64,000 bases of DNA, taken from NCBI RefSeq assembly GCF_017116825.1, contig NZ_JAFIRD010000001.1:1-64000 (forward strand), written 5' to 3'. The DNA is from Mycoplasma enhydrae (GTDB lineage: Bacteria > Bacillota_I > Bacilli_A > Mycoplasmatales > Metamycoplasmataceae). The first letter of the stretch is position 1. The number at the start of each line of letters is the position of its first letter. Below, one piece after another: positions 1-64,000 of the stretch. Made by a program: the position numbers and the translations under genes. The notes under the pieces were generated by a model. The model worked only from the letters and a program-made list of their open reading frames with translations. It did no database searches and was not told where the DNA came from.

Positions 1-56
1 CTGGCTGTTGCTCCTACAATAATAGCTGTTTTCTTTTTCTTAATTGAGTTATTCAT
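1..56 (-). CDS. N-terminus of an anchored surface protein (partial, runs off the window)
   Basis: Only about 18 codons are present. The minus strand reads MNNSIKKKKTAIIVGATA and continues past base 1. A lysine-rich start followed by a small hydrophobic run looks like a membrane anchor or signal segment. It resembles the start of the 1399-aa coiled-coil protein at 33842-38041 (MKNSKKKTAAIVIG...), and the two genes also share the same promoter design. An AGAGG ribosome site lies 4 bases before the ATG. Function is unknown; by analogy it is probably a surface or membrane protein. Confidence 0.6.
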   Translation of the reverse strand, partial: MNNSIKKKKTAIIVGATA

Positions 57-92
57 AAAACCTCTTTTTTGTTGTGTTTAAAATAATGCCTA

Positions 93-98
93 ATTATA
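93..98 (-). promoter_or_regulatory. -10 box of TA-repeat promoter
   Basis: TATAAT on the minus strand, 36 bases before the ATG of the partial gene at 1-56. Nine bases upstream begins the (AT)10 tract, so the tract fills the spacer and the -35 position. The same TATAAT, 9-base gap and TA tract is found before the coiled-coil gene at 38041. Confidence 0.7.
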
Positions 99-107
99 CC
101 CAATTTC

Positions 108-127
108 ATATATATATATATATATAT
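108..127. repeat. (AT)10 dinucleotide tract in promoter
   Basis: Twenty bases of uninterrupted AT repeat sit directly upstream of the -10 region of the partial surface-protein gene. Such tracts change length by slipped-strand mispairing. Here a change would alter the distance between the -10 box and anything bound upstream. Phase variation is an inference. Confidence 0.85.
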
Positions 128-128
128 T

Positions 129-180
129 GGTGTTTTTAGAGGTTTTTTGGTGATTTTAGGGCACTTTTGGGGAATTTTAT
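129..180 (-). promoter_or_regulatory. Phased A-tract region upstream of TA tract
   Basis: Read on the minus strand, four short A-runs (CCCCAAAAG, CCTAAAATC, CCAAAAAAC, TCTAAAAAC) follow each other at 11, 9 and 11 bases, close to one helical turn. This predicts intrinsically curved DNA or an UP-like element. The arrangement is repeated, with similar but not identical bases, at 38107-38155. Confidence 0.5.
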
Positions 181-257
181 CCCAAAAACTTTGAATTTTA
201 AACAAACGTATTAAATATATTTATATTTAAAATTTTGGCCTTAAATAGCCAAAAAGG

Positions 258-288
258 TAATAAAAATACGTTACTTTATGTAACGTTT
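258..288 (-). terminator. rsmE terminator
   Basis: Seven-base-pair stem ACGTTAC / GTAACGT with a 5-base loop, followed on the minus strand by a T-rich run. It lies just past the rsmE stop. Confidence 0.7.
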
Positions 289-308
289 ATACTGTTTATC
301 TAACGTAA

Positions 309-971
309 TTATATAATTTTTGAAATCATATATATTAGTGCTGTTTCAGCTCTTAAAATTGTTCTAGTTAATCCTACTATCGCCACTTTTTTGGTGTTAG
401 TTAGTGCAATTTCATCTTTCGCAAATCCACCTTCAGGGCCTACTATTAATAAAATATCTCCTGTTGGTTTAATTAAACCATTTTTGGTTTCGTTTTCATA
501 GGCCAAAATTTTATTTTCAATTGAATAATTTAGCACTTGTTCAAAACTAAGTGTATTTTCAAGAGTTGGAATTATATTTCTAAAAGATTGTTGAGCTGCT
601 TCTTTGATTATTTTGCCAAAGCGAGTGATTTTATTTTCGACATTAATATTAGATTTATCACAATATTTTGAAACAAAAGGAATAATCTTAGTAGCTCCTA
701 ATTCAACAGCTTTTTGTATAGCAATTTCAAAGTGATTTTGCTTAATCAAAGGTATAGCTACAACTAAGTCAAAATCTAGCTCATTATTAATTTCTAATTT
801 TTGATTAATTATTGCTTTATTAGGTGTTTCATAATTACATAAATAAAATTCCTTATTATAATTAACTAAGAATTTTTCATTCTTAATTCTAATTACTTTT
901 AAGTGTTTTTGTTGTTCTAAATCCAGTTCAAAATAATTATCTTTTTTAGTGTGGCAAAAAAATTTATACAT
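309..971 (-). CDS. rsmE: 16S rRNA (uracil-1498-N3)-methyltransferase RsmE
   Basis: RsmE methylates N3 of U1498 in 16S rRNA using S-adenosylmethionine. The protein is 220 aa from the ATG, near the usual 230-250 aa. The SPOUT-type knot signature LLIVGPEGGF lies near residues 175-185, followed by the expected LRAETA segment. An upstream in-frame TTG (base 980) is a poorer start: there is no ribosome site before either, but a TATAAT ends 8 bases before the ATG, so the mRNA is probably leaderless. The gene stands alone, after the ftsZ terminator on the same strand. Confidence 0.92.
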   Translation of the reverse strand: MYKFFCHTKKDNYFELDLEQQKHLKVIRIKNEKFLVNYNKEFYLCNYETPNKAIINQKLEINNELDFDLVVAIPLIKQNHFEIAIQKAVELGATKIIPFVSKYCDKSNINVENKITRFGKIIKEAAQQSFRNIIPTLENTLSFEQVLNYSIENKILAYENETKNGLIKPTGDILLIVGPEGGFAKDEIALTNTKKVAIVGLTRTILRAETALIYMISKII

Positions 972-979
972 AATAAGCA

Positions 980-985
980 ATTATA
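980..985 (-). promoter_or_regulatory. -10 box giving a leaderless rsmE mRNA
   Basis: TATAAT on the minus strand, 8 bases before the rsmE ATG. Transcription would start at or next to the start codon. Confidence 0.55.
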
Positions 986-1005
986 TTGTTTTATAACTAA
1001 AATTG

Positions 1006-1032
1006 AAAAAAAAGAGGAATAACCCTCTTTTT
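1006..1032 (-). terminator. ftsZ terminator
   Basis: Nine-base-pair stem AAAAAGAGG / CCTCTTTTT with a 6-base loop. On the minus strand it runs into eight T residues, about 50 bases after the ftsZ stop. It closes the division cluster. Confidence 0.85.
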
Positions 1033-1079
1033 GAATCTAATGATAATTTTCAAAAGAAACTAAAACTTCTTACATCGCC

Positions 1080-2195
1080 TTATTTTCTATCTGTTTTGAA
1101 AATTAAATCATTATCATCTGAATTGTATTCATTTTCTTTTAAATAAGAATTTGAATTTCTTGAAGCTGAAAGAGTTAAAAACTCTTGAGTCGCCTCAGTG
1201 TTATTTGTTTCAATATTATCCATATTGAAATCAGTTTTTGGTTGTTTTTTTATACCTGTAGCTATTACAGATACATAAACTTCACCTAATTTTTCTGAAT
1301 CTTCATTTGGTATATCAGTAACTCCAAAAATTACATTGACATCATTACCTGCTAGTTCATTAAATTCACTAACAGCTTTATTAAAGTCATTTAAAGTGGT
1401 TTTGGCTGAAGCTGAAAAATACAGTATTGCATTTGAAGCGCCTACAATGTTTGATTCCATTATTGGACTGCTAATTGCACTTTTAAGTGCTTTAGAAGCA
1501 GCATTTTCACCATTAGCACTTCCGATTCCAACTAGTGTTTCACCACAGTTTTTGATCACTGTTTCTAAATCAGCTAGATCTAAATTAATTCTTCCGGGAA
1601 TAGCAATTATATCCACAATTGTTCTAATAAATTGTTTTACAACATTATCAGAAACTTTAAAAGCATCATTAATTGAAGAATCACCATATGCTTCCAATAA
1701 TTTATCATTAGATAAAATTATGTATGAATCCACATGTTTTTTAAGTTCTTCAATACCTTCTAGGGCAATTTTTTTTCGTTTATTTCCCTCAAATGAAAAA
1801 GGAGTAGTCACAATAGCAATTACTAATGCATTTTTTTCTTTGGCAGCTTTAGCTATAACTGGAGAAGCTCCGGTTCCGGTTCCTCCACCCATACCTGCTG
1901 TTATAACAACTAAATTAGCTCCATCTAATTTTTCCTTAATTTCTTGTAAAGAGTGTTCAGCTGCTTTTTTTCCAACTTCTGGATTAGCACCTGCACCTAT
2001 TCCTCTTTTATCACCAAGAGCTAAAGTAAATGATGGATCAAATTTGTCTAGTATTTGTTTGTCAGTGTTAGCGACAATAAATTCTAGACCATCAATATTT
2101 TTTTCTAAAAGTGTTTTTATACTATTGTTTCCACCGCCACCAACACCTATTACTTTGATATTGGCAACTGAATTATAATTATCGTTGTGTGACAT
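1080..2195 (-). CDS. ftsZ: Cell division protein FtsZ
   Basis: Tubulin-like GTPase that polymerises into the division ring. 371 aa. The nucleotide-binding start VIGVGGGGNNS is near residues 15-25 and the tubulin signature MGGGTGTGASP near 102-112. The T7-loop and C-terminal FtsZ domain follow. After about residue 320 the sequence is acidic and divergent, and the usual C-terminal DIPxFLR peptide is not clear; it ends NDLIFKTDRK. Start ATG has AGGAG 8 bases upstream. It is the last gene of the cluster mraZ-rsmH-ftsA-like-ftsZ and is followed by a strong terminator. Confidence 0.98.
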   Translation of the reverse strand: MSHNDNYNSVANIKVIGVGGGGNNSIKTLLEKNIDGLEFIVANTDKQILDKFDPSFTLALGDKRGIGAGANPEVGKKAAEHSLQEIKEKLDGANLVVITAGMGGGTGTGASPVIAKAAKEKNALVIAIVTTPFSFEGNKRKKIALEGIEELKKHVDSYIILSNDKLLEAYGDSSINDAFKVSDNVVKQFIRTIVDIIAIPGRINLDLADLETVIKNCGETLVGIGSANGENAASKALKSAISSPIMESNIVGASNAILYFSASAKTTLNDFNKAVSEFNELAGNDVNVIFGVTDIPNEDSEKLGEVYVSVIATGIKKQPKTDFNMDNIETNNTEATQEFLTLSASRNSNSYLKENEYNSDDNDLIFKTDRK

Positions 2196-2255
2196 ATATA
2201 TTCTCCTAATTTAAATAACAAAAATTAATTCTTTAATTATAAGTTAATTAAGGGT

Positions 2256-3320
2256 TTATTTTTTGTAATTAAAAGAATAATTACTAAATTGTTCGGTGTC
2301 TACTACGAATAATTCGGAGGTGATAGTCATTTCTTTAATTGTGTTAGTGTATTGATTATCAATTAGATTTAGTAATCCCAACATTTCATAGCTAATGAAA
2401 CTTTTTTTAGCTTCAATTAGCTTTCCATAAAACATTTTTAAATCTTCATCATTTAGCAAGACTTTTTTAAACATATTAAATTCTTGCGAAATGTTTAATT
2501 GAATATTATCTTTATTAATATTAAGTTTATTTGCATTTTCAATAATTACATTTGAAATTAAACTTAAATAATCTTTAACTATACTTTCAATTTCAAGCTC
2601 GTTGTCTGCATGCAGATTGTTTGCTCACAAATTAAGTTTAATTTTAGCTTCAGATTCGCTTAAATTTAGTTTATTTTGTAAATTATTGATTAAATAATTT
2701 AATCCAAAATCTAATTTAAGTTCTAAGAAATTAACATAATTTTTTGAGATTTCTATTTTTAAGTGTTGGTTAGTTAATTTTAAAAAGGTAGCTACTCCAT
2801 TTTTAAAATTATTACCATTAGAAATATTTTCTAAAAAATCATTGTCGTACATTCTTATAACGTTAAGATTGTTTTGTTTCATGAGGCTAAAAATCATTTT
2901 AGCTTCTTTTCAGTTTAATAAACTTAAACTAATTAATTTACGGTCATCAATTTTTGAAAAAATTTCATAACCGAATAGATAATAGCCATTTTCTTTTTCT
3001 AAATAATAAAGTTTTTTGGCTAAGTCTTCATTTGATAATTTATTTATAACATCATTTTCTTTCGAAATAATTTTTTTAGATATTTGATAGTTAATAGAAT
3101 TTTTAATTACTATTACTACATTAGTTATTTTTGCTTTGATTAGTTCTTGAATTTCATTTTTAGTTCGATAAATAAAGTTATTTAAATAAGAAGGGTTAGA
3201 ATACAAATTTATTGCAGAATATTGATAGATAGGTAAATATCCAAGGTTAGTTTGTTTAACCACCTCTACAGATATATATTCACTATCAAATTTATATGCT
3301 ACAATAATTTGTTCTTTCAT
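2256..3320 (-). CDS. Divergent FtsA-like division protein
   Basis: 354 aa once two TGA codons (around 2910 and 2625) are read as Trp. It sits between rsmH (2-base gap) and ftsZ, exactly where FtsA lies in most bacteria and where mycoplasmas carry a poorly conserved gene. The start IIVAYKFDSEYISVEVV resembles the phosphate-1 beta-hairpin of FtsA/actin folds, though the DxG signature is lost. LNLSESEAKIKLNL near residues 220-235 matches the FtsA segment in which AEAERLK precedes the phosphate-2 region. No C-terminal amphipathic membrane helix is obvious. FtsA-like is an inference from position plus these weak motifs. Confidence 0.6.
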
Positions 3321-3322
3321 GC

Positions 3323-4234
3323 CTAACCTATCTTTGTAATAACTCTTAATTTTGCACTATGTGCTCTTTTGTTGATTTCCAATTCTTTTTTTGAAGGAAA
3401 AATGATTTTTTGTTTTCATTTTTTTTCAATTTGAATAGGAATTTTGTTTAAAGCAGGATCGTGATAGCTTAAATTTTGAAAAAATTTCTTAACTCTCACG
3501 TCTTCTTTACTATGGAAACTTATAATTGCGATTTTTCCATTTAAATTAATCAAATCACTTAGTTGATTTAATAGTTCATCGAGTGCACCTAATTCATCAT
3601 TAACTGCAATTCTTATGGCTTGGAATATGGCTTTTGAAGGGTTTTTTTGTCTGACTATTTTGGCAGGTAATGCACTTTTAATAATTTCATTTAATTCAAA
3701 TGAAGTAGAAATTGGACGATTCTTTATTATTGATTTCGCAACTAGTTTGGCTAGTTTTACATCACCATATTCATAAAGAATACGACTTAATTCTTCTTCA
3801 CTAAATTCATTAATTATTGTGTGAGCACTAATTTTAGCCTCTTGGTCCATTCTCATATCCAGTTTTGTGTTCTGAGAGTATGAAAAGCCTCGTTCAATAT
3901 CATCTAATTGAGGACTTGAAACTCCTAAATCAGCTAATATTCCATCAACACTTGTAATTCCTAGTTCACCTAGTTTTGATTTTAAGTATCTAAAATCGCT
4001 TTTAACTATGCGATATAAATTACTAATTTCTTTAAGCTTTGGTTCAGATTCAATAATTGCTTGATTATCTTTATCAAAACATATTAATAACCCTGAGTTG
4101 TTAGCTTTTATTTTTTTTAGTATTTCAATACTATGACCTGCTCTACCCAAAGTTAAATCTACATAAATTCCACCTGGTTTTACATCAAGAGATTCAATAA
4201 CCTCATTCAATAAAACCGGAATATGCGTTTTTAT
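3323..4234 (-). CDS. rsmH: 16S rRNA (cytosine-1402-N4)-methyltransferase RsmH
   Basis: RsmH (MraW) methylates C1402 in the decoding centre. About 303 aa. The family N-terminus HIPVLLNEVIE is followed by the SAM site YVDLTLGRAGHS and later ADLGVSSPQLD; the C-terminus AHSAKLRVI is typical. A TGA at 3416 is Trp. The start is unusual: the family N-terminus is preceded only by codons ATT, ATA, AAA, ACG and then a stop, so translation must begin at ATA (4234) or ATT (4237), with GGAG about 7 or 4 bases ahead inside the end of mraZ. The gene overlaps mraZ by 4 bases or more and is followed at 2 bases by the FtsA-like gene. Confidence 0.93.
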
Positions 4235-4671
4235 AATTTAACTCCTTGTTCAAATAATTTTTGAGCTAGATCGTCAATGTTGGTTTCATCTTCAAAATAC
4301 TTTTCTTTTGCTTCATAAACTTCTTTAGCAAATATTTCACAGGTGTTACCTGTACCTATGAAGATTACATCTTTTTTGATAGCGGCTTTTGAAGCTAAAT
4401 GTTTTGAAATGGTTATACGATTTGATTTATCTGGACTAACCATTTCTGTATTAGCGAATATAAATCTACTTAATTCTCTTAAGTCTTTATTAAGTGAATT
4501 GTTATCTTCTAACTTAGATTTTAGTTTTTCGAATTCAGTTTTGTCTCTTAAAACAAGCTGTTTATCAAAACCAATGGTAACAAAAAAGTCTTTGCCTAGT
4601 TCTGCCAAAATCTTTGGTGGAACGACAATTCGGTTTTTGTCATCTAAGCTTCTTTCGTACTTGCCATACAT
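4231..4671 (-). CDS. mraZ: Transcriptional regulator MraZ
   Basis: AbrB-fold DNA-binding protein that controls the dcw/division cluster it starts. 146 aa from the ATG at 4671. The first half-domain MYGKYERSLDDKNRIVVPPK and the second, around SPDKSNRITISK, are the two MraZ repeats. GTG at 4677 is in frame, but GGGAGG lies only 2 bases before it and 8 bases before ATG, so ATG is chosen. First gene of the mraZ-rsmH-ftsA-like-ftsZ operon; the predicted MraZ operator overlaps its own ribosome site, which suggests autoregulation. Confidence 0.95.
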   Translation of the reverse strand: MYGKYERSLDDKNRIVVPPKILAELGKDFFVTIGFDKQLVLRDKTEFEKLKSKLEDNNSLNKDLRELSRFIFANTEMVSPDKSNRITISKHLASKAAIKKDVIFIGTGNTCEIFAKEVYEAKEKYFEDETNIDDLAQKLFEQGVKL

Positions 4672-4672
4672 T

Positions 4673-4696
4673 TCCACTTCCTCCCACTATCACCCA
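4673..4696 (-). promoter_or_regulatory. MraZ operator: three TGGG boxes at 10-bp period
   Basis: On the minus strand the boxes read TGGG (4693-4696), TGGG (4683-4686) and TGGA (4673-4676), each separated by 6 bases, so all face the same side of the helix. Known MraZ sites are clustered TGGG-type direct repeats before mraZ. Box 2 forms part of the GGGAGG ribosome site. A TGCTAAAAT extended -10 lies just upstream (about 4700-4708). Confidence 0.75.
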
Positions 4697-4852
4697 TATT
4701 TTAGCATTTTTTATTTTGGTTGTTTGAAAATTTATTATTTTTTTTCGATTTTTTATTTTTATTTAATTTAAAGAGTGATTTTTTGGCGTTTTTGCAAATT
4801 AGGGATTAAAAAATTAACATTTCAAATTCAATTTTGTTAAAATAATATTTAT

Positions 4853-4928
4853 GCTGGTTTAGCTCAGTTGGCAGAGCAATTGATTCGTAATCAGTGGGTC
4901 AGGGGTTCGATCCCTCTAACCAGCACCA
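4853..4928 (+). tRNA. tRNA-Thr (anticodon CGT)
   Basis: A full cloverleaf can be drawn: acceptor GCTGGTT / AACCAGC, D-arm GCTC/GAGC, anticodon loop TTCGTAA and T-arm AGGGG TTCGATC CCTCT. The 3' CCA is encoded. Confidence 0.97.
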
Positions 4929-5044
4929 TAAGCTGATAAATAACGACTTTTTTAGGCATTTATTTATATTTTTAAAAATCTTAATTTTTTCATTAATAAA
5001 AAGTTTTTTTAGATTATAATAATTAAGCATTTCAAACAATAAAT

Positions 5045-5119
5045 GCCGACTTAGCTCAGCGGTAGAGCAGCTGGCTGTTAACCAGTTGGTCGTTGGTTCA
5101 ATCCCAATAGTCGGCGCCA
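5045..5119 (+). tRNA. tRNA-Asn (anticodon GTT)
   Basis: Acceptor GCCGACT / AGTCGGC, anticodon loop CTGTTAA, T-arm GTTGG TTCAATC CCAAT and encoded GCCA end. Followed at 4 bases by tRNA-Glu. Confidence 0.97.
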
Positions 5120-5123
5120 GTTT

Positions 5124-5199
5124 GGCCCTATGGTGAAGTGGTTAACACATATGGTTTTCATCCATACATGCGTGGGTTCGAGTCCCGCTAGGGTCACCA
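5124..5199 (+). tRNA. tRNA-Glu (anticodon TTC)
   Basis: Acceptor GGCCCTA / TAGGGTC, anticodon loop TTTTCAT, T-loop TTCGAGT and encoded CCA. Four bases after tRNA-Asn and four before tRNA-Val, so probably one transcript. Confidence 0.96.
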
Positions 5200-5203
5200 T
5201 TTT

Positions 5204-5279
5204 GGAGAATTAGCTCAGTTGGGAGAGCATTGCCCTTACAAGGCAAGGGTCGTGGGTTCGAGCCCCTCATTCTCCACCA
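5204..5279 (+). tRNA. tRNA-Val (anticodon TAC)
   Basis: Acceptor GGAGAAT / ATTCTCC, D-arm GCTC/GAGC, anticodon loop CTTACAA, T-arm GTGGG TTCGAGC CCCTC and encoded CCA. Last tRNA of the plus-strand set. Confidence 0.97.
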
Positions 5280-5295
5280 TTTGTTAAATACGCCT

Positions 5296-5318
5296 AATGC
5301 CTAAAGTGGCATTTTTTT
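5296..5318 (+). terminator. Terminator of the plus-strand tRNA operon
   Basis: Stem AATGCC / GGCATT with a 6-base loop, followed by a T run, 17 bases after tRNA-Val. Confidence 0.8.
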
Positions 5319-5342
5319 ATTATTTTTTTAGTCAATTTTAAA

Positions 5343-5369
5343 ATAAAAAAAGGAGACAAAAATGTCTCC
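5343..5369 (-). terminator. Terminator of the minus-strand tRNA pair
   Basis: Stem GGAGACA / TGTCTCC. On the minus strand it is followed by seven T residues. It ends the tRNA-Thr(TGT)/tRNA-Leu transcript. Confidence 0.8.
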
Positions 5370-5383
5370 ACAAATAAATGATA

Positions 5384-5468
5384 TGGTACGCGAGGAGGGA
5401 CTTGAACCCTCACGCCGTAAAGCATTAGTGCCTAAAACTAACGTGTCTGCCAATTTCACCACTCGCGC
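5384..5468 (-). tRNA. tRNA-Leu (anticodon TAG)
   Basis: A class II tRNA of 85 nt with a long variable arm (TGCTTTACGGCGT region). Anticodon stem TTAGT / ACTAA encloses TTTAGGC. The T-arm is GAGGG TTCAAGT CCCTC. The acceptor pairs GCGCGAG with CTCGCGT, leaving a G-U at the terminal pair. CCA is encoded. Confidence 0.95.
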
Positions 5469-5475
5469 ATAATAA

Positions 5476-5551
5476 TGGTGCCGTTTATAGGACTTGAACC
5501 TACGACCTACTGATTACAAGTCAGTTGCTCTGCCAACTGAGCTAAAACGGC
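5476..5551 (-). tRNA. tRNA-Thr (anticodon TGT)
   Basis: Acceptor GCCGTTT / AAACGGC, anticodon loop CTTGTAA, T-arm GTAGG TTCAAGT CCTAT and encoded CCA. Seven bases upstream of tRNA-Leu on the same strand. With the CGT isoacceptor at 4853 it covers the A- and G-ending Thr codons. Confidence 0.97.
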
Positions 5552-5672
5552 TTGTGCACTATAATGCTTTATTATTATATATGAAAAAAAATATTTATTT
5601 TTAAAAAAATTAGCGCCTAAATTAATGCAAATTTTAGTTTAATTTATTAATAAATTATTATATTAATATTGG

Positions 5673-5678
5673 TATAAT
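5673..5678 (+). promoter_or_regulatory. Extended -10 promoter of truB operon
   Basis: TGGTATAAT, an extended -10 box. Transcription would begin about 30 bases before the GTG start of truB. AAAGGAG (5697-5703) is the ribosome site. Confidence 0.65.
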
Positions 5679-5711
5679 AAACCGTAACCAAAAGCCAAAG
5701 GAGAATTAAAA

Positions 5712-6587
5712 GTGTTTTATAAAATAAATAAACCTCGTGGAATATCAAGTTTTTTAGCAATTAAAAAATTTGCTAAAGAAAATAATATTAAAAAAATTGG
5801 GCACAGCGGTACTTTAGATCCTTTGGCTGAAGGTTTATTAATTGTGGCTAGTGATGATGATACTAAAGTTTTAAGTCATTTAATCGCTGATACAAAAGTA
5901 TATTATGTTGAAGCTTCTTTACATTACATTTCAGCTAGTTATGATGAAGGTCAAGAAGTTTTTTATTTAGATAATAAACCAAAAATTAAAAAGCAAGAAC
6001 TTTTAGAAGTTTTAAATAAAATAAAAAATACTAAATCGCAAATACCACCTGCTTTTTCAGCTAAGAAAATAAATGGCAAACGAAGTTATGAATTAGCAAG
6101 AGAAAATATATTTAAAGATCTTTTACCTTGTCAAATTGAAATATATAGTTTAGATTTAATTGATTTTGATTATGAAAATCAAAAATTTATAATTGAAACA
6201 AAAGTTTCTAAAGGAACATATATTAGAAGTTTAGTTCACGATATTGGTCTAGTTTTAAATACTGATGCAATAGTTAATGTCTTAAAAAGAAAAGCAATAG
6301 GAAATATAAAACTAGACTTCCAAAATTTTTATGAGCCAATCGCAAATTTAGAAGACCTTTTTAGTGTAAAATTATATACGCTTAATAAAGATGAAATTGA
6401 ACATATTAAAAACAAGCAATTGTTTTTGAATAGATTAATTGATGTAAATGATTGATGCATGTTTACATATAATAATGAAATTATAGGTTGAGGTAAAATA
6501 AAAAACGGTGAAATAGTCTTTGATAAGATTATTGGTAACCGTGTATTTTCTAACCCCAATACCCTAAAAGGAGTAAGTAATGAATAA
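5712..6587 (+). CDS. truB: tRNA pseudouridine(55) synthase TruB
   Basis: Makes pseudouridine 55 in the T-loop of tRNAs. 291 aa with two TGA codons (6453 and 6489) read as Trp. The N-terminus KPRGISSF is the family KPxGxTS motif, and GHSGTLDPLAEGLL near residues 31-45 carries the catalytic Asp. The GTG start is supported by AAAGGAG 8 bases upstream. The 3' end overlaps the following HAD gene by 8 bases (..AGTAATGAATAA), so the two are translationally coupled. Confidence 0.96.
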
Positions 6588-7386
6588 TAAATATAAAATG
6601 GTAGTATTTGATATCGATGGTACGTTGTTACCTTTTGGAATTGATGAACTTAGCCCTAGAATGAAAGAAATGTTTAGAAAATTAAAAGATGCTGGATATA
6701 TTACAGTGCTTTGTTCTGGAAGAGATATTTTTACAGTTGGAAAACAAATTGATAATCCATATGTAGATTATTTTGTAGGAGCTAATGGAACTTTTATTCT
6801 TGATTTAAAAACTAAGGAATATATTTTTGAAGAAACAATAGAATATTCTGATTTCACTAAATTTAGAAATTTTGCAGAAGAAAATAAATTACCTTTTTCT
6901 TTTGTTGGTGATAAATGAGGTTATTATAATGATCTATTTAATATTAACCATTGATTTTACTTACCTTATAAAGAAAAATTTATTTCTGAAAAAGAATTTG
7001 AATCTAAAAATGATAAGAATTATTTAATTACTGTAAGTACTAATGAACCAGAAAAATTATCAAAAAAATTGAATCAGTTTTTTGAAAAAAATAACATGAA
7101 TATGTGAGTTCTAGCCATTTGAAGTGGAGGTGTGTTTTTATCTTCAAAGGGTATTACTAAAGCAACCGGTTTAAGCATTTTAGGTCAACTTCTAGGAATT
7201 AAAATGGATGAAATGGTAGCATTCGGAGATTCTGAAAATGATATTGAGATGCTACAACACGTAGGTTTAGGTGTAGCTATGGGTAATGGTGGCGATAGTA
7301 CTAAAAATGTGGCTAATGAAATTTGTTTACCAGTAACAGAAGATGGACCTTATTTCAAATTAAGAGAGAAAAAATTTTACGACTAG
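6580..7386 (+). CDS. Cof-type HAD-superfamily phosphatase
   Basis: 268 aa once TGA codons near 6916-7120 are read as Trp. The nucleophile motif VVFDIDGTLL (Asp11, Asp13) opens the protein. SGRD near residue 47 is the motif II region and GDSENDIEML near 215-225 supplies the metal-binding aspartates. This is the Cof/IIB group that dephosphorylates sugar phosphates, nucleotides or cofactors; the substrate cannot be told from sequence. Ribosome site AAAGGAG lies 8 bases before the ATG, inside the end of truB. A terminator hairpin overlaps its stop codon. Confidence 0.9.
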
Positions 7387-7399
7387 GTCGTATTTTTTT
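7378..7399 (+). terminator. Terminator of truB-HAD operon
   Basis: Stem TACGAC / GTCGTA with a 3-base loop that includes part of the TAG stop codon, then seven T residues. Confidence 0.75.
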
Positions 7400-7411
7400 A
7401 TTTAATTAAAG

Positions 7412-7417
7412 TAAAAT
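7412..7417 (+). promoter_or_regulatory. -10 box giving a leaderless ribF mRNA
   Basis: TAAAAT ends 8 bases before the ribF ATG and no ribosome site is present, so the transcript probably begins at the start codon. Confidence 0.45.
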
Positions 7418-7425
7418 TATTTAAT

Positions 7426-8283
7426 ATGACAGTTTTTGATTGAAATTTTAAAGATGTTTTCGATATAAAAGAAAACATCATCATGATTCTAGGTTCATTT
7501 GAAACTTTACATTTAGGTCATTATGAACTAATAAAAGCAGCAAAAGCTAAAAAAGAAATTTTGGCAGATGCTAAAATTGGCATAATGCTTTTTAGTGCAC
7601 CTTATAAAAATAATAAACAGCTTCAAAAAAAAGCATTTCAAACTAAAGTCAGATTATTTAGTTTATATAATCTTGGCATTGATTATGTTTTTTTAGTTCA
7701 AAGTACACAAGATAATTTAAATACTAGTCATAAAGACTTTATTAATAATTTAAAACAAAATAAAGTTATTGAAGTAATTTGTGGACCTGATTTTAGATTT
7801 GGTTTTAGAAAACTAGGAGATATCAATTACTTAAAAAAACACTTTGAGCTCAATTTAATAAATGAAAGAAAAGTACAAAAGAAAAAAATATCTTCTTCAT
7901 TAATTAATGAATTAATTGAAGAAGGTAATATTAGTGCTGCTAATAGTTTATTAATAGATAAATATGCATTTGTTTGTAGTATGGAAAATTTCAAATATGA
8001 ATATCCAAAACAACTAAATAAATTAAAGTGCGGAATATATATTGTTAATGTAGTTATTAATGATATTGAATATCATGGCTTAACTAAAATTTCACTTGAA
8101 ACTACCGAAGAAGACCAAAAAAATAATGAATTATACTTTTTTGATCTTAGTGTAATTCCTTCTAAATATCAAGATATTTATATTGAATTTGAATTACCAA
8201 TTCGTTTTATTGGCACTAATCATGAAAATAACATTAATGAAAATGATATTGATACAGCTAGACAATGATTTTTAAATAAATAA
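7426..8283 (+). CDS. ribF: RibF-type FAD synthetase / riboflavin kinase (kinase half divergent)
   Basis: 285 aa, close to the usual 290-310. TGA at 7441 and 8266 are Trp. The N-terminal FAD synthetase (FMN adenylyltransferase) half is clear: ILGSFETLHLGHYELI carries the HxGH nucleotidyltransferase motif, with VICGPDFRFGFRKLGD near residue 125. The C-terminal riboflavin kinase half keeps the GIYIVNV and YHGLTKI strands, but the family GxPTAN motif, which holds Mg-nucleotide, is not recognisable (YEYPKQLN stands in its place). FAD synthesis from FMN is well supported; riboflavin kinase activity is doubtful. Confidence 0.88.
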
Positions 8284-8316
8284 GCATCCAATTTTTAAAA
8301 AAGGATGCTTTTATTT
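8282..8316. terminator. Shared terminator between ribF (+) and tpiA (-)
   Basis: Stem AAGCATCC / GGATGCTT with a 13-base loop, placed between convergent genes. The T run is clear on the plus strand; on the minus strand the tail is T-rich and interrupted. Confidence 0.75.
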
Positions 8317-9039
8317 TAATTTTTTGGCTAGTTCTATAAATTCCAGAGCATTTAAAGAGGTTTTACCAACTAAATAACCTGATAAACCTAAAACCCTTTC
8401 CAGGTCGTTAACACTATTTAAATTAACTGATCCACCATATAAAATTGGAATATTTTTTGGCACAATAGTATGAATAAAATCAATAACTTTTTGAATATGA
8501 CTAATTTCAGGAATAATTCCATTACCAATACAATAAACTGGTTCATATGAAATTATGATATTTTTATAATCTTTTATTTCCGCTAAGGCTTCAGTGATTT
8601 GTGTTTTTATTACTGATAGTGTTTGATTATTATCAAATTCTTCTTTAGATTCGCCCACACATAAAATCGGGCGCACATTCATGTCTAGTAGGTGTTTAAT
8701 TTTTTTGTTAATAAAAGTATTAGTTTCATTAAACATTTGTCTTCTTTCTGAATGACCTATGATAACAAAATCGATATTCGCTTCTTTAGCTAATTTTAAA
8801 GACACTTCTCCTGTATATGCACCTGTTAGTTCGTAAAATATATTTTGTAATCCAAATAAATATGAACGTTCAGGGTTTTGATAAGCTAAATAAGCGCTAT
8901 CAAAAGAAGGAGTAATTCCTATTTTTATGTTACTTAATTCTTTCTTTGATTGGTTTAATAGATACTCTAAAGCATCAATGTAAGCTTCAGTGTCTAAAAA
9001 CGTTTTATTCATTTTAAAATTTCCAATTAAATATTTCAT
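8311..9039 (-). CDS. tpiA: Triosephosphate isomerase
   Basis: Interconverts dihydroxyacetone phosphate and glyceraldehyde 3-phosphate in glycolysis. 242 aa. GNFKMNKTF holds the substrate-binding Asn/Lys, IIGHSERRQ the catalytic His (about residue 95), SYEPVYCIG the catalytic Glu (about 165) and LYGGSVN the phosphate-binding loop. Ribosome site AAGGAG lies 7 bases before the ATG. It follows the small membrane-protein gene at 20 bases and is probably co-transcribed. Confidence 0.98.
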   Translation of the reverse strand: MKYLIGNFKMNKTFLDTEAYIDALEYLLNQSKKELSNIKIGITPSFDSAYLAYQNPERSYLFGLQNIFYELTGAYTGEVSLKLAKEANIDFVIIGHSERRQMFNETNTFINKKIKHLLDMNVRPILCVGESKEEFDNNQTLSVIKTQITEALAEIKDYKNIIISYEPVYCIGNGIIPEISHIQKVIDFIHTIVPKNIPILYGGSVNLNSVNDLERVLGLSGYLVGKTSLNALEFIELAKKLK

Positions 9040-9059
9040 AAAACACTCCTTAATTATAT

Positions 9060-9557
9060 TTATCCTAAATGAATGGCTAATAATCCTGAAATTAAAATAA
9101 CACTTGAAATTAATATTAACAAATATGAAGATAAATTAGTAGTTTCTTCCAAGTTTTTTTTCAATAGTTTCTTAGTTTTTTCATTATTATATGCTTGTCT
9201 TTCTTTATTTAAAACACGATCCTTTTCATGTTGAGTCATATAAGGTGTATATTTCTTTTTAGCTCGTGAAGAAATTTTGGCATTGTGTACATAAGTTGAA
9301 AATGTTTTTATTATTCCTTTTCCTAAACCTTTTCTAAAAGCTATAACCATTAAAGAAACTGCTAAAACTAAAACTGTGCCCACAGTAATTCCATTAGACC
9401 AATTCATTTTTTTTAGAGTTTCTTTACCAAAAAAGCCGATTAATAAAATAAAAAGCAACATGATAAATAAAGATACAAAAAAATAAATAATTGTTGTTTT
9501 TGTTCAACTATTGTTTCAATATGCTCTAGCTTTTGATGTTGCAAAATTCTTATTCAT
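9060..9557 (-). CDS. Small membrane protein of unknown function
   Basis: 165 aa. The true start is the ATG at 9557; two TGA codons (9504, 9516) read as Trp join it to the rest. Three hydrophobic stretches are visible: about residues 23-42 (IIYFFVSLFIMLLFILL), 52-72 (ITVGTVLVLAVSLMVIAF) and the C-terminus (SYLLILISSVILISGLLAI). A basic, charged loop between the second and third contains RAKKKYTPYMTQHEKDR. I do not recognise a family. It precedes tpiA at 20 bases, which suggests an operon but not a shared role. Confidence 0.8.
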
Positions 9558-9633
9558 TTTTTTATACTTTCTATAATATAAAAGAATTATACTTTAATCA
9601 ATTTGTTTATTTAGGATTAAATTTAAAACTAGA

Positions 9634-9673
9634 CAAAAAAATACTAGCCATTTATTATTGATTGACTAGTATT
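9634..9673 (-). terminator. opp operon terminator
   Basis: Stem AATACTAG / CTAGTATT with an 18-base loop, followed by seven T residues on the minus strand, just past the oppF stop. Confidence 0.75.
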
Positions 9674-9696
9674 CTTAATTAATTAAATATAGCTTG

Positions 9697-12180
9697 TTAT
9701 TTTTTTGTATATTTATTGTCAGTTCACAATTTAACTTGCGCTTCTGTACCATAAATATAATGATTATCGTCAATTTTAAATGTTTCGGGCACATTTGGGA
9801 ATTGTTGTTCATAAATATAATCAAGAGCAAAAGAAACATTTTGAAATTTTTCATTTGCATTTGAAATTTTTGGTATAGCTTTGAATAAATTAATAGTATA
9901 AGGGTGTAAAGGTTTTGAATAAATGGCTTCTGTGTTACCACTTTCAACAATTTTTCCTAAGTGCATTATTTGAACATTGTCTGCCACATATTCAATCATA
10001 CTTAAATCATGAGCTATAAAAATTAAACCAATATTTTTCTTAACACATAATTCTTTTAGTAAATTAACAACTTGCGCTTGAATTGAAATATCAAGAGAAG
10101 CAATCGGCTCATCGGCTACAATTACTTTAGGTTCGGTAATTAAAGCACGAGCAATAACAATTCTTTGCAATTGTCCACCACTAAATTCGTGTGGATAACG
10201 GTATGCAAATTGTTTTAAAAGCCCAACGTCTTCTAATGAACGATAAATAATAGTTTTATATAAAAGTTCTGAAATTAAGTATTTAGCAATAAAAAATGAT
10301 ATTTTATAATCAAATATGTTAAATCTTTTAACTCATTTAGAGCTAATGTCATTGTCAGGATGATTTTGTTTAGTTAAGTTTAGTTCAACTCATTTATTAT
10401 CTATTCCTAATAATATATAAATGTTTTTAATATCGCGGTTTAAATATTTCTTTTCAATATGGAATGATTTTAAGGTATCTTCTTTTAAAGAAACATCAGA
10501 GTGATACATTTTTAAAGTTGTATCTAAATCTTTTTTAATTTGAGCAATTTTGGCTTCTAGTTTCTTTATAGCTTTTTTATCTGTTTTTGAAATGGTTTGA
10601 AGTTGAATTTTTAGTGTATCAATCTTGGCATTATAATGTTTTTTAACAAATTCAAAGAACTCTAATTTGAATTTTTCATACATTTCGTTGCAATAATCTT
10701 GCAGTGCAACTAAATTATTATATTCATCTTTTTGTTCTTTAATTTGGTTATATAACTCTTCGATTGTTTGTTTATAACTTACTAAAAAGTCTGCTCTACC
10801 TTTTTCATATATTTTTTTAGCTTTTTCTAAGTCTTTTTGAGCTTCTTGTAATTGTTCTTGTGAGTATTCTGGACTATCTTTAATTGCTAATTTAGCATTT
10901 ACTTTTTGAATTTTGTCATTTATATCTGCAAATTTTTTAGCTCATTCTTGAGTGTTTTTATCTGATATTTTTTTATAAGAATCAAACTTAAAATTAAATT
11001 CTTTTTCTAGCATTTGAACAATATCTAATTTTGAAGTCTTAGTATATTCAATTTTGATTAGTTTATTTTCATAAAAATCTTTAACATAATCTTCTAATTC
11101 TCTAACTAGTTTTTTAATATCTTCAAAATCTAGCAGTTTTAAAGATTTTTGCAATTCTTTTAAAATTTCAATACGCTTTTTAAATAAGTATTCATTTTTT
11201 AGGTTATATAAATAGAACTCTAAATTGGTAGACATTAGTTTTGCTATATTAACAAGTGTTTTTTCATGTTTATTTTCAACACGATAGTTATAAAAAGTAT
11301 TTTTTGATTCTCTTAATTTATCTTTATATGAATGTTCAAGTTCTTTTTTAGTTTTAAGAAGTTCATGTTTTTGTTTTAATAAATCAAATCTATTTTTTGA
11401 AATAGTATTTAGTATTTTAATTAACGCGTATTTTTTCTTAGCTTTATCATAATCTAATTCTTCTTTACTTAAGTCTTGATTACGATACTTTGCTTGCATT
11501 TGGTAATAGTATTCAATCAATGTTGAAGAGTTCGAATACATATTATTAATAATAGCGCTTTCCATTTGTTGTTTTTCTTCTAAATAAGCATAAAATGATG
11601 AAAAATTATCTTCGATACTTATTTCTTCTTCAAATCCAAAGTCCTTAAAAATATTTTGTCATTTTGAAAAGAAAGGTCTAGCTAATTTATTAATTTCTTT
11701 GTAATTTTGTAATTCAAGTTTCATTGCTTGAATTTGGAAAGTATACTTAAAATTCTTTTTTACATCCAACCAGTCAGCAAAAATATCATCAATTCTACTT
11801 TTCATAATGCCATTAACTAATAAAGGCTCTTTTAGAATGGTATAAATATTTTGTTGACTATTTAATGAAGCATGTGGATCTTGGAAAATCATTTGCACAT
11901 TTTTACGTAAATATTTTTTTAGAGAATAACTAATATTTTTTCCTGAAATTATTTTATCTTCTAATCTAACAAAGCCGTTATATTCATCATATAACCTTAA
12001 TATTGTTCGACCTACTGTGGTTTTTCCCGAACCTGATTCGCCAATTAAACCAACAATTTCGCCTTCGTGAACATCAAAAGATACACCATCAACTGCTTTG
12101 TTGATGACACCTTGATTAACGAAGTATTTTTTTAAATTATCAATTGATAATATTACTTTACGGTCATTATTGTTTTTCAT
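9697..12180 (-). CDS. oppF: Oligopeptide ABC transporter ATP-binding protein OppF, with large coiled-coil insertion
   Basis: 827 aa, more than twice a typical OppF. The ABC core is split. Residues 1-120 hold Walker A (GESGSGKTT, about 41-49) and the Q-loop (MIFQDPHASLN). About 500 residues of Lys/Glu-rich, largely helical sequence follow. The signature FSGGQLQR (about 664-671), Walker B (VIVADEPIASLD) and the H-loop (FIAHD) come after it. I checked that the frame is continuous, TGA being Trp. An oversized OppF is also known in M. genitalium and M. pneumoniae, so the insertion is lineage-typical. It overlaps oppD by 14 bases and is last in oppA-B-C-D-F. Confidence 0.95.
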
Positions 12181-13399
12181 TGTTAAATGCTTTCTTAAAT
12201 AAATCTAAACGTTTTTTTAGGTCATTAGATAATTCAATTTTAGGAGCTTCTGGACTTAAAAGTCAAGTAGCTGCTGAATGTGTTTCAGTAATTGGTATTA
12301 ATGGTGGTTCTTTAATGTAATCAATTTCTAAGGCATAATCATTACGTGGAGCAAAAGGATCACCGACTGGTAAATTGGCCATATCAGGAGGAGTACCTTT
12401 GATATTAAATAATTTTTCATCTTTTGATTCAGGTATAGCTGAAATCAGTGCTCATGTATAAGGGTGTGCAGGATTTGTAAAAATTTCTTGCTTAGTTCCT
12501 TTTTCAACTATTCTTCCAGCATACATAACATAAATGTAATCGCAGAATTTAGCAATAACTGATATATTATGGCTGATTAGAATAATTGAAATACCCATTT
12601 CTTGTCTAATGTTTTCAAATAAAGCTAAAACACTAGCTTGAACAGTAGGATCTAAAGCAGTAGTAGGCTCATCCGCTATTATCAAATCAGGTTTTAGTGC
12701 AACTACCATTGTAATTACAATTCTTTGTTTCATTCCACCTGATAAGGTATGAGGATAAGCACTAAAAATCTTTTCAACATCTCTTAGACCAAAAGTTTTA
12801 AGTAATCCTAATAAATATTCTTTCTTTTGAGTATAAGTTGCATCAAGTCAATCTGCATTGTTGTTTAGTGCATCTAATAGTTGTTTACCAATTGTTCTAG
12901 TTGGATTAAGTGAAGTTAAGGGGTCTTGAGGAATATATCCTATTTTTTGACCTCTAACTAGTTGTCAATATTTTTCTTTTTTTAGAATTCCACTTAATTC
13001 TAAGTTTCCTATTTGGATCTTATCGGCACTTACCAAACCATTTTCATTAACGTTAATTAAAGTTTTTGAAGTAACTGATTTTCCAGAACCAGATTCACCT
13101 ACTAAACCAACTATTTGACCTCTATTTACATCAAGATCAACACCTCTAACAATATGAATGGTTTTTTTTCTGCCAACAGGGAAACTCACATGTAAGTTTC
13201 TTACTTCTAAAAGTTTATTAGTTTCTAGAGTATCAGAAGCTTTAATTTTTTCAAATAATTTTGAGCTTTTATTAAAGAATTTTTCTTTTTTTGTAACTTG
13301 ATTAGCTTTTGAGGCTTTGGTTGTTGTCTTATTATTGCTTTTTTTATTGTTATTAATTATTTTTTTTGGCTTTTGGTTTGTTTCATTGGTAGTTTTCAT
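12167..13399 (-). CDS. oppD: Oligopeptide ABC transporter ATP-binding protein OppD
   Basis: 410 aa. It begins with about 55 residues of Lys/Asn/Thr-rich, low-complexity sequence before the ABC domain (ELRN-type start near LLEVRNLHVSFPV). Walker A is GLVGESGSGKSVTSK; signature and Walker B are near residues 222-240 (MKQRIVITMV, LIIADEPTTALD). The C-terminal NPAHPYTWALISAIP segment is the OppD/OppF hallmark. TGA codons are Trp. It couples ATP hydrolysis to peptide import with OppF. Its stop overlaps the oppF start by 14 bases; its ATG lies 2 bases after the oppC stop. Confidence 0.96.
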
Positions 13400-13401
13400 G
13401 A

Positions 13402-14718
13402 TTATTTTCTCTTTCCTTTAGACATAACTCTTGGATCAAGAGCATCATGAATTCCAAGTGCCATAAAGTTTAATGATAATGATAATAACAATAGTATTAG
13501 TGTTGGTAATAAGATAATTCAAATGTTTGCGCCAGCTTCGGATGCATTTTCAATTAATATTTGACCTAAGTTAGTTTCACTTGGATCTTTAAAAAATCCT
13601 AAAAATGCTAATGAAGCTACTCATAAAATAACTGCAGGAACGTTTTTAACAAATGCATTTGCAATTTTTCCGATTATTGCTGGTAAAGCGTGAACAAATA
13701 TTTGTCTTGCATTCGAAGCACCAATAGCTTTGGCTGCAATAATGTATTCTTCATTTTTAACTGTAATTACATACATTCTTGTTATTCCAACAAACACAGG
13801 TCATCCAGCAATTGACATAGCTAAAATTAATGAAACTTGTTTTGTACCAAATAAAGCTACAAATATTAAAATTCAAATAATAGTTGGAGGTGAATTAAAT
13901 ATATCAATAATTCTCATTATTATGGTATCAATCATTCTTCCAGCATAGAAACCTAAGATGGCTCCTAATGTAATACCGAATGCAGCTTGAATGATGGTTG
14001 TAATAATTGCTATTTCAATACCTCTTCAAGTAGCATATCAAGTAGTTATTCAAATATCATATCCTGCTGATGTAGTTCCTAAATAAGTTTTTAAAACAGG
14101 AATACTAGCGTTTATTTTGCTAAATTCAACTGCTGCATCTTTACCTTCATTAACAGCTTTGACTAGTTCTTGATTTAAGATTGCTGCTCTAAATAAATGA
14201 TAGGCATCATAAGTTAAAATTTGATTGATATCACCGTTTGGAAGAGAAATATATTCTAGTTTAGTTGAATTAAGAAAGAAAGCAAACCACTCATTTCATT
14301 GCGCTTGTTGGCTAGCTGGAAGTGCTGCTATATTACTCTTGAGGTTATTTCAAAATTTAAAGACCTCATCAGTATTATCAACAGTTTTAGAAATTATTGG
14401 CTTATATATTGGAGGTAATGATTTAATAAATGAATAGTCATTAATTAATCTATTAGGTTGATAAGCAGCAATGCCTCTTGCCGGAATTATCAAAGAAGAT
14501 AAAATAATGAAGCTAAAAACTATTAATGAAATTATAACAACAGGATTAGAAAAGAACCTTTTTGTTATTTCAACTAGCATTTTTTTAGGTCTGCCAGCTA
14601 TAGAGGAATTTTGAATTCTATTTTCTTCTGATACAAAAGAAAATTTCTTAGATAGTTCAGAACTAATTTTATACTTTTTGTTAAAGTCTTTAATCTGGGT
14701 TTCGACATTATTTTCCAT
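13402..14718 (-). CDS. oppC: Oligopeptide ABC transporter permease OppC
   Basis: 438 aa with many TGA-encoded Trp residues; I checked the frame codon by codon from 14350 to 13441. The first membrane helix follows a polar N-terminal tail of about 60 residues (FFSNPVVIISLIVFSFIIL). A long extracellular segment comes next, then the transport domain. The C-terminus ALDPRVMSKGKRK is typical of OppC/DppC permeases. It partners OppB in the membrane and starts 11 bases after oppB. Confidence 0.95.
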
Positions 14719-14729
14719 AAAGTTCTAAC

Positions 14730-15863
14730 CTACCTTTCTATATTTTGACTTTCGTTGGCCATTTTAACTTGAGCTTGTTGAGCAAATAAATCTTTTTCTA
14801 GTTTTTTTCTTTCTAGATATGCCTTAAAGAATAATCAATAATTTCTTTTGCTTTTAGCAGCATATGTAATTTTAGGGTCCAGAACAGCAAACATAACATC
14901 GACGATAATTTCAGCTAATAATGCTAATCCTGTAAAGAATATAGTTGAAAACATGATTATATTGATTTCACCAGTAGGGAATGATCTGGCAATAACTTGA
15001 CTAGTTCCAGGAACATCTCAGTATTTTTCAATAATAATTGAGCCAGATAATAACCCTAAAAATGAACCAAATAATAAACTAAATAAAGGAATGGAGATAT
15101 TTCTTAGTACATATTTAAAAAATATTTGTGTTGGTTTTAGCCCTTTTGTTTTAGCAATTAAAACATAATTAGAAGTTAGAACAGTAATAACTTGGTTTCT
15201 TGTATAACTCACATATACTGCCATTGAAGTTAAAGTAATTATTGTTATTGGTGGAAGATATGAAAGAAATAGTTCACCAAATGATGGATTAAGTTCTTCT
15301 CTAGGTACTGTAATACTTATACCTAATTGTAATGAAATAGTAATTAAAATTGGTGCCAAAATAAATGATGGAACGGCAACAAAGATTAATACAAACAAAT
15401 TAGCTCCTGAATCAAATAATTTTCCGCGTTTGTAACCTGCAAATATACCTATCGTGATACCAAAAATAGCACTAATTATAAATGCCGGAAATGTAATTCT
15501 AATTGAATATTTTAGTGGTGAAAAAAACAGTTTTTGAATTGTTGTAAATTCAGATGGGTTAGGATTATTGCTTGGATTAATTACATAACCAAAATCCCCT
15601 TTAAATGCATTACCTATATATTTAAAATATCTAACAATAATAGGAATGTTATTACCATTTGCATCTACAAGGCCGTGTTTTTGACCAAGTTCAATTGTAA
15701 TTTCTTGCAAAGTCTTAGTGTTTTTAGGATCAGCAAATCTTTTTTCTGCTAAATCCTTGACCGGCGAAGTCCCAAAAACACTCACTAAAATATAAACAAC
15801 TAAGGTGATAATAAATAACGCAAGAATAGCAAAAGCTATTCTCTGTAATATATATTTAAACAT
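14730..15863 (-). CDS. oppB: Oligopeptide ABC transporter permease OppB
   Basis: 377 aa. N-terminal helix YILQRIAFAILALFIITLVVY is the standard OppB opening. The permease loop with the EAA-like segment VLIAKTKGLKPTQIFFKYVLRN lies near residues 235-258. TGA codons near 15018 and 14835 are Trp. The C-terminal extension (KRNYWLFFKAYLERKKL) is charged and cytoplasmic. It begins 16 bases after the oppA stop. Confidence 0.96.
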
Positions 15864-15879
15864 TTATAAACCTAAAATT

Positions 15880-18651
15880 TTATTTGACTTTTCAGTCTAA
15901 GTAAACTGATACACCTAGTGATAATGAATCAGGAACAACAAAATGTTTTTGAACTAAAATTCTTCCAAATTCTTCTTTAGATTTGAAAATTCCATGAGTA
16001 AAGTTAATGTTGAAATATGAAGTTAACTCTGTCATTAATTCCACGATTTCTTCATTTGTTTTAGAAGAAATGTAATTTAATCAGAATCTTGATGATCATT
16101 CTCATGCATCTGTAGCATGTTTTCCTGGTGCTGGTGTATATCTTTTAGCTTTATTGTTAGCATCTCTTTCTAATCTATATACATTATTTGAATCTTTTTT
16201 AAATTCATAGTATGCTACATTTGGTAGACTTTGGCCTTTAAATCTATTTTCAATTAAATGAATATCTTCAAAAGGAACTGAAGTAACTCATTCATTTCCA
16301 GGTTGTTTTTCATAAGTTAGAATGTCTTTTGATAGTTGATATAACTTTGGATAAAAAGTTTGAATTTTTTTGTTTTTATCCCCTGCATCATTTTTAGCTA
16401 TTCATGTTAATGTAGGAATAAAGTTTGCTTGTCATGATAAACCATCATATCCTGAACCAACTGAATCATAGTCATATGCTCAACTTATGAAATTAGCTCC
16501 ATTGGCTCCTTCTGCTCTATATTGATTAAATTCAGTTTTAGCACTATCTGTAACTGCCACTAATTTAAAATCTAATCTTGGATTTAGTTCTTTGAATGTT
16601 TTTAATAATTGTTCAAAAGCATTTTTTTGTTGTGCTGTAATGTTTATATATGGGTAAAAGTAATTGAATTCAAAGTTTTTATCTTTTAATGTAGGATTAT
16701 TTTTATCAAATTCATCAATTAATTTTTGAAGTTCTTCTTTAATTTGATTAAATCCAGCTGATTTTAATTTCTCTGTAACATCAGAAAAATCTTTAACGTA
16801 TTCAGCATTTTCAGTAGGTTCTAGTGAGTCACCATATTTACCAAAATCGACTTTTTTAGTTCCATCGGCTTGAATTGCGAATAATGAATTAATTTTGTTT
16901 TCAGCATTAGCAGGAGTTTTAAGGTTTGAAGTTTTTTGGTTTGAACCTCCAATTGATGAACCATCAGCAACTTTAGCTATTCATGATTTAGCTTGACCGC
17001 TATTTGCTTCTGAAGCTAATTGATCTCAGTTTATAGCTGCATTGTATAATGTTCTAAAAACTAATCCAGTACCTGAAATATATGTTTCAGGATCATTTGT
17101 ACCAGCTTTTAGTTCATCTAAGGTTCCACCATACATTAATTTTGCAAACGCATCATTAAAACCGTATTGACTAAGGTTTTTACTCAAAGGTGCAACAAAT
17201 GGCTGTGATAACATTGAATAGTATGGTATTGATCTATTTAAAGGTTTGATGTATCTTAAACCATATTTTTCACTAGCTTTTTGCATTTCGTCTTTTTGGT
17301 TTTCTTTTAATTGACTAAATGCAATGTTTGATAAACTTTTTTGTTTATATTTATTAAATATTCTTTGAGCAAAAGTGTCTGCATCAACAGGTGTTGGTTG
17401 ATATATGAAAACAATTTCTTCAATAGTATTATCATCTTTTACTCAAGCTTCATCTCAATAATGTTTGTTCTTCTTGAATTTTTGTTCTTGACCTGATTGA
17501 GGAGTTAAATAATATGGACCTACATATAATAAATCTTTTTGGCTTATAGCATATCAATATGCACCTGATTTATAAGCTAGTGAACTCTTATCTAATTTTT
17601 TAACTTCTTTTTCAAATTCCTTGGTTTTATCATCACTAATGCCTAAGTAGTTATATACCTTAAATTTAGCATCTTCATTCATTTCATCTAGGTATTGTGA
17701 AGGTGCTGGCATTAATTCATAAGTTTTTATTATTATTTCATTAAATAATTCAAGGAATTTTGCTTTTTGGGTTGGCAGTTTTTCAAATGTAACTGCTTTA
17801 GTTTCTGAATTAGCTAATTTTTGAAGAAACTTATCTTCTTCAAGAAATTTAGAAGAATCTATACCAAATAATGGATACAAGTAATCATTATCATATGAAT
17901 CTTGACTAGTAAAATAATTTTCTGTGTCTTTAGATACAGATTTAGCAGCTAAATCATCTAATTCTTTACTTCCGCCATATTGTTGTCTATGTATATCTTT
18001 TATTAAATAAGTTCTTAATCATGAATAATAAAAATCTTTTGCTTGAACTTCATATTTTGTTGCTTTTCCGTTTGAATCAACTCACTTTACACCCTTACGG
18101 ATAACGAATTGAACTTTAACAGCACTATTCATTTTTTCATCAAAATTAGCACTATTAATTGACCTTTGATTGTCAGATCTTAAGTCAACCGAAGGACTTG
18201 AATAGTATTTTTTACCTTCAATAGTAACATCACCTTCTGGTTTAATGTCTGCTTCATCATTGTCAAAAACATGAATGTTACCATGTTCATCTGTTACATG
18301 AATTTCTGAAGCTAATTCTAATTTATTTTTTTGTCATGTTGGCTCCAAAATCAACCTCTGGCTTTTTTGATTTCCACTAGAATCATTAGTTAAGATACCA
18401 ACAATTTTAGGTTCATTTAAAGTTGCCTTTCTTATTAAACCAACTGATGTTTGATGTCTTGTTGAGGTTTCTAGGTAACTACCAAATGATCTAGAAGCAT
18501 CATAAAAAAATGGTTTATTTTCTATTTTAGAGTTATATTCATAAACATATCTTCTTTTATTAAAATCACTACATGAAGCTGCTGCTAAAGGAACAGTTGT
18601 TCCGAGAAGTGTAGCAAGTGAAACTAATCACAATTTTTTATTTTTTTTCAT
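15880..18651 (-). CDS. oppA: Oligopeptide-binding lipoprotein OppA
   Basis: 923 aa, about twice a typical OppA but usual for mycoplasma OppA. Signal peptide MKKNKKLWLVSLATLLG is followed by lipobox LAAASC, so the mature protein is lipid-anchored outside the cell. Recognisable solute-binding features include SVDLRSDN, KVQFVIRKGVKW and YYLTPQSG. M. hominis OppA is also an ecto-ATPase with a P-loop; I see no clear GxxxxGK(S/T) here, so that activity should not be assumed. Ribosome site GGAG lies 6 bases before the ATG. First gene of the operon; an 11-bp inverted repeat lies in its leader. Confidence 0.93.
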
Positions 18652-18667
18652 TTCTATCTCCATAACT

Positions 18668-18709
18668 TTCATAATTTCTATTTGTTAAAAATGTCTTTGA
18701 AATTATGAA
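18668..18709 (-). promoter_or_regulatory. 11-bp inverted repeat in oppA leader
   Basis: Perfect arms TTCATAATTTC (18668-18678) and GAAATTATGAA (18699-18709), separated by 20 bases, lie between a TATAAT -10 box (18713-18718, minus) and the oppA ribosome site. This could be an mRNA hairpin or an operator affecting oppA expression. Confidence 0.5.
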
Positions 18710-18718
18710 ATAATTATA

Positions 18719-18966
18719 AATTATTTTTGACTTTTTATTGCTAATTTAAAGCCATATTTAAATAATTTTTTAACCTTTTTTAGTTTGTAATTTAAATGTT
18801 TTTTGAATGGTAAATCATCTTAAAAGGAAATTTAGCTTGAAGAGTTTTAGATCTTATTTGTTCAATATAACAAAATTGAACTATGTACCTCTAAGCCATA
18901 ATTCTTGGTTGATTTATATTTTTTAAAATACATTTAGTAAACTTTTAATATTTATTACTATAATTT
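18719..18966. other. AT-rich intergenic stretch without a recognised gene
   Basis: Between the oppA promoter and the small ORF at 18967. I find no ORF with a ribosome site, no tRNA and no strong hairpin with a T run on either strand. Confidence 0.5.
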
Positions 18967-19152
18967 TTAATTAAAAATATTTAAATAACTATAAATTCCA
19001 CCAAGAATCTTGTTCTTATAAATTGCATTAATGTCTGCATTTATAATAATATTCTTGTCAAAATTCATAATTTCCATGTCAAAAAACACAGCATTGTCTG
19101 ATGCTGAGAACATAATTGAATTTAGGTTAGTTTTCAAATGTTCTTGTTTCAT
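18967..19152 (-). CDS. Hypothetical 61-aa protein
   Basis: 61 aa, MKQEHLKTNLNSIMF..., with a good ribosome site (AAAAGGA, 5 bases before the ATG), which is the main reason to accept it. It has no membrane segment. Alternating short hydrophobic strands (AVFFDMEIMNF, NIIINADINAIY) suggest a small beta-containing fold. It stands alone upstream of oppA on the same strand. No family recognised. Confidence 0.5.
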   Translation of the reverse strand: MKQEHLKTNLNSIMFSASDNAVFFDMEIMNFDKNIIINADINAIYKNKILGGIYSYLNIFN

Positions 19153-19347
19153 GTTTTTCCTTTTAATGCATATATGTTAACATTTTTTATTAAAAAGTGC
19201 AAGAAAAAATCGAAAAAAATCACCTAATAACAATTTTCTAGTTGTTTTAAGGACCTTATAAATGCCTAAAACATTTTTGAGTATGGGCTAATTATTAACG
19301 CAAAACATTTATAAATTTTAAATTTTTACATTATTGTCTATAAATAA

Positions 19348-19375
19348 TTGGCATGTAAAAAATTTATGCTATAAT
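19348..19375 (+). promoter_or_regulatory. Strong promoter of small structured RNA
   Basis: -35 TTGGCA (19348-19353), 16-base spacer and extended -10 TGCTATAAT (TATAAT 19370-19375). It is one of the closest matches to the sigma-A consensus seen in the window. The predicted start is about 19382. Confidence 0.7.
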
Positions 19376-19381
19376 AGTATT

Positions 19382-19489
19382 AATTCAACAAGCTCTGATT
19401 GTTGGATTAACTTAGTTAATGTCTTATCCGAGCATAAAAGCTTATTTCACTGAATAATTAAAACAGGGTCTGCGGAGCCTGATTTTTGC
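19382..19489 (+). ncRNA. Candidate structured small RNA or leader before dCMP deaminase
   Basis: About 108 nt between a near-consensus promoter and a terminator-like hairpin with five T residues (19483-19487). A first hairpin has stem CAACAA / TTGTTG and loop GCTCTGA; the loop GCTC can pair with GAGC about 35 bases downstream, a possible pseudoknot. A second hairpin is ATTAAC-TTA-GTTAAT. The 3' hairpin pairs CAGG with CCTG around TCTGCGGA. It is more GC-rich than its surroundings and contains no ORF. It does not match what I recall of SRP RNA, RNase P RNA, tmRNA or the purine riboswitch. It may be an independent RNA or a riboswitch-like leader for the deaminase 24 bases downstream. Confidence 0.55.
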
Positions 19490-19512
19490 TATTTTATGGT
19501 AAAATTTTAACT

Positions 19513-20067
19513 ATGAATTCAAGAACAAAAAAAATAATTTTTAACGAGCATAAAGACAATATTAAATGAGAAATATATTTTATGTCTTTAGCTAAACTAA
19601 GTGCCTTAAGGTCAAAAGATCCTACTACTAAAGTAGGTGCATGTATTGTGAGCCCTCATAATTATGTAATATCACTGGGATATAATGGTATGCCAACAAG
19701 TTTTAATAGTCAAACAATTAATAATGATGAAATGTTCCCATGAAATAGACCTAGTGAATCACAAGATGTGCTAAATTCTAAATATACGTATGTCGTACAT
19801 GCTGAAGCTAATGCCATTATTAATGCTAATTTAACTAATTCAAAAATTGAACCAGGATCTTCAATTTTTGTAACTCATTCGCCTTGCTATCATTGTGCTA
19901 AACTAATTGTACAATCAAAGATTTCGAAAGTTTATTATGCAGTAGCATACAAAGAACAATCTGATGATTTTAAAGCGTCTGAAAAAATATTTGAAACGTT
20001 TGGTATTCAATGCATTAAGATTGAAAAAGATTTTGATTTAGATTTTAAGTTATCTAATGAGCAATAA
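19513..20067 (+). CDS. dCMP deaminase family protein (ComEB-like)
   Basis: 184 aa with TGA codons at about 19567 and 19741 as Trp. Deaminates dCMP to dUMP for thymidylate synthesis. Zinc site: VVHAEANAI (His and catalytic Glu, about residues 94-102) and SPCYHCAK (two Cys, about 122-129). The N-terminal [20 protein letters not shown] is the standard family opening. No ribosome site precedes the ATG, and TAAAAT ends 7 bases upstream, so translation may be leaderless. Alternatively, the mRNA may read through the structured RNA at 19382-19489. Confidence 0.93.
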
Positions 20068-20090
20068 TAACTTAATTCTTTATTAATTCA

Positions 20091-20114
20091 AGCATCTGAT
20101 TAGATGCTTTTTTT
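20091..20114 (+). terminator. Terminator after dCMP deaminase
   Basis: Stem AGCATCT / AGATGCT with 4-base loop GATT and seven T residues, 24 bases after the stop. Confidence 0.85.
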
Positions 20115-20119
20115 ATAAA

Positions 20120-20150
20120 TAAAAATCGCTTAAACTTTAATGTTTAAACG
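20120..20150 (-). terminator. Terminator of the membrane-protein gene at 20163
   Basis: Nine-base-pair stem CGTTTAAAC / GTTTAAGCG (one G-T pair) with a 6-base loop and a T-rich tail on the minus strand. Confidence 0.7.
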
Positions 20151-20162
20151 ATAAGAGATTAT

Positions 20163-20942
20163 TTATTGGTTATTAGTTATTTTATTAAAAATTAAATGTC
20201 TATTTTGATAAATATAAGCATAATCTTCAACCTTAAATATTTGGCCATTGATAGCTACATTTTCATAATTAAATATTAAAAAATAGTAAAATTCATCTTC
20301 AAAAGTTTTAGGGTTTTTTAATAACTTGCTTTTTCAGTCCTTATAAGTATATCTTCATTTTCAGTTTCTGTTTTTTTGATTTGGTGTCTCTGAAATTAAA
20401 CTTATATTTAAATCAATTGTAGCCTTAAGAGAATGAAATAGATCTTCATTTTCGCTTGAACTAATGTTTTCAAAAACACTTTCTTTTAAAGTTTTATTTT
20501 TTTGGCTTCAAATTTGGAATTCTTTATTTATTTTAGTTATATTAGCCAATAATATAGCACAAATTACTAGCATACCAATCGATAAACCAGATGCCATAAA
20601 CGGTAGATAAAAAATTGTGTTTCATGAGTGATTAATTATTAAATTAATTATATATACCAAACTAAAGCTTAATGATAACATGATTAACACTGCAGAAACT
20701 AATAAAAAACTTAAAACAAATATAAATAGTTTATTAATCTTATTTTTAAAAGTTTTAAAGAATGAATGCTGCACAACTATATTTTTATTTATAAAAATTT
20801 TTGAAGCCCCTTGTTTAATTAGAATTCCTTTATATTCATTAAAAAATACAAGCATAAAAATTAGCACAAAACAAATAAATAATATAATGCTTAGTATTGA
20901 AAATCTGTTTGATAAAAATTTAGCTATTTTTATATCAATCAT
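20163..20942 (-). CDS. Membrane protein, paralogue A of a tandem family
   Basis: 259 aa with several TGA-encoded Trp. Hydrophobic stretches near residues 15-38 (ILSIILFICFVLIFMLVFF), 73-103 (LFIFVLSFLLVSAVLIML) and 115-135 (PFMASGLSIGMLVICAILL) suggest three membrane helices. A cytoplasmic or external C-terminal half follows. The end EFYYFLIFNYENVAING...KVEDYAY is nearly identical to paralogue B. I do not recognise a family. Part of a cluster of four minus-strand membrane-protein genes (20.1-23.4 kb). Confidence 0.8.
20216..20288. repeat. Near-identical segment, copy 1
   Basis: About 72 bases encoding the C-terminal FLIFNYENVAI...KVEDYA part of paralogue A. They recur with only a few mismatches at 21190-21262 in paralogue B, while the rest of the two genes has diverged. 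This points to recent gene conversion or strong constraint. Confidence 0.75.
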
Positions 20943-21032
20943 GAATTACCCTCCTTTAGAAAATAAATTTTAGTTGCCTTTTATAATCTAATTTTACAAT
21001 AAAGTTTTTTATTTGTTGACTTTATATTTTTT

Positions 21033-21060
21033 GCAAATAAAAAATCTCTACTGTGAGATT
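21033..21060 (-). terminator. Terminator of the membrane-protein gene at 21146
   Basis: Stem AATCTC / GAGATT with a 6-base loop, followed by a T run on the minus strand. Confidence 0.7.
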
Positions 21061-21145
21061 CTTAAGTAATATATCAAGTGCAAAACAAAATATACTTATA
21101 CTTTTTTTGTTAAATAACACAAAATTAGGAAGTTTTTTGCTTTTA

Positions 21146-21913
21146 TTATTCTTTTAGTAGTTTCAAAAATTCTCTTCGATTTTGAAACAAAAAAGCATAA
21201 TCTTCAACCTTAAATATTTGGTTATTAATAGCTACATTTTCATAATTAAATATTAAAAAATAATAGAGATAATCATCAAAATTTCCTTCTTTAAGCTTTA
21301 AGAGCGCTCTTTTAATTTTTTTAAATTTTAGCTTAAATGTAGCATCATATTGATTATATATTTTTGTAATAAAAGACATTTTTAAATTTTTGGAATCATT
21401 AAATAAATTTAAAAGTTCTTTATTATTATCACTAGTATCTAAATGTTCAAATAATTTATTACCGGTTTGTTCATTTTTAGATTTTCAAATATTTATTTCT
21501 TTATGAATTATTTTAATTTTGAATAAAACCATTAAACAAGTTGAAAAAATAGCAATTCCAAAGGAAAAAGAAGCAATAGCTCATATAGCTCAAAATGAAT
21601 TAATACCATCAAATAAAAAACTCAATATTGTAACCAAAGAAATAATTGAAATGGTAATTAAGAAAATTGAAATTGTTGAAAAAGTTATTATAAATATATA
21701 GATTTTTCTTGCTTCTTTAAAAAAAGTATTAAAAAAGTTTTGATTTACTTTAATTTTGTTTTTCAAAAATATTGATGATACATCTTTTTTTATCATAATT
21801 GTTCTTACTTTAAATGAAATGTAGAAAATGAAAGTACAAAAAAATAATAAAATTATTACTGTGTGAATTGCTAAAAAAGCAATATTCAAATTTTTAGTTA
21901 AGTTGAGTGTCAT
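21146..21913 (-). CDS. Membrane protein, paralogue B of a tandem family
   Basis: 255 aa. The topology is the same as paralogue A: hydrophobic stretches near residues 10-33 (IAFLAIHTVIILLFFCTFIF), 70-98 (IYIFIITFSTISIFLITISII) and 107-128. The polar C-terminal region ends YYFLIFNYENVAINNQIFK. The N-terminal ATG overlaps the end of the upstream gene (21894-22640) by 20 bases, with AAAGGA about 12 bases before it, so B and C are coupled. Unknown function. Confidence 0.82.
21190..21262. repeat. Near-identical segment, copy 2
   Basis: Partner of 20216-20288, in the same orientation, within paralogue B. Confidence 0.75.
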
Positions 21914-22640
21914 TATTTAAAATTTCCTTTATAAAACTTAAAAAGTACACACTGTCAAATCTTGTTGAATTTATATAAATTTCTTCATAATTAAACAATA
22001 AAAAATATAGCAATTTATTTATATCTATAGCGCCATTATGAAAAAAATTCTTCTTTTGTTTTGTATATTTTTTAGTAAAAAAGTGCTTTTCAGTATTTTT
22101 AAATTTTGCTATTTTAATTGTTATATCTTCATTTAAAATTAAGCTTTTAAACTGATTAAAATTTTCAGGTAAATTTATTTCAAAATTAGTATTTTTTATT
22201 TTATTATTTTCCTTTTTTCAATCTTTTAGTACTTTAGAAATCCTATGTATCTTAATAACATTTATTATTAATATTCATAATGGTTCAATTAATAATAAAT
22301 AATACAAAAATACATAAATTAAATCTTGTGAATTAATTTTTTCTATATTGGATAAATGAATGGTCAATAAAGCTATGGGTAGACTTATACAAAACAAAAT
22401 TATTATTGATATTTCAATATATAAAAATCAATAAGATTTCTTAATAAGTGAATCAAAGATATTAAAAACCTTATCAGGTAATTTAATAAAGTCGTTCAAA
22501 ATATATTTTTTTGATTTAATCTTAAAATTCTCAATAAAAGCAGTTTTTTTATTAATAGAAATTAAAAAATAAAGTGTTATCGAATGATAGAAAATGAGCA
22601 ATACAAAAGTTGTTATTAATGTAATTATAAATGTTGACAT
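21894..22640 (-). CDS. Membrane protein C, more distant relative of A and B
   Basis: 248 aa. Hydrophobic helices near residues 4-28 (FIITLITTFVLLIFYHSITLYF), 75-95 (IEISIIILFCISLPIALL) and 108-127 (IYVFLYYLLLIEPLWILII). The C-terminal LLYFLLFNYEEIYIN matches the YFLIFNYENVAIN motif of A and B, so this is a diverged family member. It overlaps paralogue B by 20 bases. Unknown function. Confidence 0.78.
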
Positions 22641-22689
22641 TTAAATTTCCTTCTTAGTCTTAATATATTTATCATTTTACATGATTAAA

Positions 22690-22722
22690 GATAAAAAAAT
22701 ACGAAATCCAATTTTGGATTTC
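22690..22722 (-). terminator. Terminator of the membrane-protein gene at 22896
   Basis: Stem GAAATCC / GGATTTC with a 6-base loop and a T run on the minus strand, between genes D and C. Confidence 0.75.
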
Positions 22723-22895
22723 ATTTTAAAATTTATTATGTTGTATATTTTCCAAAAATAAATGTTGCTAAAACACAAATTGTTATTATTTTTAGGTTTT
22801 ATAAATACTTTATATATTTAGATTTTTGTTTTGATTAGCAATAAAAATTTTTTTATTAAAACAAATAGCGATTGGAACATAAATAACCATGATTG

Positions 22896-23366
22896 TTATG
22901 AAATAAATAAAAACACAATAAAGCTTCAATGTATTCAATCTGAAATAATATTAAAAACAGAAGATACAAAAATTGAAATTAGAGCTAAATTTAAGACAAC
23001 AAATAAAGAAATAAAATTGGTCTTATTAACTTTTGAATCTTCATTAATTAAATTTAGTTTATTAATGAAAAATAATGAAAATAAACTTTTAATAAAACTG
23101 TTTTTGTTCTTGATAAGAATGGCTATTTTTGCTATTTGCAACATTAAGAATGATAAATAAATTAAAGAAAATGAAATAAGATAAATTTGTTTTCAATTAA
23201 TACGTTCTTTCATTAATTTTGGCAACAAGGTTGACTTTTCAAGTTCACTATTGTATTTATTTACTCAAGTAATATAAACTAGAATAAAAAACAATGATAA
23301 AACAAATACAACATCCAATAATAAATTAAAACTGAAAAAAATTTTTCTATATTTTTTAATATCCAT
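22896..23366 (-). CDS. Membrane protein D
   Basis: 156 aa with four TGA-encoded Trp. GAGG lies 8 bases before the ATG. Four hydrophobic stretches: about 10-32 (FSFNLLLDVVFVLSLFFILVY), 64-80 (IYLISFSLIYLSFLML), 111-130 (FISLFVVLNLALISIFV) and the C-terminus (WSFIVFLFIS). It may be a shortened relative of genes A-C because it has the same topology, but it lacks the YFLIFNYE motif. Function unknown. Confidence 0.7.
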
Positions 23367-23437
23367 ATTTTAAACCTCATTAATAACTAAATTTTATAAC
23401 CTTTTTTTAGTTTAATGATTTTTTAAAAAAAACAAAT

Positions 23438-23462
23438 AAAAAAATCCATTTAAGGATTTAAG
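23438..23462 (-). terminator. rRNA operon terminator
   Basis: Stem AAATCC / GGATTT with a 6-base loop and a T-rich run on the minus strand, downstream of the 23S 3' processing stem. No 5S rRNA gene lies between the 23S gene and this terminator. Confidence 0.7.
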
Positions 23463-23487
23463 TTTTTTGCGGCTCATCGCTTAATTT

Positions 23488-23510
23488 GTTCTCTGAAAAC
23501 TGAATATCGA
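23488..23510 (-). other. 3' arm of 23S precursor processing stem
   Basis: The minus strand reads TCGATATTCAGTTTTCAGAG..., which is complementary to 26142-26164 in the spacer at 22 of 23 positions. The long duplex enclosing 23S is the usual RNase III processing substrate. Confidence 0.7.
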
Positions 23511-23540
23511 TAAATAATTTAGATTACTTCTATAGAATCA

Positions 23541-26065
<2,525 letters not shown>

Positions 26066-26141
26066 TTGTCTTTTTATTATAGATGTTTATTCTATAGGTT
26101 GATCTAAACTTTGAAATATTAATAATTTTAATTTTTCAATG

Positions 26142-26164
26142 TCGATATTCAGTTTTCAAAGAAC
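26142..26164 (-). other. 5' arm of 23S precursor processing stem in the spacer
   Basis: Complementary to 23488-23510 at 22 of 23 positions. Its presence shows that the 23S leader is intact up to about 80 bases before the truncated gene. No tRNA lies in the 16S-23S spacer. Confidence 0.7.
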
Positions 26165-26182
26165 AAGAGAGATAAATCTCTC

Positions 26183-26199
26183 AAAACTGGATACGAATA
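26183..26199 (-). other. 3' arm of 16S precursor processing stem
   Basis: Seventeen bases fully complementary to 27816-27832 upstream of 16S, forming the 16S precursor stem. Confidence 0.7.
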
Positions 26200-26225
26200 A
26201 TTTTTCCATAACAATGTACTCCGTA

Positions 26226-27750
<1,525 letters not shown>

Positions 27751-27878
27751 GATTTTGGTTATTATGTTTTTGTTTTGTTTTTTTGTTATTTAAATAAATT
27801 AAATTGACGTTATGGTATTCGTATCCAGTTTTCAAAGAACTATCTCAAGTGGCCCTAAAATGAGAGCGCACTTTTAGA

Positions 27879-27908
27879 AGTATATACTAATTTTTAAAAA
27901 ATTTACAA
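27879..27908 (-). promoter_or_regulatory. rRNA operon promoter
   Basis: Minus strand -35 TTGTAA (27903-27908), 18-base spacer and -10 TATACT (27879-27884), about 120 bases upstream of mature 16S and before the processing stem at 27816-27832. Confidence 0.6.
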
Positions 27909-27930
27909 AATTATAAAAAATTTTAAAATA

Positions 27931-27958
27931 TAAAAATGTCGCCGATTATTAGCGACAT
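27931..27958 (-). terminator. greA operon terminator
   Basis: Stem ATGTCGC / GCGACAT with a 9-base loop and a T run on the minus strand, 16 bases past the greA stop and before the rRNA promoter. Confidence 0.85.
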
Positions 27959-27973
27959 TTAGCGATATTTAAA

Positions 27974-28438
27974 TTAGTATATAGATTCAATTCTAACTTT
28001 GTATTTTTTAGGTCCTTCTACTTCTACAGTTTCATTAACTTTACGATTTAAAATTGCTTTAGCTAAAGGAGAAGTATTTGAGATATTTCCAATAAAAGGA
28101 TCAGCATCTAAAGCTCCTACAATTTTAATATCTAGAACTTTTTTAGTACTTAGGTTAAACAATTTTACTGATGAACCTAAAGCAACATGATTCTTTTTAG
28201 AATTTTCTTCAATAACTTCAGCATTTTCAATAATATGTTGAATTTTTAAAATTTCAGCTTCGATAGCAGCTTGCTTATCACGTGCTGCATCATATTCAGC
28301 GTTTTCTGATAAGTCACCTTGGTTTCTAGCTTCTTTAAGTTCCTCTATTACTAAAGGTCTTGCTTCTTCTTGTAAATAAACTAAACGTTTTTTGTACTCT
28401 TCAAGACTTTCTTTCGTTAAATATATCTTATCATCCAT
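27974..28438 (-). CDS. greA: Transcription elongation factor GreA
   Basis: 154 aa. Stimulates RNA cleavage by backtracked RNA polymerase. The N-terminal coiled-coil carries the acidic tip and signature RNQGDLSENAEYDAARD near residues 40-56. The C-terminal FKBP-like domain ends KKYKVRIESIY. It starts 3 bases after the upstream gene and is last in the run mnmA-alaS-ruvX-DUF1292-anchored protein-greA. Confidence 0.97.
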   Translation of the reverse strand: MDDKIYLTKESLEEYKKRLVYLQEEARPLVIEELKEARNQGDLSENAEYDAARDKQAAIEAEILKIQHIIENAEVIEENSKKNHVALGSSVKLFNLSTKKVLDIKIVGALDADPFIGNISNTSPLAKAILNRKVNETVEVEGPKKYKVRIESIY

Positions 28439-28441
28439 AAA

Positions 28442-29185
28442 TTATTCTCCTTTTTCGACACGATCCTTGATATTACCTTTGGCTAAAAGTATAACACTTT
28501 TATTTTTAAACTTAAGTGTTTCATATCTTAAATTTAATTCTTTAAATAATGGATAATGGTTTTTGGCTTGCTTGTAGTTGGAAATTGAAAAAATTATCAT
28601 TCCTTTATCATTTAAATATTGAAGATTTTGATTTAGATTGCTTTCTAAATTGGAATTACCATCATCAAAAAACAACATAAAATCTACATTGTTTTTTAGT
28701 TTTGTAGTGACTTGCAGCTTATCTAAAGATATTTCAGGATAGTTGTTAGCAATATTGGCTCTTATTTCTTGGTTAATGTCACCTTTATATAAAACATTAG
28801 TATCGTTTGATAAATTAGCTATTGAAAGGGCAATATAATCATCATTATCTTGTATAAAAATATTTTGATACTTATTTATATATATAGTATTAATTAAAAA
28901 GCACACTAAAAAATCATTTGCAAAATCCTTATATAGAGGTTTAATACCATTTAAAACTATGCCATAATTGGGATTATTAGCTTTTAGTTTAGCTATTTCA
29001 GTTTCTTCTGAAGGCGACAAGTATTTTTTAGCTACTTTTTTGCGATATCATAAGCTTAAAATTAAAACAATAATCGCAATTAATAAAACTACTACTATGG
29101 ATATTACTAATCCAAGTCTTGTTTCGGGTGATATTTTTGAGCCTGAACCTTTTATTAAGGAATAATTAATTTGATTAGTCTTCAT
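28442..29185 (-). CDS. Membrane-anchored protein, possible methyltransferase-like fold
   Basis: 247 aa. The true start is the ATG at 29185, joined to the rest through a TGA-Trp near 29054. One N-terminal membrane helix (about residues 29-51, LVISIVVVLLIAIIVLILSLW) is preceded by a short polar tail and followed by RKK, so the bulk is cytoplasmic. The soluble part alternates strands and helices: DYIALSIANLS, NVLYKGD, VDFMLFFDDGN and GMIIFSISNYKQA. This resembles a Rossmann methyltransferase without a clear SAM motif. It overlaps the upstream DUF1292 gene by 11 bases. Confidence 0.75.
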
Positions 29186-29510
29186 TATATTCTTCTTCAG
29201 CATCAGTCATTAGCTTATCCATAATGCTATTTCCATTTTGGTCAACTAATATGTTTTCTTCAAAAAAATCAGCAAGCAAATTTAGAATTATATCCATTTC
29301 ACCTGCATCTTCTAGTTCTTCTAATCTACCATTAATTTCTTTAGTAAATATAAATGCTTCTCCATCAGTTAAAATAATATATTTTTCACCATTTTCCATT
29401 ACATCAAAAACAACATGTAATTTAGTGTTGTCTTCTAAAATAACTTCTCTTTCAACTGAAAAAATATTAATTTTATTAAGGGTTTTTGATTTCTTTGTGT
29501 CTTTTTCCAT
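29175..29510 (-). CDS. DUF1292-family protein (YrzB-like)
   Basis: 111 aa, acidic. The segment EVILEDNTKLHVVFDVMENGEKYIIL followed by EEINGRLEELED-type sequence resembles the small DUF1292/YrzB family. In Bacillus that family lies next to alaS and ruvX (yrrK), as here. Function unknown in all bacteria. Its stop overlaps the next gene by 11 bases. Confidence 0.75.
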   Translation of the reverse strand: MEKDTKKSKTLNKINIFSVEREVILEDNTKLHVVFDVMENGEKYIILTDGEAFIFTKEINGRLEELEDAGEMDIILNLLADFFEENILVDQNGNSIMDKLMTDAEEEYNED

Positions 29511-29512
29511 AA

Positions 29513-29938
29513 CTAATTCCTTTTTAAAAAATCTTCTAGTATTAATTGTGCTGATAATGAATCTTTTTTTGTTTTTCTTTTTTTGCCATCATATCCAGCT
29601 TCAAATAATATATTTTCAGCCATAATTGTGGTTTCTCGTTCATCTTGTAAATAAATTGGAATATTAAAGTGTGCTTTTAAGCGTTCATAGAATTTTAAAA
29701 CCATTTTAGTACGAGGGCTAGGCTTAAGGTCCATTTTTAAAGGATAGCCCAATATTATGCCATCAATTTGATTACTAAATTCACTTTCATTTAAATAATA
29801 ATCAATTCTTTTAATTACTTCTATAAAGTGTCATTCTTCGAATCTTAATACTTCTAGACCACTAGCGATGATATTATTTGGATCGCTAATGGCAAACCCA
29901 CACGTTTTTGAACCTAAATCAAGTGCTAATTTACGCAT
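29513..29938 (-). CDS. ruvX: Holliday junction resolvase-like / pre-16S rRNA nuclease RuvX (YqgF)
   Basis: 141 aa. An RNase H-fold nuclease, implicated in 16S rRNA 5' maturation and recombination. [19 protein letters not shown] holds the first catalytic Asp; [11 protein letters not shown] and YLQDERETT give the second Glu/Asp region; [15 protein letters not shown] holds the last Asp. The start at 29938 overlaps the alaS stop by 8 bases. A TGA near 29830 is Trp. Confidence 0.95.
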
Positions 29939-32588
29939 TAATTAAACTCTTAATTTTTTCTAGTATTTCGGTTTCATTTAAGTTTGTTTCAAATGAACCT
30001 TGGCTTATAATCTTATTACCACCACCTTTAGCACTAAAATTTTGAGCTAAAGACTTGAATATGGTAGCTGAATCAAATGTTTTTGAAGCTATCATTAAAA
30101 AGCATTTGTTATCTTTTAGTGATAATGAAATAACTAAAGCTTGAGGGTTTGATTCTCGCAGTTGAATTGTTGCATTTTTTAAGATTGAATTATCAGATTC
30201 AATAACAAAATAAACTACTTTATTATTAAGTTTTATTGGTTCATATTTTGTTAAATCAATACTTTGGTTTTGTTTAGCTTTCAAGAATTTTTTATAATCT
30301 TCTCTAATATTTTGTTCTATTTCATCATATTTTGCTAATAAAGCTTGTTTTTCTAAAGCTGAATTAGGAATACTTAAATCATATTTAAATTGATATGAAG
30401 CATCAAATTGTTTATTGTTTTTTATTAATGATGCTAATAGTTCTTGTTTTTCAATTATTTCTTTTGCTAAATATTCATTAACTAACTTATTTGATGTAAC
30501 AACTCTAAGACGATATATTCCAGTTCCTTTTGAATCAACAGAAATAATTTTAAAATCTTCAATTACACTTGAGTTTTCAACGTGTGTTCCTCCACAAAGA
30601 TCTTTAGTTATACCTTCAAATTCAACAACTCTAACTTTATTGGCATCGTGATACTCTGATTCTTCAATTGTCATATATGCGCCCATTTCTTGGGCTTTTT
30701 GAATTGAAGTGACAATATATGTTCTTTTTGAAGCCATAGCAATATAATCTCGCATAATTTTTTCAATTTGTTTGATTTCTTGCTTAGTAGGACGATGGTC
30801 TAAACCAAAGTCAAAAGTAAAATGCTCAGGGTGAATATTTGAACCAAGTTGTTCAATTATATCGTTAGAATATGTTTTTCTTAAGGCATGAAACATCATG
30901 TGAGTTGAACTGTGATTACGAGCAAAATTAATTCTTTTATCATAATCAACATAACATTCAACAGGATCTTTTTTATTAATTAAACCTTTAATTACATGCA
31001 CATGGTTTCAAAATTTATCTTTAAATATATCTAAGACTTCTAATTTATTATTATTTTGAATAATATATCCATAATCATGGTTTTGACCACCACTTGTAGC
31101 ATAAAAAGGTGTTTTATCTAAAATCACATAAGAAATAGATTGTTCATTATTAGTGGCATCTATTTCTTTTTCTTCATCCAATAAATATAAAATTTTTGAT
31201 TTGGTTTCTAAATGTTCATATCCAACAAATTCTGAAATGTAAGATGGTATTAATGATAATGAATTAATTACTTTTTGCATACCAGCTTCAATATTACCTT
31301 TTGAGCGTTTTTGGTGTTCTTTTTGGAATTCATAAAATTCTTCAAGATTAATAGCTATACCTTTTTCTCTTAGGATTTCTTCTGTTAGTTCAATTGGAAA
31401 ACCGTAAGTGTCAAACATTTTAAAGGCAGTTTTAGCATCAATGTAACCATTTTTTTCTAGTTCTTTTTCTAAAAGCTTTTCGCCTTCTTTAATTGTTCTG
31501 GCAAACAATTCTTCTTCTTCTTTAATAATTGCAGCTACATAATCAACATCAATATCATAAATTAAAGAATCTTTAACTATGCCTGTCAGTTTATATAAAA
31601 ATGATTTTTGTTTGATACCAAGTGATAAACCAGCGCGATATGAACGTCTAATTAGTCTTCTAATTATGTATCCACGACCGACATTAGAAGGATTAACTCC
31701 ATCACTAATGGCATTAACACTAGCTCTAATGTGGTCAGCGATTATTTTGAATAAAGTATTAATTTTAGTTTGATTTGGTTCTTTTGTAAAATAGTTATTA
31801 ATGTCATAATGATAATCAGTGATTTTTTGAACTTCTTTAATAATAGGTAAAAATAAATCAGTATCAAAATTAGTAGGAGCATCTTGCATAATAGAAGTTA
31901 TTCGCTCTAGACCTGCGCCAGTATCGATATTTTTTGTGGCTAATTCTGTGTAATTGTTTTCACCATCATTATTAAACTGTGAAAAAACTATATTTCAAAT
32001 TTCAACATATCGATCATTTTCAATATCATTAATTAATAACTCAATTCCTCTTGAATCATATTTAGGACCTCGGTCATAAAAAATTTCTGTATCAGGCCCA
32101 CAAGGTCCTTGACCAACATCTCAAAAGTTAGTCTCTTTAGTTCCTTTAATTAGATGACCTGGTTCAATTCCTAATTCAATTCAATAATTATAGGTTTCTA
32201 AGTCTTTTTCGTAATAGGTAATATATATTTTTGATTTTTGTAATTTTAGGATGTCAAAAATAAATTCATAACCAAAGGCAATGGCTTCTTTTTTAAAATA
32301 ATCTCCAATTGAAAAATTACCTAGCATTTCAAAAAATGTGTGGTGTCTAGCGGTAATTCCTACATTTTCAATATCATTTGTTCTTATTGATTTTTGAGAA
32401 TTGGTTAGCCTTTTAGCAAGTGGAATTTTTTTACCACTAAAATAGTCCTTAAGGGTTGCTACCCCTGAATTAATTCATAATAAAGAGGGATCATTTTGAG
32501 GAATTAGTGATTTTGATTCAAGCACCAAATGATTTTTTGAAGCAAAAAAATTAATTCACATTTCTCTTATTTGTTTAGATGAAATCAT
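29931..32588 (-). CDS. alaS: Alanine--tRNA ligase
   Basis: 885 aa, normal for AlaRS. Charges tRNA-Ala and edits Ser/Gly mischarging. Class II motif 2 region [18 protein letters not shown] lies near residues 79-96. The editing site [12 protein letters not shown] (HxxxH) and [10 protein letters not shown] holds the zinc ligands. The C-terminal C-Ala domain is marked by [12 protein letters not shown], including the GGG loop. Many TGA-Trp codons break the gene if the standard code is used. ATG at 32588, 12 bases after the mnmA stop. Confidence 0.98.
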
Positions 32589-32600
32589 GTTAAATATCTC

Positions 32601-33734
<1,134 letters not shown>

Positions 33735-33792
33735 TTAATTATAATATTTTTATTTTAAGTTTATTTATTATTCTTTAGTTAATTATGTTTAT

Positions 33793-33829
33793 AAAAAACA
33801 AAAAAGCAAGTCAATTTTAAAACTTGCTT
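33793..33829 (-). terminator. Terminator of the coiled-coil protein gene
   Basis: Stem AAGCAAGT / ACTTGCTT with a 10-base loop and a T run on the minus strand. Confidence 0.8.
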
Positions 33830-33841
33830 AATTATTTAAAA

Positions 33842-36800
33842 TTATATGTTAACTGGTACACCTTTTATGTAAATGGTTATTCCGATTTTTTCAGTAAATA
33901 TATTTTCTATATAATGTCAGTTATTAATGTTTTTAAGAGTTTGTTCTAATCTTCTTTCAATTTCAGCACTATATTGCTTTTTGCCATTTTCATCAGCCTT
34001 GTTATATGTTTCTTTAATTTGGGCAATTCTTGGTTTTAGTTCATCATCGATATATTTAGAAAAGTCAGCATCTCCAAATGGATTATTAAATGATTCTAGA
34101 TATTTTTCATATAATTCATTTAAAATATTTTGTTCATGGTAATTATAACCAAAAGCTGAAATAATTCGAGCTGTATTTCTTAGTTGTCATCATTTTAAAA
34201 TATTTTTCAAACTTGCTATTTTTAAAGTTTTTTCAGTAGTAAATTCTTCACCAAAATTGTAATTATTTTGAGTTTTACCACTTATAGTTTTAAATTTAAA
34301 ATCTTTGAAAACTAAATTTATATCATCATTTGTTGTCACAATTGAAAATTCAGCAAATTTTATTCTAGCTTCTAGAATATTTACTATTTTATCATTTGAA
34401 TGTTGTGATGGATAGAATCATTTTATTGGTCAAGCTATGTGATTATCATTAGGGAATCATTTATTTTTTAATGTTGGTATGCTTTTATCAAAATATGCCT
34501 TTAAAGTAATAATATCAACTTTTTTAGCAGTTACTACATGCTGAGTAAATTCATTCATTAAATTAGTTATGTGACCTGGATTAAAAAATATTTTATGTGA
34601 TCTAACTTGGAATAATCCTGTCATTTTTTTTGCGTTAAATTCAATTTTATATTTACCTTCAGCAAATAATGTTGCTACAATTTCTCCCTCACTATCATTA
34701 GGTGATATGTCTATAGTTTGAATTGTGTAACCCGCTGGAACATTTTTTAATGTCAGTTCATTTTTAGCAATTTTTGAAGCATATTTTTTTTCTTTGTTTT
34801 CAACTTCAACCTCAATAGAAGAAAGTGAATTAATTAAATCATGCATTTCTGTCAATTGGTCTTGTAATGATTCAATGTCATTATTCATTTGTTCTATATC
34901 TGAAACGTCATAACCCTCTTTTTGGGCTTCTTGTTGCAATTTTGCTGTTTTAATTACTAAATTGTTCAGTTCGGTAAGATGTGCGAAAATTTTACTTGAA
35001 AGATAATTTGAATCAACTTTGTTTTCTTTGGCATTTTTTATAGTTTCTTTAACTTCATTTAATTTATCCTCAATTTCTTTTTTGCCTTTTGCAATTCTTT
35101 CTTTCTTCTCAGCAATTTTTTTGGCATTATTTTCTATTAATTCTTTTAGTGCCTTAACGTTTGCATCTTCATCGATAAGTTTATTAATTTCAGTATTAGT
35201 GTCTTTATTTGTTTTTAGATTATTAACTAACTCATCTCATGCGTCTTTTAATTTTGTTAAATCTGCATTTTTTTTCTCAATTTGAGCAATAGTATCGGTA
35301 TCTTGCGCTTCTTTGCCTACCATGCCATCTTTTATTTTGTTACTTTCAGAAGTGATTTTAGATTTAATTTCAGCAATTTTGTTTTTTAAAGCTTCTGTTA
35401 ATAGTTTTAGTTTTTCTTCTACTTGTTCAGTAATTGTTTCAACTGATTTTTTACCTTCACTATAATCTGAAACAGTTAAAGTACCAATAAGTGTAAGTAC
35501 ATTAGCCGAGGTTTTATCAAATTTTTTCAATTCTGCAATAGCTGTTTCTAGTTCTTGAATTTTTTTGTTAACCAAAACAACATCAGAATCACTGATAGCC
35601 TTGTTTGCAGGTGTTGAAAATTCACTTACTTTTTTATCTAATTCAGTTTTTAGATCTTCATTAGCTTTTTGTAATTCAGTATATTTTGTAGTTGTATTTG
35701 CAATTGCTTGATCTAGTTCAGTCAATTTTGCTTGAATTTGCGGTGCATTATTTTTTGGTTCTGCTTTAAGATCGCCAGATAATTTATTTGCAGATGTAAT
35801 TACAGTGTTTAATAAATCTAATTTTGTTTTAGAAGTATCATATTTACCTTTAGGTGTTGTTGCTTCTGCTAGCGCATCTTTAAGTTCTTGAATTTTTTGA
35901 TTAATTTGACTTATTATTTGATCTGCATATTTTTTATCTTCAATTTCTTTGATTTTTTTATCAATTGCTTTTTGTTTTTCGTCAGCTGTTTTATTTTTCT
36001 TTTTTAATTCCTCAATTAAATCAACATGTTTTTTATCTCTAGCTTCTTGTTCAACTTTTTTACCTTCATCAAGAGCTTTCTTAAGTTCTTCTTTAGCTTC
36101 TTTTAGTGTATTAGTATCTTCTGTTTTTAAAGCATCATCAGCTTTATCAATGGCTTTTTTAAGTTTTTCTTCAGCTGCTTTGATTTTATCTTTAAGTTCT
36201 TTAAGTTTTTCTTCAGCTGTTTTTGATTTATCTAAAGTTTCTTGAGCTTCTTTGATTTTTTTATCTAAAGCATCATTTTCATCTTTAAGAGATTTATCAT
36301 CTTTATTTTTATTATGTAAATCTTTAGCTTTATCAATTTCTTTTTTAAGGTCATCTTGAGATTTTTTGATTTTTGCATTATCTCCTGATTTAAGAGATTC
36401 CTCTACAGCTTTTTTCTTGTCATTTAATTTTTTAATTTGATCTTCAATTTCTTTTTTCTTTTGTTTATTTTGCTCTTCTTTTTTAGTTTCTAAATCTTTA
36501 ATTGATTTCTTTTGTTGTTTTTTAGCATCTTCTAAAGCTTTTTTAAACGCATTATATTCTACAAGGTAATCTTCTTTTAATACATCATCTTTTACTTTTG
36601 CATCTAATTTATCAGCTTTGGTGATAACTTCATTAAGAGCATTAAGTGCTTCTTCTAATTTTTGTACAGTGATTTGAGCTCCAGCATCACTTGTTTTAAT
36701 TAATAAATCATCTCTGGTTTCTTTTAATTCTTTTTTAATTGCTTCAACTTTAAGTTTATCAGCAGCTAATTTTTCTTTAGCTGTCTTTAGAGTTTCTTTA

Positions 36801-38041
36801 GCTTTTAGAATTTCTGAACTTAGAGTATTTTTTAAAATATTTAACTTATTATTTGTTAATTCTAATTCTAAAGCATCAGCAGCAGTAATACTATTTTGTA
36901 AGTTATTAATTGCTTGTTCTTGTTTAGTTAGTGATTGATCTTTCTTTGTTTCGGTTGATTTTAGTTCTAAATCTTCAATTATTTCTTTATTTTTCTTTGT
37001 AAGTCTTTCAATTGCTTGTTTTCTAAGTTCAAGTTTATCATGATGATCAGTTAATTTATCTAAAGCAGCATCAATTGTTGCCTTAACAGCAGGAAGTGAT
37101 AGTTCCTGTGCTCTTTTTGAGTTTTCTTTTCCAAATTTATTTAAAACTACATATTCTTTTAATGCTTCTTCGATTTTTTCAATAGTTTCTAAATCGGTAG
37201 TTCTAGCAATAAATTCATCAACTTTTTGTTTAAAGTTTGTAGAAAATTCAGTTAGTTTTTCTTTTTCTTTAGCTTCATCTTTAAGAACATTTAATTTTTC
37301 TTTAAGTGAATTAATAGCTGCATTAGCTCTTTTAATAGCTTCATTTACTAGTTTTGCAGTAGCTTCATCACTTAAAAGTTTTAATTTAGATTCTAATGTA
37401 GTGCCTTTAACAACTAATTGTTCAAGAGCATTAATATAATTTTCAATTTCTACTTTAGTAATAGCATTTTTAGATTCTTCAATCTTTTTATCTATTTCTT
37501 TAATTAATGCTTCAGCTTCTTTTTTAAGGTCAGATTTTTGTTTTTCTTTTTCTTCATGTTTTGTTTTAGCTTGTTTTAGAGCTGCTTTGGCTTTTTCTAA
37601 TGCTGCATTTAAAACTTTCTTATCATTTCCTAATTGTTCAACTTTGGCATTATTGTTTTTAATGTTTGCAATGTTTTTGTCGATTACTAAAACGGTTTTA
37701 TCTCCAACTTTAATTCATTTTTCTAAACTTGCAATTTCGTCTTTTAATTCTTTAAGAGTTAAATTTGGTTCAACTACTTTTGCTGAACCTGCGTTTAATG
37801 TTTTAATTAGTTTTTCAATAAATGCTCTCAGTTTCATGTAATCCAAGTCTTTGTTAGCATCTAATTTATCTAAATCTTCTATTTCTTTATCTGTAATCTT
37901 ATCGGGGTTAGGATCTTTTCAGTCCTTAACAGCTTTGTTATTTAAGTAAATTATAATTCCAGCTGTAGCAGCTGAAACTATTGCTGCAGTGGCAATTACA
38001 CCAATAACAATGGCAGCTGTTTTCTTTTTTGAATTTTTCAT
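33842..38041 (-). CDS. Large membrane-anchored coiled-coil surface protein (1399 aa)
   Basis: N-terminal anchor, residues about 9-33 (AAIVIGVIATAAIVSAATAGIIIYL), preceded by KNSKKK and with no lipobox Cys. About 1000 residues of Lys/Glu/Leu-rich heptad sequence follow, then a more globular, Trp-containing C-terminal region of about 300 residues (from about KNVPAGYTIQTID to KGVPVNI). I scanned every codon from 37713 to 33842: the frame is open, with TGA as Trp. No family recognised; it resembles adhesin or Lmp-like surface proteins in design only. Expression is probably governed by the TA-tract promoter at 38075-38106. Ribosome site GGAG lies 6 bases before the ATG. Confidence 0.88.
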
Positions 38042-38074
38042 AAATTTCTCCATATCTGTAATTTATAAATGTAT

Positions 38075-38080
38075 ATTATA
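38075..38080 (-). promoter_or_regulatory. -10 box of TA-repeat promoter
   Basis: TATAAT on the minus strand. Nine bases (38081-38089) separate it from the TA tract, exactly as at 93-107 in the first copy. Confidence 0.7.
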
Positions 38081-38089
38081 GCGCTTTTC

Positions 38090-38106
38090 ATATATATATA
38101 TATATA
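38090..38106. repeat. TA dinucleotide tract, 17 bases
   Basis: (AT)8A in the promoter of the 1399-aa surface protein, placed between the -10 box and an A-tract region. Shorter than the 20-base tract at 108-127. Slippage would change promoter geometry. Confidence 0.85.
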
Positions 38107-38155
38107 ATGGGCATTTTGGGAGATTTTTTGGAATTTTATAGCCCTTTTTGGGGAT
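38107..38155 (-). promoter_or_regulatory. Phased A-tract region upstream of TA tract, second copy
   Basis: On the minus strand CCCCAAAAAG, TATAAAATT, CCAAAAAAT and CCCAAAATG follow at 12, 8 and 12 bases. The layout matches 129-180, which indicates a duplicated promoter module or shared regulator. Confidence 0.5.
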
Positions 38156-38160
38156 TTTTG

Positions 38161-38186
38161 AATAAAAAAATAGGCTAAAAGCCTAT
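38161..38186 (-). terminator. yitT-like gene terminator
   Basis: Stem ATAGGC / GCCTAT with a 5-base loop and seven T residues on the minus strand. Confidence 0.8.
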
Positions 38187-38210
38187 ATGTGTTAGGTGTT
38201 TTGTAATTGG

Positions 38211-39608
38211 TTAGTCAACAAATGAAGTGTCAAATTGACCGGAAACACCATTAATATTAGATGTAGTAATTCAAGCAGTTTTATCTACTTTTTTAACTTG
38301 TTCAATGATTAAATCTTTTTCTAAAAATAATGCAACAGTTTCTAACTTACCAAATTCATCATGACTAAATCCACCTACTCCACGGAAAATGTTAAAAGGG
38401 TGTACATAGCCAATTTTTTTAAATTGCTCTGCAATTAATTCTGGACGCTTTGTATATATTTCAATTTTGATTTTTTTGTATTTAGGATAGAACCTATTAA
38501 CTAGAGTTGAAAATACTAATAGATATGCAATTGTGCCCATTATTCTTGTTAAAAATAAATCTGATTGTCAAACGTGACCTATAATGTTGCCACTAAATTC
38601 TAATGAACCAATTATGATTGTTGAAGCGGAAGAAAAACAAATAGCCACCATTAAAAATACATTACCAACAGGTTTTTTAGAACGATAAGCAATGTAGTTT
38701 GATATAACTGAAGTTCCACCTATTGATCCTCTTTGTCTTCAAGCTACTATTGAAGCAAATCCTTCAGACACTCCACCAATAATAGCATAAACTAAAACTG
38801 GTCAAGTACTTCCATCATTTACGCCATGAATATTAGTACCATTTAGAACTTGAGGCATAACATTAAGCGCATCATATGGAATAACACTAAAAGCATGACC
38901 CGAGCCTAAATGGTTAATATTGGATTTAATTATTTTAAAATCTGACAAGAAAAATTGATTACTAAAATATTCTGCTAATTTAACATCTTCTATGCTTGTT
39001 AAAGCATGATATTGGTTATTCATTATTCTTTCAGTGCCTTTTAAAATTGATTGTCAATTACTTGAAGCAAATAATTTTGAAATATTTCGCGAATCTATAC
39101 CAAATGGATCTCAATAATAACCACTCGTAGCGGTGGGATTATATAAAGTAATTCGCTGATTTATAAAGTTTACAATTGGATTTGAACCACGACCAGTGTA
39201 TTCAATAAATAATAATTGAACAATAATTTGAAATAACATCCAATAGTAAGTTAAAACCATAAACATTCGCGGATTCATGCGTCAAAAAACAAACATCAAA
39301 GGTAAATTAACTAGAACATAAAATAGCCCATAATATTGAGCAGTTGAAGGCAAAGTAAAAGTAATGATTTGTGCTAATGATGATGTACCTGAAGCTATTG
39401 TTGCAGCTTTTTTTAAGAATACAGTAAGCGCAATGTTATACAAAAAAGCACTGACAAACATTCATAGAATTTTTTTGGGATATTTTTTTCATACATTAAA
39501 TAAATTAACTTTTAATGGATTTAAAATTTTTTCTTTTTCATCACGCAAAGCTTTAGCATTAGCTCGTTTTTTTATTTTTTGATTTAATTTAATTTGCTGT
39601 TGATTCAT
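38211..39608 (-). CDS. YitT-family membrane protein with DUF2179 C-terminal domain
   Basis: 465 aa; I checked the upstream half codon by codon (TGA = Trp). Hydrophobic segments typical of the YitT family appear around residues 45-70, 85-130, 245-265 (VLVYAIIGGVSEGFASIVAW) and 290-360. The motif RQRGSIGGTSVIS is characteristic. The C-terminal soluble domain from KIKIEIYTKRPELI is DUF2179-like. Transport substrate unknown. A loop of about 100 residues between early helices is longer than usual. The strong AAAGGAGG lies about 14 bases before the ATG, longer than ideal. Follows dnaB. Confidence 0.82.
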
Positions 39609-39617
39609 ATAAAAATG

Positions 39618-41099
39618 TTAGTCCTCCTTTTGCTTTGGTGTATTTGTTATAGATGATCTAAAATCTTGTGGTCTGTGTTCATAAACAAATCGATTAATTT
39701 CACGATAAAAAACTAATTGAACAACTCCAGTGGCTCCATGACGGTTTTTTCCCACAATAATATTTGCAACTGAAGCTTCCTGTTTAATTTCAGACTTTTG
39801 ACCGTTTTCTGTTTTAGATTCATTATTAATATTTTGTCTGTTTTTATAAACTTCTGGACGATGCAAAAATATAACACGGTCGGCATCTTGCTCAATTCCA
39901 CCTGATTCACGCAAGTCAGACATAATAGGAGTTTTATCTTCTCTTTTTTCTAAATTACGACTTAGTTGACTTAAAGCAATAATTGGACAATTAATATCTC
40001 TTGCTAATTGCTTAAGTGAACGTGAAATAGTTGCTATTTCAAGTTGACGACTTTCTTGCTGTTTGTTTGATGAAGAACCACTTATTAGTTGTAAATAGTC
40101 TATTACTATTAAATCAACTTGGTTATTGTTAGCAAATCTCTTGCAAGATGTAATAATATCCGAAATGGTTGAAGTTGAACGCTCATTTAGAAATACTTTT
40201 CATGATCTCATTAATTCAACAGTTTGCATTAAAGCTCTTTGTTCTTCAATGTTTATGTTCTTTGATTTAAGTTGCCTAATTGGTACAAACGATTCTGTTG
40301 CCATCATTCTTTGTACCAATTGTGCATTGGACATTTCTAAACTAAAAAATAAAACAGTTTTGTTGTTTCTGGCTATATTATTAACAATATTTAAAGCAAA
40401 TGCAGTTTTACCCATTGCTGGACGAGCACCAATAATAATTAAATCTCCCTTATTAATACCTAATAAAAGATCGTCCAATTCCGGAAAACCTAAAGAAAGA
40501 CCAACACCTATTTCATCATTATTATCATGTTTTAAAATTCGGTTAAGAATTGATTGTGCAGTATCATAAACTTTATCATAACTTGAATGAATTTCAGAGA
40601 TATCAATGTTTAAAAGATTTACTTGCAACTTAGAAATTAAATCTGATATATCAAATTTTTTATTTTCAATTGTATCTTTAGATGAAATTAATAAATCATA
40701 TAATCTATCGGTCTTGTATTGTTTGATGATGTTTTCAGTATATTTTTTAAGCTCAGAAATAAACCCTGGGTTTTTGGTTAAATAGGGAATATATTCAACT
40801 GCTCTCATCCCAAAAGCACTAATATCATCAGTTAACTTATTTTTATCTAAATAATTTCATAAGTTAGTTAAATCAAAATTAATAGAACTATTGATAACTG
40901 AACTAATAGCACTATATAGTATTTGATTAGATTTAAAATGAAACATTTCAGGACGTATTTGTTCTGAAATACTTAAATATGCCTCTTGTGTCGGATCTGT
41001 AAGCAATAAACCCAACAAAGCTACTTCGTTATTAGCAATTCTAATTTCATTGTCATTTAAATTAGACGTATTTGTTACTTTTTGCTTCAGATTTGACAT
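39618..41099 (-). CDS. dnaB: Replicative DNA helicase DnaB
   Basis: 493 aa hexameric helicase at the replication fork. The N-terminal domain starts NNEVALLGLLLTDP. Walker A IIGARPAMGKTAFALN lies near residues 215-230, and the Walker B and DnaB arginine-finger region near 395-410 (MSDLRESGGIEQDADRV). Ribosome site AAAGGA lies 6 bases before the ATG. Order gdpP-rplI-dnaB is that of many Firmicutes. A Lys/Gln-rich insert (ESKTENGQKSEIKQE) near the C-terminus is lineage-specific. Confidence 0.97.
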
Positions 41100-41124
41100 A
41101 AGAATTCCTTTCTTTTTTTAATTT

Positions 41125-41562
41125 TTATTTATCTTCAAAAATTTCGATTAATAAAATTGCTGTAACTTCTGGATGTAGTTTTACATTTATATAATGTTTT
41201 CCAAAAGTGTTATATGTATCTTTTGATAAAGCATAGGGACTAATTTTTATATTGTTTTTAGCTAGTTCTTTTTCGATTGCTTTATTTGTTATTGAGCCAT
41301 GAACAATATTGCCATTTGATTTTAAAAAGAAATTAAGTGTTAGTTTTTCAATTTCAGCTTTAATTTCATTTGCCTTAGATATTTCTTGGGCATGGTCAAT
41401 GGCTATATTGTTTTTAACTCTTTGTAAATTTGCTAATGTTTGTTTGTTTAAAGGTTGAGCAAAGCCTTTTTTAATTAAAAAGTTTTTAGCAAAACCATCA
41501 TTAACTTCGATTATTTCATTTACTTTGTATTTTTCATATTGTTTAATCATTATAACTTTCAT
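41125..41562 (-). CDS. rplI: Large ribosomal subunit protein bL9
   Basis: 145 aa. MKVIMIKQYEKYKVN followed by EVNDGFAKNFLIKKGFA is the N-terminal rRNA-binding domain, then the long helix and the C-terminal domain. The first Met is chosen because it matches the family start. It overlaps the gdpP stop by 20 bases. Confidence 0.96.
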   Translation of the reverse strand: MKVIMIKQYEKYKVNEIIEVNDGFAKNFLIKKGFAQPLNKQTLANLQRVKNNIAIDHAQEISKANEIKAEIEKLTLNFFLKSNGNIVHGSITNKAIEKELAKNNIKISPYALSKDTYNTFGKHYINVKLHPEVTAILLIEIFEDK

Positions 41563-43507
41563 TTTTCACACTCACTATCGCTTGTTTTATATTGTCAACA
41601 AATAATTCCATATCTTCATCTGTTTCTGCTGCTGCTGAGCCAAAGTGCCCACCGCCATTAACTATTTCAGCTATAACTTGAACGTTTGTTTTAATACCAC
41701 GTGCTGACATTTTACATCTATTAGAATCTAGTTTCCCAACTACAAATGCTGCTTTTCGGTCACTAACTCTAAGGATTTCATCAGCTGCCATGGAAATTAT
41801 GTCTGAAGAGACAGTTATATTATCATTATATGCTAAAAAATAACCTGGTTTAACTTCAGCTAAATTAGCCAATAATTTTTTAATTTTTTCATGAATTTCA
41901 TCATTCATTTTTAAAGATTCTACTGAAATAGAAATTTTTGCACCTCAAGACTGTAATAGAGATGCTGCTAAAAATGTTTTAGATGAAGTTTGTTTTTGAA
42001 AGTTATTTGTATCTAAATAAATTCCATTTAATAAATGCTGTGCAGCTTTTTCATCAATTTTATCTTTATTGTTCGATAGTGCTACTATTTCAGTAACAAT
42101 TTCAGAAGCACTAGATGATGAAGAGTCAATATATAAATTTTCTCTAAAAGCATATTCGGGATTTAAACCAATTCGGTGATGGTCTATAACAATAATATTT
42201 TCTTTTTCAATTTTGCTAAAAGCTTGGATATTTTCAATTCTAGTCTCATCAGATGTATCACAAATAACTACTAATGTATTTTTATCATTTAGAGAAGTGG
42301 CATCTTCTGGACTTATAAATACTTGTTTTTCATTACCACTCAGGCGATTATATACTCGTCTAGTGGTTTCATCAAATGTTTTATTTTGAATATATGCTTG
42401 TTTTTTAAAACCTTTTGCTAGGCAATAAATTCCTCAAGCAGAACCAAGGGCATCTAAGTCAGCGAATTTATGCCCATAGACAATAACTTTATTAATTTCT
42501 TCTGATTTTAGTTTGTTCATCAAAATATTAGTAATGTAAGCAACATTAGTACGTGACATGTTAATATCAATTTCAGATGTCGAACCATAAAATCTAGGTT
42601 TTTCATTTTTGGTTAACACAGTAATTTGATTACCACCACGTGTCTTAGATTGTAATAATGCATCTTTTGACAGTTTATCTAAAGTTTCAAATTTAAAAAT
42701 TCCATAAGCAAAACCACCAGATAAAGTTAAATTTAGATTTTTATGAATTTTTTTGTTACTTAGCTCTAAAAAATCTTGAAACCCGTTTTTTTCAAATAAA
42801 CTTAGCGTTTCACTAGTAGTTAAAACAAAAAATCTACCATTATCATATTGATGATATATAATGTCATACTTTTTGGCAATATCATCAAATCAAACTCCAA
42901 GTTTAGAGTATATTTTATACATTTCCTCTTGTGACAAAATAACTTGATACAAGCTGATATTATCAATGTGTAGTTCTCCAAAAACTACTCTTTGGCTCAT
43001 GTAGTTGCTTAATAGATTTTCTTGAACAGTTATATCTTTAATGCTAATAACATTTTTTTCAAAGCTAACATGAACGTCATATTGATATTCATCTTTTTTG
43101 TGTTTAAAATTTCTTTGAATTGAATCAATTTCATTAACACCAAAAACACTCTTAATATTTTTGCCAATGATTTTTTTGCCAAATCTTTTTAGCACAAAAT
43201 CAGTAGCCCAAACTATTCTTCCATTGTTTAAAAATATAATTGTGCCTATTCCATATTGACTTACTTCATTTTGAATATATTGATTTAATGTTTTATTTGA
43301 TAATGACATATCTTTTAAATATCGTTTGATGATAAAAATCAAATATGCACCAAGCGCAATAATCAACACTGAGTATATAACTATAATAGCAATTTTGGCA
43401 TTTTCTGGAAACCTAAAAATACCAATAAAAAAAATTATTGTTGGTAATACAAATAGTAATAAAACTTTTAAAATTAAAAGTATAACTTCTCTTTTTTCAT
43501 TTTTCAT
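41543..43507 (-). CDS. gdpP: Cyclic-di-AMP phosphodiesterase GdpP-like (DHH/DHHA1)
   Basis: 654 aa. Two N-terminal membrane helices (about residues 9-28 and 35-58), a PAS-like region (GTIIFLNNGRIVWAT), a degenerate GGDEF-like region (RFFVLTTSETLS), then the catalytic DHH domain: YGHKFADLDALGSA, VVICDTSDE and IVIDHHRIG. The DHHA1 domain has NGGGHFGSA. Hydrolyses c-di-AMP. I place the start at 43507, because TATAAT ends 7 bases upstream (leaderless); an in-frame ATG at 43561 would add 18 residues. The 3' end overlaps rplI. Confidence 0.92.
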
Positions 43508-43514
43508 AATTAAA

Positions 43515-43520
43515 ATTATA
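43515..43520 (-). promoter_or_regulatory. -10 box giving a leaderless gdpP mRNA
   Basis: TGTATAAT on the minus strand, 7 bases before the ATG at 43507, and no ribosome site. Confidence 0.5.
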
Positions 43521-43567
43521 CAAAAATTGTTTAAAAAAAGGTCTTTTAGGGCTAAAAACATATTTTA

Positions 43568-43585
43568 AACAATATTAATATTGTT
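43568..43585. promoter_or_regulatory. 18-bp perfect palindrome upstream of gdpP
   Basis: AACAATATTAATATTGTT reads the same on both strands. It lies about 50 bases upstream of the gdpP -10 box, just past the engB terminator. It could bind a dimeric regulator. If gdpP starts at 43561, the palindrome sits immediately before that ATG. Confidence 0.4.
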
Positions 43586-43591
43586 GAAGAT

Positions 43592-43629
43592 AAAAAATAA
43601 AACTATAAGCTGATTTTTAACTTATAGTT
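43592..43629 (-). terminator. engB operon terminator
   Basis: Nine-base-pair stem AACTATAAG / CTTATAGTT with an 11-base loop. It includes the engB stop codon and is followed by a T-rich run on the minus strand. It ends the tsaEB-tsaD-engB transcript. Confidence 0.75.
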
Positions 43630-44173
43630 CATAAAATTTAATAATTTCTGTAATGCCTATATTTTTTTGTGATGAAATCATAAAAATATTGATGTCATCT
43701 TTAAAAGTTAAAGCCTGAGATTTTACACGATGTTTTTGAGATTGATTAGCTTTGTCTATTTTGGTAATAAAAATATCAAAGTGCAAATTTAGTGAATTAA
43801 TATATTCAATCATTTCAAGATCTATGGGTGTAAAGCCAACTTTAGCATCAATTAAGAAACAAATTTTTTTAGTTGTATTAGAGTTTCTAAAATAGTAATC
43901 AATAATGCCGGCAATTTTAACTTGGTCTTTTTTTGACACACTTGCATAACCATAACCAGGCAAATCAACTATTATTTTGTTATTATCACTTAAAAAATAA
44001 TTAATTAATCTTGTTCTTCCAGGAGTAGATGAGGTTTTGGCTATTTTTGAATTAGCTAAGGCATTAATTAATGAAGATTTACCTACATTTGATCTACCTC
44101 AAAAAACAATTTCTTGTTTATGGTTTTCTAGTCAGTTTTCTTGCGAAGTAGAACTTTTTAAAAATTTTCACAT
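43622..44173 (-). CDS. engB: Ribosome biogenesis GTPase EngB (YsxC/YihA)
   Basis: 183 aa. Needed for large-subunit assembly. G1 FWGRSNVGKSSLINAL lies near residues 24-39, G2 TSSTPGRT, G3 VDLPGYGYA, G4 TKIDK and G5 ISS. TGA codons near the start are Trp. It follows tsaD by 1 base, with AAGGA before the ATG, and is last in the tsaEB-tsaD-engB operon. Confidence 0.95.
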
Positions 44174-44174
44174 A

Positions 44175-45110
44175 TTATTTCCTTACTTTCTCATAAGCCA
44201 AACGAGCTATCATCATTGCATTATCTGTAGTATATTCCATTTCAGGTAAGTAAACATTTTTATGCAATTCTAAAATCATATTTCTTATTGCTTTATTAGC
44301 GCTAACTCCACCAACTAAAGAAATGCATTTAGGTTTATATATTTCAATTGCTTGACTAAATTGTTTTTTTAGATACATCACTATTGTATTTTGAAATTCT
44401 GTAGCAATTTTATTTATATTTATTTTTTGTTTTTTGTTAACCAAATTATTTATGTAATTTATAACAGCTGTTTTAATACCACTAAATGAAAAGTTTAGTT
44501 TTTTTTCAGTTTGAGGAATACTAAAATGATCTAGATAAACATCTTTGCTTTCAAGCCATATTTTATCAATTAAAGGACCCCCGGGAAAACCTAAATTTAG
44601 TTTTCTAGCAACCTTATCATAGACTTCACCAACTGCATCATCTTGAGTTTCCCCAATAATTTCAAATTCATTTTGACTTTTATAAAACATAATTTGCGAA
44701 TGACCACCAGAAACAAGTAAACTTAAGGCCGGGAATTCTAGTTCTTTTTTTATAAAAGCCGAATAGAAATGTCCTTCTAAATGGTTTAGACCTAAGATAG
44801 GAACTTTGTATATTCTCGATAAACTTTGAGCAACAATATAACCAATTTGCAGCGAACCAATTAAGCCAGGTTCTTTAGTATAAGCTATGTAATCAATTTT
44901 AGAACATATATTAGCATTAGATTTAAATAAATCATCTAAAATTAAAGCAATATTTTTAACATGTAATCTACTTGCTATTTCAGGAATTGTGCCCCCATAT
45001 TGCTTATGAATATCTGTTTGTGAAATTGTTTTCATTCATATAGGTTGATTATCTTTCAAAATTGCAAGTGAAGTATCATCATGAGAAGTTTCAATAGCTA
45101 AAATTATCAT
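44175..45110 (-). CDS. tsaD: tRNA N6-adenosine threonylcarbamoyltransferase TsaD
   Basis: 311 aa. Transfers the threonylcarbamoyl group to A37 of ANN-decoding tRNAs. N-terminus MIILAIETSHDDTSLAI is the ASKHA phosphate-1 loop. Metal-binding NHLEGHFYSA (HxxxH) lies near residue 108, LLVSGGHSQI near 130 and the C-terminal LVGGVSANKAIR and DNAMMIA motifs complete the fold. A TGA at 45036 is Trp. Its ATG overlaps the preceding TsaE-TsaB stop by one base (TAATG). Confidence 0.97.
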
Positions 45111-46069
45111 TATTGCCCTCCAATTTGTGGATCACTAGCATAAACTAACTCAGCTTCCAATAAATCTTTTGGTTCTTTAAAAGATTCTAAATAAGGTTTG
45201 GGGTTTTTAATGAATTTTCTATAATCAAAAACATCAATTTTGCTAGAAATGTCAACTATATCAATATTGATATTTTTATTTTTCTTAGATACCTTATAAG
45301 CTTTATATTTATTCGCTTTAATGAAAACCTCTTTTTTATTATTTTGAATAAAAAACAGTTCATAAGTCGGAATTAATTTTAAGCTTATATCATTATTAGC
45401 AATTAATGGTTGAATTTGAGTATTGGTGCGACCATAACTAAAGCCAAGTCTTGCTCCTGTGAAACTACCTGGACCAATAGTGGTATAAATTTCATCCATC
45501 ATATTTATGTCTAAATTATTTTTAGCTAAAGTATCATCAATTACTTCAAAAAACTTATCAGTTTTTTTTATCAATGATTTGATGATTTTATAATCAATAA
45601 CTTGATTATTTTCTACAATAGCTACAAAGAAATCTTCAAGACTTGTTTCAATAAATAAACCTTTTTTAACAGTGCTTTCTATTATTTCAAAAACATGATA
45701 AACTTCATTATTTTTTTGTTCTAGTGTTACATTAACCTTAATATAATTTTTAAAATTATGCTTAATGTTTTCATATCATTCAACAACTACTAATTTATTA
45801 TCAAAATACTCTTCAAATGCAAAAAGATCTCCCTTTAATTTGTAAGCATCTATATGAACAATTTTGTCATAAATCAAAATTGTATTAAATGTTGGAGATA
45901 CAACTTGCTTAGTTTCATTTAATTTTTTGGCAATTTGAGAAGTTAGTGTGGTTTTCCCTGCACCTAATTCTCCACTTAATAAAAGGGCTTCTAAATTACG
46001 AAAAGATAAAATATATTCAACCAATTGGTCTAGTGGTTGATTTTCTTTAAAATATAATTTTTTTAACAT
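45110..46069 (-). CDS. TsaE-TsaB fusion, threonylcarbamoyladenosine (t6A) synthesis
   Basis: 319 aa, two proteins in one frame. Residues 1-98 are TsaE: P-loop LLSGELGAGKTTL (about 32-44), SPTFN and VHIDAYKL, ending VVVEWYEN. After a short linker, residues about 145-319 are TsaB: GLFIETSLEDFFVAIVENN matches the ATPase-fold start and YTTIGPGSFTGARLG is the TsaB signature. I read all codons from 45541 to 45790: the only TGA is the Trp at 45776, there is no TAA/TAG and no ATG or GTG that could start a separate tsaB. Followed by tsaD, so the t6A complex is encoded together. Confidence 0.9.
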
Positions 46070-46101
46070 GTTATCCTTTCTTGATTTTTAAAAAACAAAA
46101 G

Positions 46102-46132
46102 CATAAAAAATAACTAAGAAATAAATTTCTTA
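46102..46132 (-). terminator. Weak terminator of the lipoprotein gene at 46130
   Basis: Inverted repeat TAAGAAAT / ATTTCTTA with little or no loop. It overlaps the stop codon and is followed by a T-rich run on the minus strand. Confidence 0.45.
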
Positions 46133-46681
46133 AGCTATTTTAGCTTTTTCAGTTTTATATTTTTCCAATAAATCATTTAGTTCTTTGGTGTATTGTTTTG
46201 TTATAGTGTCATTATATTCATGTGAAAGCATTTTTGAAGTCTTTTTTTCAAATTCTTTATAATCATGAACTAGTTTCTTTTTAAGTTCTGAATATTTATT
46301 ATCTTTAAGTCCAACAGCAGCAAATTCTTTAACCTCATTGAATTTCTTTTCCACACTCTTACTATTTTCATTATATTTATTCACTGTTTCGGTGTTTTTG
46401 GTAGTGATGGTTTTTAGATTTTGTTTGAACTCGTCATATATTTTTTGAATTTCTTGTTTGGTAATACCTTCTTTTTTTAGACTATCTTCTGCTTTTTTGA
46501 TTTCTAAATTATATTTATCTCTAAAATCATCAGCAAAAACAAAAGTGTCAGCTTTTTGTTTAGCTGCTTTTATTTCAGTTTCTAATTTTGTTTTCGGGTT
46601 AGAACATGATAGTGCAATTAATGGTAAGGTTAATGTTGAAATCGAACTTAAACCAATAATCAATTTAGTAGTTTTTTTCAT
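46130..46681 (-). CDS. Small helical lipoprotein
   Basis: 183 aa. Signal peptide MKKTTKLIIGLSSISTLTLP and lipobox LIALSC, giving a lipid-anchored outer-surface protein. The mature part is almost entirely charged helix (Lys/Glu/Asp with regular hydrophobics), probably a coiled-coil or helical bundle, with no Cys after the lipobox and no Trp. No family recognised. Ribosome site GGGAG lies 8 bases before the ATG. It lies between nusG and the t6A operon and has its own spacing on both sides. Confidence 0.85.
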   Translation of the reverse strand: MKKTTKLIIGLSSISTLTLPLIALSCSNPKTKLETEIKAAKQKADTFVFADDFRDKYNLEIKKAEDSLKKEGITKQEIQKIYDEFKQNLKTITTKNTETVNKYNENSKSVEKKFNEVKEFAAVGLKDNKYSELKKKLVHDYKEFEKKTSKMLSHEYNDTITKQYTKELNDLLEKYKTEKAKIA

Positions 46682-46770
46682 TTTAATATCTCCCTTTCTT
46701 TAAAGTCTTATTAAGTTTAAAATTAAAAAAGTTAATGATATTATATATCATTTTTAGCTTATTTTGGATT

Positions 46771-46796
46771 AAAAAAAAATATGCTTAGCTGCATAT
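46771..46796 (-). terminator. rpmG-secE-nusG terminator
   Basis: Stem ATATGC / GCATAT with a 6-base loop that contains the nusG stop, then nine T residues on the minus strand. Confidence 0.85.
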
Positions 46797-47363
46797 CTCT
46801 AATTCTTCATAACCAAATTCTGTGGGTGTCTTACGCCCAAAAAGTTCAATATTAACAAAAGCACGGCATGTAATATCATTATTTTTTACAATTTCGCCTT
46901 CAACACCTTTATATTGACCTGAAATGATTTTTACAATTACACCCTCTTTGAAAGGAGTTTCAATATCACCAGCTTCAAATTTTTCAATTAAAGCTCTTTC
47001 TTTTTCAACCATTTTTTGGAAGGTTTTTTCACTAATAGGAGTTGGCTTAGCTCCTTTTCCAGAAGAACCTATCAATCCTGTAACAAACTGTGTATTACGC
47101 ACTAAGTATCAAGATTCATCTGTCATTTCCATTTTAATAAAAATGTAACCTTTGTAAATATTTAAATATTTAACTGTGTATTCTTCTCCACGTGTTTTTT
47201 TCTCTAATTCTTTTGCAGATAAGTGTGGCATTTTAAAAATTCTAATCTCTTCAAAAGATTCTGTTTTGTTTTGTGAAGAAATTTTATTTTTAAGTGCTTC
47301 AATAACTTTTTCTTCTTTTCCAGAAACAGTTGAGACCATGTATCATTTATAACTTACGCTCAT
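46785..47363 (-). CDS. nusG: Transcription termination/antitermination protein NusG
   Basis: 192 aa. The NGN domain starts KWYMVSTVSGKEEKV (Trp from TGA). YIFIKMEMTDESWYLVRNT is followed by VTGLIGS, and the KOW motif is FKEGVIVKIISGQYKG near residues 137-152. Start ATG at 47363 has GGAG 8 bases upstream. Last in rpmG-secE-nusG, the usual order. Confidence 0.96.
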
Positions 47364-47373
47364 ATTATTACTC

Positions 47374-47667
47374 CTATGATTTTATTCCAACAACATTTCA
47401 TAAACTGCTAAATGCTAAGCTAACTAAAAAGCAGAATATAGCCATAACAACTAAGAATGCAATAGTAATACCAAACCATTTTCATGATTTTGAATGTTTA
47501 GGTCAAACAACACGCTTAATTTCTCTAAAAAAGTTTCTAAAAGTAAAAAGCCTACCTTCTTTTGAAGCCATTTGCCTTGCTTGTTTTTCTTGACGTTTCA
47601 ACATTTTTTGTTGTTGTTTTTCTTTTTTAATTTCTTCTTTTGATTTAAAGTCTTTTTGCTCTTCCAT
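47374..47667 (-). CDS. secE: Preprotein translocase subunit SecE
   Basis: 97 aa, missed if TGA is read as stop because it contains three TGA-Trp codons. A basic, Gln/Lys-rich amphipathic N-terminal region is followed by the family motif FREIKRVVWPK and one membrane helix, WFGITIAFLVVMAIFCFLV. It is part of the SecYEG channel. Its ATG overlaps the rpmG stop by one base (TAATG). Confidence 0.95.
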
Positions 47668-47813
47668 TATTTTTCCTCTTTATGCAAAGTTTGAACATTG
47701 CAATGCTTGCAAAACTTTTTAATTTCCAGCCTTATTTCATTACTTTTATTAATTGAATAGTTCTTTCGCAAACACTCTTGGCAGGCTAATGTTATTTTCT
47801 TCTGCTTTTTCAT
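47667..47813 (-). CDS. rpmG: Large ribosomal subunit protein bL33
   Basis: 48 aa, below the size of most ORF calls. [16 protein letters not shown] and [11 protein letters not shown] give the zinc-type bL33 with CxxC pairs at about residues 11-14 and 36-39. First gene of rpmG-secE-nusG, as in other Firmicutes relatives. Confidence 0.95.
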
Positions 47814-47857
47814 ATTTTTAAATTATATATTTTTTTGCCTTAAAAGAACTAATTAAT

Positions 47858-47863
47858 TATAAT
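47858..47863 (+). promoter_or_regulatory. -10 box before the EzrA-like gene
   Basis: TATAAT ends 9 bases before the ATG at 47873 and no ribosome site is seen, so a leaderless start is likely. Divergent from rpmG. Confidence 0.45.
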
Positions 47864-47872
47864 TTAATAATT

Positions 47873-49513
47873 ATGATTGGATGAAAAACAATAATTGCAA
47901 TAGTAGGGGGCAGTGTATTACTGCTGCTTTTTACTATTATTGTTTTTAATTTATATATTAAAAAAATAGCCCCAAAAGTGTTTTTAAAAAAATTGACCAA
48001 TCAATCACTAAAAATTGAAAAAATATTTACTAAACTTGAACAATACAATAATCAGTTTTATGAAGTTTCAAAAAAAGAAAAAAAATATAAAAAATTAGAA
48101 ATGCAAATGGCTGAATTAATTGTTGAAATAACTTCATATAAAGATTTATTTTATAAATATTTTGACCAGTTTAAATATGAAATAGCTAATAGTCCCAAAA
48201 ATTCAATAAAGTTGAAAGAATATAATAAACTGTATGAAATTTTTAATAATGCTAAAGAACAAAAAACTAAAATAGTTAAAATCTTTAATAAAAATAATAA
48301 ATGAGCTCAACTTGAAAGTGCAAATATAACTAATGTAATAAACTTTGCACTAAAAATCAAAAGTGCTTTTAGCATGATGAATAATTATCTTGACAATAAT
48401 GAAATTAAAGATTTTAAATACTTAAAATCAAGAAAAATAAATATTCAAAGAAAAATAACTAAAGTTATTAATTGATTCGATGAAGATAAATACTTAAATA
48501 TTTCTTCAAAAGAAATAAAAAAGAATAAAAGAAATGCAATTAATCTAATTCGAGAATATACCATTATGATTACTAGAGGACTCAAATACTATAACTTTAT
48601 TAATCAAGAAATTGAAGATAAGATTTATTACATTGCTACAACATATGAAAAAAATAAACAAAAAATTAGATTTTTATATACTCAAAAATGAATTAAGGGT
48701 TTTTGCTCGGAAATCAAAAATAAAATTAAAATTCTTAAAAATCAGATTGCTAATGCAAATGTTTTTAGTTGAAAAAATATTTTTGAAAAAGATTTAATAA
48801 ATCTAAGCACTAGAATAGAAGAAGTACTAATAAATATTTCTAAAGAAGTTATTGCATATCAAACAATAGATAATCTGCGAAAATCAATAATTGATCTAGT
48901 GGACATTATGATTCAAAACCATGCTGAATTACTAAAAGTTAAGGGTAATGATTTATACAAAGAAGAATTTGATAAATTTAGTAAAAGCGATTTACCATTT
49001 TTTAATTTTTTAAGAGCTAAAAATTGAGAAGAAGAAAGCAAAATTTCATTTGCTATTAAATTAGGAGAACTTAATTTTTTATTAAAGAAAATGTACAACT
49101 TAATTTTTTTACAAGAAAATTTGCTTAACAAACAAAAAATTAGTTTAGATGAACTAATAACTAACATAAAAAAAGAAAATACTAATATTTACAAAGATCA
49201 TGATTTTGATTTTCCAATCACTAATGATATTCATGTTCTTCAAAAGGCATATCAAAAACAATTGAAAAATGCTAAGCCTTTAACTAAAAAAAGTGCTCAA
49301 ACCCTAAAACTATATAATGAAACAATAAAATGAATGATCATTATTTTGAATGCTGAAATAAAAGTTGCAAAAGAGATGTTAGAAAAATATCAATATATCA
49401 TTAAGGATAAACAACTTGATGGCGATGAATATTTGGTGTTAAATAATCTTTTTTATAGCCACAAATATAAAGAAGTTATCATCAAAATAATTGAATTAAA
49501 AAAGAAGGAATAA
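47873..49513 (+). CDS. EzrA-like membrane-anchored coiled-coil protein
   Basis: 546 aa, with TGA-Trp at several points; I translated the whole frame without a stop. One N-terminal helix (about residues 5-27, TIIAIVGGSVLLLLFTIIVF) is followed by a long Lys/Glu/Ile-rich helical region. The size, the N-out single helix with a cytoplasmic coiled-coil, and the position just upstream of thiI resemble Bacillus EzrA (about 560 aa, ezrA near nifZ-thiI), a negative regulator of FtsZ ring assembly. Sequence identity is too low to judge by eye, so this is an inference. Confidence 0.65.
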
Positions 49514-49514
49514 T

Positions 49515-50666
49515 ATGGAAAAAACCAAAATACTAATTAGATATGGGGAATTAAGCCTAAAGGGAGAGAATAAAAAAGATTTTATTAACCAATTAAAAAG
49601 AAATCTGGAAAACCACATTCCAAAAGAAGAAATTAAAATGGAATTTGATCGTGCTTTTGTTAATTATTCTGAGCACAATCTAGAAGCTTTAAAATATATT
49701 TTTGGTATTTCTTCATATTCAATTGTTTATGAAACTTCTAACGAACTAAAAGATATAGAAAAAGTAGTTCTTCAAATTATAGAAAATGAAGAATTTAGTT
49801 CTTTTGCTATTAAAGCACGAAGACACAATAAAAACTATCCTATGAGCTCAGCACAACTAAATATGCACTTTGGTGCCATAGTGCTAAAAGCTACTCAAAA
49901 TAAAGTAGTAAATTTATCTAATCCTGATTTGAGTATTTATATTGAAATACGAGATAAATCTAGTTATATTTTTAGTGAATACATTTATGGACTTGGTGGA
50001 ATGCCAGTAAACTCTTCTGGTAGATGCTTGCATTTAATTAGTGGCGGAATTGATAGTCCTGTAGCAGCTAATTTATTGCAAAAAAGAGGTTTAAAAATCG
50101 CATATTTAAATTTTATTACTCCACCTCATACAGATAATAAAACAACACAGAAAATTGAAGATATTATTAAAGTATTAAATAAATATCAAGGCTCATCAAC
50201 TTTATTTCAAATTAATTACACCAAAGTAATGAATTACATTGGTCTTGTTTCAAATCAAAAATATAAGATAACTTTAATGCGTCGAAGTTTTTATCGTATT
50301 GCTCAAAAGATAGCTAAAAAATATCATATTGCCGCTATTTCTAACGGAGAAAATTTAGCCCAAGTAGCTTCTCAAACACTAGAGTCAATTTATACCATTT
50401 CAGAAGTATGTGATTTACCTATTTTTAGACCATTAATTTCTTTTGATAAAAGCGAAACAATTAAAATTGCTGAAAGCATAGGTACAATGAATATATCTAC
50501 ACAAAAAGCTTGCGAAACTTGTGAATTATTTGCTCCAAGATTTCCTGTAACTAAACCTACTAGACAAGAAGCTCAAAAATTAGAAGAAGAATTGCAAGAA
50601 CTTCAAAAACTAGAAGATGAAGCAATAGATAACGTTGTAATAAAGAAGTTTGATTTAAGTCAATAA
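49515..50666 (+). CDS. thiI: tRNA 4-thiouridine synthase ThiI
   Basis: 383 aa. Makes s4U8 in tRNA. N-terminal NFLD/THUMP region (RYGELSLKGENKKDF is the ferredoxin-like start; SSAQLNMHFGAIV lies in THUMP), then the PP-loop ISGGIDSPVAANLL near residues 175-190. CETCELFAPRFPVTKP follows near 340. It lacks the C-terminal rhodanese domain of enterobacterial ThiI, as in Bacillus. One base after the EzrA-like gene, with AGAAGGA as ribosome site. Confidence 0.95.
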   Translation: MEKTKILIRYGELSLKGENKKDFINQLKRNLENHIPKEEIKMEFDRAFVNYSEHNLEALKYIFGISSYSIVYETSNELKDIEKVVLQIIENEEFSSFAIKARRHNKNYPMSSAQLNMHFGAIVLKATQNKVVNLSNPDLSIYIEIRDKSSYIFSEYIYGLGGMPVNSSGRCLHLISGGIDSPVAANLLQKRGLKIAYLNFITPPHTDNKTTQKIEDIIKVLNKYQGSSTLFQINYTKVMNYIGLVSNQKYKITLMRRSFYRIAQKIAKKYHIAAISNGENLAQVASQTLESIYTISEVCDLPIFRPLISFDKSETIKIAESIGTMNISTQKACETCELFAPRFPVTKPTRQEAQKLEEELQELQKLEDEAIDNVVIKKFDLSQ

Positions 50667-50669
50667 TTT

Positions 50670-50695
50670 AAGCAGTTTTATATACTGCTTTTTTT
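50670..50695 (+). terminator. thiI terminator
   Basis: Stem AAGCAGT / ACTGCTT with a 7-base loop and a T run, directly after the stop. Confidence 0.85.
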
Positions 50696-50762
50696 AATCA
50701 AATTAAAATCAATACTTTTTTTCAATTTTATTTTTCTTGCTTAATATGTTTATTAAAATGTA

Positions 50763-50768
50763 TATAAT
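50763..50768 (+). promoter_or_regulatory. -10 box giving a leaderless parE mRNA
   Basis: TATAAT ends 8 bases before the parE ATG, with no ribosome site between. Confidence 0.55.
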
Positions 50769-50776
50769 TAAACAAT

Positions 50777-52702
50777 ATGAGTACAACAAATTATGAAGCA
50801 AAGGATTTAAAAGTTTTAAAAGGACTTGATGCAGTTATTAAAAGACCCGGTATGTATATTGGTTCAACCGATTCTAATGGTCTACATCATTTAATATGGG
50901 AAATAGTTGATAATGCTATTGATGAAGCGCTAGCTGGTTATGCCAATAGCATTAAAGTAATTCTTAAAAAAGATGGATCAGTTATAGTTGAAGATAATGG
51001 TCGTGGTGTTCCCGTTACTAAGCATGCATCTGGAAAGAGTGGTGTTGAATTAGTATTTACTGAGTTACATGCTGGTGGAAAATTTGGTGATGGAGCTTAT
51101 AAAACAAGTGGTGGACTACATGGTGTAGGTTCAGCAGTAGTTAATGCTCTAAGTTCTAAATTAGAAGTTAGTGTTTATCGTGATAGAAAAGAATATTTTA
51201 CAGCGTTCGAACAAGATAATATTACTAGTCATACCAAACAAATAGGCGGCACAATTAAACAAGGCACTAGAGTTCATTTTTGACCTAACTATGAAATATT
51301 TAAAAAAGCTAAATTCTCTTCTGAAACTGTTAAAGAAAAATTAAGAGAAGCAAGTTTTTTAATTTCAAATTTAAAAATAAATTACATTAATGAAATAACT
51401 GATGAAAACATAATTTTTCAAACAAATGAAGGTATCAAAGAATATATAAACTTTGTAGGTGAAGGAAGGAACTTTATTAGTTCTACTTTTTATGCATCAG
51501 GATTAGCTAAAAATGGCATTCACATTGAAATATCTTTAGCTTATACAGATAGTTACACTGAAACTATATACAGTTTTGTTAATAATGTTAAAACAAGAGA
51601 TGGTGGAACTCATGAAACTGCTTTTAAAACTGCTTTAACTAAAACTATTAATGAATGATGATCAAAAAACAATTCAGCCAAAAATAAAGTAAATTTTGAC
51701 GGACTTGATGTGCGTGAAGGTATTATTGCTGTGGTTTCACTCAAGGTTCCGGAAAATATTTTAGAATTTGTTGGGCAAACTAAGGATAAACTAGGCACTT
51801 CAGAAGCTAGAGAATCAGTAGAAGATTTCTTTTCTGAAGAATTTATGTTTTATTTAAATGAAAACAAAGTTGCAGCAGATAAAATAATTGAAAAAATTAA
51901 AAAAACATATGAAGGCAGAATGGCAGCTAGAAATGCCAGAAACGAAGCTAGAAAAGTTAAAAATAAATTAGATAATAAAAAAATTCTTTCAGGTAAGTTG
52001 ACACCTGCTCAATCTAAAAATCCCAAAGTAAAAGAATTATTTTTAGTTGAAGGTGATTCAGCTGGTGGTTCTGCTAAAATGGGTCGTGATCGAGTAACTC
52101 AAGCTATTTTGCCGCTTCGTGGTGTGGTTATGAACACAGATAGAGCTAAATTAATTGATATACTAGCAAATGAAGAACTATCAACAATTATTAATACAAT
52201 AGGTGCTGGAATTGGTGAAGATTTTAATGTAAAAAATTCACAGTATGGAAAAATAATTATTATGACTGATGCTGACGTCGATGGCGCACATATTCAAATG
52301 TTATTATTAACTTTCTTTTGAAGATACATGCGTAATTTAATTGAAGCTGGAATGGTATATATCGCTTTACCACCTCTATATAAAGTAACTATTAAAAGTT
52401 CAAATAATAAATATTTTTATGCTTGAGATGAAGAAGGACTTAGAGAAATTACTTCAAAATACTCAAACTATGAAATTCAAAGATATAAAGGTCTTGGAGA
52501 AATGAATGCAGACCAACTTTGAGAAACTACAATGAATCCTGAAACTAGGTCTATTGTTAGAGTAAATATTGATCAACAAAGTTTAACAGAAAGAAATGTA
52601 ACCACTTTTATGAGTGACAATTCTGAAGCTAGAAAAGTATGAATTAATAGTAACATTGATTTTTCAAGCATTGATGAGTTTGATATAAGCAAAAATAAGT
52701 AG
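50777..52702 (+). CDS. parE: DNA topoisomerase IV subunit B (ParE)
   Basis: 641 aa ATPase subunit. GHKL ATP site: [24 protein letters not shown] and [17 protein letters not shown]. The TOPRIM domain has [18 protein letters not shown] and [11 protein letters not shown]. ParE rather than GyrB is chosen because of [21 protein letters not shown] and the neighbouring parC. TGA codons at 51283, 52318 and others are Trp. Six bases separate its stop from parC. Confidence 0.96.
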
Positions 52703-52708
52703 GATATA

Positions 52709-55510
52709 ATGGATAAAAAAAATAAGAAAAATATTGATGAAGTCATTGAAAATATAATTGATAAGAACATGGTTGAAATAATGAGCGATAGTTTTGCTCG
52801 TTTTTCAAAGTATGTAATTCAACAACGTGCAATTCCGGATGCACGCGATGGGCTTAAACCTGTTCAAAGAAGAATTTTATTTTCGATGTGAAATTTAAAA
52901 TTACGAAATAAAGATCCATTTAAAAAATCAGCTCGTATAGTTGGGGATGTTTTAGGTAAGTATCACCCACATGGTGACAGTTCAGTTTATGAAGCCATGG
53001 TAAGAATGGCACAAGAATGAAAAAGTAATTATCCATTAGTTCAAATGCATGGTAATAAGGGTTCTATTGATGATGACCCAGCAGCTGCGATGCGTTATAC
53101 TGAATCAAGATTAGAAAAAATAACTGAATTAATGCTAAAGGATTTGGAACGTAAAGTAGTGACTATGGTTCCAAACTTTGATGATTCGGAATATGAACCT
53201 GTTGTTTTACCTAGTTTATTTCCTAATTTATTAGTAAATGGAGCGCTAGGAATAGCTTCTGGTTTTGCTACACAAATTCCACCACATAATTTAGCAGAAT
53301 TGTTAGATGCCACAATTGCCTTAATTAAAAAACCTAATCTAAAGGTTGAAGAATTAATGAAACATGTTAAGGGACCTGATTTTCCTACTGGGGGAATTAT
53401 TAATGGTACCAAAGGAATTAGCCAAGCATTTCAAACCGGAAAAGGAAAAATTGTTTTATCTTCAAAATATAGTTTTGTTTATGATAAAAAAGAAAACATT
53501 ATTGGAATTGAAATATTAGAAATTCCATATGGAGTAATTAAATCAAGATTAGTTTTTGAAATTGATTCAATTGTCGCATCTAAAACAATTTCTGGAATTA
53601 AAGAAGTTAGAGACCAATCTGATAGAAATGGTTTATCAATCTATATCGAACTAGAAGAAAATTCTAATCCAGAAGCAATTGTTACATATTTAATGAATAA
53701 AACCAAACTAAGAATTAATTATGATTACAACATGCTTGCCATATACAAAAATGCTCCTTGTTTGCTTTCACTTGACCAAGCTTTATTTGCTTACTTAGAG
53801 CACTTAAGATTAGTTAATACTAATGGAATAACATATGATTTACACAAATATAAACTTAGACATGAAATTGTCGAAGGTTTTATTAGAGTAGCAGATATAT
53901 CAGATGAAGTAATTAAAATCATTAAGGCAAGTGATAATTCTAAAAAAGGTGTTATTCTTGCATTAATGAATGCATTTGGTTTTAGTGAAATTCAAGCCAC
54001 TGCTATTGCTGAATTAAGATTATATAAACTATCTAGAATGGACCAAATTCAATTCCAAGAAGAAAAAAAATTATTGGAAGAGCAAATTGCTAGATGCCAA
54101 TTATTACTAAATGATAGTTTCGAATTTGATAAGTTTTTAATTGAACAATTAAAGGAAATTAAAAAAGAATATAGTCAACCTCGTAAAACACAAATTACTG
54201 AACAAGTAGCTAACAAAGAAGTTGACCATAAACTGCTAACTAAAAATGAAGATTTCTATTTCTTTATTTCAGAACAAGGTTATTTTAAAAAGATTAGCAC
54301 TAAAATTTTTAGTTCAAACGAACTTAGTTCTTATAAACTAAAAGATGGTGATGCAATTAAATATTATGACAAAATTAATTCACTATCAAAAGTTATTCTT
54401 TTTACCAATAAAGGTAACTTTATTGTTCTCGAAGCTCATACTTTTAAAGATAATTCATGAAAAGAATTAGGAATACATATTTCTTCATTAGTATCATTAG
54501 ATATTAATGAAAGAATAATAAGAGTGATGGAAGTAACTTCTTATAACTCTTATATAAGCATTATTTTATTATCTAAATATGGTTATGCCAAAAAAGTTAA
54601 AATTAGTGATTTCGATTCAAAAATTTTTAATAAGAAGAGAACTTGCATGAACTTTAAAAATAATGACGATGAGCTAATTGATGCACAAATAGGTAATGGT
54701 GAAAAAGATTTATTTATTCTTTTAAATAATGGTTTTTATTTCTTAATAAATGAATCTGTTTTTAGCACAGACTTAGCTTTAAGAGCACAAGGGATTAAAT
54801 TATTATTAAAATTACAAACTAAAAATAATACTTTCGTTTCAGCATTTTGTACTTGTTCCAAAATTAATAATGTAACTATGTTAACCGAAGGTGGACTAGC
54901 TAAACAATGAAGCTTAAGAGAAATAGAATACACTAATAGAACAAATAGAGGTTCAAGATTATTTAATTTATTAAAAAACAATAATTCTATTCCTAAATCA
55001 CTAGAAGTAAACACGAGCGAACTTGAATTTTTATATACTAACAACAATAATGAAATTAGTCATTTTGATTTGGACAAAATTCACAAAGACCGAAGCAAAA
55101 TTGATAAATTAGTTAATTTAAATTATGATTTTGTTAATAGTGGAAATTTAATTCAACACATAAAAATTAAAGAATTACATGATGTCGAAGATGAAGAAAA
55201 AGAAAAATTAAAAGATATATATTTACAAAGACAAAATTCAAATGACGATATTGAATTAACTACTGAAACAACACTACTTAAAAGATATTATTACAATTCA
55301 GATTACAGCGATTCTGAAGAAGAAATTGCCAAAAACGAAACTAAAAATGAACAAATAGATTTATTTGAAGCTAGCAATGAATTTGAAATTGTCGATCCTG
55401 AATTTAAGAAGAAAACTCAAGAATTAAGTTTGGAAGAAAAACTAGCAGCACTTGAAGAAATTAATATTGAATACATTGAACAAAAAGTAAAGAAAATCAA
55501 GAAAAAATAG
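52709..55510 (+). CDS. parC: DNA topoisomerase IV subunit A (ParC)
   Basis: 933 aa. The winged-helix domain holds [16 protein letters not shown]. The quinolone-resistance region [17 protein letters not shown] keeps the Ser and Glu that are usually mutated in resistant strains. [11 protein letters not shown] carries the catalytic Tyr (about residue 125). The C-terminal half has beta-pinwheel repeats. The last about 130 residues are highly charged (Glu/Asp/Lys), a tail beyond the usual pinwheel. TGA codons are Trp. Immediately follows parE. Confidence 0.96.
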
Positions 55511-55571
55511 TTTATAATTATTTTTCAATGTTCAACTAAATTAGACCTACTAAAAAATGAAAGGATAGATC

Positions 55572-55691
55572 ATGAGAAAAGATGTTAGATTAGCTAACAA
55601 AGTTAGAGCTGAAAAAAGAGCTCACAAATTAGCAAAAGAAAAAGCTCGCGACTTAAGAAGAGCAGCTAAAAAAGCTGAAGTTGAAAAATAA
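55572..55691 (+). CDS. Small basic helical protein, 39 aa
   Basis: MRKDVRLANKVRAEKRAHK... 39 residues, about two-thirds Lys, Arg, Glu or Ala, predicted as one long helix. A strong ribosome site (AAAGGA, 6 bases before the ATG) and its own terminator support expression. The composition is like a ribosomal or RNA-binding small protein, but I cannot match it to a family. It is too short for most gene callers. Stands alone between parC and the nuclease lipoprotein. Confidence 0.7.
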   Translation: MRKDVRLANKVRAEKRAHKLAKEKARDLRRAAKKAEVEK

Positions 55692-55715
55692 TTACCATTT
55701 TATATTTATTAATTG

Positions 55716-55742
55716 CGTATAAGTGAAAACTTATACGTTTTT
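55716..55742 (+). terminator. Terminator after the 39-aa gene
   Basis: Stem CGTATAAGT / ACTTATACG with tetraloop GAAA, then five T residues. A very stable GNRA-type hairpin. Confidence 0.9.
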
Positions 55743-55796
55743 ATTCTTTATAATTATGTATGTAAATTATTAGTAGTATAAAAAAGGGAAATAGTA

Positions 55797-56912
55797 ATGA
55801 AAATAAAATCTAAACTAAAAACATTAATGATGGTTCCAAGTCTTGCGCTTTTACCTATTGTATCTTTAATATCAGCTAGATGCGACAATACAGATACTAA
55901 AAAGGATGATTATTTAGCAATAAAAACATTAATATTTAAAAAATTAAATGAGCTAAGTCCAAGCAATAAAAAGAAATTAATTGAAGAAATTAATGCTCTA
56001 GCAGCCAAAGAAGAAGAAATTGATTACATTGAATTATCGAAGCAAGCTCAAATTATTCTAGAAAAACTAGATAAATTATCAGTAAAGGGAATTAGATATG
56101 ATGCTTCAAATCAATTTTATGCTGAATTAGATGGCTTAAGCGGTCAACAACTTAGAAATAAATTATTTGAATTGCAACTTAAACATAGAAATAAAACTGG
56201 AAACTATTCTGCATTACACCGGACTTACGAGGATGCTTTCGTTGATAAATACTATGAAAATGATGGTACTGTCTTGGATATATACACAGAAATACCCAAT
56301 GGTAAAGATAAATTTGTTTTCAGATTTAATGAATATCAAGATATAGGCAACAAAGAAGGAACAGGAATGAATAGAGAACACATCATTCCTCAATCTTGAT
56401 TTAAAAAGTCTAGTCCAATGAGAGAAGATGCACACCATGTTTGACCTACTGATAAATACGTAAATGCACGTCATGGTAATTCACCATATGGAACAGTAAT
56501 TCAATCAATTCAATATCAATCAAGTAATGGTACAAAAATAGGAACTAGCCAAGAAGATAATGACACAGTTACAGAAGTAATAGATGAATTTAAAGGTGAT
56601 GTTGCTAGAGCATTACTATATTTTGTTTTAACTTATCATGATAGAAATATAATGGCTAATGAACCTTCTCGAAGAGTTTTTATTCAAAAAAATAATATTA
56701 ATTGAATTAAGGACAATTATTTAAAAACATACTTAAAATGAAATGAAAATGACTATATCTCTCAATTTGATATTGACAGAAACAATGGTATATTTAAACA
56801 TCAAGGAAACCGAAATCCTTTTAGTGACTATCCTGAATTAATAAAAGTATATTTCTTAAACGATGATGAATATGTTTTTAAAAACAAAGGTGTTGCGATA
56901 GGAATAAATTAA
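55797..56912 (+). CDS. Surface lipoprotein nuclease, endonuclease I (EndA/NucM) family
   Basis: 371 aa. Signal peptide with lipobox SLISARC; Arg or Lys just before the lipid Cys is acceptable in mycoplasmas. After a helical spacer (residues about 35-95) comes the His-Me finger nuclease: GMNREHIIPQSWF (about 190-202) with the catalytic His, then DAHHVWPTDKYVNARHGNSPYG (about 211-232) with the metal-binding Asn/His. TGA codons are Trp. A surface DNase would supply nucleotides, which mycoplasmas cannot make de novo, and could degrade host DNA nets (inference). Starts after its own leader AAAAAGGGA. Confidence 0.92.
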
Positions 56913-56923
56913 ACAATTAAATA

Positions 56924-57619
56924 ATGAAATATAGAATTGAAAAAATTTTGTGCTCAGCTTTAAGCATTACAAGACAAGAAGCTAAAAAACTTCTTAGGTC
57001 AGATAGAATAAAAGTTAATGGCGCAATAATTAATAAAACTTGCAATGTTGACGCTACAGATGATTTAATTATGATAGATGATGAAATAATAACTTTTAAG
57101 CAAAATTATTATTATATGTTTAATAAACCTAGTGGATGTATAACTGCTAATTATGACCGACATCAAGAAACTATTTTTGATTTATTAGAATTAGATAAAA
57201 ATAAGTTTTTTGCAATAGGTCGATTAGATAAAGATACTGAAGGGTTATTAATTATAAGTAATGATGGAAAATTAGGACATAAAATTTCAAGCCCTAAATC
57301 TAAAATTCCTAAAAAATATTTTTTTGTTACAAAAGAAGATATGAATGATTTATTAGATAATAAACATTCAAAACCGATTACTATATCTAATGGTTATGTT
57401 GTAAATGAATATCATCTAGAATTAATAGATAAGAATTCCGGTTATTTAACAATTTACGAAGGTAAGTTTCACCAAGTTAAAGAAATGTTAGCTTTTTTAG
57501 GTTATACAATAAGCTATCTTAAAAGAATTTCAATTGGTTCATTAGAATTGGACGACAGTCTTGAATTAGGTCATATTAAAGAACTAAGCGAAGAAGAAAT
57601 AGAAATGGTATTTAAATAA
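56924..57619 (+). CDS. rsuA: 16S rRNA pseudouridine synthase, RsuA family
   Basis: 231 aa. N-terminal S4 RNA-binding domain (RIEKILCSALSITRQEAKKLL), then the pseudouridine synthase domain. FNKPSGCITA is followed by catalytic AIGRLDKDTEGLLI, with Asp near residue 105, and GKFHQVKEML as the motif III region. RsuA modifies U516 of 16S rRNA; RluE/RluF-type relatives cannot be excluded. Eleven bases after the nuclease gene, without a clear ribosome site. Confidence 0.92.
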   Translation: MKYRIEKILCSALSITRQEAKKLLRSDRIKVNGAIINKTCNVDATDDLIMIDDEIITFKQNYYYMFNKPSGCITANYDRHQETIFDLLELDKNKFFAIGRLDKDTEGLLIISNDGKLGHKISSPKSKIPKKYFFVTKEDMNDLLDNKHSKPITISNGYVVNEYHLELIDKNSGYLTIYEGKFHQVKEMLAFLGYTISYLKRISIGSLELDDSLELGHIKELSEEEIEMVFK

Positions 57620-57620
57620 T

Positions 57621-57678
57621 AAAAATGTAATGAGATTATAGATCTAAAATAATTGATCTGAATTCATTACATTTTTTT
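57621..57678. terminator. Bidirectional terminator between rsuA (+) and ABC exporter (-)
   Basis: Long stem AAAAATGTAATGA / TCATTACATTTTT, with an inner AGATC/GATCT hairpin in the loop. T runs exist on both strands and the flanking genes converge. Confidence 0.85.
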
Positions 57679-57691
57679 AGTATTTTAATTT

Positions 57692-59536
57692 TTAGTTTTC
57701 TGAAAATGAAGATTCATATAATTCTTTATAAAAACCACCGTATTCTAATAATTCTTTGTGAGTTCCACGTTCAATAATTCTATTTTCTTTAACTACCAGA
57801 ATTTGGTCGGCATTTATAACTGTTGATAATCTATGAGCAATAATGAAAGAAGTTTTTCCTTTCATTAAATTAAGCATAGCTTTTTGAATGATTTTTTCAG
57901 TTCTAGTGTCCACATTAGAAGTGGCTTCATCTAGAACTAAAATATTTTTGTTAGCAATAATTGCTCTAGTGATGGCTAGCAGTTGTCTTTCTCCTTGAGA
58001 AAGATTTGCTCCGCCTTCTTCAATGATTTCATCATAACCATTTTTAAGTTTCTTAATAAACTCATGTGCATGGCTCAAATGAGCTGCTTCGATAATTTCT
58101 TTATCACTTGCTTCTAGGTTACCATATCTTAAGTTTTCCATTATTGTGGTTTGAAATAAGAATGTATCTTGTAAAACAATAGAAATCTGATTTCTTCAGC
58201 TTGATTCATTAATTTCTGATGATTTGTAATTATCAATTTTTATTGTGCCACTATTTGGCAAATAAAATTTGCTTAATAAATTAATAATTGTAGTTTTCCC
58301 AGCTCCAGTGGGACCAACAATAGCAAACACTTGACCTTTTTTAGTTTGAAAAGAAGCATTAATTAATTGTAATGAATCAGGATCATTAGTATAAGAAAAA
58401 TTAACATTTTCAAAACTAACATCACCTCTAATATTTTCAATAGTTTTTAGTTTAGATTCATCAATTTCAGGTTTTAGTTTAATAACATTGAAAACTCTGG
58501 TTGAAGAAACAATGGCTAATTGCATTATTGATATATTTTCAAGCACTCTTACAAAGTTGTTTAGGATCATTCTAATATAGAATACAAAAGATATAATGAC
58601 ACCAGGACTGAAATTTTTGTTCGATCCTGTGCCAATGTTGGCATTTGCTAAAAGTGCAGCTATAACAACAATTATTAATTGTAAAAAATTAATTGCTGTA
58701 GTGGCATATGGTCAAGCTAAATCGGAATATACATTTGCCTTCAAAGAAGATTTGTATAATTTCAAGTTTTTTTTCTTAAATTCTTCATTGCTTTTTGCAT
58801 TATAATCCAGTGATTTTATTAAATGATGTGCGGCTAAGTTTTCTTCTATATAACCATTTAAGTTTGATATATTCTTTTGTTGACTTTGGTAATGAACCAT
58901 TATTTTTTTCAAAAAGAAAAACATTACAAAAAATAAAACAGGAAATAAAGCTATGGTGATTAGTGTCAAATAAACTGAATAATATAACATAAAGCCAATT
59001 GAAGTAATGGTTATTACAATTGTGGAAATAATGTTATTAAAATTAGTCGATAAACCACTAGAAATATTATCTATGTCGTTTGAAATAATAGACATCAATT
59101 TACCAGTATTAGTTGATTCAAAAAATGAAATAGGCATTTTCATAATGGCTTTATAAGCATCTAGCCGCATAATTGCTGAAGCTATTATTCCGGCTCTTAT
59201 TGATAAATATGAGGAAGTGTACCAAAATATTTCTTTTAAAATTGCAAAAACTATCAATAAACAAATCGAACCAATAAATTTAAGTTCATCAAAATTTGAT
59301 CCTGATAAAAAATCAAAATTTAAAAACTCATCTGTAATATAACCCAGTAAATAAGTAGATATAGTTAGACATAATGCCGACAGTATTGAAGTTGTTATTA
59401 TTCAAAATAGCATTCCTTTTCGATAATTTAAATAATGAATTAATTTTTTAAAACTTTGTCACTTCAATTTAGATTGTTTTTTTGCTTCGTCTTTTGTTAG
59501 TTTTTTATTATTTTCAAGAGGATCTAAATTATACAT
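57692..59536 (-). CDS. ABC exporter half-transporter, subunit 2
   Basis: 614 aa. N-terminal six-helix ABC transporter membrane domain with a cytoplasmic 35-residue lead. The ATPase domain has Walker A AIVGPTGAGKTTI (about 397-409), signature NLSQGERQLLAI and Walker B ILVLDEATSNVD, then the H-loop IAHRL. TGA-Trp codons are present. It probably forms a heterodimer with the overlapping upstream gene (8-base overlap), as MsbA/BmrCD-type multidrug or lipid exporters do. Substrate unknown. Ribosome site GGGGGTG before the ATG. Confidence 0.93.
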
Positions 59537-61358
59537 TTTCACCCCCTAACTGTGATAGTGCTATTTCACGGTATAAATCACATTTTTGCATTAGTTCATC
59601 ATGCTTCCCAGAAGATATTATTTTTCCATTGTCCATCACCAAAATATTATCTGCATTCATGATTGAAGATATTTTTTGAGCAATAACAAAAGTTAACATT
59701 TCTTTTTGGTTGTAGTTATTTTTGATATTAGCTAAAACTTTAGCTTCTGTTTTAGAATCTAAAGCAGAAGTTGAATCATCTAAAATAAGAATTTTTGGTT
59801 TTTTTAATAAACCTTGAGCAATTGAAAGTCTTTGTTTTTGACCACCAGATAAGTTTGCACCTTTTTGTTGGACTTCATGATCAAATTTATTTTCTAAATC
59901 TTGAATAAATTCATAAGCACAAGCATTTTTGGTACTATCAATTAAGTCTTTCTCACTTGCATTTTGATTAGCCATTAATAAATTTGTTTTAATTGTTCCG
60001 CTTAAAATGCTTGGTTTTTGATAAACAAAAGAAATGTTGTTTCTAATAGATTTTGTAGCAATTTCTGTTATCTCATGACCATCTATTTTTATTGAACCTG
60101 ATAAGGTTTTAAAATCAAGACTTATTAGTCTAGCTATTGTTGTTTTTCCTGAACCTGTTGGTCCAATTATGCCTATTACTTGCCCAGGAAAAGCACTAAA
60201 ACTAATGTTATCTAAAACATTATTATTATCTAAAATGCCTGAATAGTTAAATGATACATTTTTAAACTCTACATTACCACTGGTAATTTGGTTCCTAGTT
60301 TCTTTATAATCAATATTTGGTTTTTTAGTAAAAATTTTATTAATTTCTTTGCCCGATATAAAAGCTCTAACTAAAGAAAACACAACAAATGCTGATAAAA
60401 CTATCCCTACAGTTACAAATATTACATAACTAGTAAATGTTACTGCATTTGATATTACTGTTTTAAATTCAGCTTGTGAATAATGACTATTTCTAGCTAC
60501 ATATCCAGTAACTAATAAGACTAAGGCAATAATAATGTTTGAAAATAAATTAATTAAAGAAAAAATAACGCTATTTACATTTCATGTTTTACGTGAAATT
60601 TTTTGTCATTTATTGTTGGCTTCATCAAATTTTTCAAATCTTAAATTTTCTAAATTGTAAGATTTAATAACTTTGGCACCTGATATACTTTCACGTGATT
60701 CATTGTTAATTTTTTCATTAGCTTTTTGTTCTTTTTTAAATAGTGGCGCAACTACTAAACCACCAATAATAACTGTCATTAAAATCATTGGAATTAAAAC
60801 ACCAAAAACAATAGACAATTTTAAATCAGTTAATAAAGCAAATACTAAACCAAAAATTAAATTTAGTGGTCCAATAATGCTTAGTCTTAAAAAAGAATAT
60901 AAACCTCATTGTATACGATTAATATCTATTGTAAATCTAGTGATTATTTTTGAATGACTAAGAGTTTCAATGTCAATTTGTGATAAATTACCTAAATGAT
61001 TTCACAATCTTTGTCTAATTTGAGTTGAACCTGCAACTGAAATATAGGTTGCCAAAAGAGAGGTGCCAAACGAACTTATTATTCCTACTAACAAAGCTAT
61101 AGCAAAATAAATTGAAAATAGTTTTATTGATTCATTAATTGTGCCCTCAACTGTGAATAATTTCAAAATTTCTACTTTTGAATAATCAGGAATTGATGGA
61201 TCTGATTGTCTAAAGGCATTAAAAGATATAAGAGATGAAATTTGTCCAACAAAAATAGGAACAAACAAAAATGAAACAACTTGAAAAATAGTTAAAAATA
61301 TTGATAATGCTGATAATCATCTAAATTTTTTATCCATATATTTATATAGTTTGAACAT
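59529..61358 (-). CDS. ABC exporter half-transporter, subunit 1
   Basis: 609 aa. Membrane domain (FLTIFQVVSFLFVPIFVG as the first helix) and ATPase with Walker A GIIGPTGSGKTTIARL, signature ANLSGGQKQRLSI and Walker B ILILDDSTSALDS. The residue after Walker B is Asp (DDS), where the partner has the catalytic Glu (DEA). That is the pattern of asymmetric heterodimeric exporters with one degenerate ATP site. Strong ribosome site GGGGAGGTG lies before the ATG. First gene of the pair. Confidence 0.93.
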
Positions 61359-61532
61359 TATTCACCTCCCCTTGGCTAAATCTTAAAATTATATTTTAAG
61401 ACCTTAAAAGTCATGTATTTTATTATTTTACAAAATTAAATAATTTAAATTTTGAAAATATTAACAATTATGTATTAAAATATTAAAACTTAAATAGGAG
61501 TATATATTTGTATTGCATATTTGTTGATTTGC

Positions 61533-61557
61533 TATATATATATATATATATATATAT
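61533..61557 (+). repeat. (TA)12 tract upstream of the rhodanese lipoprotein
   Basis: Twenty-five bases of TA repeat end just 1 base before the AGGGAGAG ribosome site of the gene at 61574. It is the longest TA tract in the window. TTGTTG at 61521-61526 could act as -35 with the -10 inside the tract; otherwise the tract lies in the mRNA leader. Slippage would alter expression either way. Confidence 0.88.
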
Positions 61558-61573
61558 TAGGGAGAGAAAAAAT

Positions 61574-64000
61574 ATGAATAAAAAACAAAAAGTTATCTTT
61601 GGATTGGGACTTATATCAGCTGCACCAATAACAATTGTGCCTTTGGCTAGTAAATGTTCTAATAATAATGAACCAGTAAAGCTATCAACAGATGAATCAT
61701 TAGAATTTATAAGAAACAATAAAAATAACAAGAATTTTGTTTTACTTGATGTTAGAACTGAAGGTGAAATAAAGGAAAATTACATTGATGGAATGATCAA
61801 TGTGAATTTAAATGATCCTAATTTTGAACAAAAAATTAATGCATTCGATAAAAACAAAATCTATTTAGTTTATTGTCGTACACAAAATCGTTCACAAGCT
61901 GCTGCTAAGATTATGCAAAAGCTTGGTTTTAAAAACATTTATTGAATGGATGGCGGAATAACTAAATGACTAAGAGAAAATAAGCCTCATGTTGATGTTA
62001 AATCTTCTCAAAAACTGTTAGAAATTAAATCAAATAAAATTAGTTTTAAGCCAAACGAAGACATTTCATTTAGTTTGGAAACCAAAAACATTGAAGAAAG
62101 TAGTATTAATTATAAATTTACTTTGTTAGACTTCAAAACTAAAAATCAAATTAGCACTACTACTAAAATATTATCTAAACCATTTAGCTCAAGCATTAAA
62201 GAATTATTTGGAAGTTCAGTTGTTCTTGAAACTAAAAAAACATACCAACTAAAAGTGGAATGTATAGATATTAGCGATGTTAATGAAGCACTTTTTACAT
62301 TCGATATAATAAGTGCTTTATCAGAAGATAAAAATGATTATGATTCATATAAAACAAATGGTGCTTATGAGCACATTGCTAAAAATCCTTCATTTGAAGT
62401 TAACGAAGAATTCATTAAAAATTTCTTCAACCATAATATGTATCAATATAAAACAATGTCATACACAAAGCAAATTAAACAAATTAATGATATTGTTGAC
62501 ACTACCAAAAAAACAATTTTTATTTTTGGCTCACCAACTTGTTTAACATGTTTGGATTACTTAGCAGATTTAAGTAAGTTGGATTTAAATAAATTCAATT
62601 ATGTTAAGGTTATGACTTCTGTAGATAATGATAGGCTTGATGAATACATCGAATTATCTAAAAAAGCTTTTAAAGAAAAAAACATTTTATCTGAATTAGA
62701 TGATTCATTATTAGATAATCAAGATTTTATTTGAAAAAATGTTATGCATTTTAGCACTACTCCTAAAATTCTTTTATTAGATGAAAAAGGTACAGTTGTT
62801 AATGCTATTGATGGTTTGGAAGGCAATTTTAATGAAGAATTTATTAAAGTTGTTAAAAAGACTTTTGACATAACAATAACAACCAAACAATCTAAACCTA
62901 ATATAGAAGATGGATTAATTAAAGAAGCTAAAGAAGCTTTAAGTGCTTATATTAAAGAAATTGAAGCTAAAAAAGATACCTTGAGAGCTGATCAAAAAGC
63001 AGATTTAGAAAAAGCTCTAGAAAAAGCTAAAACAGTAGAAAACAAAGCTAATGCTACCAAGGAAGAATTAATATCAGCTAAGAATGAACTAAAATCTTCT
63101 TATGAAACAATTTTAGCTAAACCTAAACCAGAAGAACAAAATCCTAATGGACCAAAATTCAACAATGAATACCGTACATGGGAACAAAGAAAAAGATCTG
63201 AACAAAATAATCCAGAGTTTAGTGATGTTAGACAAGATTTAATTGACAATCTTTATGCTAAAAATGTATCAGAACTAAAAATTAAAAAAGCTGATGATAC
63301 CGAACATAAATTTAGTGATATTATTGCTAAAAATGGTAAGGCAACCATTGTAATTTGAGGAGATATTGGATGTAAATATTGTTTACAAGCATTATCTTAT
63401 TTCAAAGATAAACATTTTAATGATTTTAATTTTGTTGATTTGTTAGATGATTATAGAGACAAATCAAAATGAGAAAATACTATTGATATGTATAGTAACA
63501 AAAGCGCAATAGACAAACATATTTTTAGACCTACAGATGATTGAAATCAAGTTACTAGTTTTAGTACTTTTAGACCACAAGTATTTATTTTAGATAAAGA
63601 ACAAAATATAACTTATACACTAGGTTCCACTTATAGAAGAAGTATTGAACTAGCTAGACTTGTAGGTAGCACAATTTCAACACTTGATGTTAATGAAACC
63701 GATGAACAAACCAACGATACAAAAACTAAAGATTTTTATAATGGAAAATATGATGAAATTAAAAAAATCTATCCTAATGATAAAAATAATATAACCGACC
63801 AAAAACATGATTTATGAGAAAGTAAACCTAAAAAACCTTACACACGTAAATCTAAAATAGGTGACAAAGAAGCTGAAATACAAGAATTAAAAGAAATCTA
63901 TCATAAATTTGTTACTGGTCTTGAAACAGAAGATTTAAATTTATATGAACATAATTTTAATGCTAGATATTTAGCTGAGGCTGTGTTCAAATGAGCTCAA
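61574..64000 (+). CDS. Surface lipoprotein with rhodanese and two thioredoxin-like domains (partial)
   Basis: 809 residues to the window end, still open. Signal peptide and lipobox PLASKC (Cys28). Residues about 38-125: rhodanese domain, with LLDVRTEGEI and active loop VYCRTQNRS (Cys101). Residues about 310-430: thioredoxin-like fold, with IFIFGSPTCLTCLDYL (CxxC at 323/326) and a cis-Pro strand STTPKILLLDEKG. Then about 80 residues of helical linker and a charged segment. Residues about 590-695: second thioredoxin-like fold, IVIWGDIGCKYCLQ (CxxC at 600/603) and RPQVFILDKEQ. Start chosen by AGGGAGAG 7 bases upstream of ATG. TGA codons are Trp. Extracellular thiol or sulfur chemistry is inferred. 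Confidence 0.9.

Follow-up and report, generated by a model that had tools for sequence, protein, structure and literature searches.

The window, meaning the whole 64,000-nucleotide stretch that we analysed, belongs to a Metamycoplasma draft genome of 700,529 bases (G000; its genus, labelled g1, also includes M. hyosynoviae, G035) and ends inside a large lipoprotein gene. This open reading frame starts at the ATG at 61574 on the plus strand, extends beyond the window as far as contig position 65575 and encodes 1333 amino acids under code 4. From N- to C-terminus the protein consists of a lipoprotein signal, a rhodanese domain, a beta-sandwich linker, a first thioredoxin (Trx) fold, a FIVAR-like spacer, a second Trx fold and a transglutaminase-like domain, located as follows:

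61574..61657, plus strand: lipoprotein signal peptide, residues 1-28, with lipid-anchor Cys28 invariant in 6/6 orthologues
61679..61993, plus strand: rhodanese domain, about residues 36-140, with loop C101-RTQN-R106 at 61874-61891; PF00581 E=5.5e-18, GlpE VIA Z 11.8, C101 and R106 invariant in 6/6
61994..62314, plus strand: predicted beta-sandwich linker, residues 141-247, with a strand-only pattern in the structure model
62435..62872, plus strand: Trx fold 1, about residues 288-433, with CLTC (323-326) at 62540-62551 and cis-Pro397 at 62762-62764; PF13098 over cut-off, SdbA and Etrx1 structural matches, CxxC and TTPK invariant in 6/6
62885..63145, plus strand: three-helix FIVAR-like spacer, residues 438-524, with 88% DNA identity to another lipoprotein gene and missing from orthologues
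63239..63676, plus strand: Trx fold 2, about residues 556-701, with CKYC (600-603) at 63371-63382 and cis-Pro668 at 63575-63577; SdbA VIA Z 12.1, CxxC invariant in 6/6, Pfam over cut-off in relatives
63911..64000, plus strand: opening part of the transglutaminase-like module, from residue 780, with C936/H964/D985 beyond the window; triad unchanged in 10/10 relatives, in which PF01841 also passes its cut-off, PDB 4xz7 by profile at E=1.6e-4

Elsewhere in the window we noted, at 55797-56912, a lipoprotein carrying the endonuclease I-like motif GMNREHIIPQSWF, by eye a probable surface nuclease, and a membrane-anchored coiled-coil protein of 1403 aa with many Lys/Glu repeats at 33842-38053.

An earlier note on this DNA had proposed a lipid-anchored start at 61574 with a lipobox Cys, a rhodanese with an intact Cys loop and two CxxC Trx folds, each with a cis-Pro; all of this was borne out, and the residue ranges suggested for the rhodanese and Trx domains were right. 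Pfam placed PF00581 at residues 47-134 with 65.7 bits against a cut-off of 22.2, and the rhodanese model aligned with GlpE over 99 residues at an rmsd of 2.6. The active loop spans six residues and runs from Cys to Arg, the rhodanese rule being a six-residue loop from Cys to Arg, Thr or Ser (PMC8533005). Loop position 4 is Gln, Glu or Asp in 6/6 orthologues and thus departs from the Gly of the E. coli loop consensus, Cys-Xaa-Xaa-Gly (PMC10215317). Given that this Gly is the consensus of a subgroup, its absence does not exclude the protein from the rhodanese superfamily; activity may nevertheless be altered, and the unusual residue calls for caution on the likely substrate. A second rhodanese remnant, broken by in-frame stop codons, was seen in another genome (G105:C1:101698-101984, L031).

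Trx fold 1 matched PF13098 (Thioredoxin_2) at residues 310-422 with 29.8 bits, the cut-off being 27, and its cis-Pro397 sits within TTPK, preceded by Thr. The Pfam signal of Trx fold 2 is weak in the window protein alone and passes the cut-offs in relatives (PF13905 at E=3.1e-13, also PF00462 and PF13098); a fold-1 profile detects it at E=1.5e-8, so that the two folds look like a duplication. Structural comparison matched the fold 1 model to SdbA (VIA Z 12.4, 125 aligned), ResA, CcmG and pneumococcal Etrx1 and the fold 2 model to SdbA over 134 aligned residues, and the predicted models group both folds with SdbA/ResA/DsbE. These AlphaFold models, built from three-row alignments, have a mean pLDDT of about 64 and deserve moderate confidence; their secondary structure and structural matches are still clear, and the cis geometry of both Pro residues is inferred from position. 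The TlpA/ResA-like arrangement of a Trx fold with CxxC at its first helix and a later cis-Pro occurs twice in the protein.

We found a rhodanese-Trx-Trx lipoprotein in 6 of 135 Metamycoplasmataceae genomes: four from the genus of the window (G000, G039, G028 and G035, the last being M. hyosynoviae ATCC 25591) and two from genus g11 (G105 and G096, the latter M. opalescens). Outside the family, a class-wide search of 395 genomes yielded only weak matches, with E values of about 1e-4 to 1e-3, and these were to unrelated proteins resembling thioredoxin or glutaredoxin. Orthologues are 32-52% identical to the window protein, and only 84 of the 574 ungapped columns in the six-carrier alignment (15%) are invariant; the lipid-anchor Cys, on which the predicted export bears, the rhodanese Cys and Arg, both CxxC pairs and TTPK are invariant in all six, and the Pro of Trx fold 2 is also kept. 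The protein contains eight Cys (C28, C101, C230, C323/C326, C600/C603 and C936), every one of which is the lipid anchor or an active-site position save C230, a residue that is not conserved and lies in the fastest-evolving part, the linker (20-38% identity to orthologues). The earlier note had named degenerate domains and unconserved Cys as evidence that would count against it; the five catalytic Cys of the N-terminal half are instead invariant in six species. Collectively, these data show that the conserved core is rhodanese-Trx-Trx and that a single gene encodes a lipid-anchored, predicted exported protein with four catalytic sites that appear intact in the sequence.

The history of this gene appears to differ from that of the genomes that carry it. 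Core identity is 59% between G039 and G105, which belong to different genera, and 52% between G000 and G039, whereas GyrB of G000 is 91% identical to that of G039 and 62% to that of G105; this contradiction points to transfer between genera and to a probably accessory, mobile gene. In G000 and G039 its neighbours are acetate kinase on one side and an ABC exporter pair on the other; the remaining carriers have it at other genomic places, and in G025, G029, G030, G032, G035 and G041 acetate kinase directly abuts the exporter pair with nothing between. We rejected a functional link to the adjacent pair, which occurs in 24/24 genomes of the genus and abuts acetate kinase without the lipoprotein in six of those inspected.

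The helical spacer reported in the earlier note is present but is not part of the ancestral machine, given that relatives do without it in the alignment of six carriers and that the segment 62885-63130 is 88% identical over 246 nt to G000:C1:84571-84816, in another lipoprotein gene 20 kb away (L045 7312-9102). On the same grounds we rejected the FIVAR-like spacer as a part of the mechanism. It represents a recent local insertion, by exchange of modules between surface lipoprotein genes.

Extracellular thioredoxins of bacteria are usually explained by CcdA or DsbD bringing electrons from the cytoplasm, and the earlier note had suggested looking for a membrane partner of this kind. None was found in 135/135 genomes by PF02683 or PF13386, profiles that each recovered 10/14 positive controls and that an unrelated membrane electron carrier would escape; VKOR (PF07884) was likewise not found in G000. 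As far as these profiles recognise it, the route by which extracellular thioredoxins receive electrons in the textbook account is therefore missing. An exported MsrAB was rejected as a partner, since the only MsrAB found in G000 (C15:26868-27824) has no signal or anchor; the genome also has one thioredoxin without an export signal and, judged by a CVVC motif and the N-terminus only, a thioredoxin-reductase-like protein at C3:5912. After removal of one evident antisense frame from the 42 lipoproteins called, about 41 remained, of which 26 have no Cys beyond the anchor, in line with the rarity of surface Cys that had been claimed; two such Cys occur in 5 of the about 40 others, and the rhodanese-Trx-Trx protein is the sole bearer of CxxC. 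Against this background, its set of active-site Cys is more than chance would provide.

We propose, at a probability of roughly 0.4, that the core acts at the surface as a persulfide/dithiol relay driven by external thiols, from the host or the medium, in which a persulfide on the rhodanese Cys would be resolved by the CxxC pairs. Cys101 would take sulfane sulfur from an external donor such as thiosulfate, polysulfide or a host persulfide and so become Cys-SSH. A CxxC nearby would attack this persulfide and turn into a disulfide, while sulfide would be released or the sulfur handed on. External thiols (cysteine, glutathione) rather than a CcdA-type membrane conduit would recycle the disulfide, and through the second Trx fold the relay would reach substrate proteins or the pool of low-molecular-weight thiols. 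The relay is suggested by catalytic Cys that stay invariant in six species despite the low overall identity, by the loop-end Arg, which RDL2 and DUF442 (loop CRTGTR) need for sulfur uptake from thiosulfate (PMC8533005), and by two Trx folds that resemble exported SdbA, ResA and Etrx1 in a family with no DsbD/CcdA by either profile. The literature adds precedents: exported PspE uses thiosulfate to make sulfane sulfur, and the reduction of sulfane sulfur to H2S is a step that thioredoxin may carry out (PMC10215317); a title in the reference list of PMC2593051 concerns the interaction of GlpE with thioredoxin.

A rhodanese-thioredoxin fusion also recurs in the family, which again favours the relay. 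This 205-aa protein of genus g8 (L021:1474-2091, L017:557-1174) likewise has a rhodanese followed by a CxxC (CGTC) Trx fold but differs in having no evident signal peptide or anchor, one Trx fold, the loop CGSGGR and no transglutaminase-like part, and it is probably an independent pairing of the two domains. TsoB, a rhodanese/DsbD fusion-like selenoprotein (NF045694), similarly joins a rhodanese to thiol-disulfide machinery; our protein matches its rhodanese part alone (E=1e-7, 30.5 bits against a cut-off of 805) and has neither the DsbD membrane part nor a selenocysteine reading. We infer the donor, acceptor and electron direction of the relay throughout, as sequence does not reveal them. Independent action of the domains is conceivable and counts against a relay, and the relay could run in the oxidative-folding direction. 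Among the functions offered in the earlier note, sulfane-sulfur and external thiol chemistry is the best reading, albeit a conjectural one, while folding of many surface proteins is unlikely because few of them have two Cys.

The best placed of the alternatives, which we nonetheless judge unlikely, is a surface reductase resembling the pneumococcal Etrx1/Etrx2-CcdA-MsrAB2 system, in which the Trx folds would keep oxidised surface or host proteins reduced, the rhodanese would repair over-oxidised or persulfidated Cys, and the electron source would be external thiols or a carrier that escaped recognition. Etrx1 and Etrx2 are surface thioredoxin lipoproteins with TlpA/ResA-like folds (PMC3914529), both folds of our protein match SdbA/ResA/Etrx1, and the Etrx1 structure 4hqs matches fold 1 at VIA Z 10.1. 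Each Etrx, however, has one Trx fold and no rhodanese and depends on CcdA1/2 and surface MsrAB2, neither of which has a counterpart here, and the other lipoproteins offer few Cys to protect.

A less probable possibility is an oxidative-folding device, in which the rhodanese would oxidise the Trx folds and these would put disulfides into exported proteins. Trx fold 1 has Thr before its cis-Pro, as does DsbC. PspE, which like other exported single-domain rhodaneses is extracytoplasmic and has a six-residue Cys loop, works with the Trx-fold protein DsbC and, in a passage of PMC5403849 citing Chng 2012, is said to replace DsbA/DsbB in part in E. coli. PspE is a lone domain, whereas here the rhodanese is lipid-anchored, fused to two CxxC folds and carries Q/E/D at the usual loop Gly; with so few lipoproteins holding two Cys beyond the anchor and 26 holding none, substrates would be scarce.

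The earlier note had expected more sequence beyond the window, and the remainder of the gene indeed adds the transglutaminase-like module. Transglut_core (PF01841), at residues 892-954, is below cut-off in the window protein itself and over it in relatives, the Cys-His-Asp triad is invariant in all ten aligned relatives, and a profile of ten C-terminal modules matches PDB 4xz7 with Cys, His and Asp aligned. Such a domain is present in 35/135 family genomes and in three of the six carriers: G000 and G039 have it in the same frame, whereas in G096 a frameshift splits it off. The rhodanese-Trx-Trx genes of G105, G035 and G028 have no such part. In the Mycoplasmopsis opalescens gene (L038:7595-11448), full-length and adjoined by an MsrB gene, the frameshift falls just before the transglutaminase-like core and reflects assembly error or decay. 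Mycoplasma transglutaminase-like lipoproteins share this C-terminal module and its invariant triad and have no rhodanese or CxxC folds; that of G103 (L035:8512-11427) keeps the second Trx-like region with both Cys lost, perhaps now only as a structural element. The module would be an optional extra enzyme using the same lipid anchor. The redox part might instead serve the module, keeping the exposed Cys936 reduced or persulfide-free, as the shared polypeptide in G000 and G039, and its frameshifted counterpart in M. opalescens, would allow; we consider this highly improbable, as half of the rhodanese-Trx-Trx genes do not encode the module and CxxC is missing from most transglutaminase-like lipoproteins, G103 included. 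Least probable of all is a variable surface antigen or adhesin whose domains are kept for binding rather than catalysis, for although divergence is fast, the spacer has been exchanged between lipoprotein genes and distribution is patchy, the active-site residues never vary in an alignment where 15% of the columns are invariant.

Each domain of the protein is known from elsewhere. A single surface lipoprotein that combines them, in a lineage where no CcdA was recognised, seems not to have been described in the open-licence literature searched, where we found no paper on a mycoplasma surface rhodanese; a comparative genomics paper on M. hyosynoviae makes no mention of rhodanese or thioredoxin. 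Extending the relay to a self-contained extracellular sulfur-redox machine, with one mobile lipoprotein gene, host thiols, no membrane conduit and occasional coupling in cis to a transglutaminase-like enzyme, yields a reading that we hold to be doubtful. Six mycoplasmas of two genera have kept a rhodanese and two intact, predicted-extracellular CxxC folds without a recognised conduit, such that an outside source of electrons, or of oxidising power, would be needed, and the protein offers a clean test case for surface redox chemistry fuelled by the host in cells whose surface has otherwise almost no Cys. The gene further suggests that mycoplasmas pass a catalytic multi-domain lipoprotein between genera and remodel it by swapping spacer and C-terminal modules. 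If this extended reading is true, a single mobile gene would give a genome-reduced bacterium surface persulfide-to-disulfide chemistry run on host thiols.
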